From a virus, in IMG/VR virus record IMGVR_UViG_3300024344_000045, positions 1 to 39,776 of that record: a stretch of DNA of 39,776 bases; one strand, 5' to 3'. Positions 1 through 39,776 of this stretch are shown in pieces. A model generated the notes under the pieces. It was given only the letters and a program-made list of their open reading frames with translations, was not told where the DNA came from and ran no database searches. Position 1 is the stretch's first letter. The number at the start of each line of letters is the position of its first letter. Both the position numbers and the translations under genes were made by a program.

Positions 1-315
1 CATCAAATGGCCACCGCGTTGCGGTCCATTTTCCACAATAAACAAGCCGCCATACCGTATTTTGACGACATGCACGACACGGTGGATAACGTCGACTGGT
101 GTTCGTTTGTTCGCCAGCTGCCCAACATCGTGCCGGAGGAAACCCGCGCCAGTTATGCCAGCTATAAGATGGCGAATGCCAAATTGGGCGACGACTTATT
201 CGATGCGGCGATGGCCGCGGTATGGGGTTTGGTCACGCGTGGCGCTTACAGTGCGCCGGGCGTGATTTTGACCGAAAGCAAGACACGTGAACAGCTATTA
301 TTAGGGGCCGCATAA
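1..315 (+). CDS. Terminase large subunit, C-terminal end (partial)
   Basis: The reading frame is open from the first base, so the true start lies outside the window; the first in-window ATG is at 7. The 105 visible codons end in an acidic/hydrophobic segment (GDDLFDAAMAAVWGL), which fits the last part of the nuclease domain of large terminases, where a late Asp completes the RNase H-like metal site. The protein would cut the concatemer and drive DNA packaging at the portal. Its stop overlaps the portal start (TAATG at 313-317), and the order terminase-portal-minor head protein is that of Mu genes 28-29-30. The call rests mainly on this context plus the short motif; the ATPase half is not visible. 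Confidence 0.68.
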   Translation, partial: HQMATALRSIFHNKQAAIPYFDDMHDTVDNVDWCSFVRQLPNIVPEETRASYASYKMANAKLGDDLFDAAMAAVWGLVTRGAYSAPGVILTESKTREQLLLGAA

Positions 316-1691
316 TGGGCGTAATTCAAGATTTAGCCGCACAAACACGAGGGATTCGGGCAATCAACCCGTCCGTTCTGCATCCGATGGAAACGCCGGT
401 ACATTGGAGCGAAAAAGGCTATCGGTCCACGCCGGAAAATGCCGCAAAGTATTTATACCGGTTAATGTGGGTCGATCCCGATTTGCGCGCCGCCGTTTTG
501 GATATTCGCGACATGGATAAGCGCGACGGACGGGTTAAAAAAATCCATAAACGGACCGCCGAATCTGTGGTAAAAGGCGGGTTGCTGTTAAAAACCAGTA
601 GCCAAAACAAACGAATTATCAAAGCCTGGAAAGATTTTGAAAAAAAGGTCGGACTATCTAAAGCGCAAAAGCTGCAATCGGATGCGCGCGGGTTGATGAT
701 GGAGGGAAACCTAGCCTTGCAAATCGTGCTTGATGGATCGGGCCAGGTCGGCCGCGTCGTGCGTATGGCCTCGGAAACTCTATTGCCGCGAGTCCATGCC
801 AACGGTACTTTTATCGACCCGAAAAAAGCTTGGGAACAATACGACCTAACCACCGGCACCCTGATTGCACAGTTCCCATTGTGGCAATTGGAGGTCGTAC
901 GGTTGCTGCCAGACAATTACGACGATTTCGGCTCTATGGGGCGGCCCTATTTGGATGCCGGCCGACCCGTTTGGAAAAAGTTAACGATGTCCGAGGATGA
1001 TCTGGTGATCCGCCGTCGTACCCGCGCGCCGCTGCGCATGTCTCACGTATTGGAAGGCGCAGACAAAGACGATTTGGACGATTACCGGAACAGAATCGAG
1101 CAGGATCAAAACCAAATCACCACGGATTTTTATACCAACCGAAAAGGCGGCGTTAGCGCAGTACAAGGCGACGCCAATATGGACCAGATTGCCGATGTGG
1201 TGTATTTGCTCGATACGTTTTTTGCCGGCAGCCCGGCGCCTAAAGCGCTATTCGGGTACACCGAGGGGATGAATCGGGATATTTTGGAAGACCTCAAACG
1301 CGACTATTTTGACGAGATTGACTCGCTGCAAGACACGCTGGCCGACGGTTATGCACAAGTATTCCGGTTGCATCTGTTGTTGAAGGGGATTAACCCGGAT
1401 TCGACGGATTATGAGCTGGTATTTAAAGAACGCCGGACCGATACGCCGAACCAGCGGGCCGATCTTGGGTTAAAACACCAGGCAATGGGGGTTCCGAAGG
1501 AAATGGTTTGGACTGCCGCCGGGCTGGATCCTGCCGCCGTTAGGGCACAACGTGAAGCCGAGGCGGACGACGACGACCCCTACCCTGGCGATGATCCGGC
1601 CGCATTTGGCCGCCGGCCGCAACGGGTCGCGGTGACGCCCGGCAACGCGCCTAAAGGCGAAAGCGCGACAACGATTTCGACGCGAGGCTAA
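315..1691 (+). CDS. Portal protein
   Basis: A 458-residue protein matching the length of Mu-like/other portal proteins, which form the dodecameric ring at the capsid vertex through which DNA enters and to which the tail attaches. Seen features: a basic N-terminal third, a central segment with NQITTDFYTNRKGG, and a helical segment around DTFFAGSPAPKALFGYTEGMN followed by long alpha-helices, the wing/stem/clip type of pattern. The last about 60 residues are acidic (EADDDDPYPGDD), then Pro/Gly rich, and are probably disordered. It overlaps the terminase stop by one base and is followed after a 55-bp gap by a small membrane-protein gene. Portal identity is inferred from position and overall pattern rather than from a single signature. 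Confidence 0.75.
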   Translation: MGVIQDLAAQTRGIRAINPSVLHPMETPVHWSEKGYRSTPENAAKYLYRLMWVDPDLRAAVLDIRDMDKRDGRVKKIHKRTAESVVKGGLLLKTSSQNKRIIKAWKDFEKKVGLSKAQKLQSDARGLMMEGNLALQIVLDGSGQVGRVVRMASETLLPRVHANGTFIDPKKAWEQYDLTTGTLIAQFPLWQLEVVRLLPDNYDDFGSMGRPYLDAGRPVWKKLTMSEDDLVIRRRTRAPLRMSHVLEGADKDDLDDYRNRIEQDQNQITTDFYTNRKGGVSAVQGDANMDQIADVVYLLDTFFAGSPAPKALFGYTEGMNRDILEDLKRDYFDEIDSLQDTLADGYAQVFRLHLLLKGINPDSTDYELVFKERRTDTPNQRADLGLKHQAMGVPKEMVWTAAGLDPAAVRAQREAEADDDDPYPGDDPAAFGRRPQRVAVTPGNAPKGESATTISTRG

Positions 1692-1746
1692 ACCCTAGGT
1701 CTCGCTCAACATTTTAATCAAGCAACTTTATTTCTACGGAGTCAAT

Positions 1747-1989
1747 ATGTTTGAACAAATAACCGGTTTAGATGTGTGGATAGTCGGCGTATTCGTCGGG
1801 TTTTGTTTTTTAACGTTCTTGTTGGGCCAGGATAATCGACGGAAACGAGCGCTGATTGAAAAACAACGTGACATTATTATTATGAAGGATGAGCAGAATA
1901 CTAAGGCAAGCAAGTTGTTATGTTTCGCTATGACTGCTGTCAGCTCTCTTGGGGATGAAATTTCGGACGCAAAAGCGGCCCTAAAGTGA
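1747..1989 (+). CDS. Small membrane protein with coiled-coil tail
   Basis: Eighty residues. Residues about 9-28 form one hydrophobic transmembrane segment (WIVGVFVGFCFLTFLLG); the remainder is a charged helix (RRKRALIEKQRDIIIMKDEQ). The ATG has a clear GGAG ribosome-binding site in ACGGAGTCAAT just upstream. I do not recognise a family. A single membrane span plus a coiled helix is the layout of i-spanins (Rz) or superinfection-exclusion proteins, but an Rz would normally be longer and paired with an Rz1 lipoprotein. It is separated from the portal by 55 bp and from the next gene by 61 bp, so it may be expressed independently of the packed late operon. Confidence 0.6.
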   Translation: MFEQITGLDVWIVGVFVGFCFLTFLLGQDNRRKRALIEKQRDIIIMKDEQNTKASKLLCFAMTAVSSLGDEISDAKAALK

Positions 1990-2050
1990 AATAACGAATT
2001 TATTATTTACTTTTCACGTTGATTTGTATAACGACAAGAAGGTCCATGCA

Positions 2051-2350
2051 ATGAAAAAATTGTTAAGCGGAATCGGTGTTGTAATCTTTGGGCTAATGGT
2101 TGCGATACCTGCTTATTGCCAGAATGTCACGGCGGATACATGGCTGGAATGCCGGCTTGAAAATTATTGCACGGGGTCAGAAAGTCAATTAAAACGCACT
2201 GCCCCCTTGCCTGTTGTGACCAATAGATTTAGCGTTAATCCTGGGCAAGATATATGCGCCGTTCATTTTACGGGCTGGAATTTCCAGTATCGGTTACCGC
2301 CCGAACTGCGCTGCGGTGATGGTCTATTTGTGAAGGATGTTGGGTCATGA
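2051..2350 (+). CDS. Small exported protein, unknown function
   Basis: I choose the ATG at 2051 rather than the upstream in-frame TTG at 2024 because AAGAAGG lies at the right distance before it and because it begins a textbook Sec signal peptide: two Lys, then a hydrophobic core (GVVIFGLMVAIPAYC) with probable cleavage near residue 23. The mature part, about 75 residues, holds four Cys (C-R-L-E-N-Y-C, DICAVHF, LRCGDG), consistent with two disulphides in the periplasm. The stop overlaps the next start (ATGA, 2347-2350), so the two exported proteins are translationally coupled and may work together. No known family recognised. Confidence 0.65.
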   Translation: MKKLLSGIGVVIFGLMVAIPAYCQNVTADTWLECRLENYCTGSESQLKRTAPLPVVTNRFSVNPGQDICAVHFTGWNFQYRLPPELRCGDGLFVKDVGS

Positions 2351-2718
2351 ATAAAATTGGGATTTTGGTTTTTTCCGTTTTGCTGGCTGCGCCGGGGGTG
2401 GTCTCTGCCAGGGATCACGTCGAACGGTATTACCAGGACATCTGGTGCGATAATGTCGGCGGTGAAACCGAATATATTTTGCCGGACAGAACGCGCGTTG
2501 ACTGTTTAACGGATGAGCACGCCATCGAATTTGATTTTGCCGATAAATGGGCGGAGGCGATTGGCCAGTCGCTTTATTATGCGTCGCAAACGGGCAGAAA
2601 ACCTGGAATTGTTTTGATTATGGAGCGCCCAAAAAACGAGCTACGCTATGTAGAGCGGGTCTTTAACGCGCTAAACGCTTTTGGGCTGGATGTGGATTTG
2701 TGGTTCGCAACCCGATAA
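2347..2718 (+). CDS. Exported protein with nuclease-fold-like core, unknown function
   Basis: A 123-residue protein beginning with a Sec signal peptide (KIGILVFSVLLAAPGVVSA, cleavage near residue 21). The mature domain contains RVDCLTDEHAIEFDFADKW followed by a long helix (AEAIGQSLYYASQTGRKPG) and a strand GIVLIME. The arrangement D-x(n)-E-x-D...K followed by a helix resembles a PD-(D/E)xK nuclease core, and I recall similar small conserved hypothetical proteins in phages and plasmids. That is a resemblance only; an exported nuclease would act on periplasmic or incoming DNA. Coupled by ATGA overlap to the preceding exported Cys-rich protein and followed closely by the minor head gene. Confidence 0.6.
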   Translation: MNKIGILVFSVLLAAPGVVSARDHVERYYQDIWCDNVGGETEYILPDRTRVDCLTDEHAIEFDFADKWAEAIGQSLYYASQTGRKPGIVLIMERPKNELRYVERVFNALNAFGLDVDLWFATR

Positions 2719-2724
2719 TAGCCG

Positions 2725-4539
2725 GTGCCTGCCCTCGCCCTCGCCGAAAATCCAAGAACCGCCGCCAAAGCGGCGATCAAACGGGCGTCGAAAAAATCTC
2801 GTGTTGATCTTCGCAAGCTGGATCGTGAAAGCCGCCAAGAACTGACGCGGATTTACCGGCAGGCGGTCGAGGATTTGGGCCGTTCGATCGATAATCACGC
2901 TGATAATGGCGAGTCGGTTCGGTTGGAACAGCTGCAAAACTTGCTGGGCCAGGTTACGGCACGGCTTGAAACCTTGGAAAATAGCAAGTCTGATTTGTTG
3001 GGTCGATCGCTGAAAGCCGGCGCGGATTTGGGCGTTGAGCCGTTAGCGGTAGATGTGGCTACAATCGGGGCGCCGCTACCCCGCGTTGCCAATGATGCGG
3101 TGCAATTTGTAACAAATTTTATTGCCGGTGATGGGTTGCAGCTGTCCGACCGGGTTTGGCGCAACAACCGGCACGCGCGACGGGTTGTTCAGGAAGCTAT
3201 CGAACAAGCGGTGATTCAAGGCCATTCTGCCTCGCAAGCTGCGGCGGATTTATTGGCCGCGGGCCGCCCGGTACCGCGAGACCTGCAAAACAAGATTGGC
3301 CAGGCGGCGGCTGGAAAGATCGGCAACCAGGTGGGCACAGATTTGTTTTCGGGGCTAAATAGCCCCTATAAAAACGCGTTACGGTTATTTCGCACCGAGA
3401 TAAACCGGGCACACGGCGAAGCCTATCACGCGGCGGCGTTCGAACACCCGGACGTGATCGGCACGCGATTTTTGTTGTCGCCGAATCATCCAGAACGGGA
3501 TATTTGCGATATGCACGCCAGCGTAAATCGATATGGCCTGGGGGCGGGGGTGTATCCAAAGAATCGAAACCCCTGGCCGGCGCACCCGAATACGTTGAGT
3601 TTTACCGAGGTTGTTTTTGACGATGAGGTTAGCGAGGCCGATCGCTCTGGCAAACAAAATCGAATTGATTGGTTAATAGGACAATCACCCGAAACACAGG
3701 CCTTGGTATTAAACTCCGTGAAAAAGTCTCAGGCGTTGCGCCTGGGGTTGTTGAAAGAGCCGCAAATTGCCACGCCGTGGCAAGTTCTAAAGCCGCGCTT
3801 TGTTCGCGCTGGGCATGATCCCGATCGATGGGGTGAATTGCTGCAAAATCGAATCGTTTCGGCACCCACGGTTCCGCGTAATTCCGCGGCGAGTCGTGCG
3901 CCGGTGTCCAATGCGCTGGAACTGGTTGGATATAAATCGATATTGGACCCATTAATGGACACCATTGACAAAGTCCATGATGATGGAAATCTGCCGAAAA
4001 TACCCATCAAGAGAAACGCATCAAGGAAAACTTATGGAAGCTATTATCATCTGACGGGTGGCGGCCCGACCAAAATCACGATCAGCCAATACGGGGATCA
4101 TAAAGAATTAACGGCCGCGCATGAAATAGGACACTTTTTGGACCACCAGGGGATTGGAAAAAAACACCAATTTTCCAGTAAAAACGATGATATATTCGAG
4201 GGATGGCGAAAAGCTGTTTTGTCTAGCGATGCAATTCGCACCTTAAAAAAGGTTGAACGGGGGCCTAGTATTGCTGATGTTGGCGAGGGTAATCGATGGC
4301 TGGTCAATAAACCGTATGTTCGGTATCTGTTGAAGACCCACGAAATATGGGCGCGGTCCTATGCGCAATATATTGCACTGCGCGGCGATCACGGTGGGCT
4401 TAAAACGCAAATCAAAGCATTGCAGGATAACCAGCTGACCAGCAAAGTTTCCATGCCTTCGCAATGGGATGACGACGATTTTGAACCGATCGCGCGGGAA
4501 ATCGACAAATTGTTTAAGGGGTTGGGGTGGATCAAATGA
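2725..4539 (+). CDS. Mu F/SPP1 gp7-like minor head protein fused to a zinc-metallopeptidase-like domain
   Basis: The frame opens after a TAG at 2719, so the GTG at 2725 is the only plausible start; 604 residues. Residues about 1-320 are the minor head (MuF) part: helical N-terminus, then the family core with LFRTEINRAHGEAYHAAAF and a Cys/His patch (ERDICDMHA...NPWPAHPNT). Such proteins sit at the portal vertex and help assembly or DNA ejection. The C-terminal about 200 residues are extra: HEIGH at 466-470 is a canonical HExxH zinc site, and a downstream THEIWARSYAQY gives a candidate third ligand or active-site Glu near 540. MuF proteins with C-terminal toxin or effector domains are a known theme in temperate phages, so this tail may be delivered with the DNA. 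The ATGA at 4536 couples it to the next small gene. Confidence 0.82.
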   Translation: MPALALAENPRTAAKAAIKRASKKSRVDLRKLDRESRQELTRIYRQAVEDLGRSIDNHADNGESVRLEQLQNLLGQVTARLETLENSKSDLLGRSLKAGADLGVEPLAVDVATIGAPLPRVANDAVQFVTNFIAGDGLQLSDRVWRNNRHARRVVQEAIEQAVIQGHSASQAAADLLAAGRPVPRDLQNKIGQAAAGKIGNQVGTDLFSGLNSPYKNALRLFRTEINRAHGEAYHAAAFEHPDVIGTRFLLSPNHPERDICDMHASVNRYGLGAGVYPKNRNPWPAHPNTLSFTEVVFDDEVSEADRSGKQNRIDWLIGQSPETQALVLNSVKKSQALRLGLLKEPQIATPWQVLKPRFVRAGHDPDRWGELLQNRIVSAPTVPRNSAASRAPVSNALELVGYKSILDPLMDTIDKVHDDGNLPKIPIKRNASRKTYGSYYHLTGGGPTKITISQYGDHKELTAAHEIGHFLDHQGIGKKHQFSSKNDDIFEGWRKAVLSSDAIRTLKKVERGPSIADVGEGNRWLVNKPYVRYLLKTHEIWARSYAQYIALRGDHGGLKTQIKALQDNQLTSKVSMPSQWDDDDFEPIAREIDKLFKGLGWIK

Positions 4540-4700
4540 AAAATGAAATTAGCGATGACGAACGCGAGCAACGGATCAAGGCGCACATGGCTGCGACAAA
4601 CATGCCCGAACACGAGGCCCGGCTCGCGGTCGCGATCGAATTGGGCGAGGTGTCTGGGGATGTTTTGGAGGAAAGCCCTAGCGAGAAAATAAAAAGATAA
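4536..4700 (+). CDS. Small acidic protein coupled to the minor head gene
   Basis: A 54-residue ORF (MKNEISDDEREQ...) starting in the ATGA overlap with the minor head/peptidase gene and ending at the TAA at 4698-4700. It is hydrophilic and helical with many Glu/Asp and no Cys or membrane segment. Tight coupling to a gene with a putative peptidase/toxin tail invites the idea of an immunity or chaperone partner, but small coupled ORFs with other roles are common in phage head operons. Its 3' end overlaps the 3' end of the leftward gene by 23 bases (convergent). Confidence 0.5.
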   Translation: MKNEISDDEREQRIKAHMAATNMPEHEARLAVAIELGEVSGDVLEESPSEKIKR

Positions 4701-4950
4701 AAAGCCCCAACAGAACAAACGCCGGGGTGAGCGCAAAGGCAAGTTTGACGGTAAACGCCATGAGCCGGCCAAAGGGAATTTGAATGTCGGTGATTACAAC
4801 GTTCATGGGTGGGCTTTCGCTATCCGCCGGCGCTCGATTGGATTCTTCTACCATTGTAATTCCCGCGGCCGCCTCAAATTCCGGGCCGTTTTTGGTTCCC
4901 TTGCCAGAAACCCACGGGTCATTGTGCTTATCACCATAATATTCAGGCAT
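4678..4950 (-). CDS. Small tail-anchored membrane protein, leftward
   Basis: The only leftward gene within the head-tail half. I take the ATG at 4948-4950 (MPEYYGDKHNDPW) because GGGGCGAG lies just upstream of it; an upstream in-frame start at 4998 has no such site. The 90-residue product has a soluble, acidic N-terminal half and one long hydrophobic segment at the C-terminus (FTVKLAFALTPAFVLLGLFIFLF), preceded by ITDIQIPFGRLM. This layout resembles small conserved membrane proteins that I recall from gammaproteobacterial genomes and prophages, with no assigned function. Independent transcription against the late operon suggests expression during lysogeny (a moron). Confidence 0.62.
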   Translation of the reverse strand: MPEYYGDKHNDPWVSGKGTKNGPEFEAAAGITMVEESNRAPADSESPPMNVVITDIQIPFGRLMAFTVKLAFALTPAFVLLGLFIFLFSR

Positions 4951-4987
4951 CACTCGCCCCTTTTTTGTGTTAAGTGAAATTGAAAAT

Positions 4988-5135
4988 GCGTTACACAACG
5001 CACTTTATCGATAATTAGCATTACACAAAGCCCGAAAGTTTAGCTACATCGACAATAGTCAAATCAACGAATAATCTCAAGTTTCCGAATTTATGTGTAA
5101 TTACTCGCTTATTTCGATGTAATCCATTGCTTACA
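4988..5135. promoter_or_regulatory. Divergent intergenic control region with TTACA boxes
   Basis: AT-rich DNA between the leftward membrane gene and the rightward 5206 gene. TTACACAA occurs at 4991-4998 and 5021-5028, exactly 30 bp (about three helical turns) apart; the inverse TGTGTAA is at 5094-5100, TGTAA at 5118-5122 and TTACA at 5131-5135. The first box sits inside a small palindrome, GCGTTACACAACGC (4988-5001). Position and spacing suggest operators for divergent transcription; no convincing -35/-10 pair was identified. Confidence 0.4.
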
Positions 5136-5205
5136 GATTTTGTAGTAAAAAGATGGTTAACTAGTTCCGCGGTGTCGAAAAAAAATAAAAATAAGGTATA
5201 CGAGT

Positions 5206-5484
5206 ATGGGACATGAGATAAAACAAAATATCACAAAGACTAGTGACCGCTTGGAGGCTTGCATTTACAAACTTGCATTTTTGTGCGCTGTTATTCCCTC
5301 AGAAGCTACCGCGGAAGTATTAGCCGATTTTGATTCATCGATGGGGTTGGGTGTGATTCTTCGGTCAATCCATAGTGATTTATCAGCGCTAAACACTAAC
5401 GATTTACAGCGCAGTCCAGAGGGAAAATCAAAGACTAATAGTATAGAACGGTGTTTTCAAACTGATTCTGTTTGGCAAGGCTGA
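5206..5484 (+). CDS. Small protein of unknown function
   Basis: Ninety-two residues starting at ATG 5206 with a modest site (AATAAGG) about 10 bases upstream. The N-terminal 60 residues are predicted helical (TSDRLEACIYKLAFLCAV, ILRSIHSDLSALN); the C-terminus is polar and low-complexity (RSPEGKSKTNS). No family recognised. It is isolated, preceded by about 250 bp and followed by about 450 bp without a convincing protein gene, and its base composition is more AT-rich than that of the late operon, consistent with a horizontally acquired accessory gene. Reality as a gene is likely but not certain. Confidence 0.5.
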   Translation: MGHEIKQNITKTSDRLEACIYKLAFLCAVIPSEATAEVLADFDSSMGLGVILRSIHSDLSALNTNDLQRSPEGKSKTNSIERCFQTDSVWQG

Positions 5485-5545
5485 TAGTGAATGGGCGCTC
5501 AAGATTTGCGTAAAATAGATATTCTCTGAAATCCTAGGCGTCATT

Positions 5546-5581
5546 TTGAGTGCTTATTGCGCTCTTATTGAGTGCTTATTG
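5546..5581. repeat. 14-bp direct repeat, 22-bp period
   Basis: TTGAGTGCTTATTG occurs at 5546-5559 and again at 5568-5581, with a partial echo (TTATTG) between them. The 22-bp period is close to two helical turns, so a protein could bind both on one face of the DNA. It lies in the non-coding interval 5485-5936, which otherwise holds the palindrome at 5643, the tRNA-like element and a terminator. Confidence 0.6.
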
Positions 5582-5642
5582 ACCTCTTGGCTTTTCCGGA
5601 TCATACTTACCAAGCTTGCATTAAATACTTAATGACTGGCGT

Positions 5643-5665
5643 AAATGTTAAAGGCTTTAACATTT
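5643..5665. promoter_or_regulatory. AT-rich perfect palindrome (candidate operator)
   Basis: AAATGTTAAA and TTTAACATTT flank GGC, giving 10-bp perfect arms with a 3-base centre. No T-tract follows on either side, so it is a better candidate for a dimeric repressor site than for a terminator. No gene start is immediately adjacent, which leaves the target unclear. Confidence 0.45.
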
Positions 5666-5704
5666 TGACGAGTCTAAACTGTTTTTAAGCAAGCAGGGAG
5701 AAAA

Positions 5705-5775
5705 GGCGGCGGCCGGATTTGCACCGGCATGAGGAACTTTTCTAGGGTCCTGCCTGACTATTCGGCCACGCCGCC
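5705..5775 (-). tRNA. tRNA-like element, possibly degenerate
   Basis: On the minus strand a 71-nt cloverleaf can be drawn: a perfect 7-bp acceptor stem (GGCGGCG/CGCCGCC), TG at positions 8-9, a 3-bp D stem (GCC/GGC), and a perfect 5-bp T stem (GCCGG/CCGGC) with 7-nt loop TGCAAAT. The anticodon loop reads best as CTAGAAA, giving anticodon AGA after the conserved T33, but its stem has one C-A mismatch and one G-T pair. The D loop lacks the usual GG, and the T loop has G at the usual T55. No CCA is encoded. It may be a phage tRNA or a decayed relic; the leucine/serine-like D arm suggests Ser, yet the variable arm is short. Confidence 0.5.
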
Positions 5776-5792
5776 ATAAGCTCTAAAGTATC

Positions 5793-5824
5793 AGCCCCGT
5801 TGGCTTTGCCGGCGGGGCTTTTTA
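5793..5824 (+). terminator. Rho-independent terminator
   Basis: AGCCCCG (5793-5799) pairs with CGGGGCT (5813-5819), with an inner GGC/GCC stem, followed by a run of five T. It would stop rightward transcripts arriving from the 5206 gene before the Com-like gene. Confidence 0.8.
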
Positions 5825-5936
5825 ATGCACAACACACTACTATACGCGCAATATATTCGATTTCCACCCTACATTTACGGAAATTCACTGTATCCTGTAC
5901 AATTAATTTTTCCTGGCTACCAGTGGTTGTGTTTCG

Positions 5937-6125
5937 GTGGTTGCATCATTCCCGCTTAATTCAGATAGTCGCGCAAATATTGTGCGTTGTCCGACCTGCA
6001 AAAAGGTTATTTTCGACGGCGAAGTGTTGAAAGCCCCCGTCACGCGCTTTTTTCCCGTCTCTGAATCTCTGTGCAAACGCTGCAAAACCTGGGTTTCGGT
6101 GCCGGTGATCTTATCGACCAGTTGA
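5937..6125 (+). CDS. Com-like zinc-ribbon protein
   Basis: A 62-residue protein with two CxxC knuckles (VRCPTCKKVIFDG and SLCKRCKTWVSV) separated by about 25 residues, the layout of the Mu Com family. Mu Com binds mom mRNA and opens its translation start. The GTG at 5937 gives the longest form; a second in-frame GTG at 5982 starts directly before the first knuckle and would give a 47-residue protein closer to typical Com. No mom-like acyltransferase gene follows: the next item is a terminator 56 bases downstream. The target RNA is therefore unknown. Confidence 0.62.
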   Translation: MVASFPLNSDSRANIVRCPTCKKVIFDGEVLKAPVTRFFPVSESLCKRCKTWVSVPVILSTS

Positions 6126-6180
6126 TTTTTTTATAAAAACGGATTAGTGTTGCGCCAAACCCTAGAGATGGCGCAAGAAA

Positions 6181-6215
6181 GCCCGGTTTCGCGTGAGCGA
6201 TGCCGGGTTTTTTTT
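6181..6215 (+). terminator. Rho-independent terminator
   Basis: CCCGG (6182-6186) pairs with CCGGG (6203-6207) around an inner TCGC-GTGA-GCGA hairpin, followed by eight T. It closes the Com-like transcript and isolates it from the exported-protein cluster. Confidence 0.85.
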
Positions 6216-6232
6216 GGCTTAACGAAATACAC

Positions 6233-6337
6233 GTGGACACAATCACCGCTGTTTTGTGCCTGATTATCCGACCATTGACGATCTGCGCGGCGGTTGTTGA
6301 TTTGGCGTTGATCGTTGGTATTAAGGCCTTGCTTTAG
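6233..6337 (+). CDS. Tiny hydrophobic peptide (34 residues), tentative
   Basis: From GTG 6233 to TAG 6337 the frame encodes a peptide that is almost entirely hydrophobic, with two blocks (ITAVLCLIIRPL and ICAAVVDLALIVGI), enough for one or two membrane segments. No strong ribosome-binding site is seen, so translation is uncertain. It sits directly after a terminator and before the exported 176-residue protein. Other tiny membrane peptides occur at 32177 and 32275. Confidence 0.3.
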   Translation: MDTITAVLCLIIRPLTICAAVVDLALIVGIKALL

Positions 6338-6376
6338 GGTTTACCCAACCACACCGACCGATAGGATTTTGACATC

Positions 6377-6907
6377 ATGCTAAAGCGGCTTAGAGTTTCA
6401 TTTTGGCTTTTCTTTATATTGGCCAGCGTTTTATTGCTGACCCTGACCCCGCCGCCGGCTTCGGCGACGTCATTCACCGACGCATTCGAAAATGTTAACG
6501 CGGATCATTTATTTCGCGGTACGTCATTTTCTGAATCGACCCCGGCGAGTTTCTACGTTTCGTTACATATCACGTCGTGCACTGATTCTGCCGTCGGTAC
6601 GGAGGTTAGTGGCGGAAGTTATGCACGGATTGCGGTGGCTCGAAGCCAGGCGGCTTGGAATGGCACGCACGGCACCAACATCGGGGCTAGCTCGGGAACC
6701 AATGGCACAATCAGCAATAACGGCGCCATCGATTTTGCAGCGCCCACCGCCAATTGGGGCTTGATTTCTTCGTTTGGAATCAATAGCGCACTCACCGGCG
6801 GCGTGCAATATGTTTGCGAAGACTTAACGACGCCAAAAACCGTGAACAACGGTGATGCCGCGCCAAGTTTTGCGCCGGCCGCCCTTACCATACAGGTGGA
6901 TAACTAA
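6377..6907 (+). CDS. Exported fibre-module protein
   Basis: A 176-residue protein with an N-terminal Sec signal or anchor (FWLFFILASVLLLTLTPPPASA, cleavage near 31). The remainder is a module I recognise from proteins often annotated as phage tail-fibre or virion decoration proteins: SFTDAFEN..DHLFRGTSF, then FYVSLHI, GTEVSGGSYARIAV, WNGTHGTN, ISNNGAIDF and GLISSFGINSALTGG. The same module, very similar at DNA level, forms the C-terminal 150 residues of the 7454-10963 protein. A signal sequence is odd for a virion part assembled in the cytoplasm, so this may be a surface or secreted factor, or it may be anchored to the inner membrane. Stop and next start overlap (TAATG, 6905-6909). Confidence 0.7.
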   Translation: MLKRLRVSFWLFFILASVLLLTLTPPPASATSFTDAFENVNADHLFRGTSFSESTPASFYVSLHITSCTDSAVGTEVSGGSYARIAVARSQAAWNGTHGTNIGASSGTNGTISNNGAIDFAAPTANWGLISSFGINSALTGGVQYVCEDLTTPKTVNNGDAAPSFAPAALTIQVDN

Positions 6908-7269
6908 TGCGCAACTATCTTATATTGGCATTGATTGCCTTCCTTTTCGGGTGCACGCAGGCGCAAGTCTCTAATAGTTTAAACGCTGCGGCCGTGGCCA
7001 GTAATCAAACCGCATTCGGTACGCTTGCCATCGGTCCGGTCGAAGCGGCCGCCGCGGCGTCTTATACAAAGCTGGCGATGATTCGACACAATGCCGCAAA
7101 ACAGCTCACCGAAAAGGAAATTTCCATTGAGCGCGCCGAATCTATCTTGGCCTGCACGGACAATTGGCGAACGCAGCTGGATTATGCGGTAAATACTGAA
7201 AATGTTGCCGTCATCGGGTTGATTGGGTCTCAAATTAGCTGCGAAACGGGGGTAAACGATGAAGCTTGA
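6907..7269 (+). CDS. Putative lipoprotein
   Basis: A 120-residue protein with a short signal and lipobox (LIALIAFLFGC, Cys16 as the lipidated residue) and Gln at +2 (really C-T-Q), compatible with outer-membrane sorting. The mature part is Ala-rich and helical, with two further Cys (LACTDN, ISCETG) that could form a disulphide. It is larger than a typical Rz1 o-spanin and not Pro-rich, so a spanin role is not supported. Translation is coupled to the exported module protein upstream and overlaps the next small gene by 11 bases. Confidence 0.65.
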   Translation: MRNYLILALIAFLFGCTQAQVSNSLNAAAVASNQTAFGTLAIGPVEAAAAASYTKLAMIRHNAAKQLTEKEISIERAESILACTDNWRTQLDYAVNTENVAVIGLIGSQISCETGVNDEA

Positions 7270-7441
7270 AGCCGCAAAACTTTTTGCAACTGCTTTGAAT
7301 GGTGCGATCTCTCGCGCCGAAAACGCCGGTTCGGTTGAGGTGAACGTCGTCGATCTATCTGCCGGCATCGATGATGCCGCCCGAGCTGAACTAGTGCAGG
7401 CCATCGCTGACGCAAAGGCAGCCCAGCAAGACCAAGGCTAG
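7259..7441 (+). CDS. Small helical protein, unknown
   Basis: Sixty residues, starting in an overlap with the lipoprotein gene. It is Ala/Glu/Asp-rich and amphipathic (AAKLFATALNGAISRAENAG, then ARAELVQAIADAKAAQQDQG), without Cys or membrane segment. No family recognised. Its place between the lipoprotein and the large exported lyase-like gene suggests that it belongs to the same accessory operon. Confidence 0.5.
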   Translation: MKLEAAKLFATALNGAISRAENAGSVEVNVVDLSAGIDDAARAELVQAIADAKAAQQDQG

Positions 7442-7453
7442 CGCGCCGTTGAT

Positions 7454-10400
7454 ATGATTAGATCGCTCAATAAATATTGGTGTGCTGTTTGGATTTTCCT
7501 ATTGGTTCTTTTTAGTGCGCCGACTCTGGCCACTAACCAACTCGGCTGGAACAGCACGCAGGCGAGCGTTTGGGCTAATCTTAATTCAACTAACCATGCG
7601 ATGTGGGTGCGGCTTAAATCAAAAGCCGATGGCCTGCCGTATGGCGACGTGGGTCTATACGATGCCCTGGTCTATTTGATTACCGGCGACGTCAATTATG
7701 CAAATTCGGCCTATGTTACATTAATCAAGAACTACCGCGGCCGCACCTATAATACCGGCGGCATATCACCCGACCGAGACAGCACGCGACATCAATATGG
7801 GACTTATGTGCTGATGTATAGTTGGATTGCCGACGCCATTTCGCCGACAAATAAGGCGAACTTTCGCGATGTTTTGGACCATTGGTCAGACCTTGTATTT
7901 TCTGCATCGCACGGTACCCGAACCAACGACAGCGATGAAATGGTCGGCCACTATTTTGGGCTAGTCATGCACGCGATGGCAATTCGCGACGAGGATCTAG
8001 CCACATCAAATGCGCTTTTGAATGCCACGCCGGCGTCATGGACGCCGGTTGGCGGACTGGACGCGACCGCCACGGACCGATCGACCTGGCGAAATACAAT
8101 ATCGGAATATGTAATTGATCGAGCCGCCGGAGGTCAGTGGTTAGAAAGCTCCGAATATAATCTGACAACGGCCCGCTATTTGATTGAATATTCGCATATC
8201 ATTAGTGAATTTTGGGGATCGGACAAATTCCCTGAAATTACGGCATGGGTACCCCAAGCGGAGGCTGCTTTAATCAATGAGATGACGCCGGATTTTTTGG
8301 ATTCGTACGAATGGGGGGATGAACAAGGCCCGCATAACATAGGCATTTTTCATCGTGCTGGGCTACTATCGGTCATCGCGTCGATTACCGGTAACCCAAA
8401 TACTTACGATCTATATGATGTGATCTATAGCTACACCGGGTCTTCGTCATTGTGGCCACACTATTTGCCCTATTTAGACCCATCCAAACCGCGATCAAAA
8501 ATATCGGGGCAGACATCGCTCAACGCACATGGCCGGGGTGTCGCGTACCACCATACCGGCTGGAACAATAACGACAGTTTTTTCGGTTCGTATGTTCAAA
8601 ATAAAACCGGGGTAGATCATGAAACCGGCGCAGCGGGTAACTTTGCGCTGTACAGGAATGGTGCTTGGGCCGTTGATGCGCCCCGAGGCTATCAGCTGCA
8701 TTCTTCCTATTACAACACGATGCTCATATCGGGCGGCCTGGATACTGCGGCAGAGGCACGCGGACAATCGGGCTATGCCGCGGGGAATAATTATTTATAC
8801 CACGTCGGCACGACCGGCGGGCAATTTGTCTGGTCTTTTTATTGGGATCCACCCGATGAAACGCTGCACGAATGGACTCGCAGCAATCTTTATTTGCACA
8901 ATGCGGACGGATCGGATTCTATTGTTGTGTTTGACCGGATTAATTCATCCAACCCGCAGACCGATTTAACCGCACAGAATTTTGGCCGCTTTACCTCGTC
9001 GGCGATTCGGGATATCAACAACGCCGCCGCGGCTCACCAATGGGTGATTCACCTACCCAACGCAACGCCAACGATTAACGGTAACGCCATCGAGTGGACC
9101 TCGGCCGGTTCGGAAACAGTTTATTTGCGGTCTTTTCTGTCGTCGCCTTATACGACCGCGGTCTATGACGAATCGGCCTTGCAGGGGGCCAACGGCAATC
9201 CTTACATTGGCGGCACGATCCACCCTACCGAACCAAAATACCAATTGCGTTTGATGCCGACGCAAAAAAAGGGCCACCAAACCCTTTTAAATGTGATCCA
9301 CGCGGGCGGTACTGTGGTGACCACAGAATACGGCGCGTCGGTGGGCGAAAATGCCCGCGCGGTACTGATACAAAATACCAGCGATAGTGCCCTGGCCGTC
9401 TTTAATGGCGACGTCGGCAGCTTGCCGTTTACCGCGAACGGCAACCCGGTGGCGATTCAGCCCTCGCCGGAATCCGGCGGCCGATCCGCTCACGATCCCA
9501 ATCGTTTTAATCTGCAAAAACAATTAAGATTTTTTACGTCCGGCTTTACGTTGACCACCACAACGGCGACGGCTACAACAGCCTACCTTGCAGACTTGGA
9601 CCCCGGTTTGTCGTGGACTATCCAATTGAACGGTGCCGCGCAAGCCGTAACACCCAATTCGGCCGGTTTGGCCATTGTTGCGATGCCGACCAGTGGATCG
9701 AATACCCTGGTCGTTGCCTCTGGGGCACCGCCACCCAATAACCCGCCGATTGCTTCGGTGAACGGTCCGTATACCGGCACAGTGGGCGTCCCGGTGTCGT
9801 TCAGTAGCGCCGGAACGTCCGACCCGGATGGCGATACGCTAACTTACGCGTGGGATTTTGGCGACACTGCCACCAGTACCGCCGCTAATCCGTCGCACAC
9901 CTACTCATCAACCGGACCGTTTACCGTATCTCTGACGGTTGATGACGGCAACGGGGGATCCGACAACGCGCAGACTACCGCGACTATTTCGGTAAATAAC
10001 CCGCCGATTGCTTCGGTGAATGGTCCGTATACCGGCATGGTCGGCGTCCCGGTGTCGTTCAGTAGCGCCGGAACGTCCGACCCGGATGGCCATACGCTAA
10101 CTTACGCGTGGGATTTTGGCGACACGGGTACCAGTACCGCGGCCAACCCATCGCACACCTACTCATCAACCGGACCGTTTACCGTATCGCTGACGGTTGA
10201 TGACGGCAACGGGGGATCCGACAACGCGCAGACTACCGCGACTATTTCGGTAAATAACCCGCCGATTGCTTCGGTGAACGGTCCTTATACCGGCACAGTC
10301 GGCGTCCCGGTATCGTTCAGTAGCGCCGGAACGTCCGACCCGGATGGTGATACGCTAACTTACGCGTGGGATTTTGGCGACACTTTTACCAGTACCGCGG

Positions 10401-10963
10401 CCAACCCATCGCACACCTACATATCAACCGGACCGTTTACCGTATCGCTGACGGTTGATGACGGCAACGGGGGATCCGACAACGCGCAGACTACTGCGAC
10501 TATTTCGGCCGCCGTCCCGCGCGGGTCATTTACCGATGCGTTTGAAAATCTGTTAGTTGACCATGCTTTCAGAGGGATGCTTTTTTCCGCGACCGCACCG
10601 GTCAATTTATACGTTTCTCTACACGTTATGTCGTGCACCGACGCCTTGCCCGGTACTGAAGTGTCCGCCGGCGGGTACGCCCGCGCCGCCATACCCCGCA
10701 GCCAGGCCGCATGGAATGGTACGCACGGAACAAATAGCGGACTAAGTGTTGGAACCAATGGGACAATCAGCAATAATCAAGCGATATTGTTTGGCAGCCC
10801 GTCGGCCGATTGGGGCATGATTTATTCGTTCGGTATCAATAGCGCTCTCACCGGCGGCGTGCAATATGTTTGCGAAGATTTGACAGTACCAAGATCGGTT
10901 AATAACGGCATGTCTGGCCCGCGCTTTCCGGCAAACTCATTAACCATACAGGTGGACGGGTGA
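7454..10963 (+). CDS. Exported polysaccharide lyase-like protein with three PKD domains and a C-terminal fibre module
   Basis: 1169 residues. Residues 1-26 are a Sec signal (WIFLLVLFSAPTLA). Residues about 30-760 resemble the heparinase II/III-type lyases: a helical N-terminal toroid (DSDEMVGHYFGLVMHAMA, ESSEYNLTTARYLIEY, WGDEQGPHNIGIF) and a beta-rich part with V387-D-H...AAGNFALYRNGAWAVDAP and YNTMLISGG. These enzymes cleave uronic-acid polysaccharides by beta-elimination. Residues about 762-1019 are three PKD domains, each with DPDGxTLTYAWDFGDT. Residues about 1020-1169 repeat the fibre module of the 6377 protein. It could be a capsule depolymerase, or an enzyme secreted by the lysogen that borrows a virion module. 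The usual His-x-His of the lyase loop reads HET here, so activity is not assured. Confidence 0.72.
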   Translation: MIRSLNKYWCAVWIFLLVLFSAPTLATNQLGWNSTQASVWANLNSTNHAMWVRLKSKADGLPYGDVGLYDALVYLITGDVNYANSAYVTLIKNYRGRTYNTGGISPDRDSTRHQYGTYVLMYSWIADAISPTNKANFRDVLDHWSDLVFSASHGTRTNDSDEMVGHYFGLVMHAMAIRDEDLATSNALLNATPASWTPVGGLDATATDRSTWRNTISEYVIDRAAGGQWLESSEYNLTTARYLIEYSHIISEFWGSDKFPEITAWVPQAEAALINEMTPDFLDSYEWGDEQGPHNIGIFHRAGLLSVIASITGNPNTYDLYDVIYSYTGSSSLWPHYLPYLDPSKPRSKISGQTSLNAHGRGVAYHHTGWNNNDSFFGSYVQNKTGVDHETGAAGNFALYRNGAWAVDAPRGYQLHSSYYNTMLISGGLDTAAEARGQSGYAAGNNYLYHVGTTGGQFVWSFYWDPPDETLHEWTRSNLYLHNADGSDSIVVFDRINSSNPQTDLTAQNFGRFTSSAIRDINNAAAAHQWVIHLPNATPTINGNAIEWTSAGSETVYLRSFLSSPYTTAVYDESALQGANGNPYIGGTIHPTEPKYQLRLMPTQKKGHQTLLNVIHAGGTVVTTEYGASVGENARAVLIQNTSDSALAVFNGDVGSLPFTANGNPVAIQPSPESGGRSAHDPNRFNLQKQLRFFTSGFTLTTTTATATTAYLADLDPGLSWTIQLNGAAQAVTPNSAGLAIVAMPTSGSNTLVVASGAPPPNNPPIASVNGPYTGTVGVPVSFSSAGTSDPDGDTLTYAWDFGDTATSTAANPSHTYSSTGPFTVSLTVDDGNGGSDNAQTTATISVNNPPIASVNGPYTGMVGVPVSFSSAGTSDPDGHTLTYAWDFGDTGTSTAANPSHTYSSTGPFTVSLTVDDGNGGSDNAQTTATISVNNPPIASVNGPYTGTVGVPVSFSSAGTSDPDGDTLTYAWDFGDTFTSTAANPSHTYISTGPFTVSLTVDDGNGGSDNAQTTATISAAVPRGSFTDAFENLLVDHAFRGMLFSATAPVNLYVSLHVMSCTDALPGTEVSAGGYARAAIPRSQAAWNGTHGTNSGLSVGTNGTISNNQAILFGSPSADWGMIYSFGINSALTGGVQYVCEDLTVPRSVNNGMSGPRFPANSLTIQVDG
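9737..10510 (+). repeat. Three tandem 258-bp PKD-encoding repeats
   Basis: AATAACCCGCCG starts units at 9737, 9995 and 10253, a constant 258-bp (86-codon) period. The units are nearly identical in bases, differing at only a few positions (for example GAT/CAT/GAT in DPDGD/H/D and the codons before ACCAGTACC). That means recent duplication or ongoing homogenisation, and copy number may vary between relatives. Confidence 0.92.
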
Positions 10964-11307
10964 GCGAAACGCTATACATGGCGCAGGGGCGAACCGATAG
11001 TGACCCGGAAGTGGACGCGTCTTTGTTCCACACCTTGGACATAATCGACGAGCGCCCCGACGGGTTTGACTGGGGCAAAGCCTACGCCCTACCGATATTT
11101 GGTCTATTGAAACGTCCCGGCGTGCCGGTTAATCCGCTTCACATGAGCAAACAAATTAAGCCGTTGTTGAAACGCGTGCCGCGCTCGATGTTGAAGGATC
11201 CGAAAAAACGAATGGAAATGGCCCGACGGACCGCTGGCCGTCACGAAAAAATCGCGCGGTTTCGCGTTGATCTAACCACAAACGACGTTATCGACAAGGT
11301 TGCCTGA
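10960..11307 (+). CDS. Conserved-looking phage protein, unknown function
   Basis: A 115-residue protein starting at GTG 10960, which overlaps the lyase stop (GTGA). The N-terminal half is acidic (SDPEVDASLFHTLDIIDERPDGFDWGK); the C-terminal half is strongly basic (LLKRVPRSMLKDPKKRMEMARRTAGRHEK). No family recognised. It is tightly coupled to its neighbours and forms part of the fibre cluster, so a structural or assembly role is a reasonable guess only. Confidence 0.62.
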   Translation: MSETLYMAQGRTDSDPEVDASLFHTLDIIDERPDGFDWGKAYALPIFGLLKRPGVPVNPLHMSKQIKPLLKRVPRSMLKDPKKRMEMARRTAGRHEKIARFRVDLTTNDVIDKVA

Positions 11308-11693
11308 TGCCCTATAAATTTACGAATTCCTTAAAAATCACCAATAACGTGGACGAATTCAAAATTACATCGTTTACCGCGGACATTGTGCAACAGGAAA
11401 TACACGTCGAGTATGAAAGCCTGACCGCGGCCGGCGTTGCGGTCGGCGGTTCGGAAATACTATCCTTACAGCAACCGGACTTTAGCAATGTGATTGCGGC
11501 CGCGACAGTTGACATGACTAACAAGCTTTATGCGGCCCTGCAGGCCGCCGGGATTAGCGACCCGACCACGTTGGGGCTGATCGCGGGTGAATTGGCCAAA
11601 CAAAACATCTACGATAATTTAAAAGCTGCGTTGTACGAGCAATTGATCACAAAAGTGGCCACACCAAAAGGCATTAACGGTACGGTTACCTAA
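11307..11693 (+). CDS. Fibre-cluster protein, unknown function
   Basis: A 128-residue protein, ATG overlapping the previous TGA. The first about 55 residues are beta-rich (FKITSFTADIVQQEIHVEYESL); the rest is helical (MTNKLYAALQAAGISDPTTLGLIAGELAKQNIYDNLKAALYEQL). No Cys and no signal peptide. I do not recognise it; its place directly before the beta-helix repeat protein suggests a virion component. Confidence 0.6.
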   Translation: MPYKFTNSLKITNNVDEFKITSFTADIVQQEIHVEYESLTAAGVAVGGSEILSLQQPDFSNVIAAATVDMTNKLYAALQAAGISDPTTLGLIAGELAKQNIYDNLKAALYEQLITKVATPKGINGTVT

Positions 11694-11695
11694 CG

Positions 11696-13636
11696 ATGCC
11701 GACGCCGGTTGTTGAATCCCTGCAGGCCTCGGGTGGCGACCATAATTCGGTCGCGGGATTCATTGCGATGCTGCAGGCGACTAATTTTGTCACCGCCGAC
11801 GAAATCCGAATCCTAGAATGCCACGACGATTGGCCAAACGGGCTCGATGAAAGAGTTTCTTTTGTTTCGCTTGCGGAGACTCCAACCGCGACTAATTACG
11901 TCGAACTGCGTGCGGCCGCGGGGGCAGAAAACAACGGGCATATCAAACAGGGCTTTTTTTTCGAAATAACTAACGCTTGGTCAGTGGCGTTTATTGTTGG
12001 GATCCCTTATTTAAGGCTGACCGATATTGAAATCGCTGTAAGCGGCTCAAACACAAAAGTAGTGGATTGCCAAAGCGGGAGCAGCCATTTATTAATCGAC
12101 CGGTGTATATCTCGATCGGAGAATACTAACGCCGCCAATATCAGCTTAAAAAATACGGGCAATCGTATAAGGTCGTCGCTGGTTGTCGGTGGGTCTGATG
12201 GTATCAATACTCTCAGTTTGGCGCAGTATGGGGAAATATTCCAAACCGGCATAATTAATGCTGCGACAGGCTTCAACGGCAATACAAATGCCGACGCTAG
12301 AAACGTATTTACCTACGGTTGTACCAATGACTATGCCGGCACCTTTAATGCGGGCAGTACAAACAACGCTACGGATAAGGCGACCGCGGCCAATGTGCCC
12401 GGCGCTAATTCGGTTGTCGGTTTATTGCCTGCCGACTTTATGGACGCAGCGAACGATAACTTTCACTTGTCGGCCGGATCCGCATTGTACGGGGCCGGCA
12501 CCGATCTATCGACCGATGGCGTGCTGCTAGATATTGATCGCAATAGTTTTTTCGCACCCTACCCGATTGGGTTTGATAAAGGTAGCGCCCCCGGCAATCC
12601 TTTGGATGGCTCGGCAACCGGTCAAGCTGGTGCGTCGGCCACGTTGCAAAGCAATATGTCGGTAGCGGGTGATGCGGCTGGCGCCGCCTCGGCCTCTGGA
12701 TCACTTTCGACAGGCATTGAAGTCGATGCGGATGCGGCTGGACAGGCCGTCGCCGGCGGGAGTCTGACCACCGATATTCCGATCGCCAGCGCGGCGGTAA
12801 CGGTGGCCCTTGCGGGCGGTACTTTAACGACCGGCATACCGGCGGAAGGTCACGCCGCGGCGCAAACATCCGCGGCCGGTGGTATGGCGATTTTTACCGA
12901 TATTTCGGGGAATGCCGCCGCCCAAGCATCGGCGCAAGGTGTATTGAATACGCCGGTTGATTTGGAGGGCGCCGCCGCGGCGGTGGTGTCCGCCGGCGGC
13001 GACCTGACAGTAAAAATTGCCCTGGCCGGCGCATCATTAGCGCAAGCCCTTGCAACCGGCATACTAGACGCTGCAGCGTTACTGGACGGCCAAGCGTCTG
13101 CCGAATCTGCTGGGTCGGGTATTTTAACGACACAAATTACCCTATCCGGTCCGGCGCTTATCGACGCATTGGCCCAGGCCAATTTGACCGCACCCGGTAG
13201 CGGGTTTTCCGCCGCCGCCCAAGCCGCGGCGAGCGCATCCGGTGAATTGATTACGCAAATTCCATTGTCGGGTGCCGCAAACGCTTTTGTAGCGGCCAGT
13301 GCCGATTTGGCGACGATCATACCGCTACATTCGGTCGCGGTGATTGCATCCAACGCGACCGGGGGGTTGACCACGCAAATTAGCTTTAATGCGCAAGCCC
13401 TGGCCGCCGCGTTGGCCCAGGCCGATATTATTGTCGCGCCTGGGCTGAACGCCGACGCTTTGGCCGAAGCGTTGTCGGGGGCCAGTTTAACCACACAAAT
13501 ACCGTTGAACGGCGCCGCGTTGGCCCAAGCCGCCGCAAACGGACAATTATCGGATGCCATTGTGATACTTCCTAAACTTGATAAATATATGGTGGTTGGA
13601 CCGCGCCGCCGTTATACCGCAACCGCCCGATCATGA
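11696..13636 (+). CDS. Beta-helix-like fibre protein with long Ala-rich repeat tail
   Basis: 646 residues without a signal peptide. Residues about 40-300 look like a right-handed parallel beta-helix: short repeating turns with Asn and Gly (LRLTDIEIAVSGSNTKVVDC, NISLKNTGNRIRSSLVVGG, FNGNTNADARNVFTYGC) and an end motif ALYGAGTDLSTDG...DIDRN. Residues about 302-630 are about 16 imperfect 20-21-residue repeats of the form (S/T)LTT-I-(P/x)-L...A-A-A-(x)-A-G. The fold fits a receptor- or glycan-binding tail fibre or tailspike-like protein, and the repeat tail may be a stalk. Its stop overlaps the start of the fibre-tail adaptor (ATGA, 13633-13636), which supports a tail-fibre role. No catalytic residues could be assigned. 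Confidence 0.65.
   Translation: MPTPVVESLQASGGDHNSVAGFIAMLQATNFVTADEIRILECHDDWPNGLDERVSFVSLAETPTATNYVELRAAAGAENNGHIKQGFFFEITNAWSVAFIVGIPYLRLTDIEIAVSGSNTKVVDCQSGSSHLLIDRCISRSENTNAANISLKNTGNRIRSSLVVGGSDGINTLSLAQYGEIFQTGIINAATGFNGNTNADARNVFTYGCTNDYAGTFNAGSTNNATDKATAANVPGANSVVGLLPADFMDAANDNFHLSAGSALYGAGTDLSTDGVLLDIDRNSFFAPYPIGFDKGSAPGNPLDGSATGQAGASATLQSNMSVAGDAAGAASASGSLSTGIEVDADAAGQAVAGGSLTTDIPIASAAVTVALAGGTLTTGIPAEGHAAAQTSAAGGMAIFTDISGNAAAQASAQGVLNTPVDLEGAAAAVVSAGGDLTVKIALAGASLAQALATGILDAAALLDGQASAESAGSGILTTQITLSGPALIDALAQANLTAPGSGFSAAAQAAASASGELITQIPLSGAANAFVAASADLATIIPLHSVAVIASNATGGLTTQISFNAQALAAALAQADIIVAPGLNADALAEALSGASLTTQIPLNGAALAQAAANGQLSDAIVILPKLDKYMVVGPRRRYTATARS
12600..13570 (+). repeat. 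Degenerate about 60-bp coding repeats (Ala-rich)
   Basis: The coding repeats of the fibre protein. They show a recurring ACNACNCAAAT(T/A) tract (codons for TTQI) and GCN-rich stretches, with a protein period of about 20-21 residues. Divergence between units is high, so this is an old expansion, unlike the PKD units upstream. Confidence 0.7.
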
Positions 13637-13935
13637 GTACACGCGCTAAACAATTCGACTCCAAGGCCCCGGCAGAAATTGTACCGATTACTTTCGATTT
13701 TTCTGCATTACTGACCAGTATCGATAGCGTTGTCATTTCGGTGCAAATTCGAGTTGGCGCGGATCCTAATGTGGCATCGATGCCCCTGGCCGCGCCAGTG
13801 ATCAATGGGGGCGTTGTGCAACAGCTGATCCAACAGGGCGTTGATGGGGTCGAATATTCGATCCGTGCTGATGCCGTAGCGGGGATGCAAAAATATGCGC
13901 TAAATGGCCATTTACCCGTGATAGAACTGAGTTAA
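13633..13935 (+). CDS. Fibre-tail adaptor-like protein
   Basis: A 100-residue protein starting in the ATGA overlap with the fibre gene. The pattern KQFDSKAPAEIVPITFDFSALL...DSVVISVQIRVG...QQLIQQGVDGVEYSIRADA...LNGHLPVIEL is a small Ig/Fn3-like beta sandwich of the type annotated as phage fibre-tail adaptor, which joins fibre subunits to the tail. It is the last gene before a strong terminator, so the rightward unit from the Com-like gene or 6377 probably ends here. Confidence 0.66.
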   Translation: MSTRAKQFDSKAPAEIVPITFDFSALLTSIDSVVISVQIRVGADPNVASMPLAAPVINGGVVQQLIQQGVDGVEYSIRADAVAGMQKYALNGHLPVIELS

Positions 13936-14024
13936 TTGACACGCGCTGCTTGACCTAGGCGGGTTAGCACGTTATAAAACGAAAATTATTGTACTAGCCA
14001 GATAAGGCAAAAACGCATTTAGCG

Positions 14025-14074
14025 AAAAAGCCGGGCTGCTAACCGTTTACACGGTCGGCACCCCGGCTTTTTTT
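14025..14074. terminator. Strong terminator, possibly bidirectional
   Basis: AAAAAGCCGGG (14025-14035) pairs perfectly over 11 bp with CCCGGCTTTTT (14062-14072). An inner ACCGT/ACGGT hairpin fills the loop. The A-run on one side and T-run on the other allow termination in both directions. It separates the fibre cluster from the lysis/capsid operon. The intergenic DNA 13936-14024 shows no other signal. Confidence 0.9.
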
Positions 14075-14087
14075 GTGCCCGAGATTT

Positions 14088-14399
14088 ATGAGCTTACGTA
14101 AGAAGCAATCGCAATTTGTTCGAATGGTCGGGCAGCTGATCGCGTATGCCGACAGTTTGGGTTACGAGCTGACCTTTGGTGATGCCTACCGCAGCCCAAA
14201 GGTGAAATACGGCCATAAACGCAGCTTGCACCGCAAGCGCCTGGCGGTCGATCTGAATTTATTTATTGACGGAAAGTGGATGAAAAAAACCAAGGATTTT
14301 AGGAAGCTTGGCCAGCATTGGGAATCGCTGGGTGGTAGCTGGGGCGGCCGTTTTGGCGACGGCAACCATTTTTCGCTGGCACACGGGGGCATGCGCTAA
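14088..14399 (+). CDS. M15-family peptidase, putative endolysin
   Basis: I take the ATG at 14088; an upstream TTG at 14073 would lie inside the terminator. The 103-residue protein has the zinc-peptidase pattern of VanY/L-Ala-D-Glu peptidases: YRSP near 34-37, S-L-H48...D55 (SLHRKRLAVDLNLF), and D-G-N-H94-F near the end. H48, D55 and H94 would hold the zinc. It would cut peptidoglycan peptides for lysis. It has no signal peptide and so depends on the holin encoded at 17509. Stop and next start overlap (TAATG). Confidence 0.85.
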   Translation: MSLRKKQSQFVRMVGQLIAYADSLGYELTFGDAYRSPKVKYGHKRSLHRKRLAVDLNLFIDGKWMKKTKDFRKLGQHWESLGGSWGGRFGDGNHFSLAHGGMR

Positions 14400-16963
14400 T
14401 GCCTGGTCAGACACTCGCCGAAAAAAATCAACCGATCCGGTTTTTTGCGCAAACGATATCACTGGATGACGGGGCCAAGTCCGTTGTCACCGTGACCCGC
14501 GCCGGTTCTTTTAGCGATCCGCGCTACGGTAATTTTGAGATTACCCCGGAAATGTTGCTGTCGATGGTTAAAAACTATCAGCGCAATACGTTTGGCCAGG
14601 CCGTATTTATCGATGTTTCGCATCAACCCGAAAATGGCGCCGCCGGCACGGTGACCAATCTTTTTGTGCAAAACGACAAACTGATGGCCGAGGTTGAATG
14701 GACCCAATACGGCATCGATGCGATTAAGAATAGAAATTTTGTGTATTTGAGCGCCGAGTTCGTCGAAAACTTTGTCGACAACGAACAAGGCGCGGCACAC
14801 GGCACGCTATTGCGTGGTGCGGCGTTAACCACCCGCCCCGTTATCAAGCGGCTCGATCCGGTGCAGCTGGCCGAACACAGCGGCCCGGCGGCACCCCCAA
14901 CCTATTTTAACCCGGAAGTACTCCACACCTTAACAGAGGATGCAACTATGACACTCGCCGAACTCATTGAACGCCTACAAACCACATTGAAAGGATTCAG
15001 TCTGGCTGAATCTGTTATCGACCCGCTGGTGGCGGCGTTTGAGACGACCGCCAAACAGTTGGGCGAGGATCAAACGAAACTCGCGGCACTTTTCGAACAA
15101 TTTGCATCGACCGGCAAGCAGCTGGCCGAATCAACCACCGGGCAGCCTGTGACGTTGAGTATTCAGACGCCCGCGGGCGACGGTGGATTGAAGTTGGCCG
15201 ATGTTGAAAAATTGATTAAGGATAATCAAAAAGCAAAAGAAGACGCCGCGACGCAACTGGCTGAAACGCTCGGCGCACGGCAAACACAATTTGACGATTT
15301 GATCGCCGCCGATGAGGGGCTTAAGACGTTATCCGAGGCGGCCATGACCGCGATCAATTCGGCACGCGATCTGATTACCGCAGACACTACCGAAGACCAG
15401 GTCAAACAATTGGCCGCGCAGCAAATTACGTTAGGTAATCAAATCGCTGTCCAATCCCAACTGGCCGCGCAAGGCTTTCAGGGGCCGGCCGGTTCGGTAC
15501 GGATTAGCGTTGATGAAAGCAACCAGGTCAAATCGTTGCAGGAATCGGTCGACAAGCGTTTGGGACTGGCGAGCACGCCTGATGCCCGGCGATATTCCGC
15601 GACAGGCGGCACACTGCCGCAAGAAAATAAAGATTTGGTCGAAAAAGTCTTGGCCGAATTTGATGCGCGTAATGCGCCGCAGCTGGCCGCCGAAGCGAAA
15701 CAGCTGGCCGCGGGCGATGGCCGGGTGGCCGATGTCGCGGTGCCGGCGGTGTATGAACGCACGGTGATTCGCGAGGCGCTGTATCAATTGGTTGGGCTTC
15801 AATTTGTCGACTCGGGTACGCTGCCGTTTGCATCGTCTGCCGAAATTCCTTATTCCTACAGGGATACAACGGCCGCCGGTCGGAATGATACGCGGACCTA
15901 TGAAGGCCAGGGGATCAATCGCGCCGGCGTGATTCAAACGTTCGACACGGTCTACCCTATTCCGCAAAAAATTTCGTTCGAAATATCGGACGAACTGCGC
16001 TATCTGACCGGGTCGGGCATTTTGGATTGGAACGCGGTTACCGAAAACCAACGCAACGCGACGCGGATTATCGCAGAAGACACCGAGCATTTGATTTTTA
16101 ACGAGGTGTTACGCGCATCTGATGAATTCGGCGCGGTACCCGTCGCCGCTGAAAATTTGGGACCGCAAACCGACGGTACGATCAATATCGTGCTATTGGC
16201 CAATTTTCCAGTGGTTCGCCCTCGCGCCCTATTTGACATGGCAGGCAACGCGATTGGCAACGTGGTCAATCCTATTACGGTGATGTATAACGCCGTCCAG
16301 CTCAGTGAGTTTGACGGGTCCGGTAATCAGCCGGCCGGTACTTACTACGTGTTGGATTTCAACCTGGGCGAGATTAGTCTGGTTGACGAAGCCGGGGCGC
16401 AGGTCACCCCAGGCGCCGCGACCGCGTTCACGATTAGCTATAGCTATTCAACCAATGTTCATGCGTTTAATACGGATCCCGGCGCAACGGCGGTCGACGC
16501 GCATTGGGATAATTTCTTGTATCGATACGGACTGCGCAAAAGCGAAATTGAGGATGCCCGCTACCATATGGCCAACTTTGGTTTGATGCGCGGTGCGCTG
16601 ATGACGCAAATCGAGCAAGCCAAGCAGTTTGGCGCGAATAGCCGCCGGCCGGGTACCGATTTGTCGGCAGACGGAAATTTGGGCCGGGTCAAAGACATTC
16701 CCAACTTTAAAGCGACGGCGCCGGGTCTATGGATGGGCGACCAACGCCTGATTATTGGCGAACGTGGTCAGACCCGATTCCGCATGATGAAACCGTGGGC
16801 TATGTCGGAACTTGAAAACCAAAAAGACGGCAACGGCCGTTTTACCGGTCAAAAAGAAGCCTATGGCGATCAGTTTATCGTATTGCATACGCCAACCCCT
16901 TTGAAACGTGCCTATACCAGCATGGTTGTTTATTCAGCCGCTGCCAGAGTCGCGCGGGTTTAA
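14399..16963 (+). CDS. Mu I-like prohead protease, scaffold and major capsid protein in one frame
   Basis: An 854-residue frame with three parts. Residues 1-183 match the Mu gpI-type protease: FFAQTISLDDG, VFIDVSHQPENGAAG, WTQYGIDAIKNRNFVYLSAEF and LRGAALTTRPVIKRLDPV. Residues 184 to about 415 are Ala/Gln/Glu-rich coiled helix, a scaffold. Residues about 430-854 have capsid-like features: AVPAVYERTVIREALYQLVG, IPYSYRD, ISFEISDELRYL and a C-terminal FRMMKPWAMSELE...YTSMVVYSAAARVARV. In Mu, protease (I) and scaffold (Z) share a frame through an internal start, while capsid T is separate. Here all three are joined. Either a polyprotein is cleaved during maturation, or internal starts (ATG 14948) supply most of the capsid. 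Confidence 0.82.
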   Translation: MPGQTLAEKNQPIRFFAQTISLDDGAKSVVTVTRAGSFSDPRYGNFEITPEMLLSMVKNYQRNTFGQAVFIDVSHQPENGAAGTVTNLFVQNDKLMAEVEWTQYGIDAIKNRNFVYLSAEFVENFVDNEQGAAHGTLLRGAALTTRPVIKRLDPVQLAEHSGPAAPPTYFNPEVLHTLTEDATMTLAELIERLQTTLKGFSLAESVIDPLVAAFETTAKQLGEDQTKLAALFEQFASTGKQLAESTTGQPVTLSIQTPAGDGGLKLADVEKLIKDNQKAKEDAATQLAETLGARQTQFDDLIAADEGLKTLSEAAMTAINSARDLITADTTEDQVKQLAAQQITLGNQIAVQSQLAAQGFQGPAGSVRISVDESNQVKSLQESVDKRLGLASTPDARRYSATGGTLPQENKDLVEKVLAEFDARNAPQLAAEAKQLAAGDGRVADVAVPAVYERTVIREALYQLVGLQFVDSGTLPFASSAEIPYSYRDTTAAGRNDTRTYEGQGINRAGVIQTFDTVYPIPQKISFEISDELRYLTGSGILDWNAVTENQRNATRIIAEDTEHLIFNEVLRASDEFGAVPVAAENLGPQTDGTINIVLLANFPVVRPRALFDMAGNAIGNVVNPITVMYNAVQLSEFDGSGNQPAGTYYVLDFNLGEISLVDEAGAQVTPGAATAFTISYSYSTNVHAFNTDPGATAVDAHWDNFLYRYGLRKSEIEDARYHMANFGLMRGALMTQIEQAKQFGANSRRPGTDLSADGNLGRVKDIPNFKATAPGLWMGDQRLIIGERGQTRFRMMKPWAMSELENQKDGNGRFTGQKEAYGDQFIVLHTPTPLKRAYTSMVVYSAAARVARV
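14931..14950 (+). promoter_or_regulatory. Internal ribosome-binding site and start for scaffold-capsid form
   Basis: ACAGAGGATGCAACT precedes an in-frame ATG at 14948 (residue 184), exactly at the protease/scaffold boundary. GAGG stands about 8 bases before the ATG. This mirrors the Mu I/Z arrangement and would give a 671-residue scaffold-capsid protein in excess over the protease. Confidence 0.6.
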
Positions 16964-16982
16964 TCTTTAATTTCGTTTTTGT

Positions 16983-17038
16983 CGCCCGGTTTGGAAAGAG
17001 CCGGGCGATACCCCGCCCTTTTCTGGTGCGGGCTTTTT
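16983..17038 (+). terminator. Hairpin plus rho-independent terminator after capsid gene
   Basis: CGCCCGG (16983-16989) pairs with CCGGGCG (17001-17007), and a second stem CCCGC (17012-17016)/GCGGG (17028-17032) is followed by TTTTT. The pair could act as partial terminator and mRNA 3' stabiliser, giving high capsid mRNA with limited read-through to the next gene at 17052. Confidence 0.72.
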
Positions 17039-17051
17039 ATTGAGGTGATTC

Positions 17052-17516
17052 ATGTCGCATAGACCGGTCAAAAATGATGCTGAACACGCGATTAACGTCG
17101 CAGGTTTTTCGATACAACCGGGCGAAACGCGTTTGATTGACGAATCGTTATTGCCAAAGCAGCCACCGGCCGCCGCACCGCCTGACGAACCGATTGAAGA
17201 ATTCCCGGTTCTGCAAGCCATACGTGACGGTAACGTGGCCAGTGTGGCGTCGGCGATTTTGGATCTATCGGCCGCCGACCTGGCGCAATTGGCCGCATTG
17301 GAAGAACAGGACGAAAGCCCGCGCAAGGGCGTTTTGACTGCGATCCAAGAGGACAGCTTGGCCCGTGCGGACTTACAGACCCAAGTCGATAGTGCAACGG
17401 CTGACGAGATTAAACAACTGATGGAAGACCACGCGAGCCGCCGAGGATTTATGGAGATTTTGGGTCAGGCGATCACGCGGTTAATGGACGCCGCCGAAAC
17501 CGAAACCAATGAGTAA
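17052..17516 (+). CDS. Head-cluster protein, unknown function
   Basis: 154 residues with a GAGGTGATTC ribosome-binding site. The N-terminus is a small beta segment (HAINVAGFSIQPGETRLIDESLLP, like other short post-capsid proteins), followed by a Pro/Ala linker (PKQPPAAAPPDEP) and a helical C-terminal domain rich in Glu/Ala (LSAADLAQLAALEEQDESPRK). No catalytic motif or membrane segment. Its position between capsid and holin suggests a head-completion or decoration role, but I do not recognise the family. It overlaps the holin gene by 8 bases. Confidence 0.6.
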   Translation: MSHRPVKNDAEHAINVAGFSIQPGETRLIDESLLPKQPPAAAPPDEPIEEFPVLQAIRDGNVASVASAILDLSAADLAQLAALEEQDESPRKGVLTAIQEDSLARADLQTQVDSATADEIKQLMEDHASRRGFMEILGQAITRLMDAAETETNE

Positions 17517-17925
17517 CCTAATCACGCTAGTTCTGGATCTGTTGGCCAAAGTTCCGTTGTCTTCCGGCGTGACGGTTGAAACTTTTTTTGCCGATCTGTT
17601 CAGCAATATTTGTAAAACAGATCATGAAAAAGCGGCCGGCAATTTGATTATCGGTCGGGTCAAAGAAGAACCGGAACAGGTTAAGCAGGCGTTGGCGCGG
17701 CTGAACACTGCGCAGCGAACGCTATTTACTGCGGGTTGGCGCCCGGCCGCCGGGTGGGTTTGCGTGGCGGGTTTGGCGTATCAATTCATTGTTGCGCCGA
17801 TTATCGCTTCGATTACCGGTACCGCGGTGCATATCGATTCGGAAATGATGACTTATATCCTGGCCACGGTGACCGGGTTGGGCGGGCTTAGGACCGTTGA
17901 GAAAATGAACGGGCGAGCCAGGTGA
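17509..17925 (+). CDS. Holin, three-transmembrane type
   Basis: A 138-residue protein. A helical N-terminal half is followed by the signature FTAGWRPAAGWVCVAGLAYQFIVAP, a second hydrophobic segment (IIASITGTAVHIDSEMMTYILATVTG) and the terminal GLGGLRTVEKMNGR. That is the pattern of the 3TM holins found in many tailed phages and gene transfer agents. It would form the inner-membrane lesion that lets the M15 endolysin reach the wall. It overlaps the upstream gene and is one base from the next small membrane gene, making a lysis pair. Confidence 0.86.
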   Translation: MSNLITLVLDLLAKVPLSSGVTVETFFADLFSNICKTDHEKAAGNLIIGRVKEEPEQVKQALARLNTAQRTLFTAGWRPAAGWVCVAGLAYQFIVAPIIASITGTAVHIDSEMMTYILATVTGLGGLRTVEKMNGRAR

Positions 17926-17926
17926 A

Positions 17927-18214
17927 ATGCCAGACCAACGGGAGTGCGACCAACTCAGGAATAAAATTGAGGCTATTGGTGATGAAATGCGCGCCGGCGA
18001 TATTAAGCTTTGGGACAAATACAACGAGGTTACTAGATTGATATCGGGCAATTCTATAGAGGGTGGAATAATCGGTGCGATCAATCGATTTGATACGATT
18101 CTTAAGTACCTTCAGGAAAGCGATAATCGCAAGTCTCGTCAAGCGTGGTCTATTATTTTGCTGCTGTTAGCGCAGATCATAGGTGTAATAATTTTTTCGC
18201 TTAAGCAAGGATGA
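17927..18214 (+). CDS. Holin-partner or spanin-like tail-anchored protein
   Basis: 95 residues: a hydrophilic helical N-terminus with heptad-like spacing (CDQLRNKIEAIGDEMRAGDIKLWDKYNEV) and a single hydrophobic C-terminal segment (AWSIILLLLAQIIGVIIFSL). The topology is the reverse of a classical Rz i-spanin, so an antiholin or holin-modulator role is as likely. It follows the holin by one base and precedes the connector by one base. Confidence 0.55.
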   Translation: MPDQRECDQLRNKIEAIGDEMRAGDIKLWDKYNEVTRLISGNSIEGGIIGAINRFDTILKYLQESDNRKSRQAWSIILLLLAQIIGVIIFSLKQG

Positions 18215-18215
18215 A

Positions 18216-18833
18216 ATGAGCCTGCAAGAACTGATCATCGCGCTTAAGGCCATATTGGCCGACACCGCGAACAAATTAACCGGCCACGGTGAAAGTGATT
18301 TTCAACGGCTTTTGGAGGCGGCCGCGCTGGATTTTTCGCGCGTACGACCCAGGATTGTGCAGGCCAGCTTGACGCTAATCGCGGATCAAGCGCTATACCC
18401 TGCCCCGGTTGATTTACGCTGCTTTGCCTCGTCGTCTTGGGGGCTGGCGGCGCGGCGAAATTGCAAGCCTTGGGAAGCTGGCTACCCGCAAACGCTGCCC
18501 CATGTTCGCGTTGTGGAGTCGGGCGGCGGCCGACAATTGGCTTTGGATCCACCGCCTAACAATGCTCAGATTTTGCAGTTAGGCGGAGATTACGACTATT
18601 ACTACAACGCCGTGCACAGCATTGGCGCTACCGCCGCGCAAACCACCATCGACCCCAAAGATAAAAGCTTGTTATTGCTGAGGGCGACGGCCGAGGCGAT
18701 GTCGAATTTGGCAATACGCAATCACGGCAAACCCGTCAAATTGCGCGATGGCTTGAATATGGGACCGCGCAACGGTACGCCGGCGGCCTTGTATGACCAG
18801 CTGATGGAACAATTCGAAAAGCAGGCGGCGTGA
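18216..18833 (+). CDS. Head-tail connector/adaptor-like protein
   Basis: 205 residues, all-helical N-terminus (LQELIIALKAILADTANKL...FQRLLEAAALDFSRVRP), a middle beta segment (QASLTLIADQALYPAPVDLRCF) and a C-terminal helix. Position after capsid and before the gp10-like protein, with similar size, fits the gp6/gp16-type adaptors that extend the portal. Y-D-Y-Y-Y in the middle is unusual. Assigned mainly by synteny with Mu-type late operons (Mu gp35-36 region). Confidence 0.6.
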   Translation: MSLQELIIALKAILADTANKLTGHGESDFQRLLEAAALDFSRVRPRIVQASLTLIADQALYPAPVDLRCFASSSWGLAARRNCKPWEAGYPQTLPHVRVVESGGGRQLALDPPPNNAQILQLGGDYDYYYNAVHSIGATAAQTTIDPKDKSLLLLRATAEAMSNLAIRNHGKPVKLRDGLNMGPRNGTPAALYDQLMEQFEKQAA

Positions 18834-19027
18834 TGACAGACCCCTGTTTAAAAGATCACAAGCCGGGACGATGGACCGATATCGATCTCTCTAAAATTTT
18901 GATGACGATTGTTGTGTTGTTGCTGCTGTGCTCGATGGTTGCCGGATTTGGGTTTGAATTGGGGCGTACGGTGGCGCTTTACATGAATGCGATTTTTCAT
19001 ATTGGTGCGCCATGCCTGACGGGTTAA
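18833..19027 (+). CDS. Small single-span membrane protein
   Basis: The ATG at 18833 overlaps the preceding TGA (TGATG); a GTG at 18830 is less likely. The 64-residue protein has one clear membrane span (ILMTIVVLLLLCSMVAGFGFELG) with the charged N-terminus probably cytoplasmic. Unknown function. A membrane peptide between connector and tail-completion genes is unexpected, and it might modulate lysis with the nearby holin. Confidence 0.55.
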   Translation: MTDPCLKDHKPGRWTDIDLSKILMTIVVLLLLCSMVAGFGFELGRTVALYMNAIFHIGAPCLTG

Positions 19028-19512
19028 GGCTTAGCGTTAAGCTGGACGACAAACGCGTTCGGCGGGCCATGCGGCGCGCGCCGTCGATATTGTTGAGACA
19101 TATCGATGCCGGGTTAGGCCGCGGCGCGCTGGAAGTTTCGAGGGAAGCTCGACGCCAGGCGCCGAAAGCTTTTTCGACCTTGACCCAATCAATTTCGGTA
19201 GATCGTGAACGGCCGTTGCACTATGTCGTGGCCCCGTCGGTCGATTACGCCGGCATTGTCGAGCAAGGCGGTGATAGCGGCGGTTTTCCGCCGCAGCAAG
19301 CGTTATTGGATTGGATCCGTGTTAAGGGGATTACGCCCGACGACCCGGAGATGGACGAAAACGACCTGGCCTTTGTAATCGGTCAATCGATTCTGAATAA
19401 CGGTACACCGGCGCAACCGTATATGGCACCGGCTTTGAAAGCCAAACGGACGCGGGTATTTGAACTTGTGCAGCGCGGCGCCAGGCGAGGATTACGCGAG
19501 GCGGGCTTGTGA
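19012..19512 (+). CDS. HK97 gp10-like tail completion protein
   Basis: A 166-residue protein overlapping the previous gene by 16 bases. A helical N-terminus (DDKRVRRAMRRAPSILLRHIDAGLGRGALEVSREARRQAPKA) and a beta core with LHYVVAPSVDYAGIVEQGGDSGGFPP, then a C-terminal MAPALKAKRTRVFELV, follow the pattern of HK97 gp10/Mu G-type proteins: 'Y...Y..E.G' with a final 'P...PA' segment. They join tail to head. Good agreement in length and order. Confidence 0.78.
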   Translation: MPDGLRLSVKLDDKRVRRAMRRAPSILLRHIDAGLGRGALEVSREARRQAPKAFSTLTQSISVDRERPLHYVVAPSVDYAGIVEQGGDSGGFPPQQALLDWIRVKGITPDDPEMDENDLAFVIGQSILNNGTPAQPYMAPALKAKRTRVFELVQRGARRGLREAGL

Positions 19513-20018
19513 GCCAGGTCGGCATCATCGCGGCGGGATTACGCGACGCACTAGAGACTGCCGCGCCGTTACGGACCGTCACGCGTACTTTGGTTATGTT
19601 TTCCGATCGGGAGGACGAGGCGCTATTGGACGGCGTTTATACGTTGCTGGTTACCGGTCTGTCTGGGGCGGAGCGTTACCGCCGATTTGTCGATTTAATG
19701 CTGGTCGGTCAGATTAAAGTTGATGAGGAAGAATCGGGCGAAAAGCTGGAAGAAGCCGAACTGTTAATGATCGATGAGATTTTGGCTTTCCAATCCGGTT
19801 TAAACGTTAATTTTTCGTTCGAATCGATCGCATCTAGCCGCCAGATTGAGGCGCCGTACGGCTGGGTGAGCGTTAAAGGGACCGTCGGGCCGTTCGATTT
19901 ATGCCAGCCGATCGACGCGTCGACGATTGGTGATTTTATTACCTTCCACGCCGAAACGGATCTAGGCGGAAACGCCGACAATCCGGCGATGATTACCGAA
20001 ACAACACTACCGCAATAG
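19509..20018 (+). CDS. Tail terminator-like protein (Mu gp37 type)
   Basis: Starts at GTG 19509 in a GTGA overlap. 169 residues, mixed alpha/beta: LRTVTRTLVMFSDREDEALLDGVYTLLVTG, YRRFVDLMLVGQI. It sits immediately before the DUF2635 (gp38) and sheath (gp39) homologues, where Mu encodes gp37, the protein thought to end the growing tail. Function is inferred from order and size; the sequence motif is not distinctive. Confidence 0.6.
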   Translation: MSQVGIIAAGLRDALETAAPLRTVTRTLVMFSDREDEALLDGVYTLLVTGLSGAERYRRFVDLMLVGQIKVDEEESGEKLEEAELLMIDEILAFQSGLNVNFSFESIASSRQIEAPYGWVSVKGTVGPFDLCQPIDASTIGDFITFHAETDLGGNADNPAMITETTLPQ

Positions 20019-20026
20019 GGGCCGCA

Positions 20027-20230
20027 ATGACTGATAGTACACAGATTTACGTTAAACCTTGCACGTGCAAAACAGCGGGCGAGAAAGATAAGCCCTTTGT
20101 TGTGAGAATGCCGCACCGAGGCTTTGCCGTCCTACCGGACGAGGGGGCTTGGTGGCCGAATAATGCGTACACCCGCCGGCGTATCAACGAAGGCGCGATC
20201 GAAACCGCTAAACCACCCAAAGGATCCTAA
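20027..20230 (+). CDS. DUF2635-like protein (Mu gp38 type)
   Basis: 67 residues, small and basic at the end (VVRMPHRGFAVLPDEGAWWPNNAYTRRRINEGAIE). The G-x-x-V-P-x-x-x-x-W-x-x...RR..G pattern is that of the small Mu gp38 family next to the sheath. Biochemical role unknown; it is conserved beside the sheath in Mu-like phages. Confidence 0.72.
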   Translation: MTDSTQIYVKPCTCKTAGEKDKPFVVRMPHRGFAVLPDEGAWWPNNAYTRRRINEGAIETAKPPKGS

Positions 20231-20232
20231 AC

Positions 20233-21693
20233 ATGAGCGAAATTAGCTTTTTTGAAATCCCGGAAAAATTACGCATTCACGGCGTTCGGGTTGAGTTTGA
20301 TCCCCGCCTGGCGGGTAACGCGGTTATCGATTTTAGAATGCTGATACTCGGCCAGCAATTTACCACGGGGCAAGCCGCCGCCGGCGTTCCGGTTCGTGTC
20401 AATGGGAACGGCGAAACAACCGACGCGTTATTCGGCCGTGGTTCACAAATCGCCGAAATGGTCAAAGCGGCCGTCGCTGCCCGACCATTTTTGGAAATAT
20501 GGGCGTTGCCGATCGATGAAAATGCCGCCGGCGCAATCGCCAGCGGGTCGCTGACCGTGACCGGTCCGGCGACGGCCAACGGAACGATTAATCTTTATAT
20601 TGCCGGCAAACGCGTTCAAATAGGCGTGAATATTAACGACTCCGCCAACGCGATTGCCAGCGCGATTGATGCTGCAATCACCGCGCAAACGGATTTGTCG
20701 GTGGCCTCAAGTGTGGCGACCAACGTCGTGACGCTCACGGCCCAATGGAAAGGCGAAACCGGCAATGATATCGATGTACGGTTTAATTATTTCGATGAAT
20801 CCCTGCCGGCAGGCGTCACGATTGCGATTAGCGCGATGGCCGGCGGTACCGCTAACCCGGACGTGACCAACGCGATTGCCGGTTTTGGCGCGGAATGGTG
20901 GAACTGGATTGTGACGCCGTGGACCGATACCGCCAATCTACTGGCGTTGGAAACGCATTTGAGCACACAATTTGGCGCGATGGTGGCGAAAGGCGCCCGC
21001 GCGTTTGCGGCGTATCGGGGTAGCCATGCGGCAACGGGTACTTACGGCAATACACGAAATAGCGCGCATATCAGCTCACACGGTACAAACCTGTCACCTA
21101 CGCCACCCTGGATTTGGGCGGCGGTGAATGGTGCGGTGGCCGCTTTTAGCCTAACCAACGATCCCGCCAGGCAATTGAACGACCTTGCATTGCCCGGTAT
21201 ATTGCCGGCCGCAATACAGGAGCGGTGGGACGATCCAGAACTTAACGCGCTGATGTTTGACGGGATTGCCACGCATAAGGTGGACCGCGACGGTACCGTC
21301 AGGATCGAGGCACAGCTGTCTATGTACCAAACCAATGCGAGCGGCATCAACGACGATGCGTGGTTGTATATCAATACGGCCGAGACTTTGGAACGCTGGC
21401 GATTCTCTCTAGTTGCTAAAGTCGCAACGAAGCACGCTCGGCAAAAACTGGCGGGCGATGATGTGAACGTCACCCGCGGCCAGCAAACGGCGCAGCCCAA
21501 GACCGTCAAGGTCACCGTTTTAGACGCGTACCAAGACGCGATTAACGCGGGCTGGATGCAAGACTATGACGGTTATAAAAACGACCTGGTCGCACAGATT
21601 CACGGCACGGATAAAAACCGCCTGGATATTTACGAGTCGCCGCGGTTGGTGGGTAATTTGCGGATTGTGGCGGTTCATTCTGAGTTTCAATAG
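20233..21693 (+). CDS. Tail sheath protein
   Basis: 486 residues. Starts SEISFFEIPEKLRIHGVRVEFDPR, then a domain in the GTASGSL region, a QFGAMVAKGARAFAAYRGSHAATGTYGNTRNSAHIS segment and a C-terminal LYINTAETLERWRFSLVAKVATKHARQKL. This is the Mu L-type sheath pattern and length. Sheath proteins polymerise round the tube and contract at infection, so the particle is a myovirus. Typical gpL-like final part VGNLRIVAVHSEF. RBS and spacing are normal. Confidence 0.9.
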   Translation: MSEISFFEIPEKLRIHGVRVEFDPRLAGNAVIDFRMLILGQQFTTGQAAAGVPVRVNGNGETTDALFGRGSQIAEMVKAAVAARPFLEIWALPIDENAAGAIASGSLTVTGPATANGTINLYIAGKRVQIGVNINDSANAIASAIDAAITAQTDLSVASSVATNVVTLTAQWKGETGNDIDVRFNYFDESLPAGVTIAISAMAGGTANPDVTNAIAGFGAEWWNWIVTPWTDTANLLALETHLSTQFGAMVAKGARAFAAYRGSHAATGTYGNTRNSAHISSHGTNLSPTPPWIWAAVNGAVAAFSLTNDPARQLNDLALPGILPAAIQERWDDPELNALMFDGIATHKVDRDGTVRIEAQLSMYQTNASGINDDAWLYINTAETLERWRFSLVAKVATKHARQKLAGDDVNVTRGQQTAQPKTVKVTVLDAYQDAINAGWMQDYDGYKNDLVAQIHGTDKNRLDIYESPRLVGNLRIVAVHSEFQ

Positions 21694-21704
21694 GAGATTA
21701 AGAC

Positions 21705-22064
21705 ATGGCGAATACACAAATTACCGGCCGGGCCGACATTCAAATTGATGGCCAGGTAGTTCGAAGCCTGCCGGGCGCCACCCTGACGATGGACGGCGAA
21801 CAACGTGAACCGGTTTATGCGGGGAATGAGTTTTTGTACAGATCGACGCCGCAGGCGCCAGAAATGGACTGCAAAATCGCGCATACCAAAGACCAGTCGA
21901 TCCGGTTTTTAACGGACCTGGTCGACGCGTTGGTGGTGTTTACGACCGACAACAACGTGGTGTTTTATTTGCGCAATGCGTGGACGATGGAACCGCCGCA
22001 GCTGGATTCGGGCAACGGTGAAATTTCGTTGAAAATGAGCGGCCAGTCGGTGGATGAAAATTGA
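21705..22064 (+). CDS. Tail tube protein
   Basis: 119 residues, beginning ANTQITGRADIQIDGQVVRSLPGATLTMDGEQREPVYAG, a beta-rich fold with the family's length and place directly after the sheath (Mu M). Forms the inner rigid tube through which DNA passes. RBS AGGAG 9 bases before the ATG. Its stop is in TGATG with the chaperone start. Confidence 0.9.
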   Translation: MANTQITGRADIQIDGQVVRSLPGATLTMDGEQREPVYAGNEFLYRSTPQAPEMDCKIAHTKDQSIRFLTDLVDALVVFTTDNNVVFYLRNAWTMEPPQLDSGNGEISLKMSGQSVDEN

Positions 22065-22432
22065 TGGAAATCACGCTGATTCATGGCTTGACGGTCGAGC
22101 AGGACGGCGAACCGGTTACCCATCATAAAACCGTGTTAAAGGAATTGACGGTTGGTGAACTTTTCGACGCGCAAAAAGCGGCCGAGCGGGTGATCCATAC
22201 CGACACGGGTGTTCATCTGCTGCAAAGCGATGTTGAATTTGGCATCGAATTGGTACGCCGGGCGATTGTATCGATTGGCGATATCCAAGGCCCGTTAAGC
22301 GTTGAGCAGATGCGCGGCTTGATGTCGTCGGACCTGACGCTGATTCAAAGCAAGCTGGACGGTTACGAGGCGGCGGCGATGCAAGCCGCGGAGGCGCGGG
22401 GGCGATCTAATCCGGTATCTGCCGAGGATTGA
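22064..22432 (+). CDS. Tail assembly chaperone, frame-0 product (Mu gp41 type)
   Basis: 122 residues from the ATG at 22064 (a TTG at 22061 is in frame, but the ATG sits in a TGATG overlap with the tube stop). Helical and acidic: VLKELTVGELFDAQKAAERV...VEFGIELVRRAIVSIGDIQ, the small chaperone that loads the tape measure. Conventional termination is at the TGA 22430-22432. A slippery site at 22398-22405 leads into an alternative frame (see the separate entry). Confidence 0.85.
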   Translation: MEITLIHGLTVEQDGEPVTHHKTVLKELTVGELFDAQKAAERVIHTDTGVHLLQSDVEFGIELVRRAIVSIGDIQGPLSVEQMRGLMSSDLTLIQSKLDGYEAAAMQAAEARGRSNPVSAED

Positions 22433-22538
22433 AACGTTACACCTTCGATTGTCCGCCGGTACCGGGTGGTCACGCTCGGAAATCCTAGCTTTGAGCCTGT
22501 CTCAATTATTGCACTATTCGACCGCATTAAATGGCTGA
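22064..22538 (+). CDS. Tail assembly chaperone, predicted -2 frameshift product
   Basis: At 22398-22405 the RNA reads GGGGGCGA, decoded CGG-GGG-CGA in frame 0. A -2 slip after CGA continues from 22404 in another frame for 44 codons (DLIRYLPRIETLHLRL...) to TGA 22536-22538, giving about 158 residues. The extension overlaps the tape-measure start by 8 bases. I recall that Mu makes its gp41 fusion by -2 slippage on a run of the same type, whereas lambda and most others use -1. The long form is expected to be the minor, tape-binding species. Confidence 0.78.
22398..22405 (+). promoter_or_regulatory. Programmed -2 ribosomal frameshift site
   Basis: GGGGGCGA sits inside the last tenth of the chaperone reading frame, and the frame reached by -2 (not -1: a stop, TAA, follows at once) stays open for 44 codons across the intergenic gap to the tape-measure start. 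No pseudoknot or downstream stem was worked out. Confidence 0.75.
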
Positions 22539-23958
22539 TTTGCGTTCCCAAATATTAATCAACGTCGCCGGCAATTTGCGGCGACAAACGGCGCGCTATA
22601 GTCGATCGTTGAAGGCTTTCTCGCGGCGCGGGGTGCGCGATATGCGTGCCCTTCAGGGCCAGGTCAAAAAGACCAGCGGGTTTTTTAAGGGTTTTAGAGG
22701 CGCACTGATCGGGATCGGGGCGGTTTCAACGGTGGGCGCGGCGGGCCGCTTTGCGGTGGATTTTCAAGCACGTTTGGCGCGTCTTCGAACCGATGCCAAT
22801 CTAAGCGAAAGCGCGGTTCAATCCCTCAAGGACGAAGTCTTTAGGGTGGCGAATTTACCGGATATCCGTATTGCACCGGATAATCTGCTTAAAGGCGTCG
22901 AGCAAATCGTTCAGCTGGTTGGATTTAGCGACGCTATTGTACGTAACACCGAAAATATAGGGCGCGCCGTTCAAGCGAGTGGCGCCGCCGGCGAAGATGT
23001 GGGCAGCTTTGTTGCTGAATTGTTCAAAAAAGGCATCAAGGACAGCGACCAGGTCGAACAAACGCTGAGTTCCATTATTCAGCAAGGCAAGGAAGGCGCG
23101 TTTATTTTTAGAGAAATGGCGCGCCTGGGCGCTCGGCTGTTTGCGGTTTACGAAAAACAAGGCCCGGAGGCGGTCAAAGAAGTGGCCGCGCTGGCGCAAG
23201 TGGTTCGCCAGGCGACCGGGTCGAGCGAACAGGCCACGACGTCGATTGAAGCGTTATTTCGAACGCTATCCGATCTTGAAAAAGTAGAAGATATCGAGAA
23301 AAAACTCGGCGTGCCGGTTCGAACGCGCGATGGCTTGGGGAAAACGACGGCACACATTCGGGATATTACCGATATCGTGACCGATTTGGTTGAAAAAACC
23401 AAGGGTAACCGATTCGCGCTATCAGAATTTTTCGATGCCGAATCGATGCGGGTTTTTAACGGCCTGGTGATCGACGGCAACCTTGCATTGCTGGAACGCT
23501 TAAAGTTGATTGATGGGTCGGGCCAGCAACTTCAATCCGATTCGAGCATTAATGCCAAAACCGCAGCCGGATCGCTGTCGTCACTGAGTACCAGCATTCA
23601 ACAAATTGCCGAACGCCAACTGACCCCCCCGATCACGGCGCTCGCTGCGGGATTCGAGCGGTTTAATGCCTTTTCGTTTAAAACCCAACCGCTGGACCAA
23701 ATCAATCAAAACCTGATTGATCAACTTAAAGAACAGCTCGGACCTTTGCCAAAAGATGAGCTTATTGAGATCAATCGCGATTTTATCGAACAGTTAAAAG
23801 CAGGGCTGCGCACCGAACAACCCAAAACCAAGGTTGTATTGGAAATTCAACAACCGGCGAATGGCCCAGCCGTGAAGGTCAAGGCGATTAAAGGGACCGG
23901 AACGAATGTATCGGTCAAAGAAGCCGGTCGCATCCTACCGGGGGTCGCCACCCGATGA
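22531..23958 (+). CDS. Tail tape measure protein
   Basis: 475 residues with an Arg-rich, helical N-terminus (RSQILINVAGNLRRQTARYSRSLKAFSRRGVRDMRALQGQ), a hydrophobic segment (GALIGIGAVSTVGAAGRFAV) and a tape-measure domain (FQARLARLRTDANLSESAVQSLKDEVFRVA...SGAAGEDVGSFVAELF). The short length implies a short tail (about 1.5 angstrom per residue gives roughly 70 nm). It is at the correct place after the chaperone pair. The C-terminal 40 residues are Pro/Lys-rich, with KTKVVLEIQQPANGPAVKVK. Confidence 0.88.
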   Translation: MADLRSQILINVAGNLRRQTARYSRSLKAFSRRGVRDMRALQGQVKKTSGFFKGFRGALIGIGAVSTVGAAGRFAVDFQARLARLRTDANLSESAVQSLKDEVFRVANLPDIRIAPDNLLKGVEQIVQLVGFSDAIVRNTENIGRAVQASGAAGEDVGSFVAELFKKGIKDSDQVEQTLSSIIQQGKEGAFIFREMARLGARLFAVYEKQGPEAVKEVAALAQVVRQATGSSEQATTSIEALFRTLSDLEKVEDIEKKLGVPVRTRDGLGKTTAHIRDITDIVTDLVEKTKGNRFALSEFFDAESMRVFNGLVIDGNLALLERLKLIDGSGQQLQSDSSINAKTAAGSLSSLSTSIQQIAERQLTPPITALAAGFERFNAFSFKTQPLDQINQNLIDQLKEQLGPLPKDELIEINRDFIEQLKAGLRTEQPKTKVVLEIQQPANGPAVKVKAIKGTGTNVSVKEAGRILPGVATR

Positions 23959-25229
23959 GCTGGAAAGACAGACTAAGGCCGGCGTCATTTCGCGGCGCCC
24001 CGTATTTTGTTGAAGTCTCGCGCGATCCGGCCGGACGGCGCAAGGTGGTGCACGAGTACCCGTTGCGCGCCGAACCGTATGTGGAAGACCTGGGGCCAGG
24101 CATCGGTCCGATCAATCAGCTTGGCTATGTCATCGGCCCGGACTACATGGACGCGCGCGACGTACTGATCGCCGCACTGGATAAACCGGGGCCGGGGCAA
24201 CTGGTCCACCCTTATTTTGGCGAAATGCAGGTCGATGCGTTGCTGGGGCCGGTAACGCAAAGCCTAGACTTTGGCGGCATGGCCACGTTTGATCTGACCT
24301 ATTTCAAGTCGGGTCCGGCGGCGAACCCTCAAGCGCGCACGGATACCGCCGCGGCGGTCAGTCGCGCCGCTGATCAGGCGCATTTGTCGAATATTACCGA
24401 CTTGGTCAAAGATTTTGACGTGCTGGGCGCGGCCAGCTGGGTGACCGACCAGGCGGTTGCGCTGGTTAACGATGGGCTTGGATTTATTGACGGTGCATTG
24501 GCGGCACTGCCGATCGCCGATGCGATTAGCACCGTGGCCGATGTGGCAAACGCGGTGCTGGACATTCGCAGCGCGGTGATTGTCAGTATTCGAAACCCGT
24601 TAAAGTTGGGCAGGGAGTTGACCGGCGCGATCGCCGGCATTGGGTCGGCCACGACGACCCCATTGGGTGCATTTAGGGAGTATGAGCGATTTTTTAAATC
24701 GTTCGACAATCTTGTGCCGGGTACGTCGAGTACCGGCAACGGCGCACAGGCGGCGAAAAACGTAAGCGCGTGGAAACAGTTTATGCAAACCGCGGCCACG
24801 GTCGAAATGGCGCGGCAAATTTCGGGCGGTACGCCCTTCGAAAATGGTACCGGCGATTTGGATGTGCCGGTGATTGTTGCCGACCAACCGGTTGAACCCG
24901 GACAATTTGACTCGGCGGACCAGGCGGTACAGGCGCGTGACAACGTGCTGGCCCGATTGGATTTGCTGATGAACACGGCCGGCGACGACGTATTTAATTC
25001 GTTGTTGGACCTTCGCGCGTCGGTGATCGACGATGTCCGAATTCGGGCGGCGCAGCTGCCCAGCATCCGGCAATATTATTTGCCGTCGACAACGTCTTCG
25101 CTGGTGCTCGCGCATCGGTTGTATGGCGATGCCGAAAGGGCCAAAGACCTGGTGGCACGCAACAACGTTAAGCACCCCGGTTTTATACCGGGGGGCCAAT
25201 CGATCGAGGTGCTGATCGATGCAAGTTGA
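23955..25229 (+). CDS. Baseplate/DNA circularisation N-type protein (Mu gp43)
   Basis: 424 residues. The N-terminal 100 residues (SWKDRLRPASFRGAPYFVEVSRDPAGRRKVVHEYP...GQLVHPYFGEMQV) match the DNA_circ_N pattern of Mu N. A helical, Ala-rich middle and C-terminal part follows, ending HPGFIPGGQSIEVL with a small LysM-like tail. Mu N is needed for tail assembly and named for circularising injected DNA. ATGA overlap with the tape measure; 11-base overlap with the hub gene. Confidence 0.85.
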   Translation: MSWKDRLRPASFRGAPYFVEVSRDPAGRRKVVHEYPLRAEPYVEDLGPGIGPINQLGYVIGPDYMDARDVLIAALDKPGPGQLVHPYFGEMQVDALLGPVTQSLDFGGMATFDLTYFKSGPAANPQARTDTAAAVSRAADQAHLSNITDLVKDFDVLGAASWVTDQAVALVNDGLGFIDGALAALPIADAISTVADVANAVLDIRSAVIVSIRNPLKLGRELTGAIAGIGSATTTPLGAFREYERFFKSFDNLVPGTSSTGNGAQAAKNVSAWKQFMQTAATVEMARQISGGTPFENGTGDLDVPVIVADQPVEPGQFDSADQAVQARDNVLARLDLLMNTAGDDVFNSLLDLRASVIDDVRIRAAQLPSIRQYYLPSTTSSLVLAHRLYGDAERAKDLVARNNVKHPGFIPGGQSIEVLIDAS

Positions 25230-26250
25230 TTTGCACGTTGGTGGCCAGATTTACGGCGGTTGGAATGAAATCGAGGTGTTTCGATCACTGGAATACGTGA
25301 CCGGTGATTATAGGTTGACGCATACCGAGCGGTGGGCCGACCAACCCGAAGCGCGTTCGATCCTACCCGGTGCCCTTTGCCAATTAAAGGCGGACGGTCA
25401 AACGTTGATTAACGGCTCTGTCGATGAATCGCTACCGTTTTATGACAGCACCGAACACCAAATAAACGTCGGCGGCCGCGATGCAACGGCGGACCTGGTG
25501 GATTGCAGCGCGATTGATAAGCAGTACAACGGCCAAGACCTGGCGCAGATTGCGGCGGACATTATTAAACCGTTTGGTATTCGATTGATTGTTGAGGCCG
25601 ATGTCGGTGCGCCGTTTGACCGGTTCGACGTAGAGAACGAAACCGCTTTTGAAGCCATCGAGCGGGCCGCACGGCAGCGAGGTGTTTTGTTGATGGCCGA
25701 CGCGCACGGTAATTTGGTGATCGGTAAACGAAGTACCCATTTGCTATCGGATGGCTTGGAATTGGGGGTTAATGTGCTGTCTGCGGCCGGGCAATTTAGC
25801 CATCTTGACCGGTTCAGCGAATACAACGTTGTCGGCCAGACGGTTGGCACCGATCAGTTTTTTGGCGCACTTGCGGCCACCCCTGACGCTCAAAGCCGGG
25901 ATCCGGCGATTAAGCGTTACCGTCCGTTGACGGTTGTTGCCGAGCAGCAAGGAGCCGGCCAAAGCCTACAACAACGGGCCGATTTCGAACGCTCGATCCG
26001 GGCGGGCCGGTCGACGCGCATTACGTACGCCGTGCAAGGCTGGTTTATGGATAACGGGAAGCTATGGCAGCCGAATAATCTAGTCCGCGTGGTTGATCCT
26101 TTTATGGGCCGCGACGACAAAATGCTGTTGATTAGCTGCCGCTATACGCTGGGGCCTACTACGGGCACCCGCACAGATTTGGAGGTGACCCGGCCGGAAG
26201 CCTTTGACCTGATCGCCTTGCCGGACGGCGGCGCGGGGTATCCGCTTTGA
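25219..26250 (+). CDS. Baseplate hub protein (Mu P/gp44 type)
   Basis: 343 residues with the T4 gp27/Mu gp44-like pattern: VDLHVGGQIYGGWNEIEVFRSLEYVTGDYRLTHTERW near the start, INVGGRDATADLVDCS in the second domain, and a C-terminal ITYAVQGWFMDNGKLWQPNNLVRVVDPFMGRDDKMLLISC. Forms the trimeric hub to which tube and spike attach. Order N-P-spike is that of Mu. Confidence 0.88.
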   Translation: MQVDLHVGGQIYGGWNEIEVFRSLEYVTGDYRLTHTERWADQPEARSILPGALCQLKADGQTLINGSVDESLPFYDSTEHQINVGGRDATADLVDCSAIDKQYNGQDLAQIAADIIKPFGIRLIVEADVGAPFDRFDVENETAFEAIERAARQRGVLLMADAHGNLVIGKRSTHLLSDGLELGVNVLSAAGQFSHLDRFSEYNVVGQTVGTDQFFGALAATPDAQSRDPAIKRYRPLTVVAEQQGAGQSLQQRADFERSIRAGRSTRITYAVQGWFMDNGKLWQPNNLVRVVDPFMGRDDKMLLISCRYTLGPTTGTRTDLEVTRPEAFDLIALPDGGAGYPL

Positions 26251-26753
26251 TCGACGCGACATTGATGTTATTGCGGGCCGTTGTGACAGCGGTTGACGAT
26301 AGCACCGGCCTGCAAACCGTTTCGGTGATGACGCGGGGCGGTAAAGCCTTGGACGGTGTCGAGGTTTTTCGCAGCTACGGGTTTAGCTGCGTTCCGGTAA
26401 AGGGCGCTGAGGGCTTATTGTTGCGCGTCGGCGCCGATCGGTCGCACCCGGTGTTTATTTGCGGCGATGATCGACGCTATCGGCCGACCGCGGGGCAACC
26501 CGGCGAGGTGGGGCTGTATAGCGATGAGGGCGATCGCATTACGCTAAAAGATGGCAATTTGATCGAGGTTGTCAGTGTCACCAAGGTTCGGGTTATTGCG
26601 CCGGATGTTGAAATTAGCGCCGCGAATGAAATATTGCTGGACACGCCGTTGGTGAAAATACCCGGCGGCGATATCGAGATCAGCGGGATTAAATTTCTGG
26701 ATCACGTGCACCCCGAAAACGACAACGGCGGGCCGACCGAAAAACCGCAATGA
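26247..26753 (+). CDS. Baseplate spike protein with HxH tip (Mu gp45 type)
   Basis: 168 residues from TTG 26247 (TTGA overlap with the hub). OB-like N-terminal domain (TGLQTVSVMTRGGKALDGVEVFRSYGFSCVPVKGAEGLLL), a shaft of short beta repeats (VEISAANEILLDTPLVKIPGGDIEISG) and a tip LDHVHPENDNG. The H-V-H motif is the iron-binding site found at the apex of P2/Mu spikes, so the trimer would carry an iron ion. Start codon TTG is rare but there is no alternative nearby. Confidence 0.88.
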   Translation: MIDATLMLLRAVVTAVDDSTGLQTVSVMTRGGKALDGVEVFRSYGFSCVPVKGAEGLLLRVGADRSHPVFICGDDRRYRPTAGQPGEVGLYSDEGDRITLKDGNLIEVVSVTKVRVIAPDVEISAANEILLDTPLVKIPGGDIEISGIKFLDHVHPENDNGGPTEKPQ

Positions 26754-27220
26754 CCGATTTCGAAGTCAAGATCAACAACGACCAGATTGCCAGCCGTTTT
26801 GGCTTGGCAATGGATCGGGGCGATATCGCTACCCGGCCCGGTTTGCGATCGACGGTTATTTATTTGTTGTTTACCGATCAAAGAGCCCAGGGCGATGAGC
26901 TTTTGCCCGGCGATAGTCTGGACCGGCGCGGGTTTTGGGCGGATCAGTGGATTAACCAGTCGCCGCTGAATAGTGAAGGGTCTTTGTTGTGGCTGCTACG
27001 CGGCGCGCCAGAAACCGACGAAACCCTATTGCGCGCAGAAAATTATGCGCGGGTCGCGCTGCAGGTGTTGATTACCAATAATGTGGCCGTGTCGGTCGAT
27101 GTCCGGGGCCGGTGGTTACAGCCCGGCGTGCTGGCGCTGGCGCTGGAAATTCCGCTGGTACGCGGCGGATCGTTTGTTGAAGAAATCCCCTATATTTTGG
27201 AGGCCGCCGGTGCCGTTTAA
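26750..27220 (+). CDS. Baseplate wedge protein, gp46/gp25-like
   Basis: 156 residues starting in an ATGA overlap. A typical opening for the Mu gp46 family (DRGDIATRPGLRSTVIYLLFTDQRAQGDEL...DRRGFWADQWIN) and a C-terminal beta/alpha (NYARVALQVLITNNVAVSVDVRG). Joins the sheath to the baseplate. Followed by the J-like protein after an 11-base overlap. Confidence 0.85.
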   Translation: MTDFEVKINNDQIASRFGLAMDRGDIATRPGLRSTVIYLLFTDQRAQGDELLPGDSLDRRGFWADQWINQSPLNSEGSLLWLLRGAPETDETLLRAENYARVALQVLITNNVAVSVDVRGRWLQPGVLALALEIPLVRGGSFVEEIPYILEAAGAV

Positions 27221-28280
27221 TCGCGATCATATACAAATACAAATCAATCGGTTAATCAGTAATGTTGAAACACGGCTGCCGGCGTCGGACCCGAGGTTGC
27301 CGGCTAACGTGATTAACGGCTTGGTGGTGGGCATGGCCGGGGCAATCAACGAATTGCACGCGCATTTGGACTATAACGCGCGCCAGGTCGTGCCGGATCT
27401 GGCCGATGAGGAAAACTTTGCGCTGCGCGCCGAATGGCGAGGTATACCGCGGTTGAAAGTGGCATCGGCCAAGGGTTTTGTTGATTTTAGCGGGGCGGAT
27501 GGATCGACCATTCCGGCCGGTGCTTTGCTACAACGGTCGGACTCGGTGCGGTATACGGTCGATGTTGGCGGTACGATTAGCGCCGGTACCGTATCGCTTG
27601 CGATAACCGCAATCGCGGCGGGTCAAGCGGGTAATGCCGCAGCTGGCATGGCTTTGTCGCTGGTCTCACCTATTCCTGGCGTCAATGCCTCGGCGCTGGT
27701 GGATTCTGGCGAACTGACCGGCGGCGCGGACATAGAGACCTTGGACAGCTGGCGCGATCGGTTGCGCGATCATGTGCAACGGCCGCCGCACGGCGGGCGG
27801 GTCAATGATTATATTCGCTGGGCCAAGGAAGTGCCGGGCGTGACGCGGGCTTGGGCCTTTGGCGGATGGATGGGGTCTGGTTCGGTCGGCGTTTATTTTG
27901 TGCGGGACAATGATATTAATATGATTCCAGATGCCGCCGAGGTACAGGATGTTATCGATTATATTGATCCGCTGCGGCCCGCTGGGATGAAACAACTGGG
28001 CGTTTTCGCGCCAACCCCGGTCGCGCAAAATTTAACCATCGCTTTGACGCCAAACACCCCGGCCGCTCAAGCCGCGGTGCAAGCGGAGCTTGCGGAATTG
28101 TTCGACCGCGAGGCGCAGGTCGATGACGGGAACGGCAGCGGCACAATTTTACTTTCGCATGTTCGCGAGGCGATATCGACCGCGGCCGGCGAGACCGACC
28201 ACAACGTGGTCATTCCCGCCGCGGACTTGACGTTGACAGCGGGTGAAATTTCGCAACTTGGCATCATTACTTGGCAATAA
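27210..28280 (+). CDS. Baseplate J-like protein (Mu gp47 type)
   Basis: I start at GTG 27210 (MPFNRDHIQIQINRLI): TTGGAGG lies 7 bases before it. A frame open further upstream translates the gp46 gene out of frame and is not credible. 356 residues with LDYNARQVVPDLADEENFALRAEWRGIPRL, SVRYTVDVGGTISAGTVSLAITAIAAGQAGN and DIETLDSWRDRLRDHVQRPPHGG, the core of the baseplate J family, plus VQDVIDYIDPLRPAG. Forms the wedge around the hub. Confidence 0.9.
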   Translation: MPFNRDHIQIQINRLISNVETRLPASDPRLPANVINGLVVGMAGAINELHAHLDYNARQVVPDLADEENFALRAEWRGIPRLKVASAKGFVDFSGADGSTIPAGALLQRSDSVRYTVDVGGTISAGTVSLAITAIAAGQAGNAAAGMALSLVSPIPGVNASALVDSGELTGGADIETLDSWRDRLRDHVQRPPHGGRVNDYIRWAKEVPGVTRAWAFGGWMGSGSVGVYFVRDNDINMIPDAAEVQDVIDYIDPLRPAGMKQLGVFAPTPVAQNLTIALTPNTPAAQAAVQAELAELFDREAQVDDGNGSGTILLSHVREAISTAAGETDHNVVIPAADLTLTAGEISQLGIITWQ

Positions 28281-28281
28281 C

Positions 28282-28866
28282 ATGCGCACGAGCCTAGATT
28301 ACAGCGATTTGATAAAAGCACACCTACCCCGTGGTTTGCTTTGGGATATGCTGGAAGCAGACCCTATATTTAGCGAAATTATCGGCGCTTTTGCGGATGA
28401 ATTGGCCCTTGTTGAGGCCCGTTCGCTGGATATTATTGCCGAGGCTGATCCGCGCCAGGTCAAAGAGCTGATGCCCGAGTGGCAAGCGTACGCCGGCCTG
28501 CCGGAACCGTGCGGCCAGGCGCCTTCAACGTTAATAGAGCAGCGCAATGCGCTGTTAAATAAATTGACCGCGATCGGTGGCCAAAGTCGTCAATACTTTA
28601 TTGATGTTGCGGCGAAATTGGGGTTTGCGATAACGCTCACGGAGTTTGCCCCACTGCGCTGCGGGTTTCAGCTGGGCGGGCAATTTGCCGCCGAGGAAGC
28701 AATTTTTACTTTACAGATTAACGCCGCGCTGAATACCGTGTTTCATTCCCAATATGGTCAAATGCAATGCGGCGACCAGATTCGATCTTGGGGGAACGAA
28801 TCCTTGGAATGCGCGCTGAACCAAATTGTGCACGCGCACATGACTTTGCTTTTTTCTTACTCGTAG
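28282..28866 (+). CDS. Tail protein of the Mu gp48/YmfQ type
   Basis: I start at ATG 28282, two bases after the J gene; the longer frame begins inside it. 194 residues, with SDLIKAHLPRGLLWDMLEADPIFSEIIGAFADELALVEARSLDII at the N-terminus, PGQ-type helix, and a C-terminal CGDQIRSWGNESLECALNQIVHAHMTLLFSYS that is characteristic of gp48-like proteins (a Cys-x-x-x-LR...LEC pattern). Part of the baseplate edge leading to the fibre. Confidence 0.85.
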   Translation: MRTSLDYSDLIKAHLPRGLLWDMLEADPIFSEIIGAFADELALVEARSLDIIAEADPRQVKELMPEWQAYAGLPEPCGQAPSTLIEQRNALLNKLTAIGGQSRQYFIDVAAKLGFAITLTEFAPLRCGFQLGGQFAAEEAIFTLQINAALNTVFHSQYGQMQCGDQIRSWGNESLECALNQIVHAHMTLLFSYS

Positions 28867-28874
28867 GAGTTCAC

Positions 28875-29543
28875 ATGGATTATCCAGACCCGAATACCCG
28901 CAATCTTGACCCCGGAAATGATAAGTTTTGGGATGGTGTATTGCCGGGCAATTCCGACGCATCGTTCGTTTTCGCGCAGGATCTTAACGCGATGTATGAC
29001 GAGATCACCAACGCGATCGCGGCCTCGGGCCAGGTGCCGGATCGGACGAAATTTGATCAGCTTTCTAAAGCCGTTCAACGACCGGAGATCGTCATCGCGC
29101 ACCGGGTCGCGGCCGGCATACATGGCGGGACGTATTCGGTTGGTGCCTGGCGTACCGCACCCTTGAATAGTATCGAGTTCGATGAGATTACCGGGGTCGC
29201 GGTGGCGGGTAATCAAATTACCGGGCTACCCGCGGGAACCTACAAAGTAAAAGGTTATTCGTATATGGGGGGCACGGACAGCCACCAGGCGCGGTTGCGT
29301 AATGTCACAGACAACGTGACGCTGGCGATTTCTACATTTGGACAGTCAACCGCCACGGGGACATCTGACACCGTGGGTACGCTCGATTTATTGGATGCAA
29401 AATTTACGATCGCGGCGGGTAAAACGCTTGAACTGCAGGGATGGGGGAGCCAGGGCGTTTCTAACACCGGGTTTGGTGCCGGCGTGGCCGGGGTTGGCGA
29501 GGATCATATTTTTAGATCGTTAAACATTAAAAAGGTGGCCTAA
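28875..29543 (+). CDS. Tail fibre / knob-type receptor-binding protein
   Basis: I start at ATG 28875 with TAGGAGT just before it. 222 residues. The first about 75 residues are an attachment segment (DYPDPNTRNLDPGNDKFWDGVLPGNSDASFVFAQDLNAMYDEI). Residues about 76-222 form a beta-rich domain with C1q/TNF-like features: GTYSVGAWRTAPLNSIEFDEITG, LPAGTYKVKGYSYMGG, FTIAAGKTLELQGWGSQG, ending HIFRSLNIKKV. It would trimerise and recognise the host surface. It is short for a fibre, so a knob directly on the baseplate or cooperation with the 11696 fibre is plausible. Confidence 0.78.
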   Translation: MDYPDPNTRNLDPGNDKFWDGVLPGNSDASFVFAQDLNAMYDEITNAIAASGQVPDRTKFDQLSKAVQRPEIVIAHRVAAGIHGGTYSVGAWRTAPLNSIEFDEITGVAVAGNQITGLPAGTYKVKGYSYMGGTDSHQARLRNVTDNVTLAISTFGQSTATGTSDTVGTLDLLDAKFTIAAGKTLELQGWGSQGVSNTGFGAGVAGVGEDHIFRSLNIKKVA

Positions 29544-30070
29544 TGTACGAAAGAGCGATTGAATCTTTGGTTCCCGGCATTGGCTGGCGGGATGCTTCCA
29601 CGTATGCGCGTTTGACCGCGACCTGGCCGGTCGGTGCACCCGCCCTGCCCGACCAAGCGACGCTCGATGTCGAACGGGTGCGACTGAATGTGCTTGACGC
29701 AGAAACGGACGCCATGTCGGCGATCAATACCACGGCGGGGCTCGGCCGACAAGCGTTTATGACGACAACCCCCGGTCAGGCTGAGGCCTATCTGAAGAAA
29801 GAAGAACAAGCCCGTGCGTATAAGGCCGCCGGTTATACCGGCGCCGTGCCCGAATTCGTGCAAGCTGAGGCAGACGCCACCGCGGCCACCGCCCAGGCGG
29901 CAGCGGATTCGATTATTGCATTGGCCGATGCGATGATTGTTGCCGGCGCCGATATTGACAGGGAGCGGCGCACCGGTATTGTGGCGGTTGAAGCCGCGGC
30001 GGCGGCGGATGATATTGGCGGTATTACCGTGGCGCGGGATGCCGCGGTCACGGCAATTCAAGCGCTTTAG
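29543..30070 (+). CDS. Fibre-associated protein, Ala-rich
   Basis: 175 residues, TAATG overlap with the fibre gene. N-terminus IGWRDASTYARLTATWP with a helical Ala-rich rest (QAEADATAATAQAAADSIIALADAMIVAGADIDRERRTGIVAVEAAAAADDIGG). In many phages such a gene follows the fibre and encodes an assembly factor; the pattern of a W/R-rich end plus helical domain recalls DUF4376-type tail fibre assembly proteins, which I cannot verify. Ends back to back with the leftward repressor. Confidence 0.55.
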   Translation: MYERAIESLVPGIGWRDASTYARLTATWPVGAPALPDQATLDVERVRLNVLDAETDAMSAINTTAGLGRQAFMTTTPGQAEAYLKKEEQARAYKAAGYTGAVPEFVQAEADATAATAQAAADSIIALADAMIVAGADIDRERRTGIVAVEAAAAADDIGGITVARDAAVTAIQAL

Positions 30071-30829
30071 TTAAGAATTGGGGGCGTTGTCCATGCTGTC
30101 CGCCATCGAGGCGATAATACCCCGGTCGCGTTCATTTAAGCCCATTATTTTGTTGAAAAGATTTCGATCGGCGGCGGAATAGGATTCTCCGCCGACGTTG
30201 ATATGCGATGAGCCCAAAAAACTGCTGATTTGCTCGGCATTTGTGTCGAGCCACCCTTCCCCGATTAAATCAAAGGTTCCCAACATGCCTATAGCCAGCC
30301 GTTGCAGCGTTAATGCGTTGGTTTTCACGATATACCGACGGGCAAATTGGCAGTTTTCCAGCACTTTATAAGTTTGCGGCCCCAATTCGCCGGCGAGCAC
30401 TTCAAATTGAGTGTATTCGACGGCGCGATCGGAAATATAATATTGAGACGGTTGCCGCAAAACCAGCGCCGTGCGATCCGTATCGCTAAAAACATACGCT
30501 GACCAGTCCAACGGTTCGCCATCGATCATTGCGTCCAATAGCATCGGGCCGAGACTATCGGCCACCAGGTGCCGAACCACATAAGGCTCGCCCCACCCGT
30601 TTAAAAGCCAGTCGATTGATATATTTTCGTATTTTCTAATGGCATTTAGCAGGTCTGACGACGCATTAAACCTGTCTGAAAACAAGCGATTTATCGTTCC
30701 ACGCGATAACCCGATAGCGCTACCAAATGGATATTTTAATCGGCCTTTCAGGGACCATTCCAGCCGGGTTACCAGGTCGCCAGGCTCATTTTCGAGTATA
30801 TTTATTTGACTATGCACGGATATGAGCAT
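30071..30829 (-). CDS. CI-like repressor
   Basis: 252 residues, leftward. Residues about 15-75 fit the bacteriophage CI repressor DNA-binding domain: LEWSLKGRLKYPFGSAIGLSRGTINRLFSDRFNASSDLLNAIRKYENISIDWLLNGWGEPY, where the recognition helix lies around GTINRLF. The C-terminal part (residues about 85-250) has no evident LexA-type Ser-Lys protease pair, so cleavage-based induction is not shown and another switch may act. It ends immediately next to the last late gene (convergent, no gap). Divergent to the ribbon-helix-helix gene at 30896. Confidence 0.75.
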   Translation of the reverse strand: MLISVHSQINILENEPGDLVTRLEWSLKGRLKYPFGSAIGLSRGTINRLFSDRFNASSDLLNAIRKYENISIDWLLNGWGEPYVVRHLVADSLGPMLLDAMIDGEPLDWSAYVFSDTDRTALVLRQPSQYYISDRAVEYTQFEVLAGELGPQTYKVLENCQFARRYIVKTNALTLQRLAIGMLGTFDLIGEGWLDTNAEQISSFLGSSHINVGGESYSAADRNLFNKIMGLNERDRGIIASMADSMDNAPNS

Positions 30830-30895
30830 ATATTATTGATTAGATCATTTTGTATCAGATTATAACTTAATCATTCGCTAATACTGTAAACAATT
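30820..30895. promoter_or_regulatory. Divergent switch region between repressor and RHH gene
   Basis: A 66-bp AT-rich gap plus the repressor start. ATATGAGCATAT (30820-30831) is a near-perfect palindrome covering the repressor start. TGATTA (30837-30842) and TAATCA (30868-30873) form inverted half-sites, and TATAAC or TATAAT (minus strand 30859-30864) are candidate -10 elements. Operators for either regulator are expected here; exact promoters are unresolved. Confidence 0.5.
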
Positions 30896-31075
30896 ATGTC
30901 CGAAGTAAAAAAAACGAATCCAAAATTGATACACATTCGCCCTCAGCCTGATGTTTACAAAAGAATAGCCGAGGTGGCAAAGATCGAAAGCAGATCGGTC
31001 CCGAATGCGGCTTGTGTGTTGATCCAAAGAGGATTGAACGCAAACCATCACGATACCTTCGACGAGACCGCCTGA
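30896..31075 (+). CDS. Ribbon-helix-helix (Arc-like) regulator
   Basis: 59 residues from ATG 30896. A basic N-terminus, then strand KLIHIRPQPD, helix VYKRIAEVAKIES, turn RSV and helix PNAACVLIQRGL: the beta-alpha-alpha pattern of Arc/MetJ regulators, which bind DNA as dimers through the paired strands. It stands where lambda has cro and Mu has ner: divergent to the repressor and first in the early direction. No ribosome-binding site of note. Followed by a strong hairpin (31090-31121). Confidence 0.68.
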   Translation: MSEVKKTNPKLIHIRPQPDVYKRIAEVAKIESRSVPNAACVLIQRGLNANHHDTFDETA

Positions 31076-31089
31076 CGGCGGTTGTAAGT

Positions 31090-31121
31090 GGCCGGCCGCG
31101 AGTAGCAGCCCGCGGCCAGCC
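31090..31121. promoter_or_regulatory. GC-rich hairpin after RHH gene
   Basis: GGCCGGCCGCG (31090-31100) and CGCGGCCAGCC (31111-31121) pair over 11 bp with one mismatch round a 10-base loop. No T-tract follows, so it may be a pause, antiterminator or mRNA-stability element rather than an intrinsic terminator. Confidence 0.55.
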
Positions 31122-31159
31122 TGGTGAGGCGACCGGTTTAAAAGCATACCTTTGTTGTC

Positions 31160-31199
31160 ATCCTCATTTTTAGCGTAACACAACGTTAGGCGTGAGGAT
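31160..31199. promoter_or_regulatory. Nested inverted repeat upstream of CII-like gene
   Basis: ATCCTCA (31160-31166) and TGAGGAT (31193-31199) enclose TAAC (31176-31179) and GTTA (31185-31188). It lies about 50 bp before the GTG of the CII-like gene and is a candidate operator or leader structure. No -10/-35 could be assigned with certainty. Confidence 0.45.
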
Positions 31200-31247
31200 A
31201 ACCGGTTCGCCCCTTTTTTTTAACGAGAATTTGGGGGAGTCGCGCTC

Positions 31248-31691
31248 GTGTATTCGACGTTGGATATAGCGATATACGGTACCGTACACAATAGCCCAGG
31301 CGGCGCCACTGCGCTTTCTAAACGGGTGAACATTCCGCCCTCTTCCTTAAACAACAAAGCCAATATGGGCATCGATGACCGGCATTTTTCGCCGGCTGAG
31401 CTGTTGGCGCTTATGTTGCAAACCGGTGATTTTCAGATTTTGCACGCGATCGCGGCAGACTGCGGCTTTGTCTGTAAGCCGATCCATTCAAACCCCGATC
31501 AGACCCCCAATTTAATGGCATTGCTGGCGCGAGTCACCAAAGAAAATGGCGATTTGGCGACCGTGCTATTGGATGCGAGCGCCGATGGCGTGATTTCGAG
31601 CAATGAACGCAAGCAAATTATTACCGAAGCTATGGGGGCGATTAAAGCGTTGCACGATCTGGCTAGATCAGCCTCGGGGATATCCACGTGA
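31248..31691 (+). CDS. CII-like phage regulatory protein
   Basis: 147 residues, GTG start with GGGGGAG upstream. The N-terminal helix-turn-helix section (SPGGATALSKRVNIPPSSLNNKANMGIDDRHFSPAELLALMLQTGDFQILHAIAADCGFVC) matches the CII-type (Phage_CP76) regulators of P2-like and transposable phages, with the typical LS.K......H.L...EA..L.L.TGD..IL phrase. The C-terminal part is helical. It would activate or repress early functions in lysogeny choice. It begins an operon of overlapping genes: its stop sits in GTGA with the next gene. Confidence 0.82.
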   Translation: MYSTLDIAIYGTVHNSPGGATALSKRVNIPPSSLNNKANMGIDDRHFSPAELLALMLQTGDFQILHAIAADCGFVCKPIHSNPDQTPNLMALLARVTKENGDLATVLLDASADGVISSNERKQIITEAMGAIKALHDLARSASGIST

Positions 31692-31879
31692 ACGAATTTT
31701 TGTGGGGGCTGTTTAGCGGCCTGATTTCGGTATTGTTTGCGCTGGCTGGGTTGGCCGTTATTTTGGGGTTGGCGATATTCTTGGGTTTATTGCTGCCGTT
31801 TCATCTTGCCGATTCCGGGCGGGGCGCGCATAGCACAGGCGCGGGCCTGAAGCGCAAAATCGGTCGGTTTGTCGCCTAG
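31688..31879 (+). CDS. Small membrane protein
   Basis: 63 residues starting at GTG 31688 in an overlap with the CII-like gene. One or two spans in FLWGLFSGLISVLFALAGLAVILGLAIFLGLLLPFHL, then a basic tail (GLKRKIGRF). No family recognised. An early-expressed membrane protein could act in superinfection exclusion. Confidence 0.62.
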   Translation: MNEFLWGLFSGLISVLFALAGLAVILGLAIFLGLLLPFHLADSGRGAHSTGAGLKRKIGRFVA

Positions 31880-31882
31880 AGG

Positions 31883-32161
31883 ATGGAAAGAAAGTCTCCA
31901 ATAACACCGCCCGATTCACTGCGCAAACTCGGCATTAAAAGTGCCGAATTGAGTACGGGGGAGCGACCCATTATCGATTCTAGCGTCGTTGTTCAATATT
32001 TTGGCGAGGAATTGTTGAGCCACCCGAACTTTGGCGGCCGGAACTTGAATAGACCGAATTTGCAACGCGCGCCAATTCCGTCAGAAAACGCTCTGTCGGA
32101 AGACGAGCAAAACGAATTGGATGCCGCGCTGAAAACCGTTGCGCGGTTATCGAAACGGTAA
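31883..32161 (+). CDS. Small hydrophilic early protein
   Basis: 92 residues, ATG 4 bases after the preceding stop, AGAGGATGG as ribosome site. N-terminal SPITPPDSLRKLGIKSAELSTGERPIID, then a polar segment, C-terminal acidic/helical DEQNELDAALKTVARLSKR. No known motif. Coupled in the early operon. Confidence 0.6.
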   Translation: MERKSPITPPDSLRKLGIKSAELSTGERPIIDSSVVVQYFGEELLSHPNFGGRNLNRPNLQRAPIPSENALSEDEQNELDAALKTVARLSKR

Positions 32162-32176
32162 AAATAAGGAGCCAAG

Positions 32177-32278
32177 ATGAACCAACGCAAAAATTTTTGG
32201 ATGGAAACATTTTTTCCGTTTATGGGTTTAGTGGTGCCGGCGGCGATTTTGGCCTATGCCTTGGTCGGTATGCTATGA
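32177..32278 (+). CDS. Tiny membrane peptide (33 residues)
   Basis: An excellent ribosome-binding site (AAGGAGCCAAG) precedes ATG 32177. The product is one span: FFPFMGLVVPAAILAYALVGML, with a basic N-terminus. The stop overlaps the start of a second tiny peptide (ATGA). The strong translation signal makes this more convincing than most short frames. Confidence 0.62.
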   Translation: MNQRKNFWMETFFPFMGLVVPAAILAYALVGML

Positions 32279-32343
32279 AAACGCAATTGCTGGATTGGCT
32301 GTGCATGGGCCTGATTATATTTTGTCTGTCGGTGTATTGGTAA
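32275..32343 (+). CDS. Tiny membrane peptide (22 residues)
   Basis: Starts in ATGA with the preceding peptide and ends three bases before the recombinase start. Sequence is a single hydrophobic helix, LLDWLCMGLIIFCLSVYW. Expression would depend on coupling to the upstream peptide. Role unknown; a two-peptide membrane module is possible. Confidence 0.45.
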   Translation: MKTQLLDWLCMGLIIFCLSVYW

Positions 32344-32346
32344 GTC

Positions 32347-32958
32347 ATGCGTGCCTTGCAACGCAATCAGTTCGAACGGTATTTGACGGAGACCGAAGAA
32401 CGGCAGCTTTTTAAAGCGGTTGACAGCCAAAAAGGATCCATTGCAGAACGTGATGCGGCCTGGCTGCGATTGCTTCGTCATACCGGCATCCGGGTCGGCA
32501 CTTTGGCCGGCCTGACGCTGGGGGATGCCAAAACGGCATTGAGGGACAAAAAGCTAACGCTGCGGCCAGAAATTAGCAAGAACCAGCGCGGACATAGCGT
32601 GTATTTGAATACGGTTGCGCAAAAAGCGTTGCGTAAGTTGGTTAATATTCGCCTTACCGACGGTTATCCCCGCCTTGAAACATCCCCGCTAGTGCTCAGC
32701 CGTCATGGCCAGGCGCTATCGATCCGGTCTTATCAAACACGCTGCACGCATTGGGCAAAGACCGCCGGCATTAACCCCGATTTTTCACCCCATTGGCTAC
32801 GCCATACGCTGGCTAAACGGCTGATGGATTCCAGTACCGCGAAAGACCCGCGCGCCATTGTGATGGCCGTTTTGGGGCATTCTGATATTTCTACAACAGC
32901 GGTCTACACCCTGCCAGACCGGCAGGATATTGAAAACGCGATGGAGGAAATACGATGA
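32347..32958 (+). CDS. Tyrosine recombinase, catalytic domain only
   Basis: 203 residues with all catalytic positions: R49 (TGIRVGTLAGL), K78 (EISKNQRGHS), H149-x-x-R152 (HWLRHTLAKRL), H178 (GHSD) and nucleophile Y187 (TAVYTLP). The usual N-terminal core-binding domain of about 100 residues is missing. Minimal recombinases of this type exist in phages and mobile elements. It is unlikely to act alone as the phage integrase: a full-length one lies at 38439. It overlaps the next gene by 4 bases (ATGA). Confidence 0.85.
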   Translation: MRALQRNQFERYLTETEERQLFKAVDSQKGSIAERDAAWLRLLRHTGIRVGTLAGLTLGDAKTALRDKKLTLRPEISKNQRGHSVYLNTVAQKALRKLVNIRLTDGYPRLETSPLVLSRHGQALSIRSYQTRCTHWAKTAGINPDFSPHWLRHTLAKRLMDSSTAKDPRAIVMAVLGHSDISTTAVYTLPDRQDIENAMEEIR

Positions 32959-33212
32959 CAATAACTGAGCAAAACGTAAAAAATTCGAGCACGATCACTC
33001 GATTGAACGGATCCGTTGATTGTAATTGTGACGGCGGTCGCTATTGCCGACGAAAACCGACCCACCGGATTGGGTATATGAACCCAACCCACAAAGGGGC
33101 TCACGCGGTTAATCATAACTTTTGCGAATCGCATGCGATCGAATTTTGCGGGCGATTCGATTTAGATATGAGACAACTATCGGCGATGTCTTCAGATGGC
33201 GCAGCGGCTTAA
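32955..33212 (+). CDS. Small Cys/His-rich protein
   Basis: 85 residues with Cys/His pairs C-N-C-D-G-G-R-Y-C, H-R...H-K...H, and FCESH-A-IEFCGR near 50-65, consistent with a small zinc site. Function unknown; ATGA-coupled to the recombinase. The last 17 bases overlap the start of the GemA-like gene. Confidence 0.55.
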   Translation: MTITEQNVKNSSTITRLNGSVDCNCDGGRYCRRKPTHRIGYMNPTHKGAHAVNHNFCESHAIEFCGRFDLDMRQLSAMSSDGAAA

Positions 33213-33489
33213 ACGCTGTCAGTGCTGCGGCAAGCTGGTCGCGCGCAGCTTCCGCGTGTGTACGTATTGCCAAACGCCGTTTGAACGGTTTCGCATGAAC
33301 CACGAGCGGGTCAAGCTGTGCCATGTCTTGGCGCACAAAAAGGGCTTGGACGATGAGACCTATCGGCTGCGGCTTAATGCGGTCGGTGTTAAATCGTCCA
33401 AGCAGATGACTAAAGCGCAATATCTTGAGTTTGTTAAAAACATCAATACATTGCCGGATATGCCGCGGAAAAATGAAAAAGCCGATTAA
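33196..33489 (+). CDS. GemA/Mu gp16-like regulator with N-terminal zinc ribbon
   Basis: 97 residues. The first 30 hold two Cys pairs (KRCQCCGK and RVCTYCQTPF), a zinc ribbon. Residues about 36-90 (VKLCHVLAHKKGLDDETYRLRLNAVGVKSSKQMTKAQYLEFVKNI) fit the Mu gp16/GemA family (DUF1018), whose Mu member affects host gene expression and DNA topology. The zinc ribbon in front of it is not part of the classical family. Stop region overlaps the 33473 gene by 17 bases. Confidence 0.75.
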   Translation: MAQRLKRCQCCGKLVARSFRVCTYCQTPFERFRMNHERVKLCHVLAHKKGLDDETYRLRLNAVGVKSSKQMTKAQYLEFVKNINTLPDMPRKNEKAD

Positions 33490-33640
33490 CCTAAGCCGGT
33501 TGCCGCCGGCGCGCAAGCGCAAAGCATGGGAATGGATTAAACAAAACCGGCCGGATCATGCGGCGTTTATTGAGACGATGACCGCTAAATTTGGCGGCGA
33601 GGTAATTTTTCAGGATAAGGGGGAGCAATGCAAAGATTAA
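33473..33640 (+). CDS. Small basic protein
   Basis: 55 residues starting at ATG 33473 (MKKPINLSRLPPARKRKAWEWIKQNRPDHA). An upstream in-frame start would lie deep within the previous gene. Basic helical N-terminus, no Cys. Ends 13 bases inside the dNMP kinase. Unknown role. Confidence 0.55.
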   Translation: MKKPINLSRLPPARKRKAWEWIKQNRPDHAAFIETMTAKFGGEVIFQDKGEQCKD

Positions 33641-34182
33641 TCGGATTGACCGGCCCGGCGGGCTGCGGGAAAGGTACCGTGTCGAGAATTTTGGTAACCA
33701 AGCACGGCTTTGATTCGATCGCGTTTGCGGATCCGATTAAGGCCGGCATAGCGGTCATGTTTAGGGCCTATACGGACGACCGAGCGGTCAAAGAAGAATC
33801 TATCGACTGGATCGGCAAGAGCCCGCGCCAACTCATGCAACTGCTGGGCACGGAGTTTGGGCGGGAGTTGATCCACCCGGATATTTGGATACAGACGTTG
33901 GAACGACGACTTGTCGATCGGAAAAACGCGCTGCCGCATACCGTGGTGACTGATTGCCGTTTTGAGAACGAGGCGGCGTGGATCCGCGACCAGGGGGGCG
34001 AGCTATGGCATATCCAACGTGAAAGCTGCGAACCGGTGGCGAGTCACGTTTCTGAAAATGGCCTGGCGTTTGACTTCGGCTATTGCAAGTTACTGAACAA
34101 TAACGGCGATTTTCAAGATTTATCCGCCGCTGTCGACCGACTGATGAACTCGGCCAGGCTACCGTGTCGAGACAGCATATAA
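33628..34182 (+). CDS. Deoxynucleoside monophosphate kinase-like protein
   Basis: 184 residues. Walker A at 9-17 (GPAGCGKGT) followed by a substrate region (FADPIKAGIAVMF), DDRAVKEESIDWIGKSPRQLMQLLGTEFGRELIHPDIWIQTLERRL and a VVTDCRFENEA strand, all as in the phage dNMP kinase family. It would phosphorylate dNMPs for phage DNA synthesis, fitting the primase-helicase downstream. Good RBS (AGGGGGAGC). Confidence 0.85.
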   Translation: MQRLIGLTGPAGCGKGTVSRILVTKHGFDSIAFADPIKAGIAVMFRAYTDDRAVKEESIDWIGKSPRQLMQLLGTEFGRELIHPDIWIQTLERRLVDRKNALPHTVVTDCRFENEAAWIRDQGGELWHIQRESCEPVASHVSENGLAFDFGYCKLLNNNGDFQDLSAAVDRLMNSARLPCRDSI

Positions 34183-34292
34183 CGGGGCCAAGGTTGGGCG
34201 CGGATTCCTCCTATTCGTAACCCGGCCCGTCTGGCCCGCGATAAGGGCTATTCCGATTCTTCCAGTCGTTTTCGGTTCTAAATAAAAAGTCA

Positions 34293-36950
34293 ATGTCATC
34301 AAATAACAAGTACGACCCGGCCAGCGAGGCCGAGATTGTTGCCGAGCTCAAGAATGACCCAAATTTTAATTTTAAACACAAAGGGACTTTTTTAACCTGC
34401 GGCGTCTGCCCGCAGTGCGGCAAAAAAGAACTGTACGTGAGTAAAGATAAACCGTGGCGGGTCTGTTGTAGCCGTTTGAACAAGTGCGGCTATAGCGAAT
34501 CGACACGGGAAATTTACCCGCACTTATTTAACCGCTATACGGAACGATTTCCAGCGACACCAGAAGATCCCAATGCGACCGCAAACGCCTACATGGCGCA
34601 CAATCGGCGTTTTGATCTTGAGAAAATTGGCGACTGGTTCGACCAGGAACATTATAGACTTCCAGATTCCGCAGAGGTCGCGGCGACGGTGCGGTTTTAT
34701 TTGGATCAGCCGCGCACGCGCTATTGGGAACGCCTGATCGATAAGGAAAAGTCGGGCGGTCAGCGGATCAATTTTGGCGGCCGGCGCAAAGTCGATAAAA
34801 GCCTGGTTAGGGGCGATTGGTGGATGCCGCCGGGCCAGGTCATCGATAACGGCGACGAGGTCTATTTGGTCGAGGGGATATTCCACGCGATCGCGTTTTT
34901 TTTGTGCGGGTTTAAGGTGTGCGCCACGCTGATGGCGGGCAATTACCCGTCGAACGGCCTGGCTATCTATCAAAACCGCGCAATCCGCTGGCGCCTGGCC
35001 CTGGACGACGATGAGGCTGGTCGTAATTCGATGAAACGGCATCGGCGCAAGTTGATTGATGCCGGCGAACGCTGCGACGTGGTGTTGTCGGGATCTGATA
35101 AGGATTGGGACGACCTTTACCGATTGGATAAGCTCGATTCTAAGTTTTTGAGCGAGGCGCTTTGGCGCGGCCGCATGTTTACCGCCAAAAATATCAACCA
35201 ACGGGCTTGGGCGTTTTATGCGTGGAAGCGCCGACAATTGTCGGTGCTAGAGTTTGGCAAAAAGCTTTACAGCGTGGCGATTGATGGGAAATTGATCGCC
35301 GCACTGGATGAGCACAGTATGTCGATCGACGAGCGGGACGCCATCGAGATTTTTGGCAACTTCGCGACGATCGTGCCGATTTCTAATTGTTTTCCGCAAT
35401 TTCTGTATTGCGAGCGATTCACCCTGACAAACGAACTTAGTTATTTTTACAAAATAGAGTTTTCCAATAGTAACCCTTCGACCCAAGTTTCGCTCCCCGG
35501 ATCCGGTATTGAATCGCCGGCGGCGTTTAATAAGTCTTTATTGTCGCAGGCGGCCGGCGCGACCTTTGACGGCGGCGCACGGCCTTTTAAACTGGTGCGT
35601 GATCGGTGGTTTGAAAAAGGGGTTTTGCATGTTGAGACGGTCCCATTTGTCGGATTCGACCGGGATAGCCGGGCTTACTTGTTCCAGTCGTTTGCATTTT
35701 TAAGTGGCAAACAATTGGAATTGAATGAGCACGGATTTTTTCAGGCAGGCGGTAAGCCAATTAAGTCGAAATTTAAGGGCTTTACTATCGAACAAGGCGA
35801 CGGCGAAACGTTTAATACCGGTTGGTTCGACGATTTTATGACGGTGTTTGGCTGGAACGGGTTGGTCGCACTCGTGTTTTGGTTTGGCTCGCTATTCGCC
35901 GAGCAAATCCGCGAAGCGACCAAAAGCTTTCCGTTTTTGGAAATTACCGGTGAACATGGGACCGGAAAATCTACGTTGCTGGAATTTTTGTGGAAGCTAA
36001 CCGGCCGTGATGATTACGAGGGTTTTGACCCGTCCAAATCGACGTTTGCAGCACGCGGCCGGGCGTTTATGCAGGTGTCGAACCTTCCTATTGTGTTGAT
36101 TGAATCAGATCGCGATACCAGCGCCAAGCAAAAACAATTTGATTTTGAGGAATTGAAAACCGCGTTTAACGGCCGCGCGATTCGTTCTTTGGGGGTGATG
36201 AACCGCGGCACCGATATCGAGGAACCGCCCTTTCGTGGCTCGATTGTCATCGCGCAAAACGCACAGGTTGAAGGATCGCCGGCGCTGCTTTCGCGCATTA
36301 TTCGGTGCCATTTTACCAGCGCGCATTTTACGCCCGAGTCGCGCTCGCTCGCGCCCAAATTTGAGGCGGCCAGCGTGGAGAACATGGCCGGCTTTTTGAT
36401 TAAGTGTTTGAGCCAGGAATCCGAGATATTGGACCGATTTAACCAGGTTTTTCCAAAGTATATAAGCCAGTTTGAGACGTTGGACGGGGTCAAGGATCAG
36501 CGCATTATTAAAGTACATTCAACCCTGATGGCGCTAGCGCATGGTCTGCAAATTATTGTCCCTGAATTCAAAGACGAACAGCGGAACCAACTGAACGATT
36601 ATGTCGAACAGCTAGCGCAGCAACGACAAAAAGCGCTCAACCAGGACCACCCGATTGTGCAGTCGTTTTGGGAAACTTATGAGCTATTAAATATCAAGTA
36701 TGTGGCGACTGGATCGCTGGTTGAAAAAGAACAGTTGAACCATAGCCCGTTGTCCGAGGAAATTGCGATCAGCTTAACCCAATTTTACCAGTTTATGGTC
36801 GAATCAAAGGTCGAGACAATATCAAAATCGGATATGAAAAAGTATTTGCCTGGGAGTAAATCACATAAGTATCTCGGGCAGAAAAGCATCCGGTCTAAGA
36901 TACTTAATCGGGTGATTTGGTGTTGGGTATTTAAGGCGGGGCGTGGGTGA
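34293..36950 (+). CDS. Bifunctional DNA primase-helicase
   Basis: 885 residues. N-terminal zinc finger: CGVCPQC (36-42), CC (58-59), C65. TOPRIM-like core around residues 189-245: EVYLVEGIFHAI supplies the catalytic Glu, and LALDDDEAGRNS the DxD. A C-terminal NTPase domain has Walker A GEHGTGKST near 553 and a LIESDRDTS strand as a Walker B-like site, with the superfamily-3/phage D5-like layout (FGWNGLVALVFWFGSLFAEQIRE before it). It would initiate and drive phage replication, replacing the Mu transposition mode. ATG 34293; upstream 110 bp contains no gene. Confidence 0.85.
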   Translation: MSSNNKYDPASEAEIVAELKNDPNFNFKHKGTFLTCGVCPQCGKKELYVSKDKPWRVCCSRLNKCGYSESTREIYPHLFNRYTERFPATPEDPNATANAYMAHNRRFDLEKIGDWFDQEHYRLPDSAEVAATVRFYLDQPRTRYWERLIDKEKSGGQRINFGGRRKVDKSLVRGDWWMPPGQVIDNGDEVYLVEGIFHAIAFFLCGFKVCATLMAGNYPSNGLAIYQNRAIRWRLALDDDEAGRNSMKRHRRKLIDAGERCDVVLSGSDKDWDDLYRLDKLDSKFLSEALWRGRMFTAKNINQRAWAFYAWKRRQLSVLEFGKKLYSVAIDGKLIAALDEHSMSIDERDAIEIFGNFATIVPISNCFPQFLYCERFTLTNELSYFYKIEFSNSNPSTQVSLPGSGIESPAAFNKSLLSQAAGATFDGGARPFKLVRDRWFEKGVLHVETVPFVGFDRDSRAYLFQSFAFLSGKQLELNEHGFFQAGGKPIKSKFKGFTIEQGDGETFNTGWFDDFMTVFGWNGLVALVFWFGSLFAEQIREATKSFPFLEITGEHGTGKSTLLEFLWKLTGRDDYEGFDPSKSTFAARGRAFMQVSNLPIVLIESDRDTSAKQKQFDFEELKTAFNGRAIRSLGVMNRGTDIEEPPFRGSIVIAQNAQVEGSPALLSRIIRCHFTSAHFTPESRSLAPKFEAASVENMAGFLIKCLSQESEILDRFNQVFPKYISQFETLDGVKDQRIIKVHSTLMALAHGLQIIVPEFKDEQRNQLNDYVEQLAQQRQKALNQDHPIVQSFWETYELLNIKYVATGSLVEKEQLNHSPLSEEIAISLTQFYQFMVESKVETISKSDMKKYLPGSKSHKYLGQKSIRSKILNRVIWCWVFKAGRG

Positions 36951-36960
36951 TTTTTTAACT

Positions 36961-36990
36961 AAGTGAGATAAGTATTTTGTTATTTCACTT
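36961..36990 (+). terminator. AT-rich hairpin after the primase-helicase gene
   Basis: AAGTGAGATAA and TTATTTCACTT pair over 11 bp with one mismatch and an 8-base loop, followed by TTTAT. A weak terminator or attenuator between the primase-helicase gene and the zinc-peptide genes; it could equally be an operator. Confidence 0.45.
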
Positions 36991-37014
36991 TTATAGGTAT
37001 TGGAGAGTTATTCT

Positions 37015-37089
37015 ATGATATTTGTTTGTAAATGTGGGAAGGAATATAAATTGGAATGTCCATATCATAAGCACGGAAAAAAACTGTGA
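37015..37089 (+). CDS. Tiny zinc-knuckle peptide (24 residues)
   Basis: GGAGAG precedes ATG 37015. The peptide has C-K-C at 5-7, then C-P-Y-H-K-H, i.e. four or more potential zinc ligands in 24 residues. Ends in a GTGA overlap with the next gene, so the two are probably co-translated. Unknown function. Confidence 0.5.
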   Translation: MIFVCKCGKEYKLECPYHKHGKKL

Positions 37090-37307
37090 AAATAGAAAAA
37101 ATAAGGTGTTCAGGATGCAGTAAAAAAGCCGGTTTTGACGTATTTAAACCTGTGACCGAATTTCACAAAAACAAAAGTCGGATCGGGGGTTATGCGTGCG
37201 AGTGCCGAGACTGTGTGAATCACAGATCCAAGGTGAAGTACGATATTTATTTAAGCCACCATTATAAACATATTCCGAATGATCTTTATCGTCGGTTTGT
37301 GCTATAG
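37086..37307 (+). CDS. Small zinc-binding protein
   Basis: 73 residues from GTG 37086. CSGC near 9-12 and CECRDC near 36-41 give a zinc ribbon/treble-clef pattern, and the phrase FKPVTEFHKNKSRIGGYACECRDC resembles phage HNH-type or zinc proteins that read 'F..F.K.....G....C..C'. No HNH catalytic His is certain. The tail YDIYLSHHYKHIPNDLYRRF is basic and aromatic. Confidence 0.55.
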   Translation: MKIEKIRCSGCSKKAGFDVFKPVTEFHKNKSRIGGYACECRDCVNHRSKVKYDIYLSHHYKHIPNDLYRRFVL

Positions 37308-37331
37308 CAAGGCTGAGATTTATTTGTTTTT

Positions 37332-37652
37332 ATGACCCTTAAAAGAATTCAGCTCAAGCGTCTTAAAGGTTGGCGTATGCCGCCCAATACGGTGAAAGTT
37401 GATCGATCGACCTGCTGGGGCAATCCGTACAAAATTGGCATGCTCGGGATATGTAGTAACGAAATCGCTGTAGAGAAATTCGAACGACTCTTAAAACGTA
37501 AAAACCTTGACCAATCACATAGATATTTCGTCTTTGCGCGTGACCGATTGGTCACAGATTTGGCGGGTAAGAATTTGGCTTGCTGGTGTCCAATTGATCA
37601 GCCCTGTCATGCTGACGTACTTTTGAAATATGCCAATAAGCGCCGAAAATAG
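37332..37652 (+). CDS. DUF4326-like protein
   Basis: 106 residues: VKVDRSTCWGNPYKIG near 22-37 and LAGKNLACWCPIDQPCHADVLLKYAN at the end are the two phrases of the DUF4326 family, common in phages, function unknown. It has RBS-poor upstream sequence. Its last 23 bases overlap the start of the HNH gene. Confidence 0.8.
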   Translation: MTLKRIQLKRLKGWRMPPNTVKVDRSTCWGNPYKIGMLGICSNEIAVEKFERLLKRKNLDQSHRYFVFARDRLVTDLAGKNLACWCPIDQPCHADVLLKYANKRRK

Positions 37653-37923
37653 AATTCGATACCCAAAAGATTGGAAACTACGAAGCCGATTTGTACGATT
37701 TTACCGCGCAAGGAATCAATGCGAATGGTGCGGCGCCAAGAACTATCAGAGCCACCCAATAACAGGGAGTAAAGTTATACTGACTACGGCGCACGTATTC
37801 GATCACAGACCGTAAGCAGCGAGCTTGTTAAACTTGGCGGCACTGTGCCAACGTTGCCACAATCGCCATGATGCCAATCACCGACAAGCCAACAGACAAA
37901 AGAAAAGGATCGCAAATAAATAA
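37630..37923 (+). pseudogene. HNH endonuclease gene interrupted by an in-frame TAA
   Basis: Frame from ATG 37630: RIRYPKDWKLRSRFVRFYRARNQCEWCGAKN with the first zinc pair (CEWC), then LTTAHVFDHRP and a TAA at 37813-37815. Reading on in the same frame gives 35 more codons with NLAALCQRCHNRHDA, the second half of the HNH motif (C-x-x-C, H-x-x-x-H), up to TAA 37921-37923. One base change (for example GAA to TAA) explains the break. The full 97-codon product would be a small HNH nuclease of a phage-common type. It is a recent pseudogene, a sequencing error or a stop-readthrough case. Confidence 0.78.
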
Positions 37924-37953
37924 ACAGGCGTTAACGGACGCCGTACGCGAATG

Positions 37954-37986
37954 AAAGGGGGTTGGCATTTGCCAGCCCTTTTTTTA
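37954..37986. terminator. Rho-independent terminator
   Basis: AAAGGG...TTGGC pairs with GCCAG...CCCTTT around ATTT (stem about 37954-37980), followed by a run of T. The A-run on the left allows use in both directions. Ends the early transcript. Confidence 0.8.
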
Positions 37987-38109
37987 TGAACGTAGTGGTG
38001 CCATCTAACCAGAAAACCTACGAAGCTTAGCTGCGCTTTTAACTCTTAACATTTAACTTTAAATAACGAGCGTAAGTTATTGATCCTTATTTTTCGCTGA
38101 AAAACTAGT

Positions 38110-38410
38110 GGGGGTGTCGGAATTCCATTACAAACATTACAAGCCTAAAAAAACATTGAATTTCCCTTATATTTCAATGTCATGGATCATTTATCAAAAC
38201 CTTACAAGTCCATTACAAAAACCTTACAATGTAAGGAAATATAAAAATTTATTTCATTACATTGAAAAATAAAATATTCTTTGTTTTCAATGATGTAAGG
38301 AATTCAATTAATTTTGTAAGGAATATTTCATTACAAATAAGTATCGTAAAATCATTCGGTTACAGGCTAATATGCCGTTTGTAAGGATGTAATGGAATTC
38401 CGAAGCCCCC
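38110..38410. repeat. AT-rich repeat array bounded by a 23-bp inverted repeat
   Basis: A non-coding block between the terminator and the recombinase. Its ends read GGGGG-xx-TCGGAATTCCATTACA: left GGGGG 38110-38114, core 38117-38132; right core inverted at 38388-38403, then a C-run at 38406-38414. Between them TTACA occurs eight times (38128, 38137, 38202, 38213, 38224, 38257, 38331, 38360) and TGTAA five times (38230, 38294, 38315, 38380, 38388), including the palindrome CCTTACA-A-TGTAAGG (38222-38236). A second motif, CATTGAA/TTCAATG, occurs four times (38154, 38173, 38260, 38286). The layout suits iterons of an origin, arm sites of the adjacent recombinase (attP), or an operator array. The stretch 37987-38109 shows no clear signal. 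Confidence 0.72.
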
Positions 38411-38438
38411 CCCCTAAAATATTAGAGTGAATAATTCA

Positions 38439-39455
38439 ATGAATGACCCAAAATCCGCCGAAAAACTGATTCAAAACTGGCTGGAATTTAAATTGATTGA
38501 TCAAGGCAAAGCGCCGGCAACGGTTGAAAAATACCGCTGTAATCTGGCTCGGTTTACTTTATTTGTCGATGATAATGAATTGAATCTGACGACAATCACG
38601 CGGGACCAGGTGCGTGAATTCGCCGGAATGTATTTATTTAAGCTGGGGCTTTCGCCTCGAACTAGAACGACGGTTGTTTCAGCCCTGAAAGGCCTATTCG
38701 CCTGGATACAAAATGAACAGATCAGAGACGACAACCCCACACAAAACCTAGAGCACCCCGATTACGGTAAACGTTTGCCCAAGGCTATGCAGTTGAACGA
38801 CGCTAAAAAGCTGATTAATCAACCGAACATGACAACCTTTTCCGGTGTTCGCGATGTGGCTATGCTTAGCGTGCTAATCGGTTGCGGTTTGCGGGTTTCG
38901 GGTTGCTCATCACTGAATGAATCGTCGTTAATTTTCGGTACCGATGAAAAAAAAGGTGAACGCCTTTATATAAGAGTGATCGAGAAACGCGACAAAGAAC
39001 GCATCGTGCCGGCGCCCCATGAAACCCGCTTGGCGATTCGCGCCTACCTGGGCCACCCGGAGATTGATTTAATTGATCGATCGATAAAGGACGGAGATAA
39101 AGTGCTATTTATAGCAACATCAAAAAGCATACCGCCATGCGATTTTCACGGCGAAGCGGTAAGGCTCAAGGCCCAAGGCATCTATAGAATGATTCAACGC
39201 CACGCGTCGGCCGCCGGCATTCCGAAGGATGTAGCCCACCCGCACGCGCTGCGCCATCTATTCGGTACTGAACTGGCCGAGTCTGATGTCGATATCAAAT
39301 CAATTCAAAATCTTATGGGGCATAGCAATGTAGAAACTACGCTCATTTATTTGCAATTGGCAATGCGCCGATTGAGTGAAAATACAGACAAGGGCAACCC
39401 ATTGGGGAAAATGGACACGCCGCTAACCCCGCTATTACAACAGGTCAACGCCTGA
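38439..39455 (+). CDS. Xer-like tyrosine recombinase (putative phage integrase)
   Basis: 338 residues from ATG 38439 (a GTG at 38427 is in frame). N-terminal SAM-like domain: NWLEFKLIDQGKAPATVEKYRCNLARFTLFVDD; catalytic domain has R152 (GCGLRVSG), a Lys in EKRDKERIVP, H269-x-x-R272 (HALRHLFGTEL), H295 (GHSNVETT) and Y304 (IYLQL). Size and both domains fit XerC/D-type integrases. It lies directly beside the inverted-repeat array, a probable attachment or regulatory site. It would mediate integration/excision, or Xer-type resolution. Confidence 0.88.
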   Translation: MNDPKSAEKLIQNWLEFKLIDQGKAPATVEKYRCNLARFTLFVDDNELNLTTITRDQVREFAGMYLFKLGLSPRTRTTVVSALKGLFAWIQNEQIRDDNPTQNLEHPDYGKRLPKAMQLNDAKKLINQPNMTTFSGVRDVAMLSVLIGCGLRVSGCSSLNESSLIFGTDEKKGERLYIRVIEKRDKERIVPAPHETRLAIRAYLGHPEIDLIDRSIKDGDKVLFIATSKSIPPCDFHGEAVRLKAQGIYRMIQRHASAAGIPKDVAHPHALRHLFGTELAESDVDIKSIQNLMGHSNVETTLIYLQLAMRRLSENTDKGNPLGKMDTPLTPLLQQVNA

Positions 39456-39474
39456 ATATAACCACCATCCTGCC

Positions 39475-39681
39475 ATGCGCCCGACTCGTTTTTATATCGG
39501 TCTTAGAAAATACATTGCGGCCCTGTGGCCCTTTCCTGGTTCATGTGTATATACTGACCTTGACGCCCTGGTGCGAGGTTCCCTGGAATATGGCTTACAT
39601 TCCAATCAAAACCAGTTCAAGCGGTTTACGGCCAGTTGCGCGTTATCGGTAAAAGCGCAACTCAACCGTAACGGGGTTTAA
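39475..39681 (+). CDS. Small protein, unknown
   Basis: 68 residues starting at ATG 39475, 19 bases after the recombinase stop. Basic and aromatic (TRFYIGLRKYIAALWPFPGS...QFKRFTASCALSVKAQLNRNG), no known motif. Base order is not distinctive, so it may be non-functional. Confidence 0.4.
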   Translation: MRPTRFYIGLRKYIAALWPFPGSCVYTDLDALVRGSLEYGLHSNQNQFKRFTASCALSVKAQLNRNGV

Positions 39682-39730
39682 CGCAATCAATAACTTATGG
39701 ATGGGGGAGACAATGAAAAGCGCAACTCAA
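39651..39730. repeat. 15-bp direct repeat
   Basis: AAAAGCGCAACTCAA occurs at 39651-39665 (end of the 68-residue gene) and 39716-39730 (start of the last gene), 65 bp apart. Possible remnant of a duplication or a recombination core. Confidence 0.6.
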
Positions 39731-39776
39731 AACACAGAATGGCAGGCAAGTGTATGGGGTGGGGGCTCGGCATCAA
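39713..39776 (+). CDS. Start of a gene running off the window (partial)
   Basis: ATG 39713 has a strong site (GGGGGAGAC) upstream. The 21 visible codons (MKSATQNTEWQASVWGGGSA...) do not identify a family. If the gene order is Mu-like, the small terminase might lie here, but this is a guess. Confidence 0.45.
   Translation, partial: MKSATQNTEWQASVWGGGSAS

Follow-up and report, generated by a model that had tools for sequence, protein, structure and literature searches.

Predicted exported Gp80 fibre proteins in phages, one of them joined to a lyase-like region and PKD domains

A predicted exported branch of the phage fibre protein Gp80 appears to have arisen and then to have been duplicated onto a lyase-like protein in a single phage. 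This order of events is drawn from the tree of Gp80 domains and from a related phage (L014) that carries an unexported Gp80 and no lyase. Tail fibres are regarded as parts assembled in the cytoplasm. The fibre I-type proteins of one clade have predicted signal peptides and a new cysteine pair, and one member is fused to a lyase-like region. This points to the passage of fibre-type parts through the host secretion route in some phages, and makes the export of fibre components by phages directly testable. The possible sites of such parts are the cell surface, the medium and, after lysis, the virions. The fusion itself is a possible new kind of depolymerase.

The fusion gene and its phage

The DNA stretch analysed here (the window) has 39,776 bases and spans a single IMG/VR virus record. 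It encodes a portal, a minor head protein, a protease-capsid fusion, a sheath, a DNA-circulation protein, Mu-type baseplate proteins, baseplate J and two integrase-family genes, and derives from a temperate, contractile-tailed phage. The contig is probably incomplete, since no terminase large subunit was recognised in the 39,776 bases. The features of the fusion gene and its neighbours are as follows.

6377 to 6907, + strand: stand-alone Gp80 with its own predicted signal peptide and the same cysteine pair as the fusion (Pfam, E 1.3e-30)
6907 to 7269, + strand: putative lipoprotein with a LIAFLFGC lipobox-like start (sequence)
7454 to 10963, + strand: predicted exported lyase-like protein that ends in three PKD domains and a Gp80 domain (ORF calls, Pfam, NCBIfam)
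7454 to 7531, + strand: Sec-type signal peptide, residues 1-26, with a cleavage-like site between LA and TN (sequence, simple signal rule)
7532 to 9724, + strand: heparinase II/III-like region, residues 27-757 (NCBIfam HepB, cellular relative, motif alignment)
8144 to 8158, + strand: motif residues Glu231/Tyr235 (motif alignment)
8618 to 8620, + strand: motif residue His389 (motif alignment)
9737 to 10510, + strand: three PKD domains, encoded by a 258-bp tandem repeat (Pfam, TRF)
10529 to 10951, + strand: residues 1026-1166, a Gp80 (GP4 fibre I) domain that has the exported clade's cysteine pair (Pfam)
11696 to 13636, + strand: long repetitive protein, probable fibre (sequence)
13633 to 13935, + strand: Gp77-type fibre-tail adaptor (Pfam PF23148, E 6.2e-6, at its cut-off)

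The fusion gene is a single open frame of 1169 codons with an ATG start. Signal peptides were scored by a simple rule (a basic start, a hydrophobic core and a cleavage-like end) rather than by a trained predictor, and the N-terminus of the fusion, MIRSLNKYWCAVWIFLLVLFSAPTLA followed by TN, passes it as a Sec-type signal. PKD_4 (PF18911) matches the protein three times, above the Pfam cut-off (E 1.3e-61). The three units appear to be a recent amplification because their 258-bp coding repeats are 94% alike (TRF). The C-terminus matches Gp80 (PF23140) with 92.8 bits against a cut-off of 27 (E 2.7e-26). The Sec signal, the PKD domains and the virion or fibre module proposed in the initial annotation are thus all borne out, the last also by the modelled fold of the upstream paralogue described below. 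No Shine-Dalgarno-like sequence was obvious by eye before 7454. A small upstream frame stops 12 bases before this position, and translation of the fusion gene may for this reason be coupled to it.

An exported clade of Gp80 proteins

Gp80 is present in 66 viral loci, most of which begin directly with the domain and few with signals. The remark in the initial annotation that a phage depolymerase normally has no signal peptide, taken for fibre modules, is true of most Gp80s, but a whole clade with predicted export departs from it. A cysteine pair (SCTD...VCED) is common to seven Gp80s with a signal: the two copies in the window, those of L003, L004 and L011, and two in bacterial contigs, from a Burkholderiales bacterium and Ca. 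Accumulibacter, which adjoin phage fibre and Gp77 genes. All seven fall in one clade (support 96/91), so that signal and cysteine pair would have arisen as one evolutionary event and not as many. By automated signal calls, the pair occurs in 6 of 11 Gp80s with a signal and in 1 of 46 without (p = 8e-5). Three calls were corrected by eye, with the signals of L040 and L046 judged false and that of L070 judged true from an internal ATG, after which the counts are 7 of 10 and 0 of 47. The two rejected signals are hydrophobic stretches that sit inside the domain. Such a pairing of signal and cysteines is the trace that real export to an oxidising compartment would be expected to leave. A search of viral contigs for further exported Gp80s recovered only L003 and the L004 contig again.

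Three other signal-bearing Gp80s (L037, L038 and L039) lie outside the main exported clade or belong to another subtype. The signal may have more than one origin, as the cysteines of L037 and L038 are at other positions and L039 has none. Two other apparent Gp80 fusions were rejected. The partner annotated as 'cellulase D' corresponds to a stand-alone gene of Gp80 size in Ps15, and the 'baseplate hub + lysozyme' fusion of IME-SM1, one frame there, is two genes in the related Ps15. A gene annotated as 'b-glycanase' over a Gp80 match is 260 aa long.

The stand-alone Gp80 at 6377-6907 scores 106.8 bits against the PF23140 cut-off of 27 and is 68-69% identical to the C-terminus of the fusion. The two are sisters in the tree (support 100/98), with branch lengths of 0.38 for the fusion copy and 0.064 for the other. 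The C-terminus of the fusion thus appears to be a duplicate of the neighbouring exported Gp80, set onto a lyase-like protein. A structure model of the stand-alone copy, built from 25 sequences (pLDDT 81), matches PDB 8jou (8jou_a) with TM 0.70/0.75, and the Gp80 profile matches the same entry at E 2.4e-20; the fold match rests on this copy and not on the fusion copy. The entry is titled 'Fiber I and fiber-tail-adaptor of phage GP4', and in a paper on phage LSH1 its chain g is described as a fibril that joins an adhesin to the tail collar (PMC13243795).

Both window copies are of the GP4 Gp80 family by sequence, the upstream one also by its modelled fold, and a homologue of the Gp77 adaptor is encoded nearby. 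GP4 Gp80 is a 140-aa virion protein whose domain begins at residue 4, whereas the window copies add a predicted signal peptide and the cysteine pair, and one of them adds the lyase-PKD N-terminus.

The cassette and its relatives

The putative lipoprotein at 6907-7269 is 33% identical to the product of L004:8502-8870 (E 2e-8). It follows an exported Gp80 in the window and in one other locus only, that of L004. An esterase/lipase-like gene of L004 (6810-7403; PHROG 21992, E 1.2e-25) immediately precedes the region of its exported Gp80 and is a further enzyme near this module. The product of 11696-13636 had no family match in Pfam or PHROGs and resembles the gene that precedes Gp77 in L130 and L135, where the Gp80, fibre and Gp77 genes are placed after the capsid gene.

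The portal, minor head and capsid genes of L014 share ~70% DNA identity with those of the window, and L014 has a further packaging-type frame just ahead of its portal. Its corresponding slot lacks a lyase; the genes there encode a Gp80 with neither signal nor cysteines, an exported protein of another kind, a fibre-like protein and a small product. Other relatives by capsid protein, L130 and L135 among them, have no Gp80 between the minor head and capsid genes.

A proposed role at lysis, and its alternatives

The reading that we prefer, with slightly less than even confidence, is that the fusion is a Sec-exported and probably polysaccharide-cleaving enzyme, made late, which carries a Gp80 duplicate on a PKD spacer and acts at or after lysis. 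Architecture, signals, paralogy, the single origin of the exported clade and the neighbours are read from the sequence; from these we infer export itself, the disulfide, the timing and the partner. The fusion would be made late in infection alongside virion genes and sent by Sec to the oxidising periplasm, where a disulfide could link the cysteine pair of its Gp80. From lysis onwards it would reach the cell surface or the medium and trim host capsule or matrix glycan. Through its Gp80 module the enzyme would bind whatever the stand-alone exported Gp80 binds, be it the Gp77 adaptor of progeny virions or a glycan or lipoprotein at the surface. This course of events, from late synthesis and export through folding in the periplasm to release when the cell lyses, is the most economical reading. 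Because the gene lies within the late structural block, where head, tail and fibre genes share one strand, production during lysis is likelier than production by a quiet lysogen.

The presence of a Gp77 adaptor in the same cassette keeps a role on the virion in view. Here the fusion and the exported Gp80 would dock through Gp80 onto the Gp77 of progeny virions on their way through the periplasm at lysis, and particles would leave with a tethered enzyme. According to its title, 8jou contains fibre I and the fibre-tail adaptor of GP4, Gp80 and Gp77, in one solved structure, and the Gp80 domain of the fusion was retained through duplication. However, the longer branch of this copy may mean that virion contacts have been lost, and contractile phages build their tail parts in the cytoplasm. 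Docked particles of this kind are rather unlikely. In a fuller proposal, a clade of phages would have shifted a tail-fibre protein to the host Sec pathway, and fibre parts, here including a tethered lyase, would fold and form disulfides in the periplasm and join the virions no earlier than lysis. This is unlikely; if true, it would mean that tail appendages are assembled outside the cytoplasm.

The initial annotation suggested that the lysogen may secrete the protein, and the position of the gene lends this no specific support, as its place among virion genes implies late expression. In such a lysogenic conversion, the host cell would secrete or display the enzyme and Gp80 and thereby feed on matrix glycan, alter its surface or block superinfecting phages. 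Two predicted exported proteins and a lipoprotein are encoded consecutively, a terminator-like hairpin (5793-5819) sets the cassette apart from the upstream head genes, and the phage has two integrase-family genes. Yet the minor head and capsid genes flank the cassette in the same orientation, and promoter matches around it are at shuffle level. Conversion is, on balance, unlikely.

The lyase-like region

For residues 27-757, 'lyase-like' is a distant-homology label, weak but consistent and with no clear family match. The label is so worded because the match to HepB (NF045571, heparin/heparan-sulfate lyase) in NCBIfam is far below its cut-off (E 3.5e-4; 18.6 bits against 600), centred on residues ~365-421, and because Pfam gave no match above cut-off to the region. 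One chance-level Pfam line was returned (E 0.18), and PF07940 had no match at E 1.

The motifs W-x-E-x-x-E-Y235 and H389-x5-G-x-F align with PF07940 proteins in the expected order (GGQWLESSEY against GGWHEGGEY, and HETGAAGNF against HSHLDQGAF), and YYN and then GGQ follow downstream, again in the same order. The presumed catalytic Tyr235 and His389, a pair that the initial annotation had marked for checking, thus appear to be kept. The metal-type motif HxHxDxG is not kept and reads HETGAAG in the fusion and HESGVCG in L078; its second His and its Asp are taken by us to be the metal site, from heparinase II. The proposed heparinase II/III-like assignment holds in its Tyr and His motifs, their order and the remote relatives, and falls short in its sub-threshold profile match and replaced metal-site residues.

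In a single-sequence profile comparison with PF07940-containing proteins, the fusion alone did no better than shuffles; together with L078 it gave 88%, a value possibly driven by L078. Heparinase II/III-like lyases have an alpha-toroid plus beta-sandwich fold; single-sequence AlphaFold2 of the region gave, at low confidence (pLDDT 31), helices followed by strands only. The fusion thus resembles heparinase II/III-like lyases (PF07940; HepB; PL12/PL21 type) in motif order and predicted export and, at this low confidence, in the succession of helices and strands, but differs from them in its sub-threshold similarity and altered metal site.

A cellular relative is L073/L078 in genome G125 (E 1.1e-4), a protein of 1356 aa with BACON repeats after its lyase-like region. 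A second protein of the same genome, L077, has a sub-threshold match to PF07940 (E 0.01) and combines a signal, a lyase-like region, and InlB-type and CARDB domains. Both resemble the fusion in placing extracellular accessory domains after a lyase-like region, but they are encoded in a bacterial genome and have no fibre module. Beyond G125, no relatives of the region were found among 369 genomes of one bacterial class and 399 of its phylum (overlapping draws), nor among phages, plasmids and viral contigs. A 56-residue piece of the region had no match in genome contigs, and no solved structure matched the region by sequence. The two cellular relatives gave only chance matches to solved structures.

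The fusion probably cleaves polysaccharide, as far as lyase activity can be inferred from these similarities. Phage capsule depolymerases (tailspikes) would be alike in the presumed cutting of surface glycans. As a rule, though, these are tail-bound trimers of parallel beta-helices and lack a signal peptide. It is also conceivable, if rather improbable, that the N-terminal region has a degenerated heparinase-like fold without catalytic activity and serves to bind glycans or to adhere. The replaced His and Asp of HxHxDxG and the lack of a family match above cut-off are in keeping with this, whereas the Tyr and His motifs keep their positions and order, and the cellular relative L078 has the same altered motif.

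A misassembly, in which a bacterial lyase-PKD gene was joined to phage DNA through its repeated, 94% alike PKD units, fits the occurrence of the fusion architecture in a single contig but is very improbable because phage genes on both sides and an intact frame would require two false joins, and the C-terminal Gp80 is a 68-69% paralogue rather than a copy.

Further observations around the cassette

In the window, 2042-2718, between the portal and minor head genes, encodes two small proteins with signal-like N-termini, which an exported protein at L014:2861-3235 resembles. Other inserted genes lie between the portal and minor head genes at L128:4303-6383 and L130:5191-6830, and L128:4806-6383 looks like a beta-helix-type spike protein. 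This interval looks like a site at which accessory genes insert.

ARAGORN calls a tRNA-Ser at 5704-5775, within the late region but on the opposite (-) strand and beside the strong terminator-like hairpin at 5793-5819; Rfam has no tRNA at this position, and L014 has a tRNA call at the same place. The intervals 6000-6220 of the window and L014:7569-7890, both ahead of the Gp80 gene, each contain a small frame with a zinc finger, similar to phage Mu Com (CPTCKKVIFDG...CKTWVSVPV). After the frame comes a non-coding stretch conserved between the two phages, made up of AAACCCTAG and a hairpin like that of a terminator, which may be a small RNA or an attenuator.
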